A stretch of DNA of 64,000 nt. Origin: Halobacteria archaeon HArc-gm2 (lineage in GTDB: Archaea > Halobacteriota > Halobacteria > Halobacteriales > Haloarculaceae). The stretch lies in NCBI GenBank assembly GCA_025517465.1, contig JAOPKE010000003.1, positions 310,001 through 374,000 on the forward strand, read 5' to 3'. The translations under genes were made by a program, and so were the position numbers. The notes beneath the pieces are model-generated. The model did not search any database. It saw only the letters and a list, made by a program, of their open reading frames with translations, and had not been told where the DNA came from. Positions within the stretch are counted from its first letter, which is position 1; each line of letters starts with the position of its first letter. Positions 1 to 64,000 of this stretch are shown here, in pieces.

Positions 1-357
1 CAGACGGAGATCGACGAGGCCATCGAGGCTATTCGTACGCTCGACAGCGGCGACACGGTGCAGGTCCCGCTGGGCGGCGACGCCTACCTCCGCGCGGAGA
101 TCGCCGACATCGACGAGGTCATCGTCTCCCTCGGCGGCGGCTACGCCGCGGAGCGCGAGGAAGAGGGCGCCATCGACAGCCTCGAGACGAAGAAGGACAC
201 CATCGACGAGCGCATCGAGGAACTGCAGTCTCAGGTCGCCGAACTCGAGAGCGAGGCAGAGCAGCTCGAACAGCAGGCCCAGCAGATGCAACAGCAGCAG
301 ATGCAGCAGATGATGCAGCAACAGCAGGCCGAGCAGGGCGAGCAGGACGACGAGTAG
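1..357 (+). CDS. pfdA: Prefoldin subunit alpha (GimC alpha), 3' part only
   Basis: The reading frame is open from base 1, so the 5' end lies outside the window; an internal GTG at 58 is not the true start. Visible are the beta-hairpin segment with DTVQVPLGGDAYLRAEI, the conserved IVSLGGGYAAE stretch, and a long C-terminal coiled-coil helix, as expected for the alpha subunit of the archaeal prefoldin hexamer, which holds unfolded proteins in the cytoplasm. The C-terminus is unusually rich in Gln and Met (about 25 residues) before an acidic end. ftsY follows after 7 bases; this order suggests co-transcription. Confidence 0.9.
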   Translation, partial: QTEIDEAIEAIRTLDSGDTVQVPLGGDAYLRAEIADIDEVIVSLGGGYAAEREEEGAIDSLETKKDTIDERIEELQSQVAELESEAEQLEQQAQQMQQQQMQQMMQQQQAEQGEQDDE

Positions 358-364
358 GGCAGCG

Positions 365-1540
365 ATGTTCGACGGACTGAAAGACAAGCTGGGCAGTTTC
401 ACGTCCGACGTCGAGGAAGACGTGGACGAGGAGGCGCTCGAGGACGAAGCGGCAGACGCCGAGGCCGAAGACGACCAGCCTGCCGAACCCGAAGCGTCCG
501 CCGAAACGAGTGCCGAGACGGCGGACGGGGAGTCGTCCGGCGACGCTTCCGACGAGGAAGAAGCCAACCAGGTTGGCGAGTCGGCAGTCGAACCCGAGGT
601 CGAGGAAGATGCCGACGAGGAAGACACAGACGAAGACGAGGACGACGATTCGGGCCGCGGGTTCGCCCAGCGCGCGAAGATCCTCGCGTCGGGCAAGTCC
701 GTCATCGACGAGGAGGACCTGGAGGGCCACCTCGACGACCTCGAACTCGCCCTGCTCTCCAGTGACGTCGAGATGAGCGTCGCCGGCGAGATTCTGGATG
801 GCGTGAAGGAGAACCTGGTCGGCGAGACCCGTCGCCGACTCTCCAGCACGGGCAACCTCGTGCGCGACGCGCTCCGGGAGGCGCTGTTCGACGTGATCAG
901 CGTCGGCCAGTTCGACTTCGAGGAGCGCGTCACCGAGGCCGACAAGCCCGTCGTCATCATGTTCACCGGCGTCAACGGCGTCGGGAAGACGACGACCATC
1001 GCCAAGCTCTCGCAGTACCTCGAAGAGCGGGGGCTCTCGTCGGTGCTGGCCAACGGCGACACCTACCGCGCCGGCGCCAACGAACAGCTCCAGAAACACG
1101 CCGACAACCTCGACCGGACGCTCATCTCTCACGAGCAGGGCTCCGACCCGGCGGCGGTCATCTACGACGCCGTCGAGTACGCCGAGGCAAACGACGTCGA
1201 CGTCGTGCTGGGCGACACCGCCGGCCGTCTGCACACCTCCGACGACCTGATGGCCCAGCTGGAGAAGATCGACCGCGTCGTCGACCCGGACATGACCGTC
1301 TTCGTCGACGAGGCGGTCGCCGGCCAGGACGCCGTCAACCGCGCACGTGAGTTCAACGAGGCGTCGGCCATCGACGGCGCCATCCTGACGAAGGCCGACG
1401 CCGACTCCCAGGGTGGTGCCGCGATTTCGGTCGCCCACGTCACGGGGAAACCCATTCTCTTCCTCGGGACGGGCCAGGGCTACGACGACATCGAACGGTT
1501 CGACCCCGAGGCGGTCGTGGACCGGTTGTTCGAAGAGTAG
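365..1540 (+). CDS. ftsY: Signal recognition particle receptor FtsY
   Basis: The 391-residue protein is the membrane-associated GTPase that receives SRP-ribosome complexes. Residues 1 to about 95 form a highly acidic, low-complexity A domain; then come the N helical bundle and the G domain with G1 GVNGVGKTTT (about 202-211), G3 DTAGR (about 284) and G4 TKAD (about 342). The conserved closing motif region with GTGQGYDDIERF is present. The ATG at 365 follows the prefoldin stop by 7 bases. A perfect hairpin begins directly after the stop codon. The partner SRP54 is encoded separately at 8.6 kb. Confidence 0.95.
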   Translation: MFDGLKDKLGSFTSDVEEDVDEEALEDEAADAEAEDDQPAEPEASAETSAETADGESSGDASDEEEANQVGESAVEPEVEEDADEEDTDEDEDDDSGRGFAQRAKILASGKSVIDEEDLEGHLDDLELALLSSDVEMSVAGEILDGVKENLVGETRRRLSSTGNLVRDALREALFDVISVGQFDFEERVTEADKPVVIMFTGVNGVGKTTTIAKLSQYLEERGLSSVLANGDTYRAGANEQLQKHADNLDRTLISHEQGSDPAAVIYDAVEYAEANDVDVVLGDTAGRLHTSDDLMAQLEKIDRVVDPDMTVFVDEAVAGQDAVNRAREFNEASAIDGAILTKADADSQGGAAISVAHVTGKPILFLGTGQGYDDIERFDPEAVVDRLFEE

Positions 1541-1567
1541 GCTGGCGCGGCCTCCGGCCGCGCCAGC
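1541..1567. terminator. Perfect 12-bp hairpin directly after ftsY
   Basis: The two arms 1541-1552 (GCTGGCGCGGCC) and 1556-1567 are exact reverse complements around the three-base loop TCC. It starts on the base after the ftsY stop codon. It lacks a T-rich tail, so it may stabilise the mRNA 3' end or be a mobile palindromic unit rather than an archaeal terminator proper. Confidence 0.55.
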
Positions 1568-1918
1568 TACAGACCGAGCGGGGAACGGAGTAACCCGCGA
1601 GGAGTAGGTTGGGGCGCGAGCGGAGCGAGCGGTCCAACTATCGTCCGAACGGTGAGCGGAGTGAGGGCAAGGTAGCGGTAATTCTTTCCAGCACCAGTGA
1701 CGGCCGGGCCCACCGACTATCGTCTAAGACCGAGGAGCCGTCCGGTACTGGCCAGTAGACTCGTATGTTCCGAGAGCCGGACCCGCAACAACCAGCAATA
1801 TTCTCCTCATCAGAGTAGGTGAGGGGCATTTCGCCGTGACGAGTCGCTTGAAGAGCGTACGTGTCAACTAGAACTACGACATGAGTGATCGTGGCCCATC
1901 GTCGCGGAGGCGATACAG
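1568..1918. other. Intergenic stretch before nirA, no gene of normal size
   Basis: No convincing protein or RNA gene is visible. It holds two GAGCGGAG-type palindromic snippets (about 1617-1660), similar to those seen elsewhere in the window, and a 13-codon leader reading frame (1881-1922) whose TGA overlaps the nirA ATG. The GGAGG at 1906-1910 serves as the ribosome binding site for nirA. I see no clear TATA box. Confidence 0.5.
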
Positions 1919-3697
1919 ATGAATTCGGTCGAGCGGTACAAACAGGAGAAACACCCCCTCGACGTCGTCGAAGACGTCAGGGAGTACGCGGAGGATGGGC
2001 TGACCTTCGACGAGATAGAGGAGCGCGCGGGCGACGGCGAGTGGGAGCGCCTGAAGTGGGCTGGCATGTACGCCCACGGCCGCCAGCGAGGCTACTTCAT
2101 GATGCGGACGAAAGTCCCCGGCGGCTATCTCACGCCGGAGCAGGCCGAGGTCATCGGCGAAGTGGCCGAGGAGTACGCTACCGCACCGGAGGAGTACGGC
2201 GGCGAGGAACAGAACGACGTCTGGGGCGACGCCTTCCTGGACATCACGACTCGACAGGACATCCAGAAGCACTGGATCGAGGTCGAGGACGTCCCCGAGA
2301 TCTGGGAGAAGTACGACGAGGTCGGCCTGACGACCATTCAGGGGTGTGGCGACTCGGCGCGCAACGTGCTGGGGTGTCCCGCCGCGGGCCTGGACGAGCA
2401 CGAGTGCTTCGACGCCCAGCCAGTGATCGAGGCCGTCTCGGAGTTCTTCACGGAGAACCGGGAGTACGCCAACCTTCCCCGGAAGTTCAAGATGACCATC
2501 ACGGGCTGTGCGCACGACTGCGGGCAGTCCCAGATCAACGACGTCGGACTGACGCCGGCGAAGAAGGAACTGGATGGTGAGCCCCACTACGGCTTCCACG
2601 TGAAGGTCGGCGGCGGCCTCTCCGACGGTCCGCGCATGGCCTCGCCGCTGGACGTGTTCGTCCTCCCGGAACACGCCGTCGAGTTCTGCCGCGCGGTGGC
2701 CCAGACGTTCAAGGAACTGGGCGACCGGAACAACCGCGGGGTCTGCCGGATGCGCTACCTCGTCCAGCAGATGGGGCCCGAGAAATTCGAGGAAGCCGTC
2801 CGCGACCGCTGCCAGGTCGACCTCCCCACGCGCGGGACGGACCTGACCGAGGGCTACACCGGCGACCACGTCGGCGTCCACGACCAGAAGGGGGGCGACC
2901 TGAAGTACGTCGGCTTCAACGTCATCGCCGGGCGGATGGGCGGCGACGAGTTCGCGGAGGCCGCCCGAGCGGCGAAGGAGTACGGCACCGAGGACGCCTC
3001 CATCAGACTGGCGACGGACCAGAACTTCCTCGTCACCCACGTCCCGCCCGAGAACGTCGGCGACCTGCTGAACGAACCCTTCGCCCGGAACTACCGGCCC
3101 GATCCGGGACCGTTCTCCCGCGGCGCCGTGGGCTGTACCGGTTCGGAGTTCTGTAACTACGGTATCATCGAGACGAAGAACCGGGTCCGCCGGTGGGCCA
3201 AGGCGCTGGACCGGCAGATAGACACGCCCGAGGACCTCGACGTCGTCCGGATGCACATGTCGGGCTGTTCGGCCTCCTGTGCCCAGCCACAGATCGCCGA
3301 CATCGGCTTCCGCGGCGAGACGGTCAACGTCAACGACCCCGAAGGGACCACGAACGAGGAGGGCGACAACATCGTGGAAGGCATGGACTTCGGCCTCGGC
3401 GGGAGCCTCGGCTCGGACAACGAGTTCCTCGACTGGGTCGAGAACGCCGTGCCAGCCGGGAGCGTCATCCCGGCGCTGGAACAGCTGTTCGACGCCTACG
3501 CGGACGAACGCGAGGAAGGGGTTCGCGCGAGCGAAGTGAGTGCGAGCTCGTCAGAGCGTAGCTCTGACGGTGAACGGTTCTACGAGTGGTGCCGCCGGGT
3601 CGACAACGACCGCCTGCGCCAGATAATGCAGCGGGCCGACGCCAACGTGGCCGGTGGCGTCGCCCTCGACGAGGAGGGAGGTGTCGCGGATGACTGA
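1919..3697 (+). CDS. nirA: Ferredoxin-type nitrite/sulfite reductase (siroheme, 4Fe-4S)
   Basis: The 592-residue protein has the duplicated architecture of siroheme reductases. The cluster/siroheme motif is C406-x5-C412 ... C450-x3-C454, within GCTGSEFCNYGIIETK and SGCSASCAQPQIADIGF. The GCTGxxFC...ETK form is that of assimilatory nitrite reductases rather than classical sulfite reductases, but substrate cannot be settled by eye. The N-terminal half carries a related motif, TGCAHDCGQSQINDVG (196-211). Six-electron reduction of nitrite (or sulfite) in the cytoplasm is expected. Start: ATG 1919 with GGAGG 8 bases upstream. The last 8 bases overlap the FrhB-type gene, so the two are translated together. 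Near codons 535-550 an in-frame hairpin insertion is visible. Confidence 0.85.
   Translation: MNSVERYKQEKHPLDVVEDVREYAEDGLTFDEIEERAGDGEWERLKWAGMYAHGRQRGYFMMRTKVPGGYLTPEQAEVIGEVAEEYATAPEEYGGEEQNDVWGDAFLDITTRQDIQKHWIEVEDVPEIWEKYDEVGLTTIQGCGDSARNVLGCPAAGLDEHECFDAQPVIEAVSEFFTENREYANLPRKFKMTITGCAHDCGQSQINDVGLTPAKKELDGEPHYGFHVKVGGGLSDGPRMASPLDVFVLPEHAVEFCRAVAQTFKELGDRNNRGVCRMRYLVQQMGPEKFEEAVRDRCQVDLPTRGTDLTEGYTGDHVGVHDQKGGDLKYVGFNVIAGRMGGDEFAEAARAAKEYGTEDASIRLATDQNFLVTHVPPENVGDLLNEPFARNYRPDPGPFSRGAVGCTGSEFCNYGIIETKNRVRRWAKALDRQIDTPEDLDVVRMHMSGCSASCAQPQIADIGFRGETVNVNDPEGTTNEEGDNIVEGMDFGLGGSLGSDNEFLDWVENAVPAGSVIPALEQLFDAYADEREEGVRASEVSASSSERSSDGERFYEWCRRVDNDRLRQIMQRADANVAGGVALDEEGGVADD
3549..3569. 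repeat. Hairpin with 3-base loop inserted inside nirA
   Basis: Arms CGTCAGAGC (3549-3557) and GCTCTGACG (3561-3569) pair perfectly around GTA. Together with the adjoining GAGCGAAGTGAG-type snippet (from about 3526) it encodes a Ser/Glu-rich segment (ASEVSASSSERSSDGE) that interrupts the C-terminal helix region. It resembles the intergenic triloop hairpins at 1541 and 50257, so it looks like an in-frame insertion of a palindromic micro-element. Confidence 0.5.
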
Positions 3698-5261
3698 AGA
3701 GCGTGACGCGAGCGGCGACGGTCGCATGCCGGGAGTCCCGGACGGACCCGGGACCGACCACAGCGACGTGTCGGGTGCCGAAGCGCACGGACACGCCGAC
3801 GGGGACCACTCACACGGGCACGCACACGACCACGGTGACGGTGAGGAAAGCTGTGGCTGCGGGAGTTCCTGCGGCTGTGGCGAGAGCGAGTCGCGGGCGG
3901 TGCCTGATGGGGGCGCAGCAGCCGCCAACGTCGACGAGAACGGGAAGCTCGGCGACGTCGAGTTCACGAAACCCGCCGAGGGCGTCAGCCAGGACGTCGA
4001 GGACGGCCGACCGGACGAAATCGTTAATCCGCCCGACGGCGCCAAGCCGGGCACGCCGTCGTACGGGATTCGCGCGGAGATGAACGACATCGAGACGCCC
4101 GCGGACAAGACCTGGTTCATGGAACTGGACGAGGCGGTCATCGACGAGGGCCGCTGCATCCAGTGTGGCACCTGCGTCGCCTCGTGTCCCTCCGACTCCA
4201 TCGGCATCGGCGACGACGGGCTACCCGAACTGGTGAAGATGTGCACCGGCTGCTCGATGTGCTGGGACTTCTGTCCCCGTGGGGGCTTGCGCTACGAACG
4301 CCAGTGGAAGATCACCGGCGGCGACGACAACGTCAAGGGCGCCGGCGACCCCATCACCGAGTTCTCCGCGAAGGTCGAAGCGGACTGGCGCGAAGGATCT
4401 CAGGACGGCGGGCTCGTGACGAGCGTCCTGATCCACCTGCTGGAGGCCGGTGAGATAGACGGCGCGCTCGTCGCTACCGAGAGCGACGACCAGCCCTGGA
4501 AGGCCGAGTCGTTCCTGGCGACCACGCCGGAGGAACTGATCGACAGCGCCGGGAGCATCTACAACCAGACGATGGCGCTGGGGAACCTGGGGCTGGACCA
4601 GTGGGAGCACAAGCTCCCGGACAAAGATCCGGAGGACATGTCGCTCGCGCTCGTCGGGACGCCCTGCGAGATCGAGGGGATCCGCGCCCTGCAGGACTTC
4701 GAGTGGGACTACGCGAGCCAGGAGGCCGGCGTCCGTGCCGTCGACTACACGATCGCCCTGATGTGCACGAAGAACTTCAATTACGAGCGGCTGATGGGCG
4801 AGCAACTCGTGGAGAAACGGGGAATCGACCTCGACGACGTCGGCAAGATGGACGTCCTCGACGGGAAGATGATGGTGTACGACCGGTCTGGCGAACTCAT
4901 CGTCGACGAGGACGTCGAGGAGTTCCACGGCGCCGCCCTCAAGGGCTGTGACGAGTGCGCCGACTTCACCGGCTACTGCGCGGACCTGACGGTGGGATCG
5001 GTCGGATCCAGCGACGAGTACTCCTCCGTCATCGTTCGAACGGAGCAGGGGCTCGACGCCTGGGAACTGACGAAAGCTGACCTGGACTACCACGACCTGG
5101 AGGACCGCGGCGCCGTCGGCGGGCTCCAGTCCTGGGACAAGAAGAAGGCCTTCGACTCCCTAGAGCGCCCGTTCGACCCCGACGCGCCGCGCTTCATCGA
5201 CTACGCCACCCACGCCGAGAACTACGGAACGGAGCTGAATCCCCACGAGGCCGGACACTGA
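3690..5261 (+). CDS. FrhB-family (F420-binding type) ferredoxin oxidoreductase with His/Cys-rich N-terminus
   Basis: The 523-residue protein starts at ATG 3690, inside the end of nirA (8-base overlap, GGAGG just upstream); an in-frame GTG at 3654 is less likely. Domains in order: His-rich stretch (about 33-48), Cys cluster CGCGSSCGCG (55-64), a linker, a two-cluster ferredoxin domain (C156, C159, C162, C166 and C185, C188, C191, C195), then the FrhB/FdhB N- and C-terminal domains with QDGGLVTSVLIHLLEAG, LVGTPCEIEG and GCDECADFTGYCADLTVGSVGS. The family carries flavin and F420 in FrhB, FpoF and Fsr. By position I infer it supplies electrons to the siroheme reductase; F420H2 as donor is plausible but unproven. 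Confidence 0.8.
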   Translation: MTEERDASGDGRMPGVPDGPGTDHSDVSGAEAHGHADGDHSHGHAHDHGDGEESCGCGSSCGCGESESRAVPDGGAAAANVDENGKLGDVEFTKPAEGVSQDVEDGRPDEIVNPPDGAKPGTPSYGIRAEMNDIETPADKTWFMELDEAVIDEGRCIQCGTCVASCPSDSIGIGDDGLPELVKMCTGCSMCWDFCPRGGLRYERQWKITGGDDNVKGAGDPITEFSAKVEADWREGSQDGGLVTSVLIHLLEAGEIDGALVATESDDQPWKAESFLATTPEELIDSAGSIYNQTMALGNLGLDQWEHKLPDKDPEDMSLALVGTPCEIEGIRALQDFEWDYASQEAGVRAVDYTIALMCTKNFNYERLMGEQLVEKRGIDLDDVGKMDVLDGKMMVYDRSGELIVDEDVEEFHGAALKGCDECADFTGYCADLTVGSVGSSDEYSSVIVRTEQGLDAWELTKADLDYHDLEDRGAVGGLQSWDKKKAFDSLERPFDPDAPRFIDYATHAENYGTELNPHEAGH

Positions 5262-5307
5262 GCCACGCCATGCCGGTCCGCGTGTCCTCGTGACGGCGGT
5301 GGAGAGG

Positions 5308-5874
5308 TCATCCCCGGTACTCCCGGTACAGGTCGCGACCGACGACACCGATCCCGAAGAAGCCGATCAGAGTCTGCACGAGGTTTCCCAGGACGGGGAT
5401 CGCCATCGGAACCGCGAGGGCGAGCGCACCGACTCCAGCGGCCTTCCCACCGTACCGGTCTGCTCGCCCCCGGAGCGCGGCCCCGATCCAGACGATCGAG
5501 ACGGCGTTGCCGACGATACTCACGACCGCGAGGACGAACAGTCCCGGGATGCTGACGATCAACCCGATGATCGTGAGCGCCACGAGAACGAGAGCGATCG
5601 GAACGACGATCGCGACGATGAGGCCCCAGCCGAACGCTTCGCCCGGGTCGTGGCGAATCTCCTCGACCATCCTCGTCGCGTAGCGGGGACCGATCAGCAC
5701 GAGTCCTCCGCCGAAGACGAGGTTGACCACGAAAGCGGTACAGAACCGGATCACGAGTCGGGTCCCGAGACCGAGTTCTGCGCCGGGGTTCGGGGACTGT
5801 GCGGCCGCCAGACCGCTGAACGCGAGGAGAACGAGAGCGCTGGCACCTCGTGCGATCGGTCGGATGGAGGGCAT
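5308..5874 (-). CDS. Membrane protein with signal peptide, unknown function
   Basis: Starting at ATG 5874 gives 188 residues with an N-terminal signal peptide (SALVLLAFSGLAAAQ) and about four hydrophobic segments rich in Gly, Ile and Val; a longer in-frame start at 5997 would put a non-hydrophobic tail before the signal and is rejected. The C-terminal half (GWGLIVAIVVPIALVLVALTI and VPMAIPVLGNLVQTLIGF) resembles the small membrane modules often found after bactofilin-type domains in archaea, but the cytoskeletal domain itself is absent. It converges on the FrhB-type gene. No specific function can be given. Confidence 0.65.
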   Translation of the reverse strand: MPSIRPIARGASALVLLAFSGLAAAQSPNPGAELGLGTRLVIRFCTAFVVNLVFGGGLVLIGPRYATRMVEEIRHDPGEAFGWGLIVAIVVPIALVLVALTIIGLIVSIPGLFVLAVVSIVGNAVSIVWIGAALRGRADRYGGKAAGVGALALAVPMAIPVLGNLVQTLIGFFGIGVVGRDLYREYRG

Positions 5875-6237
5875 CACGCTCGGTCTCTCCGCCCCTCCGC
5901 AAATCAGTTTCGACCGGTCGGCAGCGCCGCCGTTCCGCCCACCGTCACTCCCCGCGTCGCCGGAAGCCATCGCCCCGCGCTGGCGCGCCGCTGGCACTGA
6001 GTGACCGCGCAGTTCGTTCGGCCGACCGCGGAGCGAGGACGGATCGGCACATCTTAACCCGCGCGTCCGACGCGACGCGCCGAGCTATGCGTGACCTTCC
6101 GTCGGAAATCCCGGCCATAACAAAGGGTGACTGTCGGCAACTGTCGGGTGCCCTCAGCGTGTCGGTGCGCCCCCACGTGACCCCTCACACGTGTCCCGGG
6201 TCGCCACTCGGCGCGTTCGGTCCCGCTGGCGCGACGG

Positions 6238-6888
6238 TCACTCCCGCGCCGCTTCGACCGCCGCGACGAAGTCGGCGGCCCGCTCGCGGACCCCTTCCAT
6301 GTCACCCTCCTCGATGGCCTCGTAGTTCACGAGTGCCGACCCCGCGCCGACCGCCATCGCGCCGGCCTCGAAGTAGTCGGCGACGTTGTCCACGGAGACG
6401 CCGCCAGTCGGCATGATCGGCACGTCGCCCAGCGGTCCCTGCAGCGCGCCGATGTGGCCCGGCCCGACCGTCGAGGCGGGGAACATCTTCAGGACGTCCG
6501 CGCCTGCGGCCATCGCCCGGTCGGCCTCCGTCGGCGTCATGACCCCCGGGACGGAGACGACGCCGGCGCGGTTGCACACCTCGATGACCTCCTCGTTGAC
6601 GTTGGGCGCGAGGACGAACTCCGCGCCGGCCTCGACGACGTTCCGGGCCGCCGCGGCGTCCATGACCGTGCCCGCACCGATCACCGCGTCGGTGTCCGCG
6701 AGTTCCCGGTCGACCGCCGCGATCATCTCGCTGCACCGCTTGGCGTCGGCCGTCAGTTCGAGCGCCGTGACGCCGGCCTCGTGGATGGCCTTCGCCACGG
6801 GGACGATGTCGTCCTCGTCGATCCCGCGCAGCACCGCGACGACGCCGCTCTCGACCAGTTTGTCCTGGACCGCCTGTTTGCTCGTCAT
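6238..6888 (-). CDS. kdgA: 2-keto-3-deoxy-6-phosphogluconate aldolase (class I, KDPG/KHG family)
   Basis: The 216-residue protein is the usual size for this trimeric TIM-barrel aldolase, which cleaves KDPG to pyruvate and glyceraldehyde 3-phosphate in the semi-phosphorylative Entner-Doudoroff pathway. Visible are the ELTADAKR loop with general base Glu44, IGAGTV (70-75), the Schiff-base Lys134 in VLKMFPAS, and the phosphate-binding PTGGV. It stands alone on the minus strand with its own promoter-like sequence (TTTTAGA, about 25 bases before the ATG). Related enzymes also accept the galactose-derived KDPGal, which would connect it to the galactonate genes at 43-45 kb. Confidence 0.88.
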   Translation of the reverse strand: MTSKQAVQDKLVESGVVAVLRGIDEDDIVPVAKAIHEAGVTALELTADAKRCSEMIAAVDRELADTDAVIGAGTVMDAAAARNVVEAGAEFVLAPNVNEEVIEVCNRAGVVSVPGVMTPTEADRAMAAGADVLKMFPASTVGPGHIGALQGPLGDVPIMPTGGVSVDNVADYFEAGAMAVGAGSALVNYEAIEEGDMEGVRERAADFVAAVEAARE

Positions 6889-6910
6889 GCACCGAACTCG
6901 GAGTGGGAGG

Positions 6911-6920
6911 GTCTAAAAGC
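6911..6920 (-). promoter_or_regulatory. TATA-like box of the KDPG aldolase gene
   Basis: On the minus strand CTTTTAGACC lies about 25-32 bases before the ATG at 6888, the spacing expected for a leaderless haloarchaeal promoter. Confidence 0.45.
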
Positions 6921-7000
6921 GTACTACTCTCGTCTGACAGTGAGTGACTCCCTCGCCCGCTCTCCGTCCCGTCGCTGGGACGTTCACGCGAACCCCGGGC

Positions 7001-7378
7001 TCACTCCTCGTCCGGTTCGTATGCCAGCGCCGGGTCCGTCCGCGGTGACCCGGTTCCGAGCACGACCACCTCGTCGTCGGCGTCGGCCGGATTGAACGCC
7101 CGGTGTGGGTTCCCGGGCTCGACGACGAACACCTCGTCTTCGCCGACCTCGAATTCGCCGTCCGGCGTCTCGACGTAAAGCGTCCCGGAGAGCACGTAGA
7201 AGGCCTCCTCGCGCTGCTCGTGGTAGTGGTAGGTCCGGGGTAACTGCTCGCCGGGTTCGATGGCATACCGCGCGAGGTGGAGCAGGTTCAGGTCGGCGGC
7301 GTCGGAGACGGCCCGGCGGTCGCAGGGGTAGTCCGCGAGCGAATCGAGGTCGTCCGGGTCGACGTGGTGGTAGGGCAT
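7001..7378 (-). CDS. Cupin domain protein
   Basis: The 125-residue protein is a single cupin beta-barrel. Motif 1 is seen as [17 protein letters not shown] (His, His, Glu metal ligands) and motif 2 as [11 protein letters not shown] (His ligand), so a divalent metal can be bound. It may be a sugar isomerase-like, dioxygenase-like or purely binding protein; nothing in the neighbourhood decides this. It lies 113 bases downstream of, and on the same strand as far as transcription direction is concerned with, the KDPG aldolase gene. A TATA-like TATTAC sits about 25 bases before the start. Confidence 0.75.
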
Positions 7379-7461
7379 GGTGGCGGTGGTCGCGGGACGA
7401 CCGTAATACCCACTCCTCCGGCCCGCGACGGCCGCGCGGCCTCCCGGAGCGACCGGGAGAC

Positions 7462-8385
7462 CTACTCGTGGATCGGCTCCTCGAAGAGGCGGTCCCCGGT
7501 CTCCTCGCAGGTGACGGCGACGACCTCGTAGGAGCTACAGCAGGACTCCACGGTCTCCTGGCCGAACTCGATGCCGCCCTCGGCGGTGGGACACTCCTCG
7601 AGGAAGAGCCGGAGGCCGTTCAGCAGGCTCCCCTTCTCGCGGGTCGAGAGGGCCTCCCAGTCCGGCAGCCGGCTCCGAAGCACTGCCGCGCCCGCGGCGT
7701 CGGCGATCATCGCCGCCTCGGAGGGCCACTGGCCGATGCGACCGTCGCCGTCCGTCAGCACGCGGCCGTCGTCGAACTCTTCGATTTCGCTCTCCTCGAC
7801 GTCGAGGTCGAACTGGCCCACCAGCCGCTCGGCAAGGTCCGTGGACTCCTCGCCGTCGAAATCCGCCATCGCGTCGTCCCACGATCGCTTGAACTCCTCG
7901 GTCAGGCACAGGTCCTCGCCGTCCTCGCACGCTTCGAGCGCCCCGGCGTTCGACAGGACGATCTCCGGGTCCAGGGCGCCCGCCTCGTCGCGTGCAGCCT
8001 CGACCACGCCGCCGTTCGTCGCGGACTCGGCGGTGCTGGTCCCGTCGCCGTTCGGGACGGCAGCAGCACCAGCGTCCCGTGGAGTCGCCTCGTCACTGTC
8101 GAGGCCGGCGCCGAGACCACTCGGGGCCGGTCCGACCGGTTCCTTTCCGAACAGTCGGAGGACGTCGTCGGGGAGGTACCGCTTCGTGAGTGTGGGCGTC
8201 CCGGGGACGAGGTAACCACGGAGGTAGATCAGGACCACCGAGGCCACGAAGACGCCGGCGCCGGCCTTCCGGGACCGGCGGCCGGCCACCGCGGCGGCGA
8301 CGACGGCGATGAGGAGGTTGACGCCCGTGCACGGCATGCAGCGATTCTCACCGGTGTACTCCGGTTGTTTCAGCTCGTCGATCAT
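7462..8385 (-). CDS. Conserved haloarchaeal membrane protein, unknown function
   Basis: The 307-residue protein begins with a short head containing CMPC (residues 16-19), then two hydrophobic segments (about 21-35 and 44-62), followed by a long soluble acidic domain. The C-terminal domain ends with a [15 protein letters not shown] cluster, suggesting a metal or disulfide site. I recall similar proteins only from haloarchaea and know no function. The start ATG 8385 has a TATA-like box 27 bases upstream. It is divergent from ffh. Confidence 0.65.
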
Positions 8386-8406
8386 CTTGATTCAAGTATG
8401 ATAGCC

Positions 8407-8418
8407 AGTTATATGTGT
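8407..8418 (-). promoter_or_regulatory. TATA-like box of the membrane protein gene at 8385
   Basis: Reading the minus strand, CATATAACTG precedes the ATG by about 25-30 bases. The region between here and 8572 also has to hold the ffh promoter; GGCTTTACC at 8536-8544 is a weaker candidate for it. Confidence 0.5.
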
Positions 8419-8571
8419 TTTAGGCTTCACGACCGGCGGTGGTCGGTAGCCCGCATCTCGTCGACGGGGTCGCGGACTGCAGCGGGATACGGACCCGGTG
8501 GGAATCGGATCGAAACGGCTCCGGCCCGACAAAAAGGCTTTACCGCCGCCACAGCGTACCACGCGACAACA

Positions 8572-9981
8572 ATGGTACTCGACGATCTGGGGAGTTCGCT
8601 GCGGGGGACCCTCGACAACCTCCGCGGGAAGTCCCGCATCTCCGAGGAGGACATCGAGGACATCGTCAAGGAGATTCAGCGGTCGCTCCTGCAGGCGGAC
8701 GTCGACGTCTCGCTCGTCCAGGAGCTGTCGGACAACATCAAGACGCGCGCGCTCGACGAGGAGCCGCCGGGGGGAACCTCGCCCCGGGACTGGGTGCTCC
8801 GCATCGTCTACGAGGAACTCGTCGACCTGGTCGGCGAGTCCACCGAACTGCCTCTCGAAGAGCAGACGATCATGCTCGCCGGCCTCCAGGGGTCGGGGAA
8901 GACGACGACGGCGGCGAAGATGGCGTGGTGGTTCTCGAAGAAGGGCCTCCGACCCGCAGTCATCCAGACCGACACCTTCCGCCCCGGTGCCTACGACCAG
9001 GCCAAGCAGATGGCCGAGCGCGCCGAGGTGGAGTTCTACGGCGACCCCGACGAGGAGGACCCCGTCAAGATCGCCCGCGAGGGGCTGGAAGCGACCGCGG
9101 ACGCCGACGTCCAGATCGTCGACACCGCCGGTCGGCACGCCCTGGAGGACGACCTGATCGACGAACTCGAACAGATCGACCGGACGGTCGAGCCGGACCA
9201 CTCGCTGCTCGTGCTCGACGCCGCCATCGGCCAGGGCGCCAAGGACCAGGCCCAGAAGTTCGAGGACGCCATCGCCGAGGGCGTCGACGGCGTCGTCATC
9301 ACCAAACTCGACGGGACGGCGAAAGGTGGTGGTGCGCTGGCCGCCGTCAACGAGACGGACTCCACTATCGCCTTCCTCGGGGCCGGCGAGACGGTCAAGG
9401 ACATCGAGCGTTTCGAGCCCTCGGGGTTCATCTCGCGCCTGCTCGGCATGGGCGACCTCAAGCAACTCACCGAGCGCGTCGAGCGCGCGATGGAGGAGAC
9501 CGGGGCCGAGGACGAGGACTGGGACCCCGAGGACATGCTGGAGGGCCAGTTCACCCTCAAGGACATGCGCAAGCAGATGGAGACGATGAACAAGATGGGA
9601 CCGCTCGACCAGGTGATGGACATGATTCCGGGTCTGGGCGGCGGGCTGATGGACCAGCTCCCCGACGACGCCATGGACGTCACCCAGGAGCGCATGCGCG
9701 ACTTCGAGGTCGTCATGGACTCGATGACCGAGGAGGAACTGGAGAACCCCCGCGTCGTCGGCCAGAGTCGCACCGAACGGATCGCGAAGGGGTCGGGCAA
9801 GCCCGAGGAGCGCATCCGCGAACTGCTCCAGCAGCACAAACAGATGGAGCAGATGCTCAAGCAGTTCCAGGGCATGGGCGATGGCGACATGGAACGGATG
9901 ATGCAGCAGATGCAGGGCGGTGGCGGCGGTGGCGGCGGGATGGGCGGGATGGGCGGCGGCGGCAACCCCTTCGGCGACTGA
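8572..9981 (+). CDS. ffh: Signal recognition particle 54 kDa protein (SRP54/Ffh)
   Basis: The 469-residue protein is the GTPase and signal-sequence-binding subunit of SRP. The open frame extends far upstream, but homology and codon use start at ATG 8572. N domain residues 1-90; G domain with G1 [10 protein letters not shown] (104-113), G3 DTAGR (184-188), G4 [10 protein letters not shown] (about 244); M domain from about 295 to 430 with many Met residues ([14 protein letters not shown]). The C-terminus is a Gly/Met-rich tail ([16 protein letters not shown]). It pairs functionally with FtsY at 365-1540. The gene is monocistronic by layout. Confidence 0.96.
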
Positions 9982-10084
9982 GTCCGTCGGTCGAACGGTG
10001 CGCTTTCTGCGGTCTGGACCGACCTCTCCGCCGCAACACTAATGGCCGGTTTCGCCGTTTCGACGGGTGAGGCGACTATTTCCG

Positions 10085-10876
10085 ATGACTGACGCCGTCG
10101 ACGACGTCGAATTTCTCGCCCGGTCGGAGAACCGGGTCGCCGTGCTGGACTCGCTCCGGGAGGGGCCGGCGACCCGGGCGGCCCTCCAGGATCGCCTCGG
10201 AATCGATCGGGTCACCCTCGGACGGATTCTGGCGTCCTTCGAGGACCGGGAGTGGGTGGGGACCGACGGCGAGCGCTACGCCACGACGTTTCTCGGGGAC
10301 CTCGTCGCCGACCGGTTCGGCGGGTTCCGGTCGTTCGTGGCGACGGCGCGGGACCTCCGCGCCCTCGTCGGGACGGTGCCGCTCGCCGAACTCGGATTCC
10401 CGGTCGACCGGCTCGCGGACGCGACGGTGACGACGGCCGGCGAGGGCGACCCCTACGCCCCCGTTCGGCAGTTCATGGAGTGCGTGCGCGATTCGGACTC
10501 GCTGTCGGGCTACGACACGACGACGATAGCGCCCATCTACGTCGACGAGATCCGCGAGGAGATACTGGGCGGGATGACCACGGAGATCGTCTACCGTCCG
10601 CCGGTGATCGACCAGATCGTCTCGGACTACCGCGAGGCGGTCGCCGGTGCGGTCGAGAGCGGTCACCTGACGCTGTGGGTCGCCGAGGACCTCCCGTGCG
10701 GCCTCGCGATATTCGACGACCGGGTCGGCATCGGCGCCTACGACGACGAGACGGGGATGCTGGAGGTGTTCGTCGAGAGCGACGACCCCGCAATCAGGGA
10801 GTGGGCCACGGAGAGTTTCGCGACCGTCCGCGAGTCGGCGACGTCGCTGTCCGCGTGGCTCGACGGCCCGCTCTGA
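10085..10876 (+). CDS. HTH transcriptional regulator, FilR1-like (DUF1724 type)
   Basis: The 263-residue protein has an N-terminal winged helix-turn-helix (about residues 8-70: ENRVAVLDSLREGPATRAAL ... IDRVTLGRILASFEDREWV) and a C-terminal ligand-binding-like domain typical of the haloarchaeal/methanogen FilR1 family (DLRALVGTVPLAELGFPVDRLADA, YVDEIREEILGGMTTEIVYR). ATG 10085 is chosen over a GTG at 10067. Its targets are unknown; it stands alone between ffh and a lipoprotein gene. An inverted repeat with 8-bp arms (10896-10912) follows 20 bases after the stop. Confidence 0.75.
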   Translation: MTDAVDDVEFLARSENRVAVLDSLREGPATRAALQDRLGIDRVTLGRILASFEDREWVGTDGERYATTFLGDLVADRFGGFRSFVATARDLRALVGTVPLAELGFPVDRLADATVTTAGEGDPYAPVRQFMECVRDSDSLSGYDTTTIAPIYVDEIREEILGGMTTEIVYRPPVIDQIVSDYREAVAGAVESGHLTLWVAEDLPCGLAIFDDRVGIGAYDDETGMLEVFVESDDPAIREWATESFATVRESATSLSAWLDGPL

Positions 10877-10895
10877 TCGTCCACGGACCGCTCGA

Positions 10896-10912
10896 CGTTC
10901 ACGGCGTGAACG
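10896..10912. terminator. Inverted repeat after the FilR1-like gene
   Basis: CGTTCACG and CGTGAACG pair around a single G. The position just behind the stop codon suggests mRNA 3'-end structure, but an operator for the downstream lipoprotein gene is also possible. Confidence 0.35.
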
Positions 10913-11136
10913 CCGTTCGTGTCATGAACAGATACTGTTATATCCGCACTCGACTTTCCGAACTACGTTAGCCGATCTACGGCCCTAATCCGGTTGAAGG
11001 CCGAGATTCGGCGGTTTCACATGAGCGAATGCACCGACCGACGTGGAGAGGTATCAACATCTAGCTACGAAACCGGCGAGGTTGCGTCGCCGGTCAGCGG
11101 GTCGACACGGACGACGTCTATCGGGGTCGGTCGGTG

Positions 11137-11904
11137 ATGCGAGGACGCCTCCTCGTCGGAGCGGTCGCCGTCCTGATCGTCCTCGCAGGGTGTACCGGCA
11201 ACGGCCCGCCGTCGGAGGCCCCCGTCGTGTCTGCCGACGGTTCGTCCGGCGAGAGCGCGGGCGCGTCAGGGACCACCGTCGACGAAGGCGACGGAACGAA
11301 CGAAGATACGGTCGCCGCCCAGTGGGAGCGATTCTCCTTCGAAGAGGGCGAGTTCTACCGCTACCGCGTGAACGACGTCCGGAACGGCGAGACCGCGACG
11401 TTGACGTGGGACGTCGTCGCCGTCGACGGGAGCGAAGTGACCGCAGACGTCACGCTCGACGACGGCAACCGGTCCTACACCAGAACGGTGACGGGCGAGA
11501 ACGCGACGATCCTCTGGGACCTCCGGAACGTCGACTACGAGAGCGACGACGCCGACGCCGCTATCCGGACGGTCGGCTACCTCACCCTGGGCCCCTTCAA
11601 CGCGATGACGGCCTACTACGAGCACCGCGAGCTCGAAGTCGGTAACAGCTGGCGGCTTTCGGGGACCCCGGAGGCCGGTTACATGACCGCCAACGTCGAG
11701 GGCCGGAACAGCTACGCCGGCCTGGAGTGCTACGAGACCGCGATCCGGGTGCCCGACGGCGAGGAGTGGGCCGACAGCGACTCCTACGAGTTCGAGTCTT
11801 GCATCACGCCCGACGCGAGCCTCGCGCTCCGCACGGCCTACTACGACGGCGAGAGCGGCGAGAAGACCGTCGAGATCGTCCTGGAGGAGTACCGGAGCGG
11901 GTGA
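11137..11904 (+). CDS. Haloarchaeal lipoprotein, unknown function
   Basis: The 255-residue protein has a signal peptide ending in the lipobox LAGC (Cys about residue 19), so the mature form should be lipid-anchored outside the membrane. An acidic, Ser/Gly/Thr-rich linker is followed by a beta-rich domain starting at WERFSFEEGEFYRYRV with two Cys (ECYET and ESCIT) that could form a disulfide. ATG 11137 is preferred to the GTG one codon earlier. The family is common in haloarchaea without an assigned role. The next gene is the giant surface protein. Confidence 0.7.
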   Translation: MRGRLLVGAVAVLIVLAGCTGNGPPSEAPVVSADGSSGESAGASGTTVDEGDGTNEDTVAAQWERFSFEEGEFYRYRVNDVRNGETATLTWDVVAVDGSEVTADVTLDDGNRSYTRTVTGENATILWDLRNVDYESDDADAAIRTVGYLTLGPFNAMTAYYEHRELEVGNSWRLSGTPEAGYMTANVEGRNSYAGLECYETAIRVPDGEEWADSDSYEFESCITPDASLALRTAYYDGESGEKTVEIVLEEYRSG

Positions 11905-12018
11905 GCCAGCGGCGAGAGAGACCGCACTGGCGGCTGGTGGCCGTCGGTGCGTGCGAGGACAGTCCGCGGCGTCCAACCGGACGCTCGCGAACCGAGCGCG
12001 GTGTGTAACAGAATTCAG

Positions 12019-12132
12019 ATGAACGAACGAGCGGCACACAGGTGGGTGGCATCGATGAGAACGAACGCGACTGCGGACCGGTTGTTGGCTAACCGGCAGA
12101 CCGGAACGGACGAAGAGCCGGTGATGACATGA
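12019..12132 (+). CDS. Possible 37-residue leader ORF coupled to the giant surface protein
   Basis: An ATG at 12019 opens a 37-codon frame whose TGA stop overlaps the ATG of the giant gene in the arrangement ATGA. The encoded peptide is basic and hydrophilic and I recognise no family. The overlap may be chance. Its last codons supply the GGTGAT (12119-12124) that serves as the ribosome binding site for the giant gene. Confidence 0.2.
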   Translation: MNERAAHRWVASMRTNATADRLLANRQTGTDEEPVMT

Positions 12133-15100
12133 CGCCGGGACGGCCCGTCCGCGTGCTTGCGATGACGATGCTGCTGGTCGTCGCGTCGTTCGCGCCGGTC
12201 GTTCAGCCGGTCGGCGTCGCGAGCGCGGCCAACGCGGGTTCCGGGTCGACGAATCTCGTCACCGACTGCCAGACGATCAGTACACCCGGTCACTACACGC
12301 TCGCGAACGACGTCAGCACGTCGGATTCGAGCAACTGTGTCCAGATCGACACCGACGACGTCACGTTCGACGGCAACGGCCACGTGATCACGTACGTCGG
12401 CAGCGGGAACGGTCCGTCGGCGGTCAGCGTCAGCGGCGGTTCGAACTTCGTCGTCCGGAACGTCACGACCCGGTACTTCTCGACCGGCGTCCGGCTCTAC
12501 GGCGCCGACGACGGCGAGGTTACCCGCGTCACCGTCGAGCCCGAGAGCAGTTCGAACGACCCGGGCGCCAACGCGAACGGCATCGCCCTGTACGCCGGTT
12601 CGGACAACAACCTGATCCGGAACAACGCGATCGACAAGCCCGGACAGTGGGGCGATGCCGGTACCACCGGGAGTGGCATCCTCGTCGTCGACTCCCACGA
12701 CAACGTGCTGGTCGGGAACGACGTCTGGAACCCGTCGGACGTGGGTATCCAGCTGGACGGTGCGTACCGGAACAACCTGACGAACAACGTGGTCCAGGCC
12801 AACTCGTGGGACACCCAGCGAACCGTCCGTAACGGGATCCGCCTCGATTCGGACAGTAACGGGACGACCCTCCATGGCAACTACGTGTACGGACAGAGCT
12901 CTTCCTCGACGCAGGCCCTGCAGGACGGCATCCACGTCGCCTCAGACGACAACGTGCTGACGAGCAACTACGTCCAGAGCGCCTACTGGTCGGGCGTCGT
13001 CGTCTACGGGGTCGGCAACGAACTGGACGGCAACACCGCGACGGGCAACGTCGAGCACGGGTTCGAGATACGGAGCACGGACGTCGTGCTGACGAACAAC
13101 CTCGCCACCAGTAACCGCTACTCGGGTCTCTATCTCGACGGCACTACTGCGGGAACGGTCCTGAACAACACGGCATCCGGCAACAGCGACTGGGACGTCG
13201 AACTCGTCGCCACAGCGGGTCTGGACGCGGAGAACACCGCGCTGTCGTCCGGCGGACCGGGCGTCACGCTCCGCGGCGCGAGCGCCACGATCAAGGGCGT
13301 TATCGCCAGACCAACCCCGGACGACATGGACCACGTCGGCCAGTTCTTCGAGGTCTCCAGGGACCCGACGGTCGACGTCTCCTACACCGACGCGGCGGCC
13401 GCTGGCGTGGCGGAGGAGAACCTCTCGCTGTGGCACTATGACGGGAGTTCCTGGTCGCACTCGGGCGGGAGCGTCGACACCGCCGCGAACGTCGTCTCCG
13501 GGTCGGTGACGTCCGGCATCTACGCGCCCCTCGCGAACGACACGCAAGTTCCGACCATCTCGAACTTCGACGCCACGAGTCCGACCAACGGCGAGCTCCG
13601 GGTGTCGTTCGACGCGGACGAACAACTCGACGCGATCGCGGTGACCCTCGCCAACGAGTCTGGCACGGTCACGACGCTCGACGCGGCCGACTTCACCGAA
13701 TCGGGCGACAGCTCCTTCACGTACGAGAACACCTCGACGCTCTCCCCTGGCTCCTACGACGTGACCCTGGCGACCGCCGCCGACGCGGCTGGCAACGACG
13801 GCGCGAACGGAGAAATGGCGAGTGCGACCGTGTCCGGCGTATTCGAGATCACCGCGTTCGATGCGGTGGACGCCAGGGACGGCGACCGCATCGTCACGGA
13901 CGGCGACGTAGTGGCGCTCAGCGCGACCGTCACCGGACAGAACGTCACTTCGGTCACGACGGACGCCAGTTCGTTCGGCGGTGGGCACGTCACGTACAGT
14001 GACCCCGACGGGGACGGCATCTACGAGGGGACGTTCACGGTCGACAGGCCGTACAACCTCGAGTATCTTCGGGGACTCTCGGTCACGGCCACTGACGACC
14101 TGGGCCGGACCGCGACAGCGACCACGACGCTCGACCTCGACACGACGGTGTACGTCGACGACGTGGTCGTCACCGACCTGGCGGACGGCGACGGGTCAGT
14201 CGGGCACGGTGACAGCGTTCGCGTCTCGGTCGAGGTGACAGACTTCTCGGACCTCACCGTCGTGGGCGGGACGGACGTGCTGGGCGTCCCCAACGTGACC
14301 CTCGTCGACCAGGGGAACGGGTGGTACAACGCGACGGTCACCGTCGACGCGGCGACGGCAGATCCCGACGGTCTCGTGTACGTCTGGGCCAACGCGACCG
14401 ACGCGGCCGGTAACTCGCACGAGCGCCGGTCCAACTACATGTTCATCGACACGGGCGACCTCGATCCGCCGACGGTCACCGACCCGACGGCGACGAACCT
14501 CGAGGGGCCCGACGACGACGTCGATGATGGCGACCAGATCGCGCTCTCAGTGAACGCGACCGACGGCCTCGGCGTCGACGAGGTCACCGCCGACGCGTCG
14601 GCGTTCGGTGCCGGTACGGTCACCCTCACTGACGGCGACGGCGACGGCGTGTACGAGGGGACGTTCACCGTTGACACGGCCACGGCGTCGCCTGACGGTG
14701 CCTACGGGGTCGAAATCAGCGCGTACAACGTGCGGAATCGGCGTTCGATCGAGACCACGAACGAACTGACGCTGGACACGCCCCGCGATCTGACGGCGCC
14801 GACCATCTCGTCGCCATCGTTCACCGAACCTCTCGACGACGGATGGGTCACCGGCGGCGATAGCGTCGCCGTCCGGGCCACCGTTACCGACGCGAAGAGC
14901 GGCGTGGCGACGGTCGAACTGGACGCACGGGACCTGGGTGGCGGCAACGTCACGCTTTCCGACCCCGACGGTGACGACGTGTACGAAGGCTCGTTCACCG
15001 TCGACGCCGCGAACGCCGCGCCCGACGGCTACCAGTCGCTCACCCTGCGGGCGACGGACGTCGACGGCAACGTCGACACGCGCTGGCTGTCGTTGCGCCT

Positions 15101-18100
15101 CGATCGCGCCATCGAGAGCGACGCGACCGCGCCGACCATCAACGAGTTCGACGTGTACTCGAACGAGGGCCGCATCCTCGTGCAGGTCAACGCCAGCGAA
15201 TCGCTCTCCGATCTGGACGTGACGATCCGAAACGAGTCCGGCGTGACCGTCGCGACCCTCGGCGACGCCGTCGACGGCGGGAACTACGGCAGCTACTACG
15301 AGTACTTCCTCAGTCACACGCCCGCGGCAGATGGGGACTACGACGTCACGCTGGAACGGGCCGTCGACCGTGCCGGTAACGACGGCGCTGCGGGCGAGAG
15401 CAAGACGGTGACGGTCGGCGGCGGGATAGTCAAACCGCCCGTTTCGGAGCCTGCGACCGGTATCACCGTCTCCGGCCAGCTACGCGAGGCCGGCGGAGCG
15501 CCCGCGGCGGGCGACTACGTCGTGCTGGTCAACGCGACCGACACCGACCAGTCGATGTCGGTCCCGACCGATTCCAGCGGAAACTTCTCGGCGACAGTCC
15601 CGAAGGGACCGACGTACGTCGTCGTCTACGTCCAGCAGAACGGCTCGGGCGGGCCGGGTCCGGTCGACGGATCGCCCGACGTCGCGTCCCTGGGTACGGT
15701 CGACGACAACGCCACCATCGACCGCACGCTCCCGAGCGCGGCCCCGCTCACGGTCACCGTAGTCCGGGGCGACACTGGCGGGCCGGTCGCCAACGCAACG
15801 GTCGGAATCGCCCCCGACACGACCGATCTACTCGGCATCTTCGAGGGACCGACCGACAGCGCTGGTCACCTGAACTTCGGGGCCAGCGATCGCGACGCGA
15901 TAGAGGTCGCGGGCACTGTTCACCTCCGCGCGACGCCGCCGGCCGGCACGAACCTGACCGCGAACCGGACCGCGTTCGACGTCGACGGACCGACGGACGT
16001 GACCGTCGTCCTCGGGGCACCGACGGCGTCGAACCGGGCGCCGGTCGCGGTGGCTGACTCCTATTCGGTGGACGAAGGCGAGACGCTGTCGGTGGACGCC
16101 CCTGGTCTGCTCGCGAACGACCTCGACCCCAACGGTGACTCGCTCCGCGCGACGCAGTTCGGCCAACCCGACAACGGGACCGTCTCGCTGACGTCGGACG
16201 GCTCCTTCGAGTACGTCCCCGACCCGGGCTTCACGGGGACGGACGCGTTCACCTACCTGATCCGCGACGAACACGACGAGGACTCCGCATACGCCACCGT
16301 CACTATCGCGGTGTTCGAGGACCCGAACCGCGCACCGACTGCCGTCGACGACCACTACACGACCGACGCGGGAGTCACTCTCACGGTGAGCGCACCAGGC
16401 CTGCTCGCCAACGACTACGACCCGGACGGTGATTCGCTCCGGACGGTCGGCTTCAGCCAACCCGACAACGGGACCGCCTCGCTGAACACCGCCGGCGAGC
16501 TAGAGTACGTTCCCGATCCGGGATTCACCGGGACGGATTCGTTCACATACCTGATCGAGGACGACTCGGGGACCGAATCCGGGTACGCGACGGTCACCGT
16601 CGACGTGGCGCCGGATCCCAACCGAGCACCGACTGCCGTCGACGACCACTACACGACCGACGCGGGAGTCACTCTCACGGTGAGCGCACCAGGCCTGCTC
16701 GCCAACGACTACGACCCGGACGGCGATTCGCTCCGTACGGTCGGCTTCAGCCAACCCGACAACGGGACCGCCTCGCTGAACACCGCCGGCGAGCTAGAGT
16801 ACGTCCCCGACTCCGGATTCACCGGCACGGACGCGTTCAGCTACCTGATCGAGGACGACTCGGGAACCGGATCCGGGTACGCGACCGTCACTATCGACGT
16901 CACTGGATCGAATCGCGCACCGACGGCCGTCGACGACCAGTACTCGACGCTCCGTGAGACGAATCTGACGGTGAGCGCACCGGGCCTGCTCGCCAACGAC
17001 TACGACCCGGACGGCGACACGCTCCGGACGGTCGGCTTCAGCCAACCCGACAACGGGACCGCCTCACTGAACACCGCTGGTGAGCTAGAATACGTCCCAG
17101 ACCCCGGATTCGCTGGGACGGACACGTTCAGCTACCTGATCGAGGACGACTCCGGAACCGGATCCGGGTACGCGACGGTCTCGGTGACCGTCGTGGATCC
17201 GACGGGGACAGCGCCGGTCGCGGTCGACGACAGCTACACGACAGTCGAGGGAGTGAACCTCTCCGTGGCTGGGCCCGGAGTTCTCGCGAACGACCTCGAC
17301 CCCAACGGTGACTCGGTCGACGCGGTCAACTTCGGCACCCCGGGTAACGGGACCGTCTCGCTGACGTCGGACGGCTCCTTCGAGTACGTCCCCGACACGG
17401 GGTTCACGGGGACGGACACGTTCAGCTATCGCATCCAGGACGCGAACAGCGAGTACTCCGGGTACGCCACTGTCTCTATCGATGTACAGAAGGACCCGAA
17501 CCGCACGCCGGTCGCCGTTCCGGACTACTACACCACGGTCGAGGGCGTCAACCTGACGGTGAGCGCACCAGGCCTGCTCGCCAACGACTACGACCCGGAC
17601 GGCGATTCGCTCCGGACGGTCGGCTTCAGCCAACCCGACAACGGGACCGCCTCGCTGAACACCGCCGGCGAGCTAGAGTACGTCCCCGACCCCGGATTCG
17701 CCGGCACGGACACGTTCAGCTACCTGATCGAGGACGACTCGGGGACCGAATCCGGGTACGCGACGGTCACCGTCGAGGTGTTCGAGGATCCGAACCGCGC
17801 GCCGGTCGCCGCACCGGATTACTACACCACGGACGCGGGAGTCACTCTCACGGTGAGCGCACCAGGCCTGCTCGCCAACGACTACGACCCGGACGGCGAT
17901 TCGCTCCGGACGGTCGGCTTCAGTCAGCCAGACAACGGGACCGCCTCGCTGAACACCGCCGGCGAGCTAGAGTACGTCCCTGACCCCGGATTCGCTGGGA
18001 CGGACACGTTCAGCTACCTGATCGAGGACGACTCGGGAACCGGATCCGGGTACGCGACCGTCACTGTCGACGTCGTGGGATCGAACCGCGCACCGACTGC

Positions 18101-19472
18101 CGTCGACGACCACTACGCCACGCTCGAAGGCGAGAACGTTACGGTACGCGCACCGGGCCTGCTCGCCAACGACTACGACCCGGACGGCGACACGCTCCGG
18201 ACGGTCGGCTTCAGCCAACCCGACAACGGGACCGCCTCGCTGAACACCGCCGGTGAGCTAGAGTACGTCCCTGACCCCGGATTCGCCGGCACGGACACGT
18301 TCAGCTACCTGATCGAGGACGACTCCGGGTCCGGATCCGGGTACGCGACGGTCTCGGTGACTGTCGTCGACGTGACGCAACCGCGCCGGGCCGCGGTCGA
18401 TACGAACGCCGTCGACTTCGGCGACGTCACGGTCGGCGGAGACGCGTCCGCGACGGTCACGGTGACGAACGTCGGTGGAACGCCGCTCACGCTTTCGGGC
18501 ATCGGCCTCACCAGTTCGGGAACGACGCCGTTCCAGCTCGTCGACGGCGCCGGGACTACGGTGCTCGCGACTGGCGAGAGTCGGGAGATCACGGTCGCGT
18601 TCGAACCGAACGACACCGGGACCGCGACCGGGACGCTCCGGGTCCACACGGACGATTCGACGCGTCCGACCGTCGACGTCTCGCTCTCGGGAACTGGTGT
18701 CGCGGCCAGCGGGAACGGCGGGGGATCATCTACCGGAAGTGGCGGTTCGTCGTCCGGATCGAACGGCGCCAGCGGCTCGGCGCCCACGCCAGGACCGAGG
18801 CAGACCACCGTCGTCCAGTCCAGTTCCGGCCAGACGGACGTCGCTGTCACCAACGCCAGAAACGGAACGGCCGTCTCGGTGAACACGTCGGGCCAGACGT
18901 CCGGAAACGTCTCGCTCGACGGCCTCGATATCACGCCGCTCGTCGACGGCGACTTCACGCTGAACGTCAGCGCGAGCGAGTCGACGCCCTCGGGCGCACC
19001 GTCGTCGACTCCGGCTGGCGAGACTCCCATCGCCTACCTGAACGTAGACCACTCCATCGCCGACGGCGACATCGGCGAGGTGACGTTCCGGTTCCGCGTC
19101 TCGAATGCCACGCTCGCCGACCGTGGTCTCGCACCGGCGGACGTCGTCGTCTACCGCTACCACGACGGCCAGTGGGGGGCGGCCACGATGAACGTCACCG
19201 CAGGGTCGGCCGACGAGTACGTCGTCGAAGCGACCGTTCCGGGGCTGTCGGTGTTCGCCGTCGGGACCGCTGCCGACGCGGCCACCGAGACGCCGACGCC
19301 GGCGGCCACCGCCACGCCACCGCCGACCACAGACGGGGTCACGCCGACCCCGGAAATCGACGACGGCGCGGCCCGGGAACCGATCGAGCAGTCCGGGGTC
19401 CCGGTCGGTGCAGTGCTCGGTGTCCTCGCGCTGGTGGGAGTGGTCGTCGCCGCCTGGTTCACTCGGCGATAG
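12129..19472 (+). CDS. Giant surface protein: beta-helix, Ig-like modules, eight cadherin-like repeats, C-terminal anchor
   Basis: This 2447-residue exported protein starts at ATG 12129 (GGTGAT just upstream) with a Sec-type signal peptide (LLVVASFAPVVQPVGVASA). Order: right-handed beta-helix of the NosD/pectate-lyase type (about 40-400, many NNLTNN-like turns); several Ig-like modules with VYEGTFTVD strands (about 470-1110); a CarboxypepD-like module (about 1115-1290); eight tandem-95/cadherin-like repeats of 97-98 residues, each NRAPxAVDDxY ... GLLANDxDPxGDS ... GFxGTDxFxYLIxD (1302-2080); a choice-of-anchor (ASH) domain (FGDVTVGG); a Ser/Gly linker; a PGF-pre-PGF-like domain; a Thr/Pro-rich stalk; and a membrane helix ending WFTRR. 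A canonical PGF-CTERM motif is not visible. Many N-glycosylation sequons. An adhesin or cell-surface structural role is inferred. Confidence 0.85.
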   Translation: MTPGRPVRVLAMTMLLVVASFAPVVQPVGVASAANAGSGSTNLVTDCQTISTPGHYTLANDVSTSDSSNCVQIDTDDVTFDGNGHVITYVGSGNGPSAVSVSGGSNFVVRNVTTRYFSTGVRLYGADDGEVTRVTVEPESSSNDPGANANGIALYAGSDNNLIRNNAIDKPGQWGDAGTTGSGILVVDSHDNVLVGNDVWNPSDVGIQLDGAYRNNLTNNVVQANSWDTQRTVRNGIRLDSDSNGTTLHGNYVYGQSSSSTQALQDGIHVASDDNVLTSNYVQSAYWSGVVVYGVGNELDGNTATGNVEHGFEIRSTDVVLTNNLATSNRYSGLYLDGTTAGTVLNNTASGNSDWDVELVATAGLDAENTALSSGGPGVTLRGASATIKGVIARPTPDDMDHVGQFFEVSRDPTVDVSYTDAAAAGVAEENLSLWHYDGSSWSHSGGSVDTAANVVSGSVTSGIYAPLANDTQVPTISNFDATSPTNGELRVSFDADEQLDAIAVTLANESGTVTTLDAADFTESGDSSFTYENTSTLSPGSYDVTLATAADAAGNDGANGEMASATVSGVFEITAFDAVDARDGDRIVTDGDVVALSATVTGQNVTSVTTDASSFGGGHVTYSDPDGDGIYEGTFTVDRPYNLEYLRGLSVTATDDLGRTATATTTLDLDTTVYVDDVVVTDLADGDGSVGHGDSVRVSVEVTDFSDLTVVGGTDVLGVPNVTLVDQGNGWYNATVTVDAATADPDGLVYVWANATDAAGNSHERRSNYMFIDTGDLDPPTVTDPTATNLEGPDDDVDDGDQIALSVNATDGLGVDEVTADASAFGAGTVTLTDGDGDGVYEGTFTVDTATASPDGAYGVEISAYNVRNRRSIETTNELTLDTPRDLTAPTISSPSFTEPLDDGWVTGGDSVAVRATVTDAKSGVATVELDARDLGGGNVTLSDPDGDDVYEGSFTVDAANAAPDGYQSLTLRATDVDGNVDTRWLSLRLDRAIESDATAPTINEFDVYSNEGRILVQVNASESLSDLDVTIRNESGVTVATLGDAVDGGNYGSYYEYFLSHTPAADGDYDVTLERAVDRAGNDGAAGESKTVTVGGGIVKPPVSEPATGITVSGQLREAGGAPAAGDYVVLVNATDTDQSMSVPTDSSGNFSATVPKGPTYVVVYVQQNGSGGPGPVDGSPDVASLGTVDDNATIDRTLPSAAPLTVTVVRGDTGGPVANATVGIAPDTTDLLGIFEGPTDSAGHLNFGASDRDAIEVAGTVHLRATPPAGTNLTANRTAFDVDGPTDVTVVLGAPTASNRAPVAVADSYSVDEGETLSVDAPGLLANDLDPNGDSLRATQFGQPDNGTVSLTSDGSFEYVPDPGFTGTDAFTYLIRDEHDEDSAYATVTIAVFEDPNRAPTAVDDHYTTDAGVTLTVSAPGLLANDYDPDGDSLRTVGFSQPDNGTASLNTAGELEYVPDPGFTGTDSFTYLIEDDSGTESGYATVTVDVAPDPNRAPTAVDDHYTTDAGVTLTVSAPGLLANDYDPDGDSLRTVGFSQPDNGTASLNTAGELEYVPDSGFTGTDAFSYLIEDDSGTGSGYATVTIDVTGSNRAPTAVDDQYSTLRETNLTVSAPGLLANDYDPDGDTLRTVGFSQPDNGTASLNTAGELEYVPDPGFAGTDTFSYLIEDDSGTGSGYATVSVTVVDPTGTAPVAVDDSYTTVEGVNLSVAGPGVLANDLDPNGDSVDAVNFGTPGNGTVSLTSDGSFEYVPDTGFTGTDTFSYRIQDANSEYSGYATVSIDVQKDPNRTPVAVPDYYTTVEGVNLTVSAPGLLANDYDPDGDSLRTVGFSQPDNGTASLNTAGELEYVPDPGFAGTDTFSYLIEDDSGTESGYATVTVEVFEDPNRAPVAAPDYYTTDAGVTLTVSAPGLLANDYDPDGDSLRTVGFSQPDNGTASLNTAGELEYVPDPGFAGTDTFSYLIEDDSGTGSGYATVTVDVVGSNRAPTAVDDHYATLEGENVTVRAPGLLANDYDPDGDTLRTVGFSQPDNGTASLNTAGELEYVPDPGFAGTDTFSYLIEDDSGSGSGYATVSVTVVDVTQPRRAAVDTNAVDFGDVTVGGDASATVTVTNVGGTPLTLSGIGLTSSGTTPFQLVDGAGTTVLATGESREITVAFEPNDTGTATGTLRVHTDDSTRPTVDVSLSGTGVAASGNGGGSSTGSGGSSSGSNGASGSAPTPGPRQTTVVQSSSGQTDVAVTNARNGTAVSVNTSGQTSGNVSLDGLDITPLVDGDFTLNVSASESTPSGAPSSTPAGETPIAYLNVDHSIADGDIGEVTFRFRVSNATLADRGLAPADVVVYRYHDGQWGAATMNVTAGSADEYVVEATVPGLSVFAVGTAADAATETPTPAATATPPPTTDGVTPTPEIDDGAAREPIEQSGVPVGAVLGVLALVGVVVAAWFTRR
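16032..18372 (+). repeat. Eight in-frame cadherin-like repeats arranged as two four-repeat blocks
   Basis: Repeat starts (the Asn-Arg-x-Pro codons) lie at 16032, 16326, 16620, 16911, 17205, 17499, 17793 and 18084. The spacing 294, 294, 291, 294 recurs, so repeats 1-4 and 5-8 are offset by exactly 1173 bp each. Repeats 1 and 5 share the DLDPNGDS / VSLTSDGSFEYVPD type; 2-4 and 6-8 share the DYDPDGD / ASLNTAGELEYVPD type. Long stretches are nearly identical in DNA, pointing to recent duplication and gene conversion. Confidence 0.9.
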
Positions 19473-19526
19473 GACCACTGCGGCGTACGGGCGCTTTTTT
19501 GCCGCTCCGGGCAGTGACTCAGGACG

Positions 19527-20105
19527 ATGACCGTCCGCGAGGTCGCCGTTGAGGCCTACCGGGAGACACTGCCCGTGCTCCTCCCCAGCGCGGTCGGCGG
19601 CCTGTTCGCGGGCGCGGTGCTGGGCGGGATGGAAGCGGAACTGGAGCAGGTAACCGGCCTCATCGTCCTCGTCCCCGCCCTCCTGGCGACCAGGGGAAAC
19701 GTCTACGGCTCGCTCGGCGCCCGCCTCGGGTCGGCGCTCCACCAGGGACTCGTCGAACCCGAGTTCACCCTGAGCGACGACCGGCTCAACCGCGCCGTCG
19801 CCGCGTCGATGGCTAACGGCGTGCTCGTCAGCGCCTTCGCCGCGACGCTCGCGTTCGCGCTGCTGGTCGCGCTCGGCCGGGACGTCGCGGGTCTCGCGAC
19901 GCTCGTCGCCATCGCCGTGCTCGCGGGGCTCGTCTCGGGCGTCCTCCTGGCGACCGCCGTCATCTCCGTCGTCTTCCTGGGCTACCGGCGCGGACTCAAC
20001 CCGGACACGCTGGCCGGCCCGGTCGTCACGACGACGGGCGACGTCGTCGGCGTCGCGACGATGCTGTTCGCGGCCAGAGTCGTCCTCGCTGCGGGGGGTG
20101 GGTAG
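19527..20105 (+). CDS. SLC41/MgtE-type divalent cation transporter domain, first half
   Basis: The 192-residue protein is a five-helix membrane domain like the C-terminal transport domain of MgtE, without the cytoplasmic N and CBS domains. Signature segments are VPALLATRGNVYGSLGARL (helix break with Gly-Asn) and TTTGDVVGVAT, which in MgtE holds the pore Asp. It is followed after one base by a second homologous protein, so a two-subunit pore for Mg2+ or another divalent ion is likely. It lies 54 bases after the giant surface gene. Confidence 0.8.
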   Translation: MTVREVAVEAYRETLPVLLPSAVGGLFAGAVLGGMEAELEQVTGLIVLVPALLATRGNVYGSLGARLGSALHQGLVEPEFTLSDDRLNRAVAASMANGVLVSAFAATLAFALLVALGRDVAGLATLVAIAVLAGLVSGVLLATAVISVVFLGYRRGLNPDTLAGPVVTTTGDVVGVATMLFAARVVLAAGGG

Positions 20106-20106
20106 G

Positions 20107-20673
20107 ATGGCCGGCGCGCGCCAGGAGTGGACCGTCCGCGGCATCATGCGGACGATGCTGCCGATACTCGCAGTCCTGACGGCGGTCGAACTGGGCAGCG
20201 GTCTCGTGCTCGACACCTTCGAGGACACCCTGCTGCGGTACCCCTCGCTGCTCGTGCTGGTGCCGGTGACGATCGGGATGGCGGGGAACCTCGGAAGCGT
20301 CCTCGCGGCGCGACTCTCGACGGCGTTCCACCTCGGTCTGCTCTCCTTCTCCCCGACGGACGACCGACTGGCCGGCAACGCCGTCGCGACCGTCTCGCTG
20401 TCGCTGACCATCTTCCCGCTCGTCGGCGCCGGCGCGTGGCTCGTCCAGGGGCTGTTCGGCGCGACGGCGCTCCCGCTCCGAACCGTCGTCCTCGTCGCGC
20501 TCCTGAGTGGGCTGACGCTGGCCGTCCTCGCCGTCGCCGTGACGGTGGTCACCACCTACGCCGCCTACCGCTTCTCGCTCGACCCCGACGAAGTGGTGAT
20601 TCCGGTCGTAACGAACGTCTGCGACGTGCTCGGCGTGCTGGTCCTCTTTGGTGTGGTTCGAGTACTGGTGTGA
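20107..20673 (+). CDS. SLC41/MgtE-type divalent cation transporter domain, second half
   Basis: The 188-residue protein is a second MgtE-like membrane domain with TIGMAGNLGSVLAARL and TNVCDVLGVLVL matching the motifs of its upstream neighbour. ATG 20107 is one base after the previous stop; an overlapping GTG at 20098 is possible. The pair corresponds to one duplicated transport unit split into two genes, as is known for archaeal members of this family. It converges on the proline dehydrogenase gene. Confidence 0.8.
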   Translation: MAGARQEWTVRGIMRTMLPILAVLTAVELGSGLVLDTFEDTLLRYPSLLVLVPVTIGMAGNLGSVLAARLSTAFHLGLLSFSPTDDRLAGNAVATVSLSLTIFPLVGAGAWLVQGLFGATALPLRTVVLVALLSGLTLAVLAVAVTVVTTYAAYRFSLDPDEVVIPVVTNVCDVLGVLVLFGVVRVLV

Positions 20674-20715
20674 GAACGCCAGAACGTGAGGGGTAGCGAC
20701 AGCAGATCCAGCGAG

Positions 20716-21552
20716 TCAGCTCCCCAGCAGCGCCCGCACCGCGAACAGCGCGTTCTCCTTGCGTTCGACCACGCGCCGGTAGAAGTACGACAGCCAGCGG
20801 TCGCCGTAGGGCACGTACTGCCAGACCTCACAGTCCTCGGCCAGGTCGAACTGCGCGTCGGTGCGGACGCCCATCAGCATCTGTATCTCGTAGGGCGTCC
20901 CGAACTCCTCGTGGAGCGACCGGGCCAGCGAGATCATCTCGGGGTCGTGACTCCCCACCGCGATTCCGTCGTCGAAGTTGGCGAACAGATATCGAAGGTC
21001 GTCGCGGTAGCGGGCGTCGACGTGGCCCTTCCCCTTGTACGCGACCGCCTCCGGCGGGTCGTAGGCCCCCTTGACCAGCCGTACCTTCCCCGGGAGGTCG
21101 GCCAGTCGCTCCAGGTCGTCGTGGGTGCGCCGGAGGTTGGACTGCAGGCAAACGCCGACGCCGCCGTCGTGTCTCGTCACCTCGGCCTCGAAGGCGTCCA
21201 GCGTCGCGTCCGTCGTCGTGTAGTCCTCCATGTCCAGCCAGACGAAGACGTCCCGCTCGGCGGCGTGGTCGACGACCCGCGAGAGGTTCTCCCGGAAGAC
21301 GTCCTCGCTCACGGTCAATCCGAGCTGGGAGGGCTTGGCCGAGATGCACGCGTCCAGATCCATCTGGACGACGTCGTCGACGAGCCGCTGATAGGCCTCG
21401 GCGTCCGCGTCGGCCGGGCCGCGCGTCTCGTAGTGTTCGCCGAGGTGGTTCAGGATAGCCCCCACCCCGCGGTCGTTCAGCGTCGTCACGTGGTCCAGCG
21501 CCTCGGCGGTCGTCTCGCCGGCGACGAACTGTCGCGCGAGCGGAGGGATCAC
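20716..21552 (-). CDS. putA: Proline dehydrogenase (monofunctional)
   Basis: The 278-residue protein is a flavin-dependent beta-alpha barrel that oxidises proline to pyrroline-5-carboxylate. Motifs seen: FVAGETTAEALDHV at the N-terminus, FVWLDMEDYTTTDATLDAF, GVCLQSNLRRT, VRLVKGAYDPPEAVAYKGKG, VGSHDPEM, EFGTPYEIQMLMGVR and the closing PYGDRWLSYFYRRVVER. GTG 21552 is the start, with a TATA-like TTTAGT about 25 bases upstream. No pyrroline-5-carboxylate dehydrogenase is adjacent, so the pathway partner must be elsewhere. Confidence 0.9.
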   Translation of the reverse strand: MIPPLARQFVAGETTAEALDHVTTLNDRGVGAILNHLGEHYETRGPADADAEAYQRLVDDVVQMDLDACISAKPSQLGLTVSEDVFRENLSRVVDHAAERDVFVWLDMEDYTTTDATLDAFEAEVTRHDGGVGVCLQSNLRRTHDDLERLADLPGKVRLVKGAYDPPEAVAYKGKGHVDARYRDDLRYLFANFDDGIAVGSHDPEMISLARSLHEEFGTPYEIQMLMGVRTDAQFDLAEDCEVWQYVPYGDRWLSYFYRRVVERKENALFAVRALLGS

Positions 21553-21631
21553 GTCCGTGTGTAAGTGACGGGCCGACTAAATGGATGCGGCGCTGGGAGT
21601 GATTGCCAGTTTTTGCGAAGAATGGATGACG

Positions 21632-21914
21632 ACCGCAAACAACCAGAAAGCCCCGACCGGTTCGCCTCCCGCGGCTCGCTGCGCGCTTCCTTCGCTCACT
21701 CCGTTCGCTCAGTGCAGTGCTTAGATCGCCGGGGTTCGGCGAACCGGACGCCCCTTTCAGTCCCGCCCATCTGGAAGTTCCACGGGGCGGGACTGAAAGG
21801 GGCCGGGTACTCGTGAGCCGAAACGACGCAAGCACCGCAGCCGAGCATCGCGAGGTGAGGAGCGCAGCGAGTTGCAGGCCACGAGCGCCCGGGGGCTTTC
21901 TGGTTGTTCGCGGT
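21632..21914. repeat. Large palindromic intergenic element, compact copy
   Basis: The outer arms are 21638-21654 (AACAACCAGAAAGCCCC) and 21892-21908, exact reverse complements; a central 19-bp inverted repeat lies at 21750-21768 and 21785-21803 around a 16-base loop. Between them the two sides remain partly complementary (GGCTCGCTGCGC-like and GTGCTT-like pieces). Core sequences match the longer elements at 28563 and 55652. It lies between the divergent proline dehydrogenase and carS genes. Function unknown. Confidence 0.8.
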
Positions 21915-22001
21915 GTCGTAGTAATTGTTCAAGCCGGCTCCCCGTCCATCTCCCACCCGCACCGAGAAAGCGTTAAGGGGGAGCGAAGAAAGGCCCGGAC
22001 A

Positions 22002-22550
22002 ATGAGCATTCTCGCGACCGTCGCCACGGCGCTGTGGGCGATGCTGCCGGCCTACGTCCCGAACAACGCGGCCGTCCTGGCGGGCGGCGGGCGGCCGATC
22101 GACGGCGGCCGAACGTGGGACGGCAAGCGCGTGCTCGGCGACGGAAAGACCTGGCGCGGGACGCTCGCGGGGACCGTCGCCGGCACCCTCCTCGCGCTCG
22201 TGCTCAACGCCGTCAACGGGGCCGCGAACGACGCCCTGGGCATCGCGTCGCTCCCCGAATTTCCGATCCTCGCCGCGGTGGGCCTCGCCCTCGGTGCGAT
22301 GGTTGGGGACATCGGCGCCTCGTTCCTCAAGCGCCGGACCGGCCGCGAGCGTGGCGCCGCCTTCCCCGGCCTCGACCAGCTCGACTTCGTCGTCGGCGCG
22401 CTCCTTCTGGCCGCCATCGCCGACTTCGGGTGGTTCACCGAGACGTTCACCGTCCCCGTGCTGGTCGTCATCCTCGTCGCGACGCCGCTGCTCCACGTGG
22501 TGACGAACACCATCGCCTACTGGCTCGGGCTCAAGGACGAGCCGTGGTAA
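22002..22550 (+). CDS. carS: CDP-archaeol synthase
   Basis: The 182-residue membrane protein transfers CMP from CTP to unsaturated archaetidic acid, the step before polar head-group attachment in archaeal lipids. It has five hydrophobic segments and family motifs PAYVPNNAAVLAGGG, RPIDGG...DGKRVLGDGKTWRG (14-55), ALGAMVGDIGASFLKRR, PGLDQLDFVVGALL and HVVTNTIAYWLGLKDEPW. Start ATG 22002 fits family length; the frame open to 21717 runs through the palindromic element and is not coding. hemC follows after 110 bases. Confidence 0.93.
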   Translation: MSILATVATALWAMLPAYVPNNAAVLAGGGRPIDGGRTWDGKRVLGDGKTWRGTLAGTVAGTLLALVLNAVNGAANDALGIASLPEFPILAAVGLALGAMVGDIGASFLKRRTGRERGAAFPGLDQLDFVVGALLLAAIADFGWFTETFTVPVLVVILVATPLLHVVTNTIAYWLGLKDEPW

Positions 22551-22660
22551 GCCGGGACAGCCCGTGGTGACACTGACCGCCGACCAATCCGGCCCGCGCC
22601 CAGTGGTCGGCGCGCGCCCGAAGTAGCAGACTTTTCACCGCTGACCGTGGAGTCACAGCT

Positions 22661-23842
22661 ATGACTACGCGAGGGACGCTGCGGCTGGCGACGCGGGGGT
22701 CGGACCTGGCGCTTCGCCAGGCCGCCGCCGTCCGGGAGGCGCTCGAAGACCGCCGCTACGACGTCGAGATCGTCGAGGTGGAGACGACCGGCGACCAGCT
22801 CCGCGACGAGCTGATCCACCGCCTGGGCAAGACCGGCGCGTTCGTCCGCAGCCTGGACGAGCAGGTCCTCGACGGCTCCGTCGACGCCGCCGTCCACTCG
22901 ATGAAGGACGTCCCCACCGAACAGCCCGACTCGCTCGTCGTCGGGGCCGTTCCCCAGCGCGCCGATCCGTCGGACGTGCTGGTCACCCCCGACGGCGCGA
23001 CGCTCTCGGAACTCCCAGAGGGCGCCACGGTCGGCACGTCGAGCCTGCGCCGGAAGGCCGAACTCCTGGCAGAGCGACCCGACCTGGACGTCCAGCCGCT
23101 CCGTGGCAACGTCGACACGAGGGTCGAGAAGTTGCTCGCCCCCTCGCTGCAGGCCGAACACGAGGAACGCAGCGAGGAGGAGAAAGAACGCAAGGAGCGA
23201 CTGGAGGACGACGAGTACGTCTTCCCCTACGACCAGGACGTGGAGGAGTGGTTCGACGGGCTCCGGGAGATCGAACGTCAGGCACTGGGCCGGGACGTCG
23301 ACACCGAGTTCGACGCCATCGTCCTCGCACGGGCGGGACTCGAACGCTCGGGGCTGCTGTACAACGTCGAGGCGACGCCGCTGTCGACCGAGACGTTCGT
23401 CCCCGCACCGGGCCAGGGCGCGCTGGCGGTCGCGACCGCCGACGGAGAGTTCGCCGAGGAGATGAACGAAGTACTGAATCATCCGCGTTCCCGCGCGGAG
23501 ACGACCGTCGAGCGGATCGTCCTCGAGGAACTCGGCGGCGGCTGCGTCGCGCCGCTGGGCATCCACGCCGTCCTGCAGGGGCGGTCAATTCGCACGCGCG
23601 TCCGGGTGCTCTCACAGGATGGCACCGAGGAGGTGAGCGCGACGCGGGATGTCCCCGTCGACCGCCACGTCGACGGTGCGAAGTCCTTCGCCGCTGATCT
23701 CGCGGACCAGGGCGCCAAAGAGCTGATCGCGGCGGCGAAGAAAGAACTCGACGACGGCGGCGAGGCGGACGAGGACGCCGCCTCCGCCGTCGAGACCGAC
23801 GACGAAGAAGTCGTCGAGGAGGGGGGAGCGGTCGACGAATGA
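22661..23842 (+). CDS. hemC: Hydroxymethylbilane synthase (porphobilinogen deaminase)
   Basis: The 393-residue enzyme polymerises four porphobilinogens to hydroxymethylbilane. Motifs: LATRGSDLALRQA at the start, GKTGAFVRSLDEQVLDGSVDAAVHSMKDVPT, VGTSSLRRKAELL, PLRGNVDTRV, APGQGALAV and the dipyrromethane-cofactor Cys295 in LGGGC. A charged insertion (about residues 165-205, EERSEEEKERKERLE) and a 35-residue acidic tail make it longer than bacterial HemC (about 310). It leads the hemC-cobA-hemD operon and overlaps cobA by ATGA. Confidence 0.95.
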   Translation: MTTRGTLRLATRGSDLALRQAAAVREALEDRRYDVEIVEVETTGDQLRDELIHRLGKTGAFVRSLDEQVLDGSVDAAVHSMKDVPTEQPDSLVVGAVPQRADPSDVLVTPDGATLSELPEGATVGTSSLRRKAELLAERPDLDVQPLRGNVDTRVEKLLAPSLQAEHEERSEEEKERKERLEDDEYVFPYDQDVEEWFDGLREIERQALGRDVDTEFDAIVLARAGLERSGLLYNVEATPLSTETFVPAPGQGALAVATADGEFAEEMNEVLNHPRSRAETTVERIVLEELGGGCVAPLGIHAVLQGRSIRTRVRVLSQDGTEEVSATRDVPVDRHVDGAKSFAADLADQGAKELIAAAKKELDDGGEADEDAASAVETDDEEVVEEGGAVDE

Positions 23843-24624
23843 CCGGGACCGTCTATCTCGTCGGCTCGGGCCCCGGCGACCCAGAACTGCTGACCGTCAA
23901 GGCGAAGCGACTGATCGACGAGGCCGACGTCGTCCTCCACGACAAGCTTCCCGGCCCGGAGATCCTGGAGGCTATCCCCGAGGAGAAACGGGAGGACGTC
24001 GGCAAACGCGCAGACGGCGAGTGGACGCCACAGGAGTACACCAACCGGCGCATGGTGGAACTCGCCGAGGACGGCGACGACGTCGTCCGGCTCAAGGGCG
24101 GCGACCCGACCGTCTTCGGCCGCGGCGGCGAGGAGATGGTTCACCTCGCCGAGAACGAGATCGCCTTCGAGGTCGTGCCGGGCATCACCAGCGCCGTCGC
24201 CGGCCCGGAAGTCGCCGGCATCCCGGTGACCCACCGCGGCCACGCCTCCTCCGTCTCGTTCGTCACGGGCCACGAGGACCCGACGAAGGACGAATCGGCC
24301 ATCGACTGGGGCGCGCTGGCCGACACGGGCGGCACCATCGTCGTCCTGATGGGCGTCGGCAAGCTCCCGGACTACACCGCCGCCCTCCGGGAGAGCGGGA
24401 TGGACCCCGAGACGCCGGTCGCGCTGGTCGAGCGCGCGACCCGTCCCGACCAGCGCGTCGCCGTCGGCACGCTCGATACGATCGTCGACGTGCGCGACGA
24501 GGAGGGGATCGAACCGCCCGCAATCACCGTGATCGGCGACGTCGCCGGCGAACGCGAGCGTGTGAAAGCGTTCCTGCGGAACGAGCGACTCGACGACGGA
24601 CTGGAGGCCACCGACGATGCGTGA
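23839..24624 (+). CDS. cobA: Uroporphyrinogen-III C-methyltransferase
   Basis: The 261-residue SAM-dependent enzyme methylates uroporphyrinogen III at C2 and C7 to precorrin-2, the branch to siroheme, cobalamin and archaeal heme. Motifs: VYLVGSGPGDPELLTVKA (N-terminal P-loop-like), RLKGGDPTVFGRGGEE, VVPGITSAVAGP, GIPVTHRG and the SAM-binding VLMGVGKL. Length matches stand-alone SUMT. It overlaps hemC by 4 and hemD by 8 bases, so translation is coupled. Its product is needed for the siroheme of the reductase at 1.9 kb. Confidence 0.95.
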   Translation: MTGTVYLVGSGPGDPELLTVKAKRLIDEADVVLHDKLPGPEILEAIPEEKREDVGKRADGEWTPQEYTNRRMVELAEDGDDVVRLKGGDPTVFGRGGEEMVHLAENEIAFEVVPGITSAVAGPEVAGIPVTHRGHASSVSFVTGHEDPTKDESAIDWGALADTGGTIVVLMGVGKLPDYTAALRESGMDPETPVALVERATRPDQRVAVGTLDTIVDVRDEEGIEPPAITVIGDVAGERERVKAFLRNERLDDGLEATDDA

Positions 24625-25369
24625 GGAACCCCGCCTCCGCGTCGCCGTCTTCCGGCCCGACGACGAGCGCCTGGACGACGCGGTCGAACTGCTCGAATCG
24701 CTCGGGGCCGACCCCGTCTCCGACCCGATGCTCGCTGTCGAACCGACGGGAAACGCCCCGCAGGAGGGCGCAGATTACGTGATTCTCACGAGCAAGACGG
24801 GGGTCGAGCTGGCGGCCGAAGCCGGCTGGGAACCCGGCGACGCCACCGTCTGCGCCATCGGCGCCGCGACGGCCGACGCGCTACGCGAGGCGGGCTACGC
24901 CGTCGACCTGGTCCCGGAGGAGTACACGTCGTCGGGGCTGGTCGCGGCACTGGAAGGGGAGGTCGACGGGGCCAGCGTCGAGGTAGCCCGCTCGGACCAC
25001 GGTTCGCCCGTCCTGACGGACGGACTCGCCGACGCGGGCGCGGACGTCCACGAGACCGTCCTCTATCGGCTCGTCCGGCCAGATGGGGCGGGCGAGTCGG
25101 TCGAAATCGCGGCCGATGGCGAACTCGACGCCGCGCTGTTCACCTCCTCGCTCACGGTCGAGCACTTCCTCGACGCCGCCGACGAACGGGGCGTTCGAAC
25201 CGACGCCATCGCGGGTTTGAACGACGCCGTCGTCGGCGCGATCGGCGAACCCACGCGGGAGACGGCCGAGGGCCACGGCGTCGACGTTGACGTCGTCCCG
25301 GAGACGGCCGACTTCGAGGTGCTGGCCTGTGCCGTCGTCGAGGACGCCGCGCCGACGCATCGGGAGTGA
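24617..25369 (+). CDS. hemD: Uroporphyrinogen-III synthase
   Basis: The 250-residue protein closes hydroxymethylbilane with ring D inversion. The family is weakly conserved; visible features are VAVFRPDDERLDDAVELLESLGA, the DYVILTSKTGVEL segment, CAIGAATADALREAGY, VPEEYTSSGLVAAL, the second-domain TVLYRLVRP and LFTSSLTVEHFL, and GAIGEPTRETAEGHG. Start ATG 24617 has GGAGG 9 bases upstream inside cobA. Third gene of the operon. Confidence 0.9.
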   Translation: MREEPRLRVAVFRPDDERLDDAVELLESLGADPVSDPMLAVEPTGNAPQEGADYVILTSKTGVELAAEAGWEPGDATVCAIGAATADALREAGYAVDLVPEEYTSSGLVAALEGEVDGASVEVARSDHGSPVLTDGLADAGADVHETVLYRLVRPDGAGESVEIAADGELDAALFTSSLTVEHFLDAADERGVRTDAIAGLNDAVVGAIGEPTRETAEGHGVDVDVVPETADFEVLACAVVEDAAPTHRE

Positions 25370-25528
25370 CCGGGTCCGAACGACGAGCGGACCGCCCGGC
25401 TTCTCGCGGCTTAATCCGATATTAACGCCGGCTCGGGCCGGTGAATCCACGGTTCGAACCCGCCCTGCCAGTCCAGGACCACGACAGGTGACAGTCACTG
25501 GACTGTTCGGTGGGAGTGCTTAGCGACT

Positions 25529-25541
25529 GGATAAATAACAC
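25529..25541 (+). promoter_or_regulatory. TATA-like box of the secreted protein gene at 25570
   Basis: GGATAAATAACAC lies about 30-38 bases before the ATG, a good match to haloarchaeal TATA elements. Confidence 0.5.
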
Positions 25542-25569
25542 CGGTTGCGACGTACCAGTCCAACGATAG

Positions 25570-26121
25570 ATGAATGCGAGACTGTTCGCAGTGTGTGGCA
25601 TCGCCGCGCTCCTCGTCGTCGGCGCGGGTGGCGCCGTCGCGAGTGGGTTCGGATCCGGCCCTGGTCCGGGCTTCGGCCCCGACAACGCGCCAGGCAGCGG
25701 CGCGGATCCGGGAGAGACGCCGGCTTCGCCACCGGATAACGGTGGTGGAGACGACGGGACCGAGACCACCACCGACGAACCGGCGTTCACGGTCGTCGCC
25801 GACAACACGGAGGAGTGCGGACGAACCTGTCGCGACGTGACGTCGACGGTCACCAACCGCCAGAACGCGACGGCGGAGGACGTCACCGTCTCGACGCAGA
25901 TCTACGCCGGCAAGGAAGGGAACGGCAAGCAAGTCTGGCAGGGGTCAGCCGACGTCGGCACCCTGGCCGGCGGTGAGTCTCACTCCGAGACCAAGCGGAT
26001 CACGCTCGGTTGGAGCGACGCCATCGCGGTCAAGGGCGCCGGCGGCTGGGTGACCATCGAGACGACGGTGGAATCGGACGACGAGACGGTCACGATCACC
26101 GAACGACGCGACGTCGCGTAA
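25570..26121 (+). CDS. Secreted haloarchaeal protein, unknown function
   Basis: The 183-residue protein has a signal peptide (LFAVCGIAALLVVGAGGAVASG), a low-complexity Gly/Pro/Asp linker (residues 25-70), then a beta-sandwich-like domain of about 100 residues beginning FTVVADNTEECGRTCRDVTSTVTNRQNA. That Cys-x3-Cys plus VTNRQN pattern is shared with many uncharacterised haloarchaeal surface proteins that resemble FxLYD/CARDB modules. No membrane anchor or lipobox is seen, so it is probably released or held noncovalently. Confidence 0.65.
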   Translation: MNARLFAVCGIAALLVVGAGGAVASGFGSGPGPGFGPDNAPGSGADPGETPASPPDNGGGDDGTETTTDEPAFTVVADNTEECGRTCRDVTSTVTNRQNATAEDVTVSTQIYAGKEGNGKQVWQGSADVGTLAGGESHSETKRITLGWSDAIAVKGAGGWVTIETTVESDDETVTITERRDVA

Positions 26122-26190
26122 GTGGGGCGTGGGCGGTCGGCTGACGTCCGGACCCCCAACGTTTAATTCATCCTCACCGGCAGTGAGAGC

Positions 26191-26847
26191 ATGCGATTCG
26201 ACGACGAATACTTCGACGAACTCTACGCCGAGGCCGAGGGGGACCCGTGGGGCTACTACGAGAGCGAGTACGAGCGCCGCAAGGGCGAGCGTCCCCTCGC
26301 CGCACTCCGGGGCCGGAAACCGGCCGAAGAAGTCGACCGCATACTCGACCTGGGCTGTGGCAACGGCGCCAAAACGAGACTCGTGACCGAGGCGTATCCC
26401 GACGCCGAGGTCGTCGGCGTCGACTGCTCGAAGGAGGCGCTCGACGCCGCCCGCGAGTGGGCCCCCGACGCGTCCTACGAGCGGGCGGACATCGTCGACT
26501 GGGTGGCCGAAAGCGAGCGCACCTTCGACGCCGTCGTCGCCGTCGGATCGCTGTACTACCTCTGTGCGGACTACTCCGTGACCGACCTGTTCGAGTTCGC
26601 CGACGACCTGCGTGGCGTCGTCGCCGACGACGGCCTGATGGTCGCCGCTCACAATCACATGCCACGCGACGACGGGCCGGTGTTCGCCCAGGAGCGAACC
26701 GTGCGTACCGTGCGGAGGATACTGGAATCTAATTTCGAGACCGTCGAACGGAGTAGGTACGAGGCCGAGAAGCAGTCAGGGATCGACCCCGAGGAACCCG
26801 CCGAACAACCCTACGAGGTCTGGGCGCTGCGACCAGCGAGTGGGTGA
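26191..26847 (+). CDS. Class I SAM-dependent methyltransferase
   Basis: The 218-residue protein has the Rossmann methyltransferase core: motif I ILDLGCGNG (51-59), motif II acidic residue in VVGVDCSKEALDAARE, motif III-like YERADIVDW and motif IV FDAVVAVGSLYYL. The substrate cannot be read from sequence. The ATG 26191 has a TATA-like GTTTAATTC about 30 bases upstream. It is transcribed toward the DHH phosphoesterase, which has its own promoter. Confidence 0.75.
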   Translation: MRFDDEYFDELYAEAEGDPWGYYESEYERRKGERPLAALRGRKPAEEVDRILDLGCGNGAKTRLVTEAYPDAEVVGVDCSKEALDAAREWAPDASYERADIVDWVAESERTFDAVVAVGSLYYLCADYSVTDLFEFADDLRGVVADDGLMVAAHNHMPRDDGPVFAQERTVRTVRRILESNFETVERSRYEAEKQSGIDPEEPAEQPYEVWALRPASG

Positions 26848-26948
26848 GTCGCTGTCGGAAGCCCGGAACGGTCTCACGTTGCGAGAGGCGTCCGTGTGTG
26901 AGATTGCGCCCCCAGCGGCGATCGCGTTCTCCCGGCCCCAGTCCGATA

Positions 26949-26956
26949 GTTTATAC
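26949..26956 (+). promoter_or_regulatory. TATA box of the DHH phosphoesterase gene
   Basis: GTTTATAC centred about 30 bases before ATG 26983 is a near-ideal haloarchaeal TATA element; transcription should begin within a few bases of the start codon. Confidence 0.6.
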
Positions 26957-26982
26957 GCGAGCGGGCACCACCCTCGCTCAGC

Positions 26983-28461
26983 ATGGGACCGGTACCCGAC
27001 CTGGACGACCGCGCCGTCGCGTGCGCGAATCGACTCCAGCGAGCCGACGAAGTACTGCTCGCGTCCCACATCGACGCCGACGGACTGACGAGCGCGGCCG
27101 TCGCATCGTCGGCGCTTCAACGCGCAGGCATCAAGTTCGAGACGGTCTTCGAGAAGCAACTCGACGCGGAGGCCATCGCGGGCATCGCCGCCACCGACTA
27201 CGACACCGTGCTGTTCACCGACTTCGGCTCCGGGCAACTGGACGTCATCAGCGACCACGCGGCGGCGGGGGATTTCACGCCCGTCATCGCCGACCACCAC
27301 CAGCCAGCGAACCCCGAGGAGTGCCACCCCGACGCCGTCGTGACGACCGACGGGTACGCCGACACCGAGTTCCACCTCAACCCGCTGCTAGAGGGGATCA
27401 ACGGCGCCTCGGAGCTCTCAGGTGCGGGGGCCGCCTACGTTCTCGCCCGTGCGCTCGCCGAGACCGGCGACGCCGACGAGGCGGACGTCACCGACGGCAA
27501 CCGCGACCTGGCCGGCCTCGCCGTCGTCGGCGCCGTCGGCGACATGCAGGCCGTCGGTGGGGAACTGGTCGGCGCGAACGCGGGCATCGTCGCCGAAGGC
27601 GTCGAGGCGGGCGTCCTCGACGAGGGCACCGACCTCACGCTGTACGGTAAACAGACGCGTCCGCTCCCGAAGTTGCTGGAGTACGCGACGGAAGTCCCGA
27701 TACCCGGCGTCTCCAACGACCAGGCCGGTGCGATCCGGTTTCTCGACGGCCTGGGACTCGACCTCAAGACGACTGGCGACTGGCGGACCTGGGCGGACCT
27801 GACCGACGACGAGCGCCAGACCGTCGCCAGCGCGCTCGTCAAGCGGGCCGTCGAGCGGGGCGTCCCCGCCGGCAAGATCGACTCGCTCGTCGGGACCACC
27901 TACACGCTCGCCGACGAACCCGTCGGCACCGAGTTGCGGGACGCCAGCGAGTTCTCCACGCTGCTGAACGCCACCGCCCGCTACGAGCGGGCCGACGTCG
28001 GCCTCGCGGTCTGTCTGGGCAACCGCGACGGCGCGCTGGACCGGGCCCAGACCCTGCTCGCGAACCACCGGCGCAACCTCTCGGAGGGGCTGACGCTCGT
28101 CCAGGAACGCGGCGTCACCCACGAGGAGCACGTCCAGTGGTTCGACGCCGGCGAGGCCATCCGCGAGACCATCGTCGGTATCGTCGCCGGGATGGCGCTC
28201 GGCACCGACGGCGTCGACTCGGACAAACCGATCCTCGCGTTCGCCCGGAAGTCCGAGGAGGAGACGAAGGTGTCCTCGCGGGGTACCGGCCCGCTCGTCG
28301 GCCGCGGCCTCGACCTCTCTGCCGTGATGGGCGAAGCATCGCGGTCCGTCGGCGGTGACGGCGGCGGCCACGACATCGCCGCCGGTGCGACCGTTCCAGC
28401 TGGGAAAGAACAGGACTTCGTCGAGGCCGCCGACGCCATCGTCGCCGAACAGTTGAATTGA
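26983..28461 (+). CDS. DHH-family phosphoesterase, RecJ/GAN-like nuclease
   Basis: The 492-residue protein has the DHH domain with the metal-binding motifs SHIDADGLTSA (29-39), FTDFGSGQ and the DHH triad in IADHHQP, and the C-terminal DHHA1 domain with the GGGH signature in GGDGGGHDIAAGA. Length and the HIDADG form fit archaeal RecJ-like proteins, including the GINS-associated nuclease that acts on single-stranded DNA or RNA 5'-3'. Which archaeal RecJ paralogue this is cannot be said. The gene is followed by a large palindromic element. Confidence 0.85.
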   Translation: MGPVPDLDDRAVACANRLQRADEVLLASHIDADGLTSAAVASSALQRAGIKFETVFEKQLDAEAIAGIAATDYDTVLFTDFGSGQLDVISDHAAAGDFTPVIADHHQPANPEECHPDAVVTTDGYADTEFHLNPLLEGINGASELSGAGAAYVLARALAETGDADEADVTDGNRDLAGLAVVGAVGDMQAVGGELVGANAGIVAEGVEAGVLDEGTDLTLYGKQTRPLPKLLEYATEVPIPGVSNDQAGAIRFLDGLGLDLKTTGDWRTWADLTDDERQTVASALVKRAVERGVPAGKIDSLVGTTYTLADEPVGTELRDASEFSTLLNATARYERADVGLAVCLGNRDGALDRAQTLLANHRRNLSEGLTLVQERGVTHEEHVQWFDAGEAIRETIVGIVAGMALGTDGVDSDKPILAFARKSEEETKVSSRGTGPLVGRGLDLSAVMGEASRSVGGDGGGHDIAAGATVPAGKEQDFVEAADAIVAEQLN

Positions 28462-28562
28462 TCTGGTTTTCGACATATTTCGGTACGTAGCGGGTACTGC
28501 AGCTATTTCACACGCCCATCGTATTGCCCTCACCAACGGTCTGTGCTTGTGTGAAGTGCTCG

Positions 28563-29005
28563 GATGTTTTGATGGGATAGCGCTGGAAGAAAGGATACCG
28601 CTAACACCCAGAAAGCCCTCAACGTGCTCCGGTCCCGGGGCTCGCTGCGCTCCTCGGCTTCGCCTGCGGTGCTTGCTTCGCCCGGGTTCCCGGAGCCCGC
28701 CTCGCCCTTTCAGTCCACCAGGCACCGCACCGCAGCCTTCCCTCCCCCTGGTCGGCCGACGAGACGGCCTCCCGGCCGACCGCCGGGCGGTTGCGGAGCG
28801 GTCAGGACGCGTGTCGCGCCGCCAGGCGCGACCGGGGAGGTTTGGTGGACTCAATCGCGAGCGCCTCGGTGCGCGAGCAACGCGGATCCTGGCGGAATGA
28901 AAGGGCGAGGTGCGCTCGCCGACGTCCGACGACGTAAGCACCGCAGCGGAGCGAGGAGCGCAGCGAGTCGCACGAGGCGAACGCGCCGAGGGCTTTCGAC
29001 GTGTT
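28563..29005. repeat. Large palindromic intergenic element, 443-bp copy
   Basis: Between GATGTTTTG (28563) and GACGTGTT (ending 29005) the left half reads almost as the reverse complement of the right half. Strong matches are CCTCGCCCTTTCA (28700-28712) with 28898-28910, exact over 13 bp; CTCGCTGCGCTCCTCG with the right arm near 28952-28970; and GAAAGCCCTC (28611-28620) with GAGGGCTTTC. The unpaired centre has its own stems (GACCGC/GCGGTC). It is homologous along its length to the copy at 55652. No plausible protein is encoded. Confidence 0.85.
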
Positions 29006-29113
29006 TGACGTCGTGCTAAGAGCGACAACCCCGGCACCCACCAAACGCTACGTAGCTGATCTATACTGATCGGCAAAAAGAGCTAAGCGTCTGCTCCAGA
29101 GAGTACCCACGGA

Positions 29114-29350
29114 ATGCAAGAGCGCGACGTGCTGGACCTGTTCCTCGTCGCCGTCCTGGCGGTCCTCACCTACGTCGAGGCGTTCGGGCTGGCCGACCCC
29201 ATCGCGACGGTCGACGAGATACTCGCCATCTTCGCCGGCATCGGCGTCGAGGTGTACCTCGTCCTCGGGGGGCTGTTCGGCATCGTCTTCGTCGGCTACC
29301 TCACGGTGTACCTGCCGAAGAAAGACGCCAGCCAGCCCGTCCGCCGATAA
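29114..29350 (+). CDS. Small two-helix membrane protein
   Basis: The 78-residue protein has two hydrophobic segments (about 8-25 and 40-68) and a basic C-terminal end (LPKKDASQPVRR). The helices contain EAFGLADP and GGLFGIVFVGYL. It looks like a conserved small haloarchaeal membrane protein; I know no function. It lies just behind the palindromic element and upstream of the 29454 gene, which seems to have its own promoter. Confidence 0.6.
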   Translation: MQERDVLDLFLVAVLAVLTYVEAFGLADPIATVDEILAIFAGIGVEVYLVLGGLFGIVFVGYLTVYLPKKDASQPVRR

Positions 29351-29420
29351 TCGAACGGCAGGCGCCACGGCGGCGACGGTCGAGACCGACGGGCTGGCCG
29401 CGAGCGCGTGGAGACCGCGT

Positions 29421-29430
29421 GACCTTTATC
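29421..29430 (+). promoter_or_regulatory. TATA-like box of the 29454 gene
   Basis: GACCTTTATC lies 24-33 bases before ATG 29454, consistent with a leaderless transcript. Confidence 0.5.
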
Positions 29431-29453
29431 TGGGGGCGCCGATCCGTCTGGCA

Positions 29454-29774
29454 ATGACCGACTTCGACCCCGAACAGTTCGAGGACAAGTACGCGAACTA
29501 CTTCCCCGAGCTACAGAAGGCGTACAAGCAGGCCTTCGAGGAGATGAACGACGCGTACGACTCGGAGCTGATCCACGCCATCGACCAGCAGATCCTCAAC
29601 GAGTCGGAGCCATTCTACGAGGGGGACGGCGAGTTCCGGATCGACCTGCCAGAGAGTCCCGTCGACCGTCTGGACGCCATCGTCGTCGCCGACGAGAAAG
29701 TCGAGGCGGTGCTCGAACGCTACGTCGACGAACTGGAGCGCCAGCATCGACGTATCTTCGGCTTCGAGGAGTGA
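29454..29774 (+). CDS. Conserved haloarchaeal protein (DUF5783-like)
   Basis: The 106-residue soluble, acidic protein starts MTDFDPEQFEDKYANYFPEL and contains YDSELIHAIDQQILNESEPF, EGDGEFRIDLPE and a helical end (ERQHRRIFGFEE). I recall this pattern as a small haloarchaea-restricted family, probably DUF5783, without known role. It seems all-helical with one short beta hairpin. Not part of an obvious operon. Confidence 0.65.
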   Translation: MTDFDPEQFEDKYANYFPELQKAYKQAFEEMNDAYDSELIHAIDQQILNESEPFYEGDGEFRIDLPESPVDRLDAIVVADEKVEAVLERYVDELERQHRRIFGFEE

Positions 29775-29889
29775 CCGCCCATCGTCGTCGGCCCGACCCC
29801 CGTTCCGGAACGCGGGCAACGAACGGACGTGGGCAACGAACGGGTGAGTCCAAAGGTCTAAGCGCCCGCGGAATCAAAGACAGGATATC

Positions 29890-30258
29890 ATGAGCACCGA
29901 AACAGACGAGGCCGCGAACGACGACCTGAAGGAGCGCATCTCCAACTTCCTGCGCCGCAACTTCCCCCAGATCCAGATGCACGGCGGGAACGCGGCCATC
30001 GAGGACCTCGACCGCGAGGAGGGCAGCGTCACCATCCAGCTCGGCGGCGCCTGTTCGGGCTGTGGCATCTCGCCGATGACCATCCAGGCCATCAAGACGC
30101 GCATGACCAAGGAGATCCCCGAGATCGACACCGTCCACGCGAACACCGGCATGGGCGGCGGTGGCGGGATGGGCGGCGGCGGTCCGTCGATGCCCGGCGA
30201 CTCCCGCGGCGGCGAGATCGGCGGCGACGACGACGAAGGCCCCGAAGCGCCCTTCTAG
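29890..30258 (+). CDS. NifU-like C-terminal domain iron-sulfur scaffold
   Basis: The 122-residue protein consists of a NifU C-terminal (Nfu) domain with FLRRNFPQIQMHGGNAAIEDL and the cluster-binding CxxC in GGACSGCGISPMTIQ, then a Gly/Met-rich and acidic tail. Such proteins carry and deliver [4Fe-4S] clusters. The window holds clients, such as the siroheme reductase and ferredoxin-like protein at 1.9-5.3 kb, but there is no direct link. It converges on the sugar permease gene. Confidence 0.85.
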   Translation: MSTETDEAANDDLKERISNFLRRNFPQIQMHGGNAAIEDLDREEGSVTIQLGGACSGCGISPMTIQAIKTRMTKEIPEIDTVHANTGMGGGGGMGGGGPSMPGDSRGGEIGGDDDEGPEAPF

Positions 30259-30818
30259 GGTTCGCGGTTCGTCGGTCGAACGCGGCCGTCGGTGGCCGTC
30301 TTGACGGTTTGCGGATTCTCCCATCGTTTTCACACCTGCTCCTGGCCCGTAGCGACAGCGGCCAGCCATGGTGACCGTCAGTACGCGTCCCGGGCAGGGA
30401 CGGGGTAGGGCGGGGTGCAGACCTGACAAGTACCATATTATTTTGCCGTATTATCCAGCATCAATCAGGTAGGGCGATAGACGCTCGTCTGCAGTTGAAT
30501 CAGACGTATCGAGCGTCGACGTCGCCACATTCGCCACAATTCGAAAGAGCCTTGGTTACTATCGGCGAAAATCGTCCGACGGATTTGATCCGGTCCGAGG
30601 CGGCCCCCTGTGGCCGCTCGAAGGGTTTGTGAATGTTAGCCCACGATCGATCTGCGACGTCGTACTTCGTATTAACAGGTGAAAAAGTAGTATCTCATCC
30701 TGATATTTATCGCCGCAACAGGGCGTCGCCGCCGTCGCCCCGGCGGCGGGACGCGGGACGCCCGACCGCCGACGGTGCACTGGAAGAAGACGGCCACGAA
30801 CGAAGGGGCGCTCCGTGG
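30259..30818. other. 560-base gap between convergent genes
   Basis: No gene is supported. The part from about 30430 to 30720 is clearly more AT-rich than its surroundings (for example ACCATATTATTTTGCC), with several TATA-like words but no following frame with haloarchaeal codon use. It may be a remnant of an inserted element. Confidence 0.4.
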
Positions 30819-31730
30819 TCAGGTCCCCTTCATGCCGCCGCTGGCCAGGCCCTTGACGACCCACTGCTGGACCGCTGCGAACAGGACGATGACCGGGACC
30901 ATCGTTATGGTCGCCGCCGTCAGCACGAGGTGCCAGGCGACCTGGTTCTGGGACTGGAACAGCTGCAGCCCGTAGGGAAGCGTGCGGGTCGCACCGGTCT
31001 GGGAGAGCACCGAGACGAGCAGGAAGTCGTTCCACGAGATGGTGAACGTGTAGAATCCCGCCACGGCCAGGCCCGGCAGCGACAGCGGGAGGATGACCCG
31101 GGCCAGGACGTCCAGTTGCGAACAGCCGTCCATCTTGGCCGCCTCGTCCAGCGATTCGGGGATGTCGTCGAAGTATCCCTTCAGCAGCCAGATGGCCAGC
31201 GGCAGGGCGATGACCGAGTGGGCGATGATGATCCCGAGGTGAGAGTTGATCAGGTCCAGCGTGTACATCAGCAGGAAGAACGGGATCAGGATCAGCACGT
31301 AGGGCAACATCTGGGTCCCGAGGAAGGCCAGCAGGAGCGAGCCTCGCCCCGGGTAGTCGAACCGGCTCAGCGAGTAGGCGGCGAGGGTACCGACCGACAG
31401 TGTCAGCGCGGTCGTCGCCGTCGCGATGATGGTCGAGTTGACGAAGTACTGCTGGAAGGCGCCCGTCGAGAGCACGTTGACGTAGTTCGCGAGCGTCAGA
31501 CTGGACAACGACGGGAGCAGCGCCGACGAGTAGAGGAACGACTGGTTCGTGAACGTCGCCAGTATCATGTACAGCACCGGGAGCAGGAGGAACAGCATGA
31601 ACACGCCGAGGGCCGCGTACACGGCCAGCGCTCGCCGTGGCGAGACGTCTTCGTCGAGCCACTCGTCGAAGCGCTGGATGGCGCTCGTCGTCCCGGTTCC
31701 GCCGTCGATAGCGTCCGTTTCAGTTGCCAT
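30819..31730 (-). CDS. Carbohydrate ABC transporter permease (MalG-type)
   Basis: The 303-residue protein has six hydrophobic segments and the EAA loop EAAKMDGCSQLDVLARVILP (about 196-215), which docks with the ATPase. The N-terminus is a soluble acidic tail. It is the last gene of the binding protein - permease - permease operon (32-34 kb), 18 bases after the other permease. With that protein and the ATPase at 35.6 kb it should form a sugar importer; substrate is inferred as a galactoside or oligosaccharide only from the neighbours. Confidence 0.9.
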   Translation of the reverse strand: MATETDAIDGGTGTTSAIQRFDEWLDEDVSPRRALAVYAALGVFMLFLLLPVLYMILATFTNQSFLYSSALLPSLSSLTLANYVNVLSTGAFQQYFVNSTIIATATTALTLSVGTLAAYSLSRFDYPGRGSLLLAFLGTQMLPYVLILIPFFLLMYTLDLINSHLGIIIAHSVIALPLAIWLLKGYFDDIPESLDEAAKMDGCSQLDVLARVILPLSLPGLAVAGFYTFTISWNDFLLVSVLSQTGATRTLPYGLQLFQSQNQVAWHLVLTAATITMVPVIVLFAAVQQWVVKGLASGGMKGT

Positions 31731-31748
31731 GGGATACCTCGCTGTACA

Positions 31749-32666
31749 TCAGTCGGTGTCCTCCAGTTTCACGTACACTGCGGTGAACGTGAGCATGATG
31801 ACGAGCATCACCACGCCCATGCTCGCCGCGTAGCCGAGCGCGTACGTCTCGAAGGCCGTCTTGTAGACGTACGTCGCCAGCACTTCGGTGTTGCCGAGCG
31901 GCCCCCCGCCGGTCGAGAGGTAGACGATCTCGAAGTTGTTGAACGTGAAGATGACGTGCAACACGATCATGATCATCGACACGTAGGAGATCTGCGGGAG
32001 CGTGACGTGGCGGAAGCGCTGGAGCGCGCCCGCGCCGTCGAGGCGCGCGGCCTCGTACTGGGTCTCGGGGATCGAGTTCATCGCCGCCATCAGCGCGATG
32101 GCGTAGAAGGGGACGTTCCGCCAGACGTGCATCAACACGATGAGCGGGAACGCCATCTCCGGGTCGCCGAACCAGTACGTCGTCTCCAGGCCGAGCGCGC
32201 CGAGGACGATGTTCGCGGGGCCGAAGCCGTTCTGGACCATGAACCGGAACAGGATGACCATCACGATGATCGGCAGGACCCACGTCACCATCGAGACGCT
32301 CCTGAAGAAGCGCATTCCCGGCACTTTCTCCTTGAGCACCATCGCCAGCGCCATCCCGAGCAGGTACTGCAGCGACACCGCGAGCGCGGTGAGCAACACC
32401 GTCTGCCACAGGGCGGTCCGGAACACGGCGTCGTTGGCCATCTCGGCGAAGTTCTCGAGACCGACGAACGTCTCCTCGCCGGGCTGGAGCAGCGAGACTT
32501 CCAGGAACGCCATCTGGATACCCCGGACCGTCGGGTACAGGATGATCGCCGCGACCAGTATCGTCGCCGGCAGGATGAGTGCGTAGCCGAGCCACGTCTC
32601 CGAGAGGAGCGACTTGAACTCCTCACTGTAGCGCGGAGACCGACCCTGAGACGTGTTCGTGGCCAT
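31749..32666 (-). CDS. Carbohydrate ABC transporter permease (MalF/UgpA-type)
   Basis: The 305-residue protein has six hydrophobic segments and an EAA loop EAARLDGAGALQRFRHVTLP. It lacks the large periplasmic loop of E. coli MalF, as most CUT1 permeases do. It starts 5 bases after the stop of the binding-protein gene and is followed by the MalG-type permease, so all three are co-transcribed from the promoter at about 34115. Confidence 0.9.
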   Translation of the reverse strand: MATNTSQGRSPRYSEEFKSLLSETWLGYALILPATILVAAIILYPTVRGIQMAFLEVSLLQPGEETFVGLENFAEMANDAVFRTALWQTVLLTALAVSLQYLLGMALAMVLKEKVPGMRFFRSVSMVTWVLPIIVMVILFRFMVQNGFGPANIVLGALGLETTYWFGDPEMAFPLIVLMHVWRNVPFYAIALMAAMNSIPETQYEAARLDGAGALQRFRHVTLPQISYVSMIMIVLHVIFTFNNFEIVYLSTGGGPLGNTEVLATYVYKTAFETYALGYAASMGVVMLVIMLTFTAVYVKLEDTD

Positions 32667-32671
32667 CTGGA

Positions 32672-34081
32672 TTACAGGTCGCCTTCCAGGCTTTTCAGGT
32701 TCGAGTGGAGCGTGCTCCCGGCGTCGTAGGGGTCTGTCTCGCCGTAGGCGACCTCCTGCATCAGCGGGTAGAACTCCTGGCGCACCGGGCCCCAGGAGAT
32801 CTTCGCCAGCGCGCGCCCCGTCTCGAACACGTCGGTGAATGGCATCCAGTTCTCGCTCTCCAGGGTCGTCTCGACGTCCTCGTGGACCGGCGTGACGTAG
32901 TTGCCCGGGGAGTGGGACTTCTGCTGTTCCATCACCGTGGGGCTACACCGGGAGGCGACGGCCTCGAATCCGAGGTCGCCGTTCTCGGAGTTGGCGTTCA
33001 CCATGACCGGTTTGACCTCGAGGTAGGTCGCGCGCTCCCCGCCCTCGGCGTAGGGGAGGTGAGCCACGGCCGTGTTCTCGTCCAGAACCTCCGAGGCCGC
33101 ATCGGAGTCGTCGATCTCCGGACCGCTCGTCCAGCCGCGGATCCACGGGCCGCACTCGATCATCGCGAAGTTGCCGTTGATGTACCCGGGGTCGTTGACC
33201 TGCCAGCCGGTCCCCAGCTGGTCGGGGTCGGCGATGGGATCGTCGCTCGCCCACACCTGGTGGTAGTACTTGTCGAAGACGAGGCCCAGCGTGTCCGCGT
33301 CGACGTTCAGCGTCCAGCCGTCCCCGTCAGTCGCGTAGAGGTTCTCCGTGTGCTGGTAGACGTGGGACATCCACTCCTGGAACGCGCGGACGCCGCCGTC
33401 CTTGGTGCAGTTGTGGAACGGCGTGAGGTCGGTCTCGGACTTGATCAACCGGCCGACCTCCAGGAACTCGTCCGCTGTCTCGGGCGGATCCTGTCCCAGT
33501 TCCTCGAAGACGTCGCGGCGGTAGATCATCGCCCGTCCGTTCCCGGTGTAGGGGAGCGCGTACAGTTCGCCCTGGTACGACATCGCCTCGATCGTGCTAT
33601 CGACGTAGCCGTCGTACCACTCGAGGGCCTCGGCCTCGTCCCCGATGGGTTCGATGAGGTCCGCCTCGATGTACTCGGTGAGGTGCGAGAGGACGCCCTC
33701 CACGGAGTCGGGATCCCCCGAACGAGCGCCCGTGAGGTACGCCGAGCGCATGTCCTCGTACGTGTAGTCGGTTATCTGGACCTGCTCGCCGGTGCGCTCC
33801 TCGAAGAAGTTCTGGATGTTCGAGATCGCAGTATCGAGGTCCTCCTCGTCGGAGGGGAGGCCGGCGTCCCAGTGGAGCACGTCGGCGCCGGATCCACCGT
33901 CACCATCGTCGCCTCCCCCGGTCTCTGTCCCGAGACTATCCCCGCCTCCGTCGCCGTCTCCTTCCAGGCTACCACCGTCTCCGCCGTCGCCACTACACCC
34001 GGCCAGGGCGATACCAGCGCCCAGGCCGATGCTCTGTACGAGTTTTCGTCGCCGAAGGCTGTCTGGACTGCTGTCTGGCAT
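32672..34081 (-). CDS. Sugar ABC transporter substrate-binding lipoprotein (Tat)
   Basis: Starting at ATG 34081 gives 469 residues; the frame stays open to 35197 but that part is antisense to a glycosidase. The N-terminus has a twin-arginine signal (SLRRRKLVQSIG) and lipobox ALAGC, followed by an acidic Gly/Asp linker, so it is exported folded and lipid-anchored, as usual in haloarchaea. The mature protein shows family 1 binding-protein features: VLHWDAGLPSDEEDLDTAI, YALPYTGNGRAMIYRRDVFEELG, PETADEFLEVGRLI and FAMIECGPWIRGW. It heads the importer operon. Confidence 0.9.
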   Translation of the reverse strand: MPDSSPDSLRRRKLVQSIGLGAGIALAGCSGDGGDGGSLEGDGDGGGDSLGTETGGGDDGDGGSGADVLHWDAGLPSDEEDLDTAISNIQNFFEERTGEQVQITDYTYEDMRSAYLTGARSGDPDSVEGVLSHLTEYIEADLIEPIGDEAEALEWYDGYVDSTIEAMSYQGELYALPYTGNGRAMIYRRDVFEELGQDPPETADEFLEVGRLIKSETDLTPFHNCTKDGGVRAFQEWMSHVYQHTENLYATDGDGWTLNVDADTLGLVFDKYYHQVWASDDPIADPDQLGTGWQVNDPGYINGNFAMIECGPWIRGWTSGPEIDDSDAASEVLDENTAVAHLPYAEGGERATYLEVKPVMVNANSENGDLGFEAVASRCSPTVMEQQKSHSPGNYVTPVHEDVETTLESENWMPFTDVFETGRALAKISWGPVRQEFYPLMQEVAYGETDPYDAGSTLHSNLKSLEGDL

Positions 34082-34107
34082 TGCTTCCCATTGACAGTCG
34101 TGAAGGA

Positions 34108-34122
34108 TAAGTATATATATTT
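34108..34122 (-). promoter_or_regulatory. Promoter (TATA) of the sugar-binding protein operon
   Basis: On the minus strand TGGAAATATATATAC lies about 27-42 bases before ATG 34081. It resembles the promoter of the GH43 gene at 62.8 kb (TGGAAAATATATATC). The intergenic region is shared with the divergent glycosidase gene. Confidence 0.65.
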
Positions 34123-34170
34123 CCATTAGTTTCCTGACAATACTGTCCGGAACCGGCGTCCGCTGCCCAG

Positions 34171-34198
34171 CGTCGCGGTAGCGACGAGCGCACTCGTC
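34171..34198. promoter_or_regulatory. Nested inverted repeats between divergent sugar genes, possible operator
   Basis: CGTCGC-GGTA-GCGACG (34171-34186) overlaps GACGAG-CGCA-CTCGTC (34183-34198). Two mutually exclusive stems, or two protein-binding sites, sit between the TATA boxes of the binding-protein operon and the glycosidase gene. Binding protein unknown. Confidence 0.35.
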
Positions 34199-34207
34199 CC
34201 GGCCACC

Positions 34208-34219
34208 GGTATATTTATC
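34208..34219 (+). promoter_or_regulatory. TATA box of the GH4 gene at 34244
   Basis: GGTATATTTATC lies 25-36 bases before ATG 34244, a strong haloarchaeal TATA element for a near-leaderless transcript. Confidence 0.65.
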
Positions 34220-34243
34220 CAGCGAACGCCACTGTGTCGACGC

Positions 34244-35551
34244 ATGCCGAAGATCACCTTCATCGGTGCGGGTAGCATGGTGTTCGCCACGACGCTCGTC
34301 GGCGACGTCCTCTCGTTCGACGAACTGCAGGACAGCGAGATCGCGTTGATGGACATCGACGAGCACCGCCTCGAACAGACCGCGCGGGTCGCGGAGTCGA
34401 TGGTCGACAACGCCGGCCTGGACGCGACTGTCGAGTCGACCACGGACCGCGTCGAGGCCCTGGAGGACGCCGACTACGTGCTCAACATGATCAACGTGGG
34501 CGACACCGAGCCCTTCGAGAACGAGATCCGCATTCCGGAGAAGTACGGCGTGAAGCAGGCCATCGGCGACACCATCGGGCCGGGCGGCATCTTCCGGGCC
34601 CTGCGGACCATCCCGACGATGCTCGACATCGCGAACGACGTGGAGGAGGTGTGTCCCGACGCCCTCTTCCTGAACTACACGAACCCGATGTCGATCCTCT
34701 GCCAGACGCTGTACGACGCCACGGACGTCGAGACGGTCGGCCTCTGTCACAGCGTCCCCCACACCGCAGAGGCCATCGCCGACTACGTCGACGTCCCGCA
34801 GGACGAACTCGACTACTGGGTGGCTGGCATCAACCACGTCGCCTGGTTCCTCGAGGCCGAACACGACGGCGAGAGCGTCTATCCCGCGCTCCGCGAGGCG
34901 ATGGACGACCCCGACATCTACGAGCGGGACACCGTCCGCTTCGAGATGATGCGACACTTCGGCTACTTCCCGACGGAGTCCTCCCACCACATGTCCGAGT
35001 ACGTCCCCTACTTCCGGACCGACGAGGCGACCATCGCGGAGATGACGGGAACGGACTACGCCGAGCGCATGGAGACCGCCACCTACCTCGAGGGCTGGAA
35101 AGAGCGGTCGGCCCAGCGCGACGACCCCGACCTGGACGTCGACCTCGATTCGGTCGCGCCGGAGCGTTCCGAGGAGTACGCCTCCCGCATCATCCACGCC
35201 GTCGAGACCGACACGCCCCGGCGGATGAACCTCAACGTCTCGAACGAGACGAACGCCATCGCGAACCTCCCAGAGGACGTCTGCGTCGAGGTGCCCGTCC
35301 TCGTCGACGGCACGGGCGTCAACCCGTGTTCCGTGGGCGAACTACCCACCGAGATCGCCCACTTCCCGCGCCAGCACGCGTCCGTCCACCGCCTCGTCGT
35401 CGAGGGCGCACTGGAGCACGACCGCGAGAAGATCCACCGGGCGGTCAAACTCGACCCGCTGACGGCCGCGGCCTGTACGCTCGACGAGATCCACGAGATG
35501 ACCGAGGAACTGCTCGAGGCGAACGAGGAGTACCTGCCGCGGCTGGAGTGA
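34244..35551 (+). CDS. Glycoside hydrolase family 4 (alpha-galactosidase/alpha-glucosidase type), paralogue 1
   Basis: The 435-residue protein belongs to the NAD- and Mn-dependent GH4 glycosidases, which cleave via oxidation at C3 and elimination. Visible: NAD-binding ITFIGAGSMVFA (4-15), ALMDIDEHRL, NYTNPMS, the metal Cys in GLCHSVPH and metal His in INHVAWF, and the C-terminal VKLDPLTAAACTLDEI. The CHSV form resembles alpha-galactosidase MelA/LplD-type members rather than phospho-glycosidases, but specificity is inferred. Divergent from the importer operon and homologous to the gene at 36.9 kb. Confidence 0.88.
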   Translation: MPKITFIGAGSMVFATTLVGDVLSFDELQDSEIALMDIDEHRLEQTARVAESMVDNAGLDATVESTTDRVEALEDADYVLNMINVGDTEPFENEIRIPEKYGVKQAIGDTIGPGGIFRALRTIPTMLDIANDVEEVCPDALFLNYTNPMSILCQTLYDATDVETVGLCHSVPHTAEAIADYVDVPQDELDYWVAGINHVAWFLEAEHDGESVYPALREAMDDPDIYERDTVRFEMMRHFGYFPTESSHHMSEYVPYFRTDEATIAEMTGTDYAERMETATYLEGWKERSAQRDDPDLDVDLDSVAPERSEEYASRIIHAVETDTPRRMNLNVSNETNAIANLPEDVCVEVPVLVDGTGVNPCSVGELPTEIAHFPRQHASVHRLVVEGALEHDREKIHRAVKLDPLTAAACTLDEIHEMTEELLEANEEYLPRLE

Positions 35552-35589
35552 CGACCGCGCGTCTGGAGTGACAATCCGGTTCGCGAGCG

Positions 35590-36765
35590 TTACTCGGCTA
35601 CTTCTGCGCCCGTCCCCGTCTCGACGCCGGTCAGCGTCCCGAAGTCGTCGACCTCCGGCGGCGTCCGGTTCCTGACGGCCTCGCCCGTGTCGCCGTCGAA
35701 GAGGTGGATATTCTCCTGCGGGAAGGTGACGTGGATGGTCCGGCCGGCCTCCAGCACGATGTCGCCCTCGAGCGTCGCCGTGTACTGCTGGCCGCCGACG
35801 TTCAGGTAGACGTAGGTGACGTCACCGAGTGGCTCGGTGACCTCGACCTCGGCCGGAATCGCGTTGCGGGTGTCGGCCGGAACGGCCTCGACGTCCTCCG
35901 GTCGGATGCCCAGGGTGAAACGGTCGCCCGCGCCCTCGACGTCCGCGTAGACGTCGTCGTCGAGTTCGTACTCGAACGTCTCGTTGACCAGCGTCGGCGA
36001 GCCCGTCGCGTCCAGTTCCAGTTCGAAGAAGTTCATCGACGGCGAGCCGATGAAACTGGCGACGAAGCGATTCGCGGGCTCGTGGTAACACTCCAGGGGC
36101 GTCCCGAGTTGCTGGAGCTGGCCCTCGTTGAGGACGGCGATGCGGTCGGACATCGTCATGGCCTCCGTCTGGTCGTGAGTGACGTAGACGGTCGTGACGC
36201 CGAACTCCTGCTGGAGCGACTGCAACTCGGTGCGCATCTGCGTCCGGAGCTTCGCGTCGAGGTTGGAGAGGGGCTCGTCCATCAGGAACACTTCCGGTTC
36301 GCGGACGATGGCGCGGCCGAGGGCGACGCGCTGTTGCTGCCCGCCGGAGAGGTCGCCCGGCTTCTTCCCCAGCAGGTCCTCGATCCCCATCATCGCGGCG
36401 ACCTCCTCGACCCGCTCGTCGATCTCTTCCTTCGAGAGGTCGGTCGCCATCTTGAGCCCGAAGGCCATGTTGCCCCTGGCAGTCTTGTGGGGATACAGCG
36501 CGTAGTTCTGGAACACCATCGCCATGTCGCGGTTCTTCGGCTTGTTGTCCGTGACGTCGTTCCCGTCGACGAGAATGTCGCCCTGGGTCGGCGTCTCCAG
36601 GCCGGCGATGCAGCGGAGCGTCGTCGACTTCCCACAACCCGACGGCCCGACGAGGACGATCAGCTCACCGTCCTCGATCTCCGCCTCGAAGTCGTCGACC
36701 GCGACGATGTCGCCACTGTCGTCGTTGAATACCTTCGTCAGGTTGCGAATCTCTAGCTCGCCCAT
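35590..36765 (-). CDS. ugpC: Sugar ABC transporter ATP-binding protein (MalK/UgpC-type)
   Basis: The 391-residue protein has Walker A GPSGCGKSTT (38-47), Q-loop in FQNYALYPH, signature LSGGQQQR, Walker B VFLMDEPLSNLD, switch His in VTHDQTEAM, and the C-terminal OB/TOBE regulatory domain (LGIRPEDV, PLGDVTYVYLNVG). Such ATPases often serve several CUT1 importers. It faces the GH4 gene tail to tail and is flanked by both GH4 paralogues. Its own TATA-like box (AGGTTTATCA) lies about 25-35 bases upstream. Confidence 0.93.
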   Translation of the reverse strand: MGELEIRNLTKVFNDDSGDIVAVDDFEAEIEDGELIVLVGPSGCGKSTTLRCIAGLETPTQGDILVDGNDVTDNKPKNRDMAMVFQNYALYPHKTARGNMAFGLKMATDLSKEEIDERVEEVAAMMGIEDLLGKKPGDLSGGQQQRVALGRAIVREPEVFLMDEPLSNLDAKLRTQMRTELQSLQQEFGVTTVYVTHDQTEAMTMSDRIAVLNEGQLQQLGTPLECYHEPANRFVASFIGSPSMNFFELELDATGSPTLVNETFEYELDDDVYADVEGAGDRFTLGIRPEDVEAVPADTRNAIPAEVEVTEPLGDVTYVYLNVGGQQYTATLEGDIVLEAGRTIHVTFPQENIHLFDGDTGEAVRNRTPPEVDDFGTLTGVETGTGAEVAE

Positions 36766-36787
36766 AGTCGATGATGTAGGATGACGA

Positions 36788-36799
36788 TGATAAACCTTT
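36788..36799 (-). promoter_or_regulatory. TATA-like box of the sugar ATPase gene
   Basis: Minus strand AAAGGTTTATCA ends about 24 bases before the ATG at 36765. Confidence 0.5.
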
Positions 36800-36860
36800 C
36801 CGCAGTGGGACGGAGTAACACGCCACGCCAGGTGCGGAGCCGGGGACCGGTCCGCGACGG

Positions 36861-38210
36861 CTAGACCGACGAAGAAGCGGTGCGGGGTGCCTCGACGAGT
36901 TCGTCCGGGAGGTAGTCGGCGTTTGCCGCGAGCAGGTCGTCGACCATGTCGTCGATCTCGGAGAGCGTGCAGGTGGCCGAGGTCAGCGGGTCCAGTTTCA
37001 CCGCCTGCCGGAGCGCGTTCTGGTCGTGTTCGAGGGCCGCCTTCACCGCGAAGCGCTGGACGCTCGTGTTCGTGCGGTCGAGCGCCACCAGCTGGGCGGG
37101 GAGTTCGCCGACGGAGCAGGGGTGGACGCCCTGGCCGTCGACGAGACAGGGCACCTCGACGCAGGTGTCGTTCCCGAGGTTCGCGATGGCGCCCGCGTCG
37201 TTACGGACGTTGATGTTCATCCGACGCTGCTCGCCGGTCTCCATCGAGTGGACGATGCGCGAGCTGTACTCCTCGGAGCGCTCTATCTCCGGGTCGATGT
37301 CGTCGGCCGTCATCTCGCGGGCCTCCTGCTGGTACTCGCACCAGTGCTCGAAGTACCGGCCCGTGGGCATCCAGTCGACGAAGTAGTCCTCGAACTCCTC
37401 GTCGACGGTGTAGGCCTCGATGGTCTCCTCGTCGGTCCGGAAGTACGGCACGTACTCGGACATGTGGTTGCTCGACTCCGTGACGAACGCGCCGAAGTGC
37501 CGGAGGATGTCGAACCGGACGTTGTCACGCTTGTACGTCTCCGGGTCGTCGGCCGCCTCGTACAGCGCCGGATAGATGCTCTCGCCGTCGTGTTCGGCCT
37601 CGAGGAACCACGCCATGTGGTTGATGCCCGCGACCCAGTAGTCCAGTTCCTCGCGCGGAACGTCCGCGTAGTCGGCGACGGCCTGCGCGGTGTGCTGGAC
37701 GCTGTGACAGAGGCCGACGACGTCGACGTCGGTGGCCTCGTCGACGGCCCAGCACAGCATCGCCATCGGGTTGGTGTAGTTGAGCAAGAGTGCGTCCGGG
37801 CAGAGTTCCTCCATGTCGCGGGCCAGGTCCAGCACGACGGGCGCGGTCCGCAGGAAGCGGAAGACGCCACCGGGGCCGAGCGTGTCGCCGACGGCCTGGT
37901 TCACGCCGTACTCCTGGGGGATGCGGATCTCGTTCTCGAAGGGCTCCCGGCCGCCGACGTGGATCATGTTCAGCACGTAGTCGGCGCCGTCCAGGGCCTC
38001 CCGCCGGTCGGTCGTGGTCTCGATGGTCGCGTCGACGTCGTTGTGTTCGACCATCTCCCGTCCAGCCGTCGCGACCCTGTCGAGTCGCGCCTCGTCGATG
38101 TCCATCAGGGCGATCGTACTCCCCTGGAGCTCCGGGTACGAGAGCACGTCACCCATCAGGTTGCGAGCGAAGACGATACTGCCGGCGCCAACGAAGGCAA
38201 TCTTCGGCAT
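36861..38210 (-). CDS. Glycoside hydrolase family 4, paralogue 2
   Basis: The 449-residue protein is colinear with the GH4 protein at 34.2 kb: IAFVGAGSIVFA, ALMDIDEARL, NYTNPMA, GLCHSVQH, GINHMAWF, SEYVPYFRTDEET and VKLDPLTSATCTLSEI. NAD and Mn2+ use and retained metal ligands (Cys, His) follow from the family. It carries a different insertion near residues 270-300 (EYQQEAREMT), so substrate may differ. It is transcribed opposite to paralogue 1; a TATA-like GATTTATC (38231-38241) precedes it. Confidence 0.88.
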   Translation of the reverse strand: MPKIAFVGAGSIVFARNLMGDVLSYPELQGSTIALMDIDEARLDRVATAGREMVEHNDVDATIETTTDRREALDGADYVLNMIHVGGREPFENEIRIPQEYGVNQAVGDTLGPGGVFRFLRTAPVVLDLARDMEELCPDALLLNYTNPMAMLCWAVDEATDVDVVGLCHSVQHTAQAVADYADVPREELDYWVAGINHMAWFLEAEHDGESIYPALYEAADDPETYKRDNVRFDILRHFGAFVTESSNHMSEYVPYFRTDEETIEAYTVDEEFEDYFVDWMPTGRYFEHWCEYQQEAREMTADDIDPEIERSEEYSSRIVHSMETGEQRRMNINVRNDAGAIANLGNDTCVEVPCLVDGQGVHPCSVGELPAQLVALDRTNTSVQRFAVKAALEHDQNALRQAVKLDPLTSATCTLSEIDDMVDDLLAANADYLPDELVEAPRTASSSV

Positions 38211-38230
38211 GGCTGAAGATTACCTGTCGA

Positions 38231-38241
38231 ACAGATAAATC
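38231..38241 (-). promoter_or_regulatory. TATA-like box of GH4 paralogue 2
   Basis: Minus strand TGATTTATCTG lies about 21-31 bases before ATG 38210. Confidence 0.5.
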
Positions 38242-38403
38242 ATGGGGACGACCCGCACGGACGCCACCCCGGTGACGGGGGGAACGGAAGCGACCGGGGC
38301 GGAACGCCGAGCCGGAGGCAGCACGTACCGGCCATTCTCGGCACTGACAGCGCGGGTAATCGCCGCGTACCGCCCACCTGCCGCGGGCAGAAGCGAGTTC
38401 GGA

Positions 38404-39165
38404 TCAGCTCGCGTCAGCCGCATCGAGGACCGCGGCCATCGCCTCGTCCGGGTCGCCGGTCGGCGAGAACTCGCAGCCGACGTAGCCGTCGTAGCCGGCG
38501 GCGTCGATGGCGTCGAAGACGTTCGCGTAGTTCAGTTCGCCCGTCCCGGGTTCGTGACGGCCCGGGACGTCGGCGACGTGGACGTGACCGATGTCGTCGA
38601 CGTTCTCGGTGATCGTATCGGTGACGTTGCCCTCCGTTATCTGCTGGTGGTAGACGTCGTAGAGGAGCGTCACGGCATCCGAACCGACCTCGTCGACTAT
38701 CTCGAACCCTTCCTCGCTCGTGGTCAGGTAGTAACCCGGGTGGTCGACCGTGGTGTTGAGCGGTTCCAGCGCGATAGTGACGCCCGCGTCCTCGGCGTCC
38801 GGAGCCACCCGCGAGAGCACCTCGACGACGTTGTCGTGCTGGACCTGGCGGTCCAGACCGTCCTGGTCCGGACCGGTCGTGGCGATGAGCGTGGGGATTC
38901 CCAGGTCGGCCGCCGTCTCGATCGACTCGCGGATCGTCTCGACGGCGTCGTCGGCCGCCGCGGGGTCGGTCAGGTCCCCGCCGGCGACGCAGGCGACGAC
39001 GTCGACGCCCGCCGCGTCCGCCGCGGTCCCGATGGCGTCGAGGTCCTTCTCGCGCCAGTCCCAGAACTCGACGGCGTCGACGCCGGCGTCGGCGGTCCGG
39101 CGGATCCGCTCGTGGAACGGCTCGTCGTCGTACACCATCTCGATACAGACCGAGAGGTCGACCAT
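38404..39165 (-). CDS. Hydroxypyruvate isomerase-like sugar isomerase/epimerase (TIM barrel)
   Basis: The 253-residue protein is an AP-endonuclease-2/xylose-isomerase-like barrel. Motifs with metal ligands: GVDAVEFWDWREKD, IALEPLNTTVDHPGYYL (Glu), LLYDVYHQQI (Asp, His), HVHVADVPGRHEPGTGELNY and GYVGCEFSP (Glu). This is the Hyi pattern; reported members isomerise hydroxypyruvate or epimerise keto-sugars. Its ATG directly abuts the stop of the oxidoreductase gene upstream, with GGAGGAG as ribosome binding site inside that gene, so the two proteins probably act in one pathway. Confidence 0.82.
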   Translation of the reverse strand: MVDLSVCIEMVYDDEPFHERIRRTADAGVDAVEFWDWREKDLDAIGTAADAAGVDVVACVAGGDLTDPAAADDAVETIRESIETAADLGIPTLIATTGPDQDGLDRQVQHDNVVEVLSRVAPDAEDAGVTIALEPLNTTVDHPGYYLTTSEEGFEIVDEVGSDAVTLLYDVYHQQITEGNVTDTITENVDDIGHVHVADVPGRHEPGTGELNYANVFDAIDAAGYDGYVGCEFSPTGDPDEAMAAVLDAADAS

Positions 39166-43556
<4,391 letters not shown>

Positions 43557-43677
43557 TTTCGGGAACTACCGGGCCGTCTCAGTAACGAAAATCGGGGTAG
43601 TCGATGCGTACTCGCGAACCGCGCTGTCGAACCGCGCTGTCGAAAAATCGGCCGGGACCGGAGCCACTGGCCCGGGT

Positions 43678-44832
43678 CTACCACTCGGCGACGCTACCGT
43701 CCTGGTGTCGCCAGACGGGGTTGTGCCAGTTCACCGTCTTCTCTGACTGTTCGCGGACGTGGTCCTCGTTGATCTCGATGCCGAGCCCCGGGTTGTCGGG
43801 GATCGTCACGTAGCCGTCGTCGTACTCGAAGACGGAGGGGTCGGCGAGGTACTCGAGGACGTCGCCGGTGTCGTTGTAGTGGATGTTCAGGCTCTGCTCC
43901 TGGATGAGGGCGTTGGGCGAGCAGGCGTCGACCTGCAGACAGGAGGCGAGCGCGACCGGGCCGAGCGGACAGTGGGGCGCCAGCGCGACGTCGTAGGCCT
44001 CGGCCATCGCGGCGATCTTCTTCACTTCCGTGATCCCGCCCGCGTGGGACAGGTCGGGCTGGATCACGTCGACGGAGCCGTTCTCGAAGATCTGCTTGAA
44101 GTCCCAGCGGGAGTACATCCGCTCGCCGGTGGCGATGGGCGTCGTCGTGTGCGCGGCGATCTGCGGGAGGGCGTCGTTGTGCTCGGGGAGGACCGGTTCC
44201 TCGATGAACATCGGGTCGTACGGTTCGAGCGCCGCGGCCAGGCGCTTGGCCATCGGCTTCGTGACGCGCCCGTGGAAGTCGACGCCGATGTCGATCTCGT
44301 CGCCGACGGCCTCGCGGACCTCACATAGGCGGTTGACCGCCGCGTCGACCGTCGCCGGGTCGTCGACGCGCTCGACCTCGGCGGTGGCGTTCATCTTCAG
44401 CGCGGTGAAGCCGGCCTCGACCTTCGTCTCGGCCTGGTCGGCCACCTCCGAGGGGCGGTCGCCGCCGATCCACTGGTAGACGCGGATCCGGTCACGAGCG
44501 GGGCCGCCCAGCAGGTCGTGAACCGGCGCGCCCAGTTGCTTCCCTTTGATGTCCCAGAGCGCCTGGTCGATGCCCGCGATGGCGCTCATCAGGACGGGTC
44601 CGCCGCGGTAGAATCCCCCGCGGTACATCGTCTGCCAGTGGTCCTCGATCCGCGTCGGGTCCTCACCGAGCAGGTAGGTGTCCATCAGCTCCTCGACGGC
44701 CGCGCGAACCGTGTGGGCGCGGCCCTCGACGACGGGTTCGCCCCAGCCGATCGTTCCGTCGGCCGTCTCGACCCGGAGCATGAGCCAGCGTGGCGGCACT
44801 TCGAACAGTTCGTAGTCGACGATATGAGTCAT
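43678..44832 (-). CDS. dgoD: D-galactonate dehydratase (enolase superfamily)
   Basis: The 384-residue protein closely follows E. coli DgoD (382): RVYQWIGGDRPSEV, IDIGVDFHGRV with metal Asp, FIEEPVLPEHND, ATGERMYSRWDFK, IQPDLSHAGGITE, the catalytic His in APHCPLGP, LQEQSLNIHYN and the C-terminal NPVWRHQDGSVAEW. It dehydrates D-galactonate to 2-keto-3-deoxygalactonate. ATG 44832 gives the family length; the frame to 44985 lies upstream of its promoter. Divergent from the IclR regulator, which probably controls it. Confidence 0.92.
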   Translation of the reverse strand: MTHIVDYELFEVPPRWLMLRVETADGTIGWGEPVVEGRAHTVRAAVEELMDTYLLGEDPTRIEDHWQTMYRGGFYRGGPVLMSAIAGIDQALWDIKGKQLGAPVHDLLGGPARDRIRVYQWIGGDRPSEVADQAETKVEAGFTALKMNATAEVERVDDPATVDAAVNRLCEVREAVGDEIDIGVDFHGRVTKPMAKRLAAALEPYDPMFIEEPVLPEHNDALPQIAAHTTTPIATGERMYSRWDFKQIFENGSVDVIQPDLSHAGGITEVKKIAAMAEAYDVALAPHCPLGPVALASCLQVDACSPNALIQEQSLNIHYNDTGDVLEYLADPSVFEYDDGYVTIPDNPGLGIEINEDHVREQSEKTVNWHNPVWRHQDGSVAEW

Positions 44833-44869
44833 GTAGATGGCCTCGTATCTCACGTGTTTGCGCCAGGGG

Positions 44870-44880
44870 TGTTTAATAAT
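44870..44880 (-). promoter_or_regulatory. TATA box of dgoD
   Basis: Minus strand ATTATTAAACA lies about 38-48 bases before ATG 44832, leaving a short 5' leader. Confidence 0.55.
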
Positions 44881-44952
44881 TCCTGTGAGCGCAGCACGCG
44901 TCGGCGTCTGCCGAACTGGCGTGGCCTGGCCGACGTCGACGGCGCCGGTGCA

Positions 44953-45003
44953 GTAAACGGCCCGGGGCCACCGCCGGCCGTTCACTCACAGTAAACGGTT
45001 TAC
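44953..45003. promoter_or_regulatory. Palindromic operator pair for the IclR regulator
   Basis: GTAAACGGTTTAC (44991-45003) is a perfect 13-base palindrome 22 bases before the iclR ATG, at the place where its promoter should be; the half site GTAAACGG recurs at 44953-44960, 38 bases upstream. The sites lie between the dgoD and iclR promoters, which fits autoregulation and control of dgoD. Which protein binds is inferred. Confidence 0.6.
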
Positions 45004-45025
45004 GGGCCCGCTTCGTACGCCGGGT

Positions 45026-45781
45026 ATGGCCGACAGTGTCCCGCGGGTGAAGGCGACGGAGACGAGTTTCCGGATCATCGAACTCCTGGACGAGCGGCAG
45101 GGGGCCGGCGTGAGCGAACTCGCCCGGGAGGTCGACATCTCCAAGAGCGCGGTGTACAAGCACGTCAAGACGCTCGAACGGCTCGGCTACCTCGTCCGGG
45201 AAGGCGACGACTACTTCCCGAGCAACAGGTTTCTCGATCTCGGACGGGGGGCGCGTGGTCGGCTCCCGGTCGAGGCGATCCGGCGAGTCATCGGCGACCT
45301 CGCGGAGACGACCGGCCACACGTCGAGTTTCATCGCCCACGAAGACGACCGCGGCGTCTACGCCCTCCGCATCGGGTCCGTCGACGCGGCGGGCGACCTC
45401 AGCGAGGGCGACGTCGCGCCGCTGCACGCGACGGCCGGCGGCAAGGCCATCCTCGCCGCCCTCCCGGCCGACGAACGGGCGGATATCGTCGAGCGAACCG
45501 GACTCGAAGCCTACACCGAGAAGACGATCACCGACGAGCGTGCACTGGAGCGGGAACTGCGGTCCGTCCGCGACCAGCGGGTCGCTTTCGACCGCGAGGA
45601 GTTCATCGACGGCCACCAGTGCGTCGCCTCACCCGTCGTCGACGGCGACGGCGAGCCCGTCGGTGCGGTCAGCGTCACCGGGAACATCCACCACATGTCC
45701 GGCAAACGGCTCGAAGAGGACGTGACGGGACTGGTGACCAGCGCCGCGAAGTCGATCGAGAACGCCCTCCTCTCCGCGTAG
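45026..45781 (+). CDS. IclR-family transcriptional regulator
   Basis: The 251-residue protein has an N-terminal winged HTH (about 10-70: SFRIIELLDERQGAGVSELAREVDISKSAVYKHVKTLERLGYL) and the IclR effector domain (LPVEAIRRVIGDLAETTGHTSSF, LHATAGGKAILAALP, GHQCVASPVVDGDGEPVGAVSVTG). Members bind small organic or sugar acids. It is divergent from dgoD with 193 bases between, containing a clear palindrome, so galactonate or its dehydration product is a reasonable inferred signal. Confidence 0.88.
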   Translation: MADSVPRVKATETSFRIIELLDERQGAGVSELAREVDISKSAVYKHVKTLERLGYLVREGDDYFPSNRFLDLGRGARGRLPVEAIRRVIGDLAETTGHTSSFIAHEDDRGVYALRIGSVDAAGDLSEGDVAPLHATAGGKAILAALPADERADIVERTGLEAYTEKTITDERALERELRSVRDQRVAFDREEFIDGHQCVASPVVDGDGEPVGAVSVTGNIHHMSGKRLEEDVTGLVTSAAKSIENALLSA

Positions 45782-46474
45782 CGTTCTCCAGTAGTTAACG
45801 CGCGTGGGGAAAGCGCCTCAGGATAACACGACTACATCCGTTATTTTTACGGCGGGTCGCCCGCCCCAGTGCTACTTGTTGGCACGACACGGAGATCTGT
45901 TACCTATCAGTGAACGGAGCGCCAGTAACCGACCAGTTCGTCCCCGCAGCTCCTCCCGCCAGAACTGGACTCGGGGGCGCACATTGGATGAAGAGGACGC
46001 GTAATTTCGAATAGACAGGAGTCAGTGAGCTTTCGAATAACACCATATTTCTTATAGTATCTGTCTCGAACTCACCCCGAGCAGACGAACGACCCGTTCT
46101 GTGGACAAGATCGTCGATCCACTGCCCGAGACGGTGGAAGTGCTGCCATGAGACACCGATCTGCCGAAAGGACGGTGGATAGACCGAGTAACAGTCGCGG
46201 CGGCGTGGCGATACACACGGAGCCGGCTGTCGATCGGGTACGCGTCCGAATTTCGACCGTATCGCGACCTCTGGTGGACGGTTCTCTCTGCCGAGCACTG
46301 GTACACTATTGGTACTGCCAGCCACCAACGACTGGCTTCGTTCACCACTACTATAAACAAAGTGTCTATTATTTCGTTCTGTTACTTCTGCCGAAATCAG
46401 GTGGTGTCGAACTGGCGCCCGGTCGGACGAGGAAAGAACAGTTAAAGTCGTCCATCGACGAAATATGGATAGTC
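45782..46474. other. 690-base gap without a supported gene
   Basis: Several open frames exist on both strands but none has haloarchaeal composition or a recognised domain. GC content drops around 46010-46070 and 46330-46400, with TATA-like words such as TTCTTATAG. It may hold decayed insertion-sequence DNA; I cannot identify a family. The last 30 bases (AAATATGGATAG) may contain the promoter of the flavoprotein gene. Confidence 0.4.
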
Positions 46475-47491
46475 ATGAGCGAGACGACGGAGTACGAGGT
46501 AGTGGTCGTCGGGGGCGGCCCGGCCGGCCTGTCGGCGGCGCTGTACACCACCCGGCTGGGCCACGCGACGGCGGTCGTCGACCGCGGCGGCGGCCGGGCC
46601 GCGATGATGGCCGACACGCACAACGTCATCGGAATCACCGAGGACGTCTCCGGGATGGAACTGCTCGCCACCGCACGCGAGCAGGTCGAGAGCTACGGCG
46701 CCGACTGGCACGAGGACTACGTCGAGTCGGCCGAAACGGTGGCGGACGGGGACGAGAACGAGGAGCAGTTCCGCCTGGCGACGGCGAGTGGCGGGGAGAT
46801 ACTGGCCGACCGCGTCGTCCTCGCGACGGGGTTCTCTGACGTCCGGCCCGATCCGCCGCTCCCCCGGACCGGCGCGGGCCTGCACTACTGCCTGCACTGT
46901 GACGCCTACATGTTCGTCGACGAGTCGGTGTACGTGATGGGCCACGGCGACTCCGCGGCCTACGTCGCCATGATCATGCTCAACTTCGCCGACAACGTCG
47001 ACCTGCTCCTGCGGGGCGACGAGCCGACCTGGAGCGAGGAGACGGGCGAACTGCTGCGGGCCCACCCCGTCGATATCGTCGAGGCGGACGTCAGTGGCGT
47101 GAACAACGGCGACGACGGCTGGCTGGAGTCCCTGGAGTTCGAGGACGGGAGCGTCCGCGAGTACCGCGGTGGGTTCGCCATGTACGGCTCCGAGTACAAC
47201 ACGGACCTGGCCGAACAGCTGGAGTGTGAGCTGAACGACGACGGCACCGTCGCCGTCGCCGACCACGGCAGGACCAGCGTCGACGGCGTCTACGCCGTCG
47301 GCGACCTCACCCCCGGTCACAACCAGGTTCCCATCTCGATGGCAGAGGGCGCCGAGGCGGGTATCGACATCCACATGGATATTCGTACCTACCCGATGTC
47401 GCTCGACGAGATCGAGGGATCGAGCGTCGACGAGGGGAACGTCCCCGCGGTCCCCGAGCAGATCCGCGACGCGGCACAGAAACGGGAGTAG
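46475..47491 (+). CDS. NAD(P)/FAD-dependent oxidoreductase, thioredoxin reductase-like
   Basis: From ATG 46475 the protein has 338 residues; the frame further up is noncoding. FAD-binding VVVVGGGPAGLSAALYTTRL (9-28), second nucleotide site around VYVMGHGDSAAYVAMIM, and the C-terminal FAD motif GVYAVGDLTPGHNQVPISMAEGAEAG are clear. The redox pair is C139-L-H-C142 where thioredoxin reductase has CxxC, so disulfide chemistry is possible. The lack of the GxGxxA form in the NAD site leaves the electron donor open. Transcribed toward the sulfatase-like gene. Confidence 0.82.
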   Translation: MSETTEYEVVVVGGGPAGLSAALYTTRLGHATAVVDRGGGRAAMMADTHNVIGITEDVSGMELLATAREQVESYGADWHEDYVESAETVADGDENEEQFRLATASGGEILADRVVLATGFSDVRPDPPLPRTGAGLHYCLHCDAYMFVDESVYVMGHGDSAAYVAMIMLNFADNVDLLLRGDEPTWSEETGELLRAHPVDIVEADVSGVNNGDDGWLESLEFEDGSVREYRGGFAMYGSEYNTDLAEQLECELNDDGTVAVADHGRTSVDGVYAVGDLTPGHNQVPISMAEGAEAGIDIHMDIRTYPMSLDEIEGSSVDEGNVPAVPEQIRDAAQKRE

Positions 47492-47550
47492 CGGCCGCGA
47501 CGAGGCACAGTTTCCGACCACACGCGGCCGGTGACACCACCGGAAAGCGG

Positions 47551-47560
47551 GCAATTTAAC
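47551..47560 (+). promoter_or_regulatory. TATA-like box of the sulfatase-like gene
   Basis: GCAATTTAAC lies 25-34 bases before ATG 47585. Confidence 0.5.
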
Positions 47561-47584
47561 CTCGTGGGCGGAACCGTATGCTGT

Positions 47585-49198
47585 ATGACCGACACGGACG
47601 GGACGAACGTGCTCTTCGTCGTCCTCGACACCGTCCGCAAGGACCACCTCTCCGTCTACGGCTACGAGGAGCCGACGACGCCCCGTCTCGCCGAGTTCGC
47701 CGAGGAGGCGGCAGTCTTCGAGAACGCCGTCGCGCCGGCCCCCTGGACGCTCCCTGTCCACGCCTCGCTCTTTACCGGACTGTACCCCTCCGAACACGGC
47801 GCGACCCAGGAGACGCCCTACCTCGACGGGGCGACGACGCTCGCCGAGTCCCTCTCCGCGGCGGGCTACGACACCGCCTGCTACTCCTCGAACGCCTGGA
47901 TCACTTCCTACACCAACCTCACCGACGGCTTCGACGACCACGACAACTTCTTCCAGATCATGCCCAGCGAGTTGCTCTCTGGGCCCCTCGCCACGCTCTG
48001 GAAGACGATGAACGACAACGACACCCTCCGCTCCGTCGCCGACCGGATGGTCCAGGTCGGCAACAAGATCCACGAGCACCTCGCCGAAGGGGGTGGCGGC
48101 GACACCAAGACGCCCGCCGTCGTCGACAAGACCATCGAGTTCGTCGACGACTCCGACCAGTTCTTCGCGTTCGTCAACCTGATGGACGCCCACCTCCCCT
48201 ACCACCCGCCCGAGGAGTACGCCGAGGAGTTCGCTCCGGGCGTCGACAGCACGGCGGTGTGCCAGAACTCCAAGGAGTACAACTCCGGCGCCCGCGACAT
48301 CGACGACGAGGAGTGGGAGGCCCTCTCCGGCCTCTACGACGCCGAGATCCGGCACATGGACGACCAGCTCGACCGTCTCTTCTCCCACCTGAAGGAGACC
48401 GGCCAGTGGGAGGACACGATGGTCGTCGTCTGTGCCGACCACGGGGAGCTGCTCGGCGAGCACGACCTCTACGGCCACGAGTTCTGCATCTACGACCCGC
48501 TGGTGAACGTCCCGCTCATGGTCAAACACCCCGACGTCGAACCGGGCCGGGACGAGGAGACGACGGTCGAACTGATCGACCTCTATCACACCGTGCTGGA
48601 CGCGACGGGCGTCGCCGAGCGGAGCGAGGGGACGCCGAACGAGCGAACGGGGAGCGATGCGACCCGTGAGCCCGGCGTCGAGGGTGACGGCGAGTCACTG
48701 GACCGCGTCCGGTCGCTCCTGAATGCGGACTACCGCGAGTTCGCCGGGAGCGACGCTGGCAAGAGCTCCTCCGACCGCACCGGCGAACTCGACGGCCTGG
48801 AGCGTGGCGACGTCGGCTACGTCGAGTACCACCAGCCCGTCGTCGAACTGCGACAGCTGGAGGGGAAGGCCTCCAGTGCGGGCATCACTCTCGACACCGA
48901 CTCGCGCTTCTACTCGCGGATGGGCGCCGCGCGCACGCCAGACGCGAAGTACATCCACAACACGCGCATCCCCGACGAGGCCTACCGGCTGGACGAGGAC
49001 CCCGGCGAGACCGAAAACGTCGCATCGTCGGACGACGAGGACGGCAAGATCGCCGCAGTTCGCGACGCGCTGTTCGCGTTCGTCGATTCGATCGACGCCG
49101 ACTGGCCCGACGAGGCCGACGGGTCGGACGGCGAGGTACTGGACGACATGGACGACGACGCCAAGGACCGCCTGAAGGACCTTGGCTACATCGACTGA
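47585..49198 (+). CDS. Sulfatase-like hydrolase/transferase (alkaline phosphatase superfamily) with Thr nucleophile
   Basis: The 537-residue protein has the superfamily core: NVLFVVLDTVRKDHLSVYGY (metal Asp), nucleophile region PWTLPVHASLFTGLYPSEHG, FVNLMDAHLPYHPP, and ADHGELLGEHDLYGHEF (metal Asp-His). At the place of the formylglycine Cys (CxPSR) it has Thr (TLPVH), so it is unlikely to be a true sulfatase; a phosphodiesterase or phosphoglycerol-type transferase is more likely. An acidic, repetitive insertion (about residues 340-400) contains GAGCGAAC-type DNA. No signal peptide. It is followed after 3 bases by a flippase-like membrane protein. Confidence 0.8.
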   Translation: MTDTDGTNVLFVVLDTVRKDHLSVYGYEEPTTPRLAEFAEEAAVFENAVAPAPWTLPVHASLFTGLYPSEHGATQETPYLDGATTLAESLSAAGYDTACYSSNAWITSYTNLTDGFDDHDNFFQIMPSELLSGPLATLWKTMNDNDTLRSVADRMVQVGNKIHEHLAEGGGGDTKTPAVVDKTIEFVDDSDQFFAFVNLMDAHLPYHPPEEYAEEFAPGVDSTAVCQNSKEYNSGARDIDDEEWEALSGLYDAEIRHMDDQLDRLFSHLKETGQWEDTMVVVCADHGELLGEHDLYGHEFCIYDPLVNVPLMVKHPDVEPGRDEETTVELIDLYHTVLDATGVAERSEGTPNERTGSDATREPGVEGDGESLDRVRSLLNADYREFAGSDAGKSSSDRTGELDGLERGDVGYVEYHQPVVELRQLEGKASSAGITLDTDSRFYSRMGAARTPDAKYIHNTRIPDEAYRLDEDPGETENVASSDDEDGKIAAVRDALFAFVDSIDADWPDEADGSDGEVLDDMDDDAKDRLKDLGYID

Positions 49199-49201
49199 GC
49201 C

Positions 49202-50233
49202 GTGTCCGACCAGGGCGGGGTCCTGCTGGACTACGCCGACCGGAAGACCCTCCTCCAGATCGCCGGCGGCTTCGCCGTCGCCGGCCTCGTTCTCTACTTG
49301 CTGGTCGACTTCGTCGGGACGGCCGACGTCGTCGCCGAACTCTCCCGCGCCGAGTTGCGCTGGGTCGCCGCGGCCTGCCTCTCGACGCTGCTGGGACTGG
49401 CCGCCTGGGGGAAGTCCTGGCAGATCGTGTTGCACGTCTCCGGCGTCACGGTCCCCTACCGGCGCCTGCTGGTGACCTACTTCGCCGCGACGTTCGCCAA
49501 CTACGTCACGCCGATGGGCCAGGCCGGCGGCGAGCCCTTCATCGCCTACGTCCTCTCGCGGGACACCGAGGCGAGCTACGAGGACAGCCTCGCCAGCGTC
49601 GTCACCGCCGACGTGCTCAACCTGCTTCCCTTCTTCACCTTCGCCGGGCTGGGCTTCGCCACCCTCGTCTGGCAGGCGTCGCTCCCGGAGTCGATCGAAC
49701 CGCTCGCCGGCGGGCTGGTCGTCCTCGCCGTCGGCCTCCCGGTCGTCGGCGCCGTCGTCTGGCGCTTTCGCCGCCGGTTCGGCTACGGCGTACTCCGGAT
49801 CGTTCGTCCGATAACCCGCCGGACGCCGCGAGTGAGCGCGGCCGGTCTCCTCGATCGGATGCGCGACCTGAACGCCGCCTTCCAGCGCATCGCGCGGGAC
49901 CGCCGTGCGCTCGTCTACGCGCTCTCCTTCGCCTACGTCGGCTGGCTGTTCTTCGCCCTCCCGCTGTACTTCGCCGGCCTCGCCGTCGACGTGCCCATCG
50001 ACCCCCTGCTCGTGCTCTTCATCGTCCCCGCGAGCACGCTGGCCGGCCTGGCGCCCTCCCCCGGCGGCAGCGGCGCGGTCATCCCGGTGCTGGCGGTCCT
50101 GCTCGTCGCCCTCACCAGCGTCACCGGGGAGGCCAACGCCACCGCGGTGGCGATCATCTACCGCGTCGCGAGTTACCTGTTCGCCATCCTGGTCGGCGGC
50201 CTGGCGGCGGTGTACGTTTTGAAGCGGAATTGA
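49202..50233 (+). CDS. Lysylphosphatidylglycerol synthase TM-region/flippase-like membrane protein (UPF0104)
   Basis: The 343-residue protein (GTG start, 3 bases after the previous stop) has about eight hydrophobic helices and family signatures VTYFAATFANYVTPMGQAGGEPFIAYVL, SLASVVTADVLNLLPFF and PSPGGSGAVIPVLAVLL. Members of this family are linked to lipid or lipid-linked sugar translocation; AglD of Haloferax carries a similar domain. Coupling to the sulfatase-like enzyme suggests an envelope lipid or glycan modification module. Its stop codon lies inside the first unit of the hairpin array. Confidence 0.8.
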   Translation: MSDQGGVLLDYADRKTLLQIAGGFAVAGLVLYLLVDFVGTADVVAELSRAELRWVAAACLSTLLGLAAWGKSWQIVLHVSGVTVPYRRLLVTYFAATFANYVTPMGQAGGEPFIAYVLSRDTEASYEDSLASVVTADVLNLLPFFTFAGLGFATLVWQASLPESIEPLAGGLVVLAVGLPVVGAVVWRFRRRFGYGVLRIVRPITRRTPRVSAAGLLDRMRDLNAAFQRIARDRRALVYALSFAYVGWLFFALPLYFAGLAVDVPIDPLLVLFIVPASTLAGLAPSPGGSGAVIPVLAVLLVALTSVTGEANATAVAIIYRVASYLFAILVGGLAAVYVLKRN

Positions 50234-50388
50234 GCAATCCCGGAGGGTTGCGAAAGCCGAAAGACGCAGCGCGTCTTTCGGAATTGAGCGGACCGGCAGG
50301 TCCGCGATGGTTGGAGGATGCACCGCATCCTCCAGAACTGAGCGCTCGGATCGCGAGCGCGAGGGCCGAAAGACGATGTCGCGGTTCC
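50226..50388. repeat. Tandem 54-nt repeats, each with two hairpins
   Basis: Three units start at 50226, 50280 and 50334, each beginning GGAAYTGAGC or close to it. In units 1 and 2 a 7-bp stem with 4-base loop (50234-50251; 50288-50305) is followed by a long stem with 3-base loop (50257-50281; 50313-50333). Unit 3 keeps the first stem (50342-50360) and has lost the second. Stem sequences differ between units but pairing is kept. The array fills the gap between two convergent genes, so bidirectional termination is possible. Confidence 0.8.
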
Positions 50389-50399
50389 GAGAAACCGAA

Positions 50400-51890
50400 T
50401 CAATCGACGCGCGAGACGAACCGGCGGGCAAGCACTACGAGCACCAGTCCGTTGTACGCCGCACCCACCGCCAGCAGCGGCCAGACGCCGGGCGTGCCGT
50501 CCGCGGCTCGGACCAGCGCTGCCGCGGCCCAGTAGGGCGGGAACACCCCGGCGAGGTACTGCCAGGGCGTCGGAACCACGGCGACGGCCGCGACGGGCGC
50601 CATCACGATCAGGCCGAAGAACTTGCTGACGGCGATCCCTTCCACCGAGTTCGCCGCGAGCGAGGCGAGCACGAGCGCAGTGATGGCCCCGAACAGCGCC
50701 GCGACCGCCGCGATGCCGGCGAGCGCGAGTGGGGGAACCGTCGCGAGCGCCGACAGCGGGGCCATTACGAGCGCGGCCAGGAAGCCGAGGACGAGCGTCA
50801 CGCCGAGTCGATACGCCAGGTATCCCCGGGCAGTCAACGGGGTGAGGCGGAGCGCCGTTAGCGTCCCCTGCTCGCGGTCTTCGAGCACGAAGAACCCGAC
50901 GGCGAATCCCAGGATGGCGGGGCCGAACAGGACGAACACGGCCGCAACTTCTCCGTAGTAGGCGGTCAGGTCGACCAGTCCGGACAGCCGCTCGGTGGCG
51001 AACGGAACGAAGAACCGCCCCACCAGCCCCAGCAGTATCGGTGCGAGCCCGATGTACACGAGGAGCGGGTCGCGGAGCCAGTTCTTCAGGTCCGCGAGGG
51101 CCAGCGACGCCACGGGGCCGTAGTCGCCGCCGAGCGAGGCTCCCAGGGGAGTGCCGGCTGTTCGCTCCGTGTCGAGGCCCGCGACGACGTGGCGTTCGAA
51201 GGCCCGCCGCGCGACGACGAAGGCGACGGCGATTGCCACGAGCAGGTACGCCACTGCGTAGGCGAGTTCCCACGTCGGGGCGGGAGCGAGGCCGGCCTCG
51301 ATGAGGACGAGCGAGGGCTGGGCAGGCAGCAGATAGAATAGCGGCGTCTCGACGATGCCGAGGAGACCGAGTACCGGGGCGCCCAGTACCGTCATGTACG
51401 CGCCCGCCGTCAGGAAGTAGGCGTTGATGGAGTCGAACCGGGCGACGGCGACGAACCCGACGAGGACAAACAGGACCGACGTGAGCGCGACGCCGGTCAG
51501 GAACGGGAGCCAGTCGACGGCGGTACCGTAGCCGAAGACGGTCACGACGACCGTCGCGACGAGCGCGAGGAACGTCAGGGAGAGCGTCTTCGACGCGAGG
51601 TACGCCTCGGTGGAGAGCGGCGACGTGACGAGCGCGTCGAGGACCCCCTCCCGCTTCTCGAACAGGACCAGCGCCGCGATGAAGTAGAAACCCAGGAAGC
51701 TGGGGTCCGAGAAGACGACGAGGATTAGCCCCAGTTCCCGGGCCGAACCCGCCGGCAGCTGCCGGAGCGCCAGGACGTACATGAGCGTCAGGACCGCGTA
51801 GACGGCGTAGAAGCCGTACCGGTACTGGAGGCGAACGTCCCACGGCAGCATCGACCGGGCCCGGGCCGAGACGGTGGCGAGCCGACTCAC
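50400..51890 (-). CDS. ABC-2 type exporter permease
   Basis: The 496-residue protein has about twelve hydrophobic helices in two similar halves, each with a FxxxLVLFEKREGVLDALVTSPL or FFVLEDREQGTLTALRLTPL motif of ABC-2 permeases (fluoroquinolone-export-like family). The GTG start overlaps the ATPase stop (GTGA), so the two subunits are translated together. The exported substrate is unknown; the TetR-type regulator next door suggests a drug or lipid-like compound. Confidence 0.85.
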   Translation of the reverse strand: MSRLATVSARARSMLPWDVRLQYRYGFYAVYAVLTLMYVLALRQLPAGSARELGLILVVFSDPSFLGFYFIAALVLFEKREGVLDALVTSPLSTEAYLASKTLSLTFLALVATVVVTVFGYGTAVDWLPFLTGVALTSVLFVLVGFVAVARFDSINAYFLTAGAYMTVLGAPVLGLLGIVETPLFYLLPAQPSLVLIEAGLAPAPTWELAYAVAYLLVAIAVAFVVARRAFERHVVAGLDTERTAGTPLGASLGGDYGPVASLALADLKNWLRDPLLVYIGLAPILLGLVGRFFVPFATERLSGLVDLTAYYGEVAAVFVLFGPAILGFAVGFFVLEDREQGTLTALRLTPLTARGYLAYRLGVTLVLGFLAALVMAPLSALATVPPLALAGIAAVAALFGAITALVLASLAANSVEGIAVSKFFGLIVMAPVAAVAVVPTPWQYLAGVFPPYWAAAALVRAADGTPGVWPLLAVGAAYNGLVLVVLARRFVSRVD

Positions 51891-52825
51891 GCCAGTTCCC
51901 TCCCGGTCACTTCGATGAAGACGTCCTCCAGCGTCGCCTCCTCGGAGTGGACGCGTTCGAGGCCGCCGCCGGCCAGGACGTCGGCGAATGCGTCGTCCTC
52001 GGCCAGCGTGGCCATCTCGAATGTCGCCGTCTGCGCCTGGCCGTTTTCGCTGTACTCGACGCGAACCCGGAGCTTCCCGTGAGCCCGTTTGAGGTCGGCG
52101 GGTGCGTCGATGACCGGCAAGCAGCCGTCGACCATGAACGCCACACGGTCGCAGAGGTCGTCCGCGACGGTCATGTCGTGGGTCGTCAGGAAGACGGTCG
52201 TCCCGTCGGCCTGGCGCTCGCGGATCAGGTCCCGTATCAGCCTGGCGTTACTCGGATCGAGCCCCGTCGTCGGCTCGTCGAGGACGAGCAGGTCCGGGTC
52301 GTGGACGAGGGCGCGGACGAAGTTCAGCCGCATCTTCATGCCCTTGGAGTACTCGCCGACGCGCCGGTCGGCAGCCTCGGCCAGCCCGACCAGTTCCAAG
52401 AGTTCCACTGGGTCGGCCGTCTCCCCCCCGTACAGCGACGCGAACAGTGCCAGGTTCTCGCGACCGGTGAGTTTCAGATAGTGGTTCGGCGACTCGGCGG
52501 AGATTCCCACCCGCTGGTAGAGATCGCCGCCCCAGTCGGCGACTTCGCGGCCGAAGAGCGCGACGCTCCCCTCGTATCCGTCGAGAAGGCCTGTCAACAC
52601 CTTCTGCGTCGTGCTCTTGCCGGCGCCGCTGGGACCGAGGAAGCCGAACACCTCCCCCGGCTCGATGGCGAACGAGACGCCGCCGAGCGCCGGTTCGTCT
52701 CCGCCAGGGTACGCGTACCGCAGGTCCCCGACGGCAACGACGGCGTCACTGGGAGCGGACCGGTCGGACGTCTCGTCCGCGGAAGCGGTCGGCATGATAC
52801 CTTGACGTACGGTCTGTGAACTCAT
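51887..52825 (-). CDS. ABC exporter ATP-binding protein
   Basis: The 312-residue protein shows Walker A GPSGAGKSTT, Q-loop region SAESPNHYLKLTGRENL, signature EYSKGMKMRL, Walker B LLVLDEPTTGLD and the switch His in LTTHDM, then a short C-terminal domain found in exporters. ATG 52825 adds a 30-residue acidic head before the domain; an internal Met at residue 11 is an alternative start. First gene of the exporter operon, divergent from the TetR gene. Confidence 0.9.
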   Translation of the reverse strand: MSSQTVRQGIMPTASADETSDRSAPSDAVVAVGDLRYAYPGGDEPALGGVSFAIEPGEVFGFLGPSGAGKSTTQKVLTGLLDGYEGSVALFGREVADWGGDLYQRVGISAESPNHYLKLTGRENLALFASLYGGETADPVELLELVGLAEAADRRVGEYSKGMKMRLNFVRALVHDPDLLVLDEPTTGLDPSNARLIRDLIRERQADGTTVFLTTHDMTVADDLCDRVAFMVDGCLPVIDAPADLKRAHGKLRVRVEYSENGQAQTATFEMATLAEDDAFADVLAGGGLERVHSEEATLEDVFIEVTGRELA

Positions 52826-52907
52826 GAATATTTTGTTCTCGAATTTTTGAACCAGTTCAGCGAATCGCGAATGGAAAATTCATACGTTCGTAGTTCCTGA
52901 ATGGAGT
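52826..52907. promoter_or_regulatory. Divergent promoter/operator region between exporter and TetR genes
   Basis: The 82-base AT-rich spacer contains GAAC-CA-GTTC (about 52849-52858) and TACG-TT-CGTA (about 52883-52892), two short inverted repeats, and A/T-rich words for both promoters. A TetR repressor binding here would control both directions; this is inferred from layout. Confidence 0.45.
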
Positions 52908-53504
52908 GTGAAGGGTTTCAGCGACGAGGAGCGAGAGCGGATACGCGAGGCGCTGATGGACGCCGGCCGCGACCTCTTCGCGCGCTACGGGCTCCAGAAG
53001 ACGACTGTCGCAGACCTCACCGATCCCGTCGGCATCGGGACCAGCACGTTCTACCAGTTCTTCGACTCCAAGGACGACCTGTACGTCGAAATCCTCGAAG
53101 CCGAGGAGGAAGCCATCGCCGAGCGCGTCGTCGGGTCGTCCTTCGAAGCCACCGACGACCCGCAGGAAGCTATCGAGCGATTCCTCCACGCCATCTTCGA
53201 GGAGATAGAGACGAATCCGCTCATCCGGACGCTCCTGGTCGAGGACGAACTCGACCGCCTGGAGGCCCAGTACTCCCCCGCCGAACAGGAGCGAAACCGA
53301 CGGGAAGAGCTCGCGTTCATGCTTCCCTACGTCGAGCGCTGGCAGGACGAGGGGAGACTCCGTGACGGCGACGCGGAGGCCATCGCGGGCGCCATCCGCG
53401 CGCTCCCCTTCCTGACGCTCCACCAGGACGACGTCGGCGAGAACTACGACGCCGTCCGGGACGTGCTGATCGAGGCAGTCGCCGATGGGCTCGTGGAGGA
53501 GTGA
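52908..53504 (+). CDS. TetR/AcrR-family transcriptional regulator
   Basis: The 198-residue protein has the N-terminal HTH IREALMDAGRDLFARYGLQKTTVADLTDPVGIGTSTFYQFFDSKDDLYVEIL (12-63) and an all-helical C-terminal effector domain. GTG 52908 is the start; there is no better ATG. It lies back to back with the ABC exporter genes and most likely represses them until its ligand arrives. The ligand is unknown. Confidence 0.88.
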   Translation: MKGFSDEERERIREALMDAGRDLFARYGLQKTTVADLTDPVGIGTSTFYQFFDSKDDLYVEILEAEEEAIAERVVGSSFEATDDPQEAIERFLHAIFEEIETNPLIRTLLVEDELDRLEAQYSPAEQERNRREELAFMLPYVERWQDEGRLRDGDAEAIAGAIRALPFLTLHQDDVGENYDAVRDVLIEAVADGLVEE

Positions 53505-53595
53505 CAGTCACACCCCGTGGCCGAAAGACCGGTTGAAAACCCGAAAATATCGCCCGTACCCGGACGGCGACGGTCGCCAGTGACTACGTCTCCCT

Positions 53596-53964
53596 ATGGT
53601 GCGACTCTCTACGGACCTGACCGAGCTACTCGACCTCGACGTTCCCGTCGTGCAGGCGCCCATCGGTAGCGCGACCTGTGCCGACCTGGCGGCGAACGTG
53701 GCCAACGCCGGCGGCCTGGGGACGCTCGCGGTCACCTGGCGCGACGTCGAGGAGACCCGCGAGGTCGTCGCCGAGTCGCCCGACGGGGATCCGATCTCTC
53801 GCTACGAGGACTCGCTCGCAGTGCCCGGAACGACCGGAGACGTCGATGAAGTACCCCTCTTCGCCGGTCAGAGTGCGGGGCTGGCGGACGAGACGGTGTC
53901 CGCCGCCGACCTGATTGCTACCCTCGCCGACGAGACCCGTACCAGCCTGGACCAGACACCGTAA
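53596..53964 (+). pseudogene. Nitronate monooxygenase gene with large internal deletion
   Basis: The 122-residue product joins a typical N-terminus of nitronate monooxygenase (LTELLDLDVPVVQAPIGSATCADLAANVANAGGLGTLAVTWRD, about residues 7-50) to a typical C-terminal end (DEVPLFAGQSAGLADETVSAADLIATLADET). The family normally has about 320-360 residues with an FMN-binding barrel; most of the barrel, including the catalytic His region, is missing. The frame was kept across the junction near residues 60-66. It is probably nonfunctional. Confidence 0.75.
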
Positions 53965-54056
53965 GTCGAGTAGCGAATCACGCGAGGGAGTGTGGATCTG
54001 TCCCAAAGACGAACTAGTCCAGAAAGTACTTGGTAGGTAAACATCAGCTAAATCAC

Positions 54057-54581
54057 ATGCAGTGTTCCCGCAGAGACACGATAGCCCTCCTCTCCAGTAC
54101 AGCCCTCCTCGGAACCGCCGGTTGCATGCAGGGTTCGTCCGACGAACCTGAAACGAACGGGACGGCCGACGAATCCGGGACGGCGGCGACGGCCGACGGG
54201 TCGGAACAGACGCCGGCCAGCGCCCTATTTGCCACCGTCTCGGGACCCGACGGCGAACAGACCTTCTTCCAGAAGGACGCCGTGGCGAACGTCGGCGACG
54301 TCCGCGAGCAACCGGACGGCGACGGGTACGAACTCGCGGCCACGCTCGACGACGAGGGAACCAGCAGTGCGAGCCAGGCGCTCCAGGCGACCGGAGCCGC
54401 CGATGCCCCCGACGACGCCACGATTACGGTGACGGTCGACGGCGAGGAGGCGAACACGTACGGCGTGGCGTCGAGCCTCGCAGACAGTGTCAGCGCGGGC
54501 GACTGGAACGGACTCCTCCTCATGCTGTTCGAGGACGAGAAGACCGCGAAAACCGTCAAGTCCAAAATCGAGGAAAGCTGA
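54057..54581 (+). CDS. Tat lipoprotein with SecD P1-head-like domain
   Basis: From ATG 54057 the protein has 174 residues: twin-arginine signal (CSRRDTIALLSSTALLGTAGC with lipobox), an acidic Thr/Glu linker, then an alpha/beta domain (FFQKDAVANVGDVREQPDGDGYELAATLDDEGTSSASQALQ, TITVTVDGEEANTYGVASSLADSVSAGDW). That strand-helix order resembles the SecDF P1 head subdomain. The role outside the membrane is unknown; a SecDF-associated or independent function is possible. Stands alone between the decayed monooxygenase and panE. Confidence 0.65.
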   Translation: MQCSRRDTIALLSSTALLGTAGCMQGSSDEPETNGTADESGTAATADGSEQTPASALFATVSGPDGEQTFFQKDAVANVGDVREQPDGDGYELAATLDDEGTSSASQALQATGAADAPDDATITVTVDGEEANTYGVASSLADSVSAGDWNGLLLMLFEDEKTAKTVKSKIEES

Positions 54582-54679
54582 GTCAGCGGCGACCTCCCAC
54601 CCGTTTCCGGAAAGCCTCCACAGACTGAGTGACCGGTCCGTTCGGGCTGCCAAGTGGGACGGCGAGTTCGGGGCTGCGG

Positions 54680-55570
54680 TCAGCGGAGCCCTCGTTCCCG
54701 TTCCCACGCGCGGACGAGCGCGGTCAGCGTCCGGTTGACCGGGACGGCTTCGCCCGCCGCGGCGTCGACGACGTAGCCGTTGATGGCGTCGACCTCCGTC
54801 CTGGACCCCGAGTCGACGTCCTGGAGCATCGACGATCGATTCGCCGCGGTGTCGGCCGCGACGGACGCCACGAGTGAGACGACGGGTTCGTCGGAGAGGT
54901 CGATATCCTGCTCGCGCGCGACGCGGGCGACTTCCCTGGCCGACGCCGCGGCGACGTCGCCACCCGGCCCGTCGATCAGGGCTCCGTTCTCGACGCGAGC
55001 CAGCGCCGTGGTCGCGTTGATCCCGGCGTTGATGGCCAGTTTCTCCCAGAGCCGCCGGTGCATGTCGTCGGCGACGGTGGTCTCGATACGTGCGGCGTCG
55101 AAGGCCGCCCCAACCTCGTCGGCGACGGTCGAGGAGCCGCCCTCGCGCGGACCGAGTGCGACCTCCCCCACGCCGGTACACTCGACGTGACCCGGCTCCG
55201 CGAGGCGAGCGCCGTAGGTGCAGGTCCCCGCGAGCACCGGGCAGTCGAGTTCGTCGGCGAGCGTCGCCTCGTTGCCCATCCCGTTCTGGAGCGAGAGACA
55301 GCTATCGATGTCGCAGTCGGCCAGCGCCGCGGCCGCCTCGGGGGTGTCGTACGCTTTTACGGTGACGACGGCGAGGTCCGCGGCGTCGGGAACGCTGGTC
55401 GTCGCCGATGGCGACGTGGTGAACTCGAACTCACCGGAGACGCGGAGTCCACCCTCCCGAACCGCGGAGACGTGCGGGTCCCGCCCGACGAGCGTGACGT
55501 CGTGCTCCCGGGCGAGTAGTCCGCCGACCAGGCTTCCCAGACTCCCCGCACCGAAGACGACGACGTTCAT
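54680..55570 (-). CDS. panE: 2-dehydropantoate 2-reductase (ketopantoate reductase)
   Basis: The 296-residue protein reduces ketopantoate with NADPH in the pantothenate/CoA pathway. ATG 55570 starts directly at the Rossmann motif VVVFGAGSLGSLVGGLLA; the frame upstream runs into the palindromic element. Other motifs: VTVKAYDTPEAAAAL, LQNGMGNEATLA, catalytic Lys in LWEKLAINAGINATTAL and the C-terminal SSMLQDVDSGSRTEVDAINGYVV. A TATA-like CCTTTTTCAC precedes it by about 25 bases. Confidence 0.92.
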   Translation of the reverse strand: MNVVVFGAGSLGSLVGGLLAREHDVTLVGRDPHVSAVREGGLRVSGEFEFTTSPSATTSVPDAADLAVVTVKAYDTPEAAAALADCDIDSCLSLQNGMGNEATLADELDCPVLAGTCTYGARLAEPGHVECTGVGEVALGPREGGSSTVADEVGAAFDAARIETTVADDMHRRLWEKLAINAGINATTALARVENGALIDGPGGDVAAASAREVARVAREQDIDLSDEPVVSLVASVAADTAANRSSMLQDVDSGSRTEVDAINGYVVDAAAGEAVPVNRTLTALVRAWERERGLR

Positions 55571-55651
55571 TGGCGATGTGTGGGCGTGGCCCCGTGAAAA
55601 AGGCGCTGCCCGCGTGATGTGTGTGGGTGTGTACTGACCGGGTAGTTCGTT

Positions 55652-56094
55652 GATGTTTTGCTGGAAGAAACGAGACCGCCAACAGCCAGAAAGCCCTCGG
55701 CGGGCTCCAGTCCCGGGGCTCGCTGCGCGCCTCACTCCGTTCGGTGCTTGCCTCGCCCGGGTTCCCGGACCCCGCCTCGCCCTTTCATTCCTCCAAGGAC
55801 CGCAGCCCTGCCCTTCCCCTGGTCGCGAGAGCGCGGCGTTGCCGCGCCACTCGCTCCCGGCCGACCGCCGTGCGGTTGCGGAGCGGTCAGGAAGCGTGAC
55901 CCGGAGCGGACGCGACGGGTCCGGGGAGGTGTGGGGAGTCAATCGCGAGCGCGTTTCATCGCGCGAGCGAGGCTGTTCCTGGAGGGCTGAAAGGGCGAGG
56001 CGTGGTCGACGAAGCACGGCGACGTAAGCACCGAACGAAGTGAGGCGCGCAACGAGCCGCGCGAGTCGAGCGCGCCGAGGGCTTTCGACGTGTT
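55652..56094. repeat. Large palindromic intergenic element, second 443-bp copy
   Basis: It shares with the copy at 28563 the ends GATGTTTTG...GCTGGAAGAAA and GCCGAGGGCTTTCGACGTGTT, the CCAGAAAGCCCTC block (55686-55698), GGTTGCGGAGCGGTCAGGA and TCAATCGCGAGCGC. Internal pairing: CCTCGCCCTTTCA (55775-55787) with 55988-56000, exact 13 bp; CCTCCAAGGACCGCAGCC with GGCTGTTCCTGGAGG flanking the centre. It separates panE from the next minus-strand gene. Noncoding. Confidence 0.85.
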
Positions 56095-56201
56095 CGCGTC
56101 GTCATTGACGCCAGTCTCACCGAGTCACCAGATCGTTACAGACACCCCCTACACTGATCGGAGAGTAATCGCCGAGGGCTAACAAGGAGTGCCCGGCTCA
56201 C

Positions 56202-56504
56202 CTAGTCCTCCGTCCAGTAGTATATCTCCTCCTTCGGCGCGCCGCAGTTGGGACACTCCTGGGGGATGTCCTCGATTTCGCCCATCTCGCCGCAGTTCCA
56301 GCAGCGCCACATCAGTTCGCCCTCGCCGGAGCGGCCGGGGGTGACGTGCTCGCTGGACAGCGCCTCGATGCCGTCCTCCTGGGTGACGTAGAAGCCGTGT
56401 TCGTCGAAGCCGCGGATGGTACCGAGCGCGACGCCTTCCTCGGAGTACACCGTCTCGCCGAAGCCGATGCCCAGTTCCTGAGCGGTCTCGTGGTCGTCTG
56501 CCAT
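56202..56504 (-). CDS. Small rubredoxin/zinc-ribbon protein with PRC-barrel-like N-terminus
   Basis: The 100-residue protein has an N-terminal beta domain (VYSEEGVALGTIRGFDEHGFYVTQ) like a PRC barrel and a C-terminal zinc ribbon WRCWNCGEMGEIEDIPQECPNCGAPKEEIYYW with two CxxC knuckles, as in rubrerythrin-type rubredoxins. It could bind Zn or Fe. It is a family I recall from haloarchaea without known function. A TATA-like GTTTTATGAG lies 27 bases before the ATG. Confidence 0.75.
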   Translation of the reverse strand: MADDHETAQELGIGFGETVYSEEGVALGTIRGFDEHGFYVTQEDGIEALSSEHVTPGRSGEGELMWRCWNCGEMGEIEDIPQECPNCGAPKEEIYYWTED

Positions 56505-56567
56505 ATCGTGACAGTTCGCCGAGGAGACTCATAAAACTGGACCCCGAGCGCCGGCGGGCCTGGGTGA

Positions 56568-57584
56568 CTACGCTGCCTCGTCGACGTCGGAGCGGACGGC
56601 TGCACGCTGTTCGGGGATGACGTCGAACTCGGCGTCGACGTCGCCGAGGACGAGCAGCGCGTAGTAGCGCAGGTACGTCTGGACCGGGACCGTCACCAGC
56701 AACGCGACCACGAGCGCGGCCAGTCCGAACAGCAGCCCCGTCACGACGAGCCAGGCGATGCCGACCGGTTCGAAGACCGACAGCAGGCCGATGCCGACGG
56801 CCAGGAGGATGCCGAATGGGACGAACAGGACGGCGATCAGAATGCCGGCCACCACGGCGATCAGGACGCCGCCGACGAGCGAGAGGATCCAGGCCGCGAC
56901 GGCGTAGGCCAGGTACTGCTTCCACTGGGTCCGGATCGTCGGCCAGAGGCGTCGCCAGCCGTCGAGGACGGCGCGGTCTTCCAGTAGCATTATCGGGACG
57001 ACGAAGTTCGTCGTGAAGCTGTCGACCAGTCCGACGACGACGGCCAGGACGAAGACGACCGGCAGGAGGACGAACAGCGCCGCTAGCGGCGCGGCGAAGC
57101 CGCCTGCGCCGAGTACGACGGGCGCGAAGAAGAGCGCCATCACGACGAGGAACGGCGCCAGGAACACCAGCCAGAGGACCAATCGGAACACGAACAGCCG
57201 CAGCCCCTTGCGCCAGTACCGGCCCCAGTACGCCCGGATCGAGACGTCCTCCGTCCGGAGCGACTCGACGAAGACGAACTCCATCACCGCGGCGACGAAG
57301 AACAGCGCCAGCACGATGGCCACGAGAACGAGGGCGACGGCGCCGACGAGCAGCCAGACGTCCGGGCCGGGGTCGAACGCCGGGAACTCCTCGGCGGGCG
57401 GCGCTCCGGGGTCCGTCCCGCCGTTCCCGCCCGAGAAGCCCGTCCCCGGGAAGTTGGCGCCCGCACCACCGACGAAGAAGACGATCAGCGCGAGCTTGAG
57501 CCACGTCGTGCGGTCGATACTGGTGAGAAACGCACGGGTTACCCCGTAAGCGTCGTCGACGTCGTCCAGTGCGTACAGTGCCAT
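56568..57584 (-). CDS. Polytopic membrane protein, unknown function
   Basis: The 338-residue protein has about six to seven hydrophobic segments. Notable soluble pieces are DVDDAYGVTRAFLTSIDRTTWLKLALI at the N-terminus, SLRTEDVSIRAYWGRYWRKGLRLF and LLEDRAVLDGWRRLWPTIRTQWKQYLAY, which resemble the repeated interface motifs of glycerophosphodiester phosphodiesterase-type membrane domains. A Pro/Gly-rich extracellular loop lies near residue 50-70. Conserved in haloarchaea; no role known. Confidence 0.7.
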   Translation of the reverse strand: MALYALDDVDDAYGVTRAFLTSIDRTTWLKLALIVFFVGGAGANFPGTGFSGGNGGTDPGAPPAEEFPAFDPGPDVWLLVGAVALVLVAIVLALFFVAAVMEFVFVESLRTEDVSIRAYWGRYWRKGLRLFVFRLVLWLVFLAPFLVVMALFFAPVVLGAGGFAAPLAALFVLLPVVFVLAVVVGLVDSFTTNFVVPIMLLEDRAVLDGWRRLWPTIRTQWKQYLAYAVAAWILSLVGGVLIAVVAGILIAVLFVPFGILLAVGIGLLSVFEPVGIAWLVVTGLLFGLAALVVALLVTVPVQTYLRYYALLVLGDVDAEFDVIPEQRAAVRSDVDEAA

Positions 57585-57655
57585 ACCGGTGCCTACGACG
57601 GCAAACCCCTTAGTTCTGTAACAATAATTTCCAGTGCGGAACGTCGAGCGAAGGT

Positions 57656-58864
57656 TTAAGAGAACAGACTGGTGTGCACCGGCGCGAAGTCGCTCTCCTC
57701 CTCGTTTTCGTCCCCGGCAGTGTCGGTGACGGCGTTGCCGGCGACGCCCGCTTCGAGGAAGTCCGCCACCGGCGGGCCGACGTGGTCGGGTTCGACGAGG
57801 AAGGCGTCGTGGCCGTGGTCCGAGTCGACGACGTGGTGGGCCGCCTCCACGTCGGCCGCCCGGAGGCTATCGGCCAGGGACTCGGCCTGCTGGGTGGTGA
57901 AGTGCCAGTCGCCGGTGAAAGACATCACCAGCGCCTCGCCCTCGAAGGCGGCCAGGGCGTCGGCGTCGGACTCGAAGCCAGAGGACAGGTCGTAGTTGTC
58001 CATCGCGCGGGTCAGGTAGAGATAGCTGTTGGCGTCGAAGCGCTCGACGAACTTCTCGGCCTGGTAGTCGAGGTAGCTCTCGACGTCCCGGTACGGGAAG
58101 AAGTTCGCGGCGGGGTCGGCGGGGAACGAGCGGACCGCGTCCCGGCCGGCGGCGCGACGGCCGAACTTCCGCTCCATGCTCGCCTTCGAGAGGTACATGA
58201 CGTGGCCGAGCTGTCGTGCCAGCGCGAGGCCGTCAGTCGGCTTCGACCGGTCCTCGCCGTAGTAGTCGCCGTCGTTCCAGTCCTCGTCGGTGGTGATGGC
58301 CCGGCGGGCGACGGCGTCGATGGCGAGACACTGCGTGTCGAGGCGGGCCGCCGCGGCGATGGGGACGATGCGCTCGACGTGGTCGGGGTGGCGCGTCGCC
58401 CACTCGAGGACGTTCATCCCGCCGACCGACCCGCCGACGACGGCGTGGAGGTGGGGGACGCCGAGTTCGTCCAGCAGCGCGCGCTGGGCGTCCGTCCAGT
58501 CGCCGACCGTCACGGGCGGGAAGTCGGTGCCGTAGGGCTCGCCTGTCTCGGGGTTCTCGCTCGCGGGCCCGGTCGAGCCGTAGCAGGACCCGGGAACGTT
58601 CGCGCAGACGACGTAGTACTCGGTGGTGTCGATTGCCTTCCCGGCGCCGACGATGTCGTCCCACCACGCGCGGGCCTGGCCGCCCGTGTCGCTGCGGTGG
58701 GTGCCTGCGACGTGGGCGCTGCCGGTCAGCGCGTGGCAGACGAGCACCGCGTTGTCGCCCGTGAACTCGCCGTACGCCTCGTACTCGATTTCCAGGTCCG
58801 GAATCGTCTCCCCGCACTCGAACTCGAACTCGCCCAGCGAGACGGTGTCGTGTTCGACTTCCAT
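57656..58864 (-). CDS. metX: Homoserine O-acetyltransferase
   Basis: The 402-residue alpha/beta hydrolase acylates homoserine for methionine synthesis. Nucleophile Ser146 lies in [14 protein letters not shown]; the triad Asp is in MSFTGDWHF and the His in [11 protein letters not shown]. Further motifs are [22 protein letters not shown] and [27 protein letters not shown]. The C-terminal 25 residues are an acidic extension. It lies 17 bases downstream of metY, forming the metY-metX operon. Acetyl versus succinyl use is not decided by eye. Confidence 0.93.
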
Positions 58865-58881
58865 CCTATGTCCCCTCCACG

Positions 58882-60177
58882 TCAGTTCACCCGCTCGATG
58901 GCCTGGTCGAAGTCGGCGATGACGTCCTGTGGCTCCTCGATGCCGACGCTACAGCGCACGAGGTCGGGCGTGACGCCGCTCTCACGCTGTTCTTCCTCCG
59001 ACTGCTGGGCGTGGGTCGTCGATGCCGGGTGGATGACCAGCGTCTTCGCGTCGCCGATGTTGGCGAGGAAGGAGGCGAGTTCGACCTCCTCGCAGAACTG
59101 CCGGCTGGCCTCGTAGCCACCCTCGAGGCCGAAGGTGACGATGCCACCGTATCCCCCATCGAGGTACTTCTCGGCCGCCTCGTGGGTCTCGTGGCCGTCC
59201 AGTCCGGGGTAGGTGACCCAGGCGACGTCGGGGTGGTCGTCGAGGAACTCCGCGACGGCCAGCGCGTTCGCACAGTGCTGGTCCATCCGCAGCTTGAGCG
59301 TCTCCAGTCCCTGCAGCGTCGCCCAGGCGTCGAAGGGCTTCTGGCCGTCGCCGAGGTTGCGGACCGAGCGCTGCTTTGCTGCCATCGCGAACGCCTGGTC
59401 GCCGTACTGTTCCGAGAAGTTGACGCCCTGGAAGCCGGGGCTCTCGCCGCCGAGTTCGGGGTACTTCTCGGGGTGGTCGCCCCAGGGGAAGCTGCCGCCG
59501 TCGACGAGGACGCCGCCGACGGTGGTGCCCGACCCGTGGATCCACTTCGTCGTCGACTCCCAGATGACGTCGACGCCGTACTCCAGCGGGTTACAGAGAT
59601 AGGGTGTCCCGAACGTGTTGTCGACGAACACCGGGACGTCGCGCTCGTGGGCGACCTCGACGATCTCCTCGATTGGCGGCACCACGAGCGAGGGATTGCC
59701 GATGGTCTCGAAGTGGACGTAGGCGGTGTCGTCGTCGATGGCCTCCGCGTACGCGTCGGGGTCGAGCGTGTCGACGAAGCGGGCCTCGATCCCGCGGCGC
59801 GCGCCGATGGTCCGCATATAGCCGTGGGTACCGCCGTAGATAGACGCCGCCGAGACGATGTTCTCGCCCGCGCTGGCGAGGATGGAGGTCCCCGCGTCCA
59901 GCGCGGCCATCCCCGCACCGGTCGCGACGGCGGCCGTCCCCCCTTCGAGGTCGGCGATGCGCTGTTCCAGCATCGCCACGGTCGGGTTGTCGAACCGGGA
60001 GTAGACGTTGCCGTCCTCCGCGAGCGAGTACAGGTCCGCCGCGTGCTGGGCGTCCTCGAAGACGTACGAACTCGTCTGGTAGATGGGGGGCGCGCGAGCG
60101 CGCGTGGAGGAGTCGGGCTCGGCCTGGCCCGAGTGGACACAGCGCGTCCCGAACCCCTGGGCGTCGTCGTTGGTCAT
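58882..60177 (-). CDS. metY: O-acetylhomoserine sulfhydrylase (PLP, Cys/Met metabolism family)
   Basis: The 431-residue PLP enzyme makes homocysteine from O-acetylhomoserine and sulfide. Motifs: [69 protein letters not shown], and the Schiff-base Lys in [10 protein letters not shown], plus [18 protein letters not shown] 60177 is preferred; ATGs at 60186 and 60204 are possible but crowd the TATA-like TTATAG at 60205-60211. Sulfide from a sulfite-reducing system could feed it. Confidence 0.92.
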
Positions 60178-60211
60178 GTACGTCATGCATATATCTCCAG
60201 ACATCTATAAC

Positions 60212-61158
60212 CAAGAGTTACGGCAATATTCGCTGTGACAGGAGCTGGCAAAGGACGTCGGCGAGTGGCGGAAAACACAATAGAGAAGCTATGCTTTTCC
60301 AGAGTAGACAGGATACATATAATTATCAGTCGACACTCGAAGTTCCCCAATCATCAGAAAATAGAAGACGGTACCGGATCCAGATAACACACGAAAATTC
60401 CCCACAATGTGCTTATTTGAGGCAATAAATATCTCACGACTACCAGAGTATCAGGAGTTGAAATTCGATCGTGGCGTACAAAATAGTAGAAAGTGACAGA
60501 AAAGATCTCAAGATAGGGTTCTGACTTATTTCGCGAGTCCATCGAGACGTCTCGTCGTCCCCCGCTTCGTCAGTGGGCACGTTCCACCGACCAGCATCCG
60601 GTAACAGCGGAAAGAGGCGGCCAGTGCCACGGTCGACCTCGACGAACAGACGCGTGGCCCGCATAACAAAATTAGCGCCGTTATTCGAACGAAGGAAACC
60701 TGCTCGGGTGGGAGTACGGATCCGGTGTTCGTGAACGACCCGCTGTCGAGTAGCCCACCCCTTGTAGACTGCCGGTCGTCGGTTTCGGGCTGTCAGCGTT
60801 CGCACAGAACTATCCGGTTATGCCGGACGGCCTCGATGCGGCCGATGGACGGCAGGCCCACCGCTGTAGGTGCCTGACGGGACTTGTACCGCCCGGCCTG
60901 CCAAGTGAACGCCCGGCACGACCGAACGTCGTGTCGTTCTCGTTCCGGTGACGGCGGATGGGTTGATGGAGCGCGCTCGCCTGGAACGCTGACGGCACCG
61001 CTACCCGACGCGCGAGCAGTTGCACACCGAGGCGAACTGTGCTGGCCGTCGAGGCGCAGATCGCAGCCGCTGGGGGCGCGTTGCGACACCTGATTCGACG
61101 TCCAGTTGTCGAAAAATGGATCCCGACGCACGGGACGAAGAGGGTGGGCCCGGGGTCG
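60212..61158. other. 950-base gene-free region, AT-rich in its first part
   Basis: From about 60280 to 60540 the DNA is far more AT-rich than the rest of the window; from 60560 to 61130 it returns to high GC but without a frame of typical codon use. Open frames on the minus strand (60440-60805, 60793-61131) encode Arg/Ser/His-rich peptides that look noncoding. It may be a decayed mobile element or an imported border of the GH43 gene. Confidence 0.45.
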
Positions 61159-62775
61159 TCAGACCGGGTCGAAGTACCACTTCTGGTTGTCGCCCTCCCA
61201 CCAGCCGTACTGGATGACGTTCCCGCCGTCGCTCGTCGAGGAGTTTTCGACGTCGGCCACGTGGCCGCTGTGGCCGTTGACCAGTCGGTAGGTCCCGTCG
61301 CCGTTGTCGACGACGTCCCAGGTCTGACACGCGTGATTCGTGTCCGAGTACTGCCGGACGTTCGCCCCCTGGTCGGTCGAGGCGCTCGCGACTTCCAGGA
61401 ACAGCCCGCTGTGGCCGTTCGCCAGGGTGTAGGTTCCGTCGTCGTTCCGGCTCACGTCCCAGGTCTGGCACGCGTGGCCCGTGTCCGAGTACTGCCGAAC
61501 GTTGTCGCCGTCACTCGTTCCGGCGCTGGCGACTTCCAGGAACAGGCCGCTGTTGACGTTCGTTATCCGGTAGGTCCCGGTCGAGATGGGACCGCCACTG
61601 CCTCCGCTGCCACCGTCGCCGCCGCTTCCACCGTCGCCACCACTGCCACCGTCGCCGCCGCCACCACCGCCACCGCAGTAGCCGCCCTGACCGGGGTTGG
61701 GCATCTCGAGGGACGGCGTGCCGTCGCAGCCGATCACCGGCCAGCCGTTCTCCCACTGGATGGGGTCGAGGAAGAGCTGGCGGGCGGGCGGCCAGCCGTA
61801 CTCGCCGGCGAACTCCGGTCCCTGGGTGTCGTAGGCGTGGTAGACGAACCACCAGGAGCCGTCGTCCGCGACCGTCACGTCGCCGTGGCCCGGCCCGACG
61901 AAGCGATCGCTGTCCCCGAGATGAGTCGGACCCGCGTTCCACTCGTTGCGGTCGAGCATCGCGGTCCCGTTCATGTCGTAGTACGGCCCGAGGAAGTTCT
62001 CCGAGCGCCCGACCTCGATCTCGTACGTGCTGTCGAAGCCATCACAGCAGTCGCCGGTCGAGCCGAAGAAGTACCAGTAGTCGCCCCGCTGGAAGATGAC
62101 CGTCCCCTCGTAGGCGCTCCCGGCGATCTGGTCGAACGTCCCGGACCGGAACTCCTGGAGGTCGGGAGTGAGTTCCACCACGTAGACGCCGGCGAAGTTG
62201 GCCCAGAAGAGGTACGGCGTCCCGTTCTGGTAGACGAAGTACGGGTCGATGGTGTTGCCCGGGTAGGGGTGATCCGGGTTGGAGAGGATCTCCCCGTGGT
62301 CCGTGAACGGGCCGTCGGGCGTGTCGGACGTGGCGACGCCGATGCCCGGCACCAGACTGTCGTCGTCTCCCCGCGGCCAGAGGGAGTAAAACAGCACCCA
62401 CTGGCCGTTGTGGTAGTGAACGTCCGGCGCCCAGATCGACCCGTACAGCCACCCGGGCCTGGAGTCGAACGCGTCCCCCTCGTCCGTCCAGTTGACCAGG
62501 TCCTGCGAGGAGAGAATCGGCACCAGCCGCTCGTCGGCGTCGTTGTTGTAGCTCATGTTCGAGGCGTACGCCCACCAGGTCCCGTCGTCGGCCCGGTGAA
62601 TCGTCGGGTCGGCGAAGTCCGGTCCGTACAGCGGGTTGTGGTAGTGCGTCGAGCTCGGGTCTGCCGTCGCCGAACCGGTCGAGACGGCCGCCCCGGCCGC
62701 GCCGAGTGCCCCTGCGCCGAGTGATTTCAGGACGCTACGTCGTTCTATCTGCGGATCGTCATGACTGTCTGTCAT
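61159..62775 (-). CDS. Secreted glycoside hydrolase family 43 with ricin-type beta-trefoil (CBM13-like)
   Basis: From ATG 62775 the protein has 538 residues: Tat signal (ERRSVLKSLGAGALGAAGAAV), a five-bladed GH43 domain (about 45-385) with general base Asp56 in FADPTI, Asp177 in IDPYFV and general acid Glu223 in AYEGTVIF, a Gly/Ser/Asp linker, and a C-terminal RICIN domain (about 410-538) with three repeats GLFLEVAS / GLFLEVAS / GHVADVEN and QxW motifs (QTW, QTW, QKW). Endo-arabinanase-like activity on plant arabinan is the best guess; xylan side-chain cleavage is possible. Confidence 0.88.
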   Translation of the reverse strand: MTDSHDDPQIERRSVLKSLGAGALGAAGAAVSTGSATADPSSTHYHNPLYGPDFADPTIHRADDGTWWAYASNMSYNNDADERLVPILSSQDLVNWTDEGDAFDSRPGWLYGSIWAPDVHYHNGQWVLFYSLWPRGDDDSLVPGIGVATSDTPDGPFTDHGEILSNPDHPYPGNTIDPYFVYQNGTPYLFWANFAGVYVVELTPDLQEFRSGTFDQIAGSAYEGTVIFQRGDYWYFFGSTGDCCDGFDSTYEIEVGRSENFLGPYYDMNGTAMLDRNEWNAGPTHLGDSDRFVGPGHGDVTVADDGSWWFVYHAYDTQGPEFAGEYGWPPARQLFLDPIQWENGWPVIGCDGTPSLEMPNPGQGGYCGGGGGGGDGGSGGDGGSGGDGGSGGSGGPISTGTYRITNVNSGLFLEVASAGTSDGDNVRQYSDTGHACQTWDVSRNDDGTYTLANGHSGLFLEVASASTDQGANVRQYSDTNHACQTWDVVDNGDGTYRLVNGHSGHVADVENSSTSDGGNVIQYGWWEGDNQKWYFDPV

Positions 62776-62799
62776 GCGGTTCGGACTAATGCAGGCGAA

Positions 62800-62816
62800 C
62801 TTGATATATATTTTCC
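62800..62816 (-). promoter_or_regulatory. Promoter (TATA) of the GH43 gene
   Basis: Minus strand TGGAAAATATATATCAA lies about 25-41 bases before ATG 62775. The TGGAAA-TATATAT core is shared with the sugar-binding protein promoter at 34.1 kb. Confidence 0.6.
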
Positions 62817-63687
62817 ACAATATAATTTTAGTGAGACGGTAGGCGTGGAAAGTTGAAAGCCCGTACGAGGGAGCGACATCAGGTCGAAGGTCCATCACCG
62901 ACCGTCACCAACCAGCCGGTCGTACTGTACCACGGTCGCACTGTCCGCTGTCGAGACGTCCTCGACGTCGGCGACGCATCAGGAGGTGACGTTCACCAGG
63001 CAGGAGGTGCCGTCGTCACCGTCGACAACGGGCCACTGTCGAACGGGGCCGTGTCGGACCACACAATCATACTATCACAAATAGGACTATCGAATATTCA
63101 GAAATCCTATGCTATTCGAGAGCGCTCCCCCGGGCTGGAAAGAAATGCCATCGCAAGAACGGGCAAGCGAACGAAAATGTCCCAGAGAGGCCGTGTACGC
63201 GCTTACCGTCGACGAACGTGCCCCATCAACACACCGATCGCGAACGTGCGGAGTGGGTTGCCCAGAGTGACGAGTCCGAGACACAGATCAGCCATGATAC
63301 CACCTGAAACATCAGTATCCGGCGGATTTAGTCAGCACGTCGTCGACCGGGATCGTGCAAGTCGTCTCTGGCACGATCACCGGCCGACAGCTCGTCTGCC
63401 ACCAGTGTTGACAGAGAAAATTTGTATATGTGAATCTGATATTATTGCCCCGTAGCACCGCTACAGCTCGGCCCGCGGTTCGGACCCGTCGACGGAATCC
63501 GTCGTCGTCCGGACGACTGCTGGCGTGGCCCCGGCGGGTCTCGGCCCCACCGTCGCCGCGTCCTCGGCCCCGAACCGGTCACTCACAGACGGCTACATTT
63601 ATTGCCTGCCGAGAACCAAACGAACTATCACGAGTGCAGTCCCCCAACGCCTTCCGTGCGGTCCGTCGATTATCATCCCCCTGAGGC
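62817..63687. other. 870-base gap with no normal-sized gene
   Basis: Frames here (for example 62853-63455 plus) lack haloarchaeal composition and known motifs. The only candidate is the 30-residue minus-strand frame listed separately. TACATTTATTGCC near 63592 looks like a promoter but is 90 bases before the next start. Confidence 0.4.
63203..63295 (-). CDS. Possible 30-residue hydrophobic small protein
   Basis: ATG 63295 opens MADLCLGLVTLGNPLRTFAI and continues to a basic end, HVRRR. An AGGTGG ribosome binding site stands 5 bases before the ATG and a TATA-like ACTAAATCC about 30 bases further up. The composition (hydrophobic middle, Arg tail) is unlike random frames around it. I do not recognise a family; it could also be the preserved end of a decayed gene. 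Confidence 0.3.
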   Translation of the reverse strand: MADLCLGLVTLGNPLRTFAIGVLMGHVRRR

Positions 63688-64000
63688 ATGTCTACTGACG
63701 ATTCTCCGTTTCCCGACCTCGACGGCTCGCGCGACTACTCGCGAGTGCTGCTCGTCCTGGTCTCGCTGCTCGCCGTGCTGGTCGCCGCCTCGGCCCTCCC
63801 GGTGCTCGCACCGGCGGGCACCCAGAGCCCGGTCGAGTCCATCGTCCCGATTCCCGCCGGCTCCTCCGGCGGGGGCGGCGTCTCGACGGCCGGCCCCGGC
63901 GGCGGCAGCATGGGCGCGCTGAGCCCCGGCCAGCAAACGAACGTCGGCGGGTCGCTCGGCGGCCAGAACGCACTGCAGTCCCAGAACGCCGAGATACACT
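63688..64000 (+). CDS. Membrane protein, N-terminal part only (possibly transglutaminase TgpA-like)
   Basis: From ATG 63688 the frame runs off the window end (104 codons seen). It has a soluble acidic head, one strong hydrophobic segment (VLLVLVSLLAVLVAASALPVLA, residues about 20-41), then a Gly/Ser-rich extracellular stretch ending GALSPGQQTNVGGSLGGQNALQSQNAEIH. This opening resembles haloarchaeal transglutaminase-domain membrane proteins (DUF4129/TgpA type), which is a memory-based guess; the diagnostic domain lies outside the window. Confidence 0.5.
   Translation, partial: MSTDDSPFPDLDGSRDYSRVLLVLVSLLAVLVAASALPVLAPAGTQSPVESIVPIPAGSSGGGGVSTAGPGGGSMGALSPGQQTNVGGSLGGQNALQSQNAEIH

Follow-up and report, generated by a model that had tools for sequence, protein, structure and literature searches.

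Outward-facing pairs of a conserved hairpin module form the core of a probable nonautonomous mobile element family in haloarchaea

Animal foldback transposons such as FB and Galileo have long inverted arms with tandem subrepeats. Among haloarchaeal IS6 elements, which fall into archaeal clade A, two IS6 MITEs of 227 and 336 bp have been mentioned (PMC7986276). Haloquadratum walsbyi carries PATEs, which have no terminal inverted repeats (TIRs) and relate to IS605-type elements, and SMRs of about 110 bp (80 bp in HqIRS41), which have no target duplication (PMC3119063). In bacteria, REPINs combine two inverted copies of a palindromic unit across a spacer and are scattered through intergenic DNA (PMC3116915).

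The elements described here, three of which lie in a 64,000-nucleotide stretch of the genome of Halobacteria archaeon HArc-gm2 (the window), resemble each of these systems in part. As in foldback transposons, long inverted arms occur with tandem subrepeats, and many copies carry extra 51-bp tandem tails that repeat GCCGAGGGCTTTC and end in GGGCTTTC; the arms, however, are self-complementary modules, and there is no sign of common descent. Like PATEs and SMRs, the elements are transposase-free, palindrome-rich, high-copy haloarchaeal repeats that are themselves targets of smaller repeats. Unlike both, they have TIRs, together with target site duplications (TSDs) in sister species, and the presence of TIRs excludes membership of the PATEs. 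The architecture of an inverted, spaced pair of palindromic units in intergenic DNA recalls the REPINs, but REPs and REPINs are defined by a 20-40 bp palindrome, a conserved tetranucleotide tag and a TnpA-REP gene, whereas the unit here measures about 104 nt and acquires IS6-type ends in sister species. With IS6 MITEs, finally, the sister-species copies have in common the TIR of a 697-bp IS, 8-bp TSDs, the lack of an ORF and a length of mostly 312-432 bp. They differ in their interior, a conserved pair of hairpin modules whose ends, elsewhere among haloarchaea, are different or missing, and the copies in the window differ further in having another terminal sequence and no detectable TSD.

The complete element A spans 534 bp (28538..29071, + strand). 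An earlier note had delimited it as 28563-29005, a stretch that is indeed palindromic but too short in view of the conserved ends. The right end matches the reverse complement of the conserved terminal sequence GATCAGTATAGATCAGCTACGTAGCG (25.5 bits with the ITR profile). The left boundary (~28538), the less certain of the two, was set by its fixed distance of 73-74 nt from GAAAGCCC and by comparison with the aligned left ends of further copies; in window-type elements, the conserved ends GRTCAGTACAGATC(AACTACGTAGCGATC) sit 73-74 nt outside the palindromic core. This core begins with a left hairpin module (28612..28716, - strand), which reads outward and is recognized by its local fold and by our covariance model R1 (97.8 bits, E 2e-20). 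It is followed by a central domain of about 177 bp, the CGGCCGACCGCCGGGCGGTTGCGGAGCGGTCAGGA region (28717..28893, +), which was delimited in an alignment of 30 copies and defines the orientation of the element; its inverted repeats bear out the proposal that the center has stems of its own. The right hairpin module (28894..28996, +) again reads outward and folds locally (R1 103.2 bits, E 1.2e-21), and a terminal segment matching the ITR profile (28998..29071, +) supplies a conserved end resembling a terminal inverted repeat. Each module follows the plan GGACTGAAAGGG...hairpin...GGGCTTTC over about 104 nt, with GGACTGAAAG...GGGCTTTC as the preferred strand.

Homologs of A had been noticed at 55652 and, in compact form, at 21632, and both proved to be members, with A, of a genome-wide family. 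Element B (55616..56159, +) has the same plan as A, with a left module at 55690..55791 (-, R1 91.9 bits), a right module at 55984..56085 (+, 98.4 bits), a right end placed by its terminal-sequence match, and a 127-nt inverted arm that is 80% complementary. Element C (21600..21957, +; ends approximate) is also recognized by its R1 modules, at 21646..21763 (-, 98.0 bits) and 21790..21900 (+, 84.2 bits), but a 26-nt spacer replaces the center, which measures about 180 bp in A and B. According to the covariance model, the window holds exactly six modules, forming three outward-facing pairs; the next match reaches only 13.8 bits. Elsewhere in the window, a 2447-aa ORF (12129-19472, +) contains eight tandem repeats of about 294 bp at 16038-18389 (98-aa units, 64-77% alike); its product is probably a large, repeat-rich protein of the surface or adhesin-like kind.

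The window genome (G000; 4.25 Mb in 18 contigs) contains at least 150 modules by the covariance model, and copy number within the genus ranges from 21 to at least 150. A BLAST search scored 40 full-length matches among 250 candidates, and the 12-mer CCGAGGGCTTTC has 197 exact copies, compared with one for the reversed control. The 30-copy alignment and a profile search showed the arms to be individually palindromic and to occur also singly or as close pairs. Three contig starts of this assembly (C1:42, C3:44 and C6:155) coincide with repeat copies, so that the family breaks the draft assembly.

Which pairing is conserved within these elements? The earlier note had read the locus as one giant hairpin in which the left 150 bases pair with the right 150. 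The complementarity is real: an exact 13-bp stem joins CCTCGCCCTTTCA (28700-28712) with TGAAAGGGCGAGG (28898-28910), as had been stated, ungapped inverted arms of 65 and 54 nt are 74-75% complementary, and the 534-nt element folded as RNA reaches -295.7 kcal/mol (z = -8.4 versus dinucleotide shuffles). If the giant hairpin were selected, however, the arms of one element should be more complementary to each other than to foreign arms. This is not the case, since left-right complementarity among 22 elements is 0.776 within and 0.786 between elements (permutation p = 0.95), and we reject the arm-to-arm hairpin as a selected structure. The two halves pair because two self-complementary modules stand in inverted order. 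In element A, then, a center is framed by two copies of a ~104-nt self-complementary module, both facing outward, and no single giant hairpin is selected.

Compensatory change, which the earlier note had proposed to look for between the arms, is found within each arm instead. In 58 diverse modules, 93.5% of cells are paired, compared with 67.9% for shuffled partners and 32-52% when the partners are slid; 18 of the 19 base pairs have changed on both sides, and double changes occupy 241 cells where shuffles predict 71. Further counts gave double changes in 19 of 23 and 18 of 25 predicted base pairs. Some unpaired letters within the fold are nearly invariant, which is not what would be expected if the palindromes were simply corrected against a template. 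The module fold is therefore strongly conserved and kept by abundant compensatory change, which is also compatible with folding at the DNA level. Two further features of the modules are worth recording. At 28894-28996 and in all modules, conserved G tracts lie on either side of the outer stem and extend into it (GGnGG-ACTGAAA-GGG ... GGG-CTTTC), and it is conceivable that they form a G-quadruplex (GGnGGGACTGAAAGGGG...GGGG) at high intracellular potassium. In several modules (L004, L007, L024 and L310), the terminal loop holds small hairpin-rich inserts, GGTTCGAGAGAGC...CTTTCGAACGAC (in L310 at about 1215-1265 and 1865-1930), which resemble the palindrome-targeting SMR repeats of Haloquadratum.

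The modules also favor one strand. There are two inner types within one common outer stem, T1 and T2, the latter being the type of the window. G.U outnumbers A.C by 77:17 in T2, where two alignment columns give over half of the G.U counts, and by 20:4 in T1; in full elements with the arms read outward, the ratios are 9:2 on the left and 6:0 on the right. The better-folding strand is the forward one in all 35 T1 copies and in 85 of 113 T2 copies. One single-stranded form, RNA or ssDNA, thus appears to be under selection. Given that G.T is tolerated in DNA hairpins as well, the strand signal neither proves RNA nor separates it from ssDNA, and of the earlier suggestion of a structured RNA, the covarying fold and the strand preference stand while the nature of the strand does not follow from them. 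A one-strand preference would suit ssDNA transposition equally well, with the hairpin as the substrate of a Y1 (TnpA) transposase in the manner of REP/REPIN or IS200/IS605 elements. Such a system would agree with imperfect palindromes paired in inverted order, whether the spacer is short or long, and with solo modules across many genera, yet we regard it as improbable: sister-species copies possess true TIRs and 8-bp TSDs, which IS200/IS605 elements lack, and modules of about 104 nt far exceed the 20-40 bp of REPs.

How far do the modules extend? The search of this and other haloarchaeal genomes that the earlier note had proposed returned many copies and an order-wide module. Of the 146 genomes of the order, 67 contain the pattern ACTGAAAGGGN{70,100}GGGCTTTC and the other 79 lack it as a strict motif; the reversed control matched nowhere. 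A slightly stricter pattern occurs in 19 of 53 genomes inside the order and in none of 242 genomes sampled from the rest of the phylum. In a scan of GTDB species genomes, all of the at least 80 module loci among the matches listed are haloarchaeal. Solo modules are widespread through the order, in many genera; at high stringency, no relatives of the full element were found in 23 sampled genomes outside the genus, so the unit in common is the module. T1 and T2 occur together in single elements of sister species, and elements of G001 and G003 (L341, L347, L351 and others) contain one of each, in either order. The right arm of B belongs to T2 in the window genome, whereas the orthologous arm in G006 is of type T1; together with the mixed elements, this indicates that modules have been exchanged or shuffled between elements. 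We tentatively raise the possibility that haloarchaea harbor structured single-stranded modules forming an order-wide family not described before. Its members would come in two or more interchangeable inner types within an invariant outer stem (ACTGAAAGGG...GGGCTTTC), would be independent of any one transposon family, would sit on different ends in different lineages and would themselves function as RNA or ssDNA.

Could the module serve the host? Under this alternative it would be a haloarchaea-wide structured RNA, such as a 3'-UTR element, a processing site or a regulator, that transposons have picked up as vehicles. The order-wide spread of solo modules, the strong covariation with conserved unpaired letters and the strand preference would all be expected of such an RNA. 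The genomic setting speaks less clearly. None of 30 elements overlaps a predicted gene, and 3 of 198 modules do so in other genomes; divergent gene gaps are under-represented among module sites, and the sense bias in co-directional contexts (61:40), which would favor a host RNA, is weak (p 0.046). This gene-context pattern is as expected for tolerated insertions and not for a dedicated transcription terminator, a role that we reject on the weakness of the orientation bias. Moreover, paired modules point in opposite directions, and the module is patchy at orthologous loci as well as among genomes of the order. Rfam 15 gave no match above the gathering score in the window, which rules out a known Rfam family and further disfavors a host RNA; lax settings at five loci returned chance-level matches only, and a literature search by sequence words yielded only unrelated matches, none found to contain the module sequence. 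On balance, we consider a host-function RNA unlikely.

The most direct evidence for mobility comes from sister species. Module pairs in G001 and G003 are bounded by perfect TIRs, GTGTTCAGATAAG, a 13-mer that occurs 59, 39 and 11 times in G001, G003 and G002, respectively. Four bases outside this 13-mer, 14 of the 23 bounded copies show a perfect 8-bp direct repeat in register, so that the complete TIR reads G[GA]T[AC]GTGTTCAGATAAG and the target is duplicated over 8 bp. Two 312-bp copies that are 99% identical occupy different sites with different TSDs. A 697-bp IS6-family IS in G004 (PF13610, IS240/IS6-type DDE domain) has the same TIR and TSD length as the module-pair elements, in keeping with published traits of archaeal IS6 elements (PMC7986276). 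Short IS6-family ISs of this size in a sister species (697 bp; L359 1208-1904, L369 and L372) are flanked by the 8-bp duplications GTGTGGCG, GATTCGAA and TCCTCAGT. With a TIR in common with an autonomous IS6-family element and an 8-bp TSD, the sister-species module pairs are IS6-type MITEs. For the family, this gives good support to the earlier suggestion of a nonautonomous mobile element, and in sister species the support is direct, through TIRs, TSDs and near-identical dispersed copies.

The window copies have different, older ends. Among 50 window-type cores, no TSD was found in register; old copies may have lost theirs. PF13610 has zero matches in the window genome, and a search of 77 family genomes for an IS with the window-type end gave four exact matches in three genomes, none of them identified as an IS. 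This end has a GG tip and CAGAT in common with the IS6-like TIR (GGTCAGTACAGATC), and no IS with such an end was found. Consequently, the IS6 route applies to the sister branch and can at most be inferred for A. The search for empty sites that had been recommended gave a divided answer. Copy C has no counterpart at the orthologous site of G006, whereas A and B are present in both genomes (copies 74-77% identical, flanks >90%), so that recent movement of A is not indicated. At one Haloarcula site, the module is present in 4 species, 8 others have no intact module and 2 more retain a degenerate left part; absence at an orthologous site could be due to deletion, as some Haloarcula sites keep decayed remnants.

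Many dispersed intergenic copies might also be expected of a chromosome-organizing palindrome or a protein-binding site kept for nucleoid structure, a role that the earlier note had considered and for which we found no positive evidence. Gain and loss at orthologous sites, the wide range of copy number within the genus and an arm-to-arm pairing that is not maintained make this reading very improbable.

Taken together, we propose that copy A is likely a nonautonomous mobile element of MITE/foldback-like type, belonging to a haloarchaea-specific family whose core is the inverted, outward-facing pair of ~104-nt modules. In sister species, such pairs move as cut-down transposons with the ends of an IS6-family IS, leaving 8-bp duplications. 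In the window genome, copies may have spread earlier by the same general route with different ends, and would now be mostly old. Folding of one strand may reflect a single-stranded hairpin, RNA or transient ssDNA, that aids the element's own maintenance or, alternatively, makes the element less costly for the host, for instance because flanking transcripts are shielded. The giant hairpin, itself unselected, is a consequence of the inverted arrangement.

The mobile part of this system is a variant of MITE/foldback-like elements, and what deserves further study is the module with its maintained fold. This module lies in hundreds of haloarchaeal intergenic regions and is not in Rfam, and the family explains breaks in draft assemblies and many unannotated haloarchaeal spacers. 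With a covariance model at hand, a clear mobile context and a transposase identifiable in sister species, it offers a test case for why a transposon keeps a folded single strand by compensatory change.
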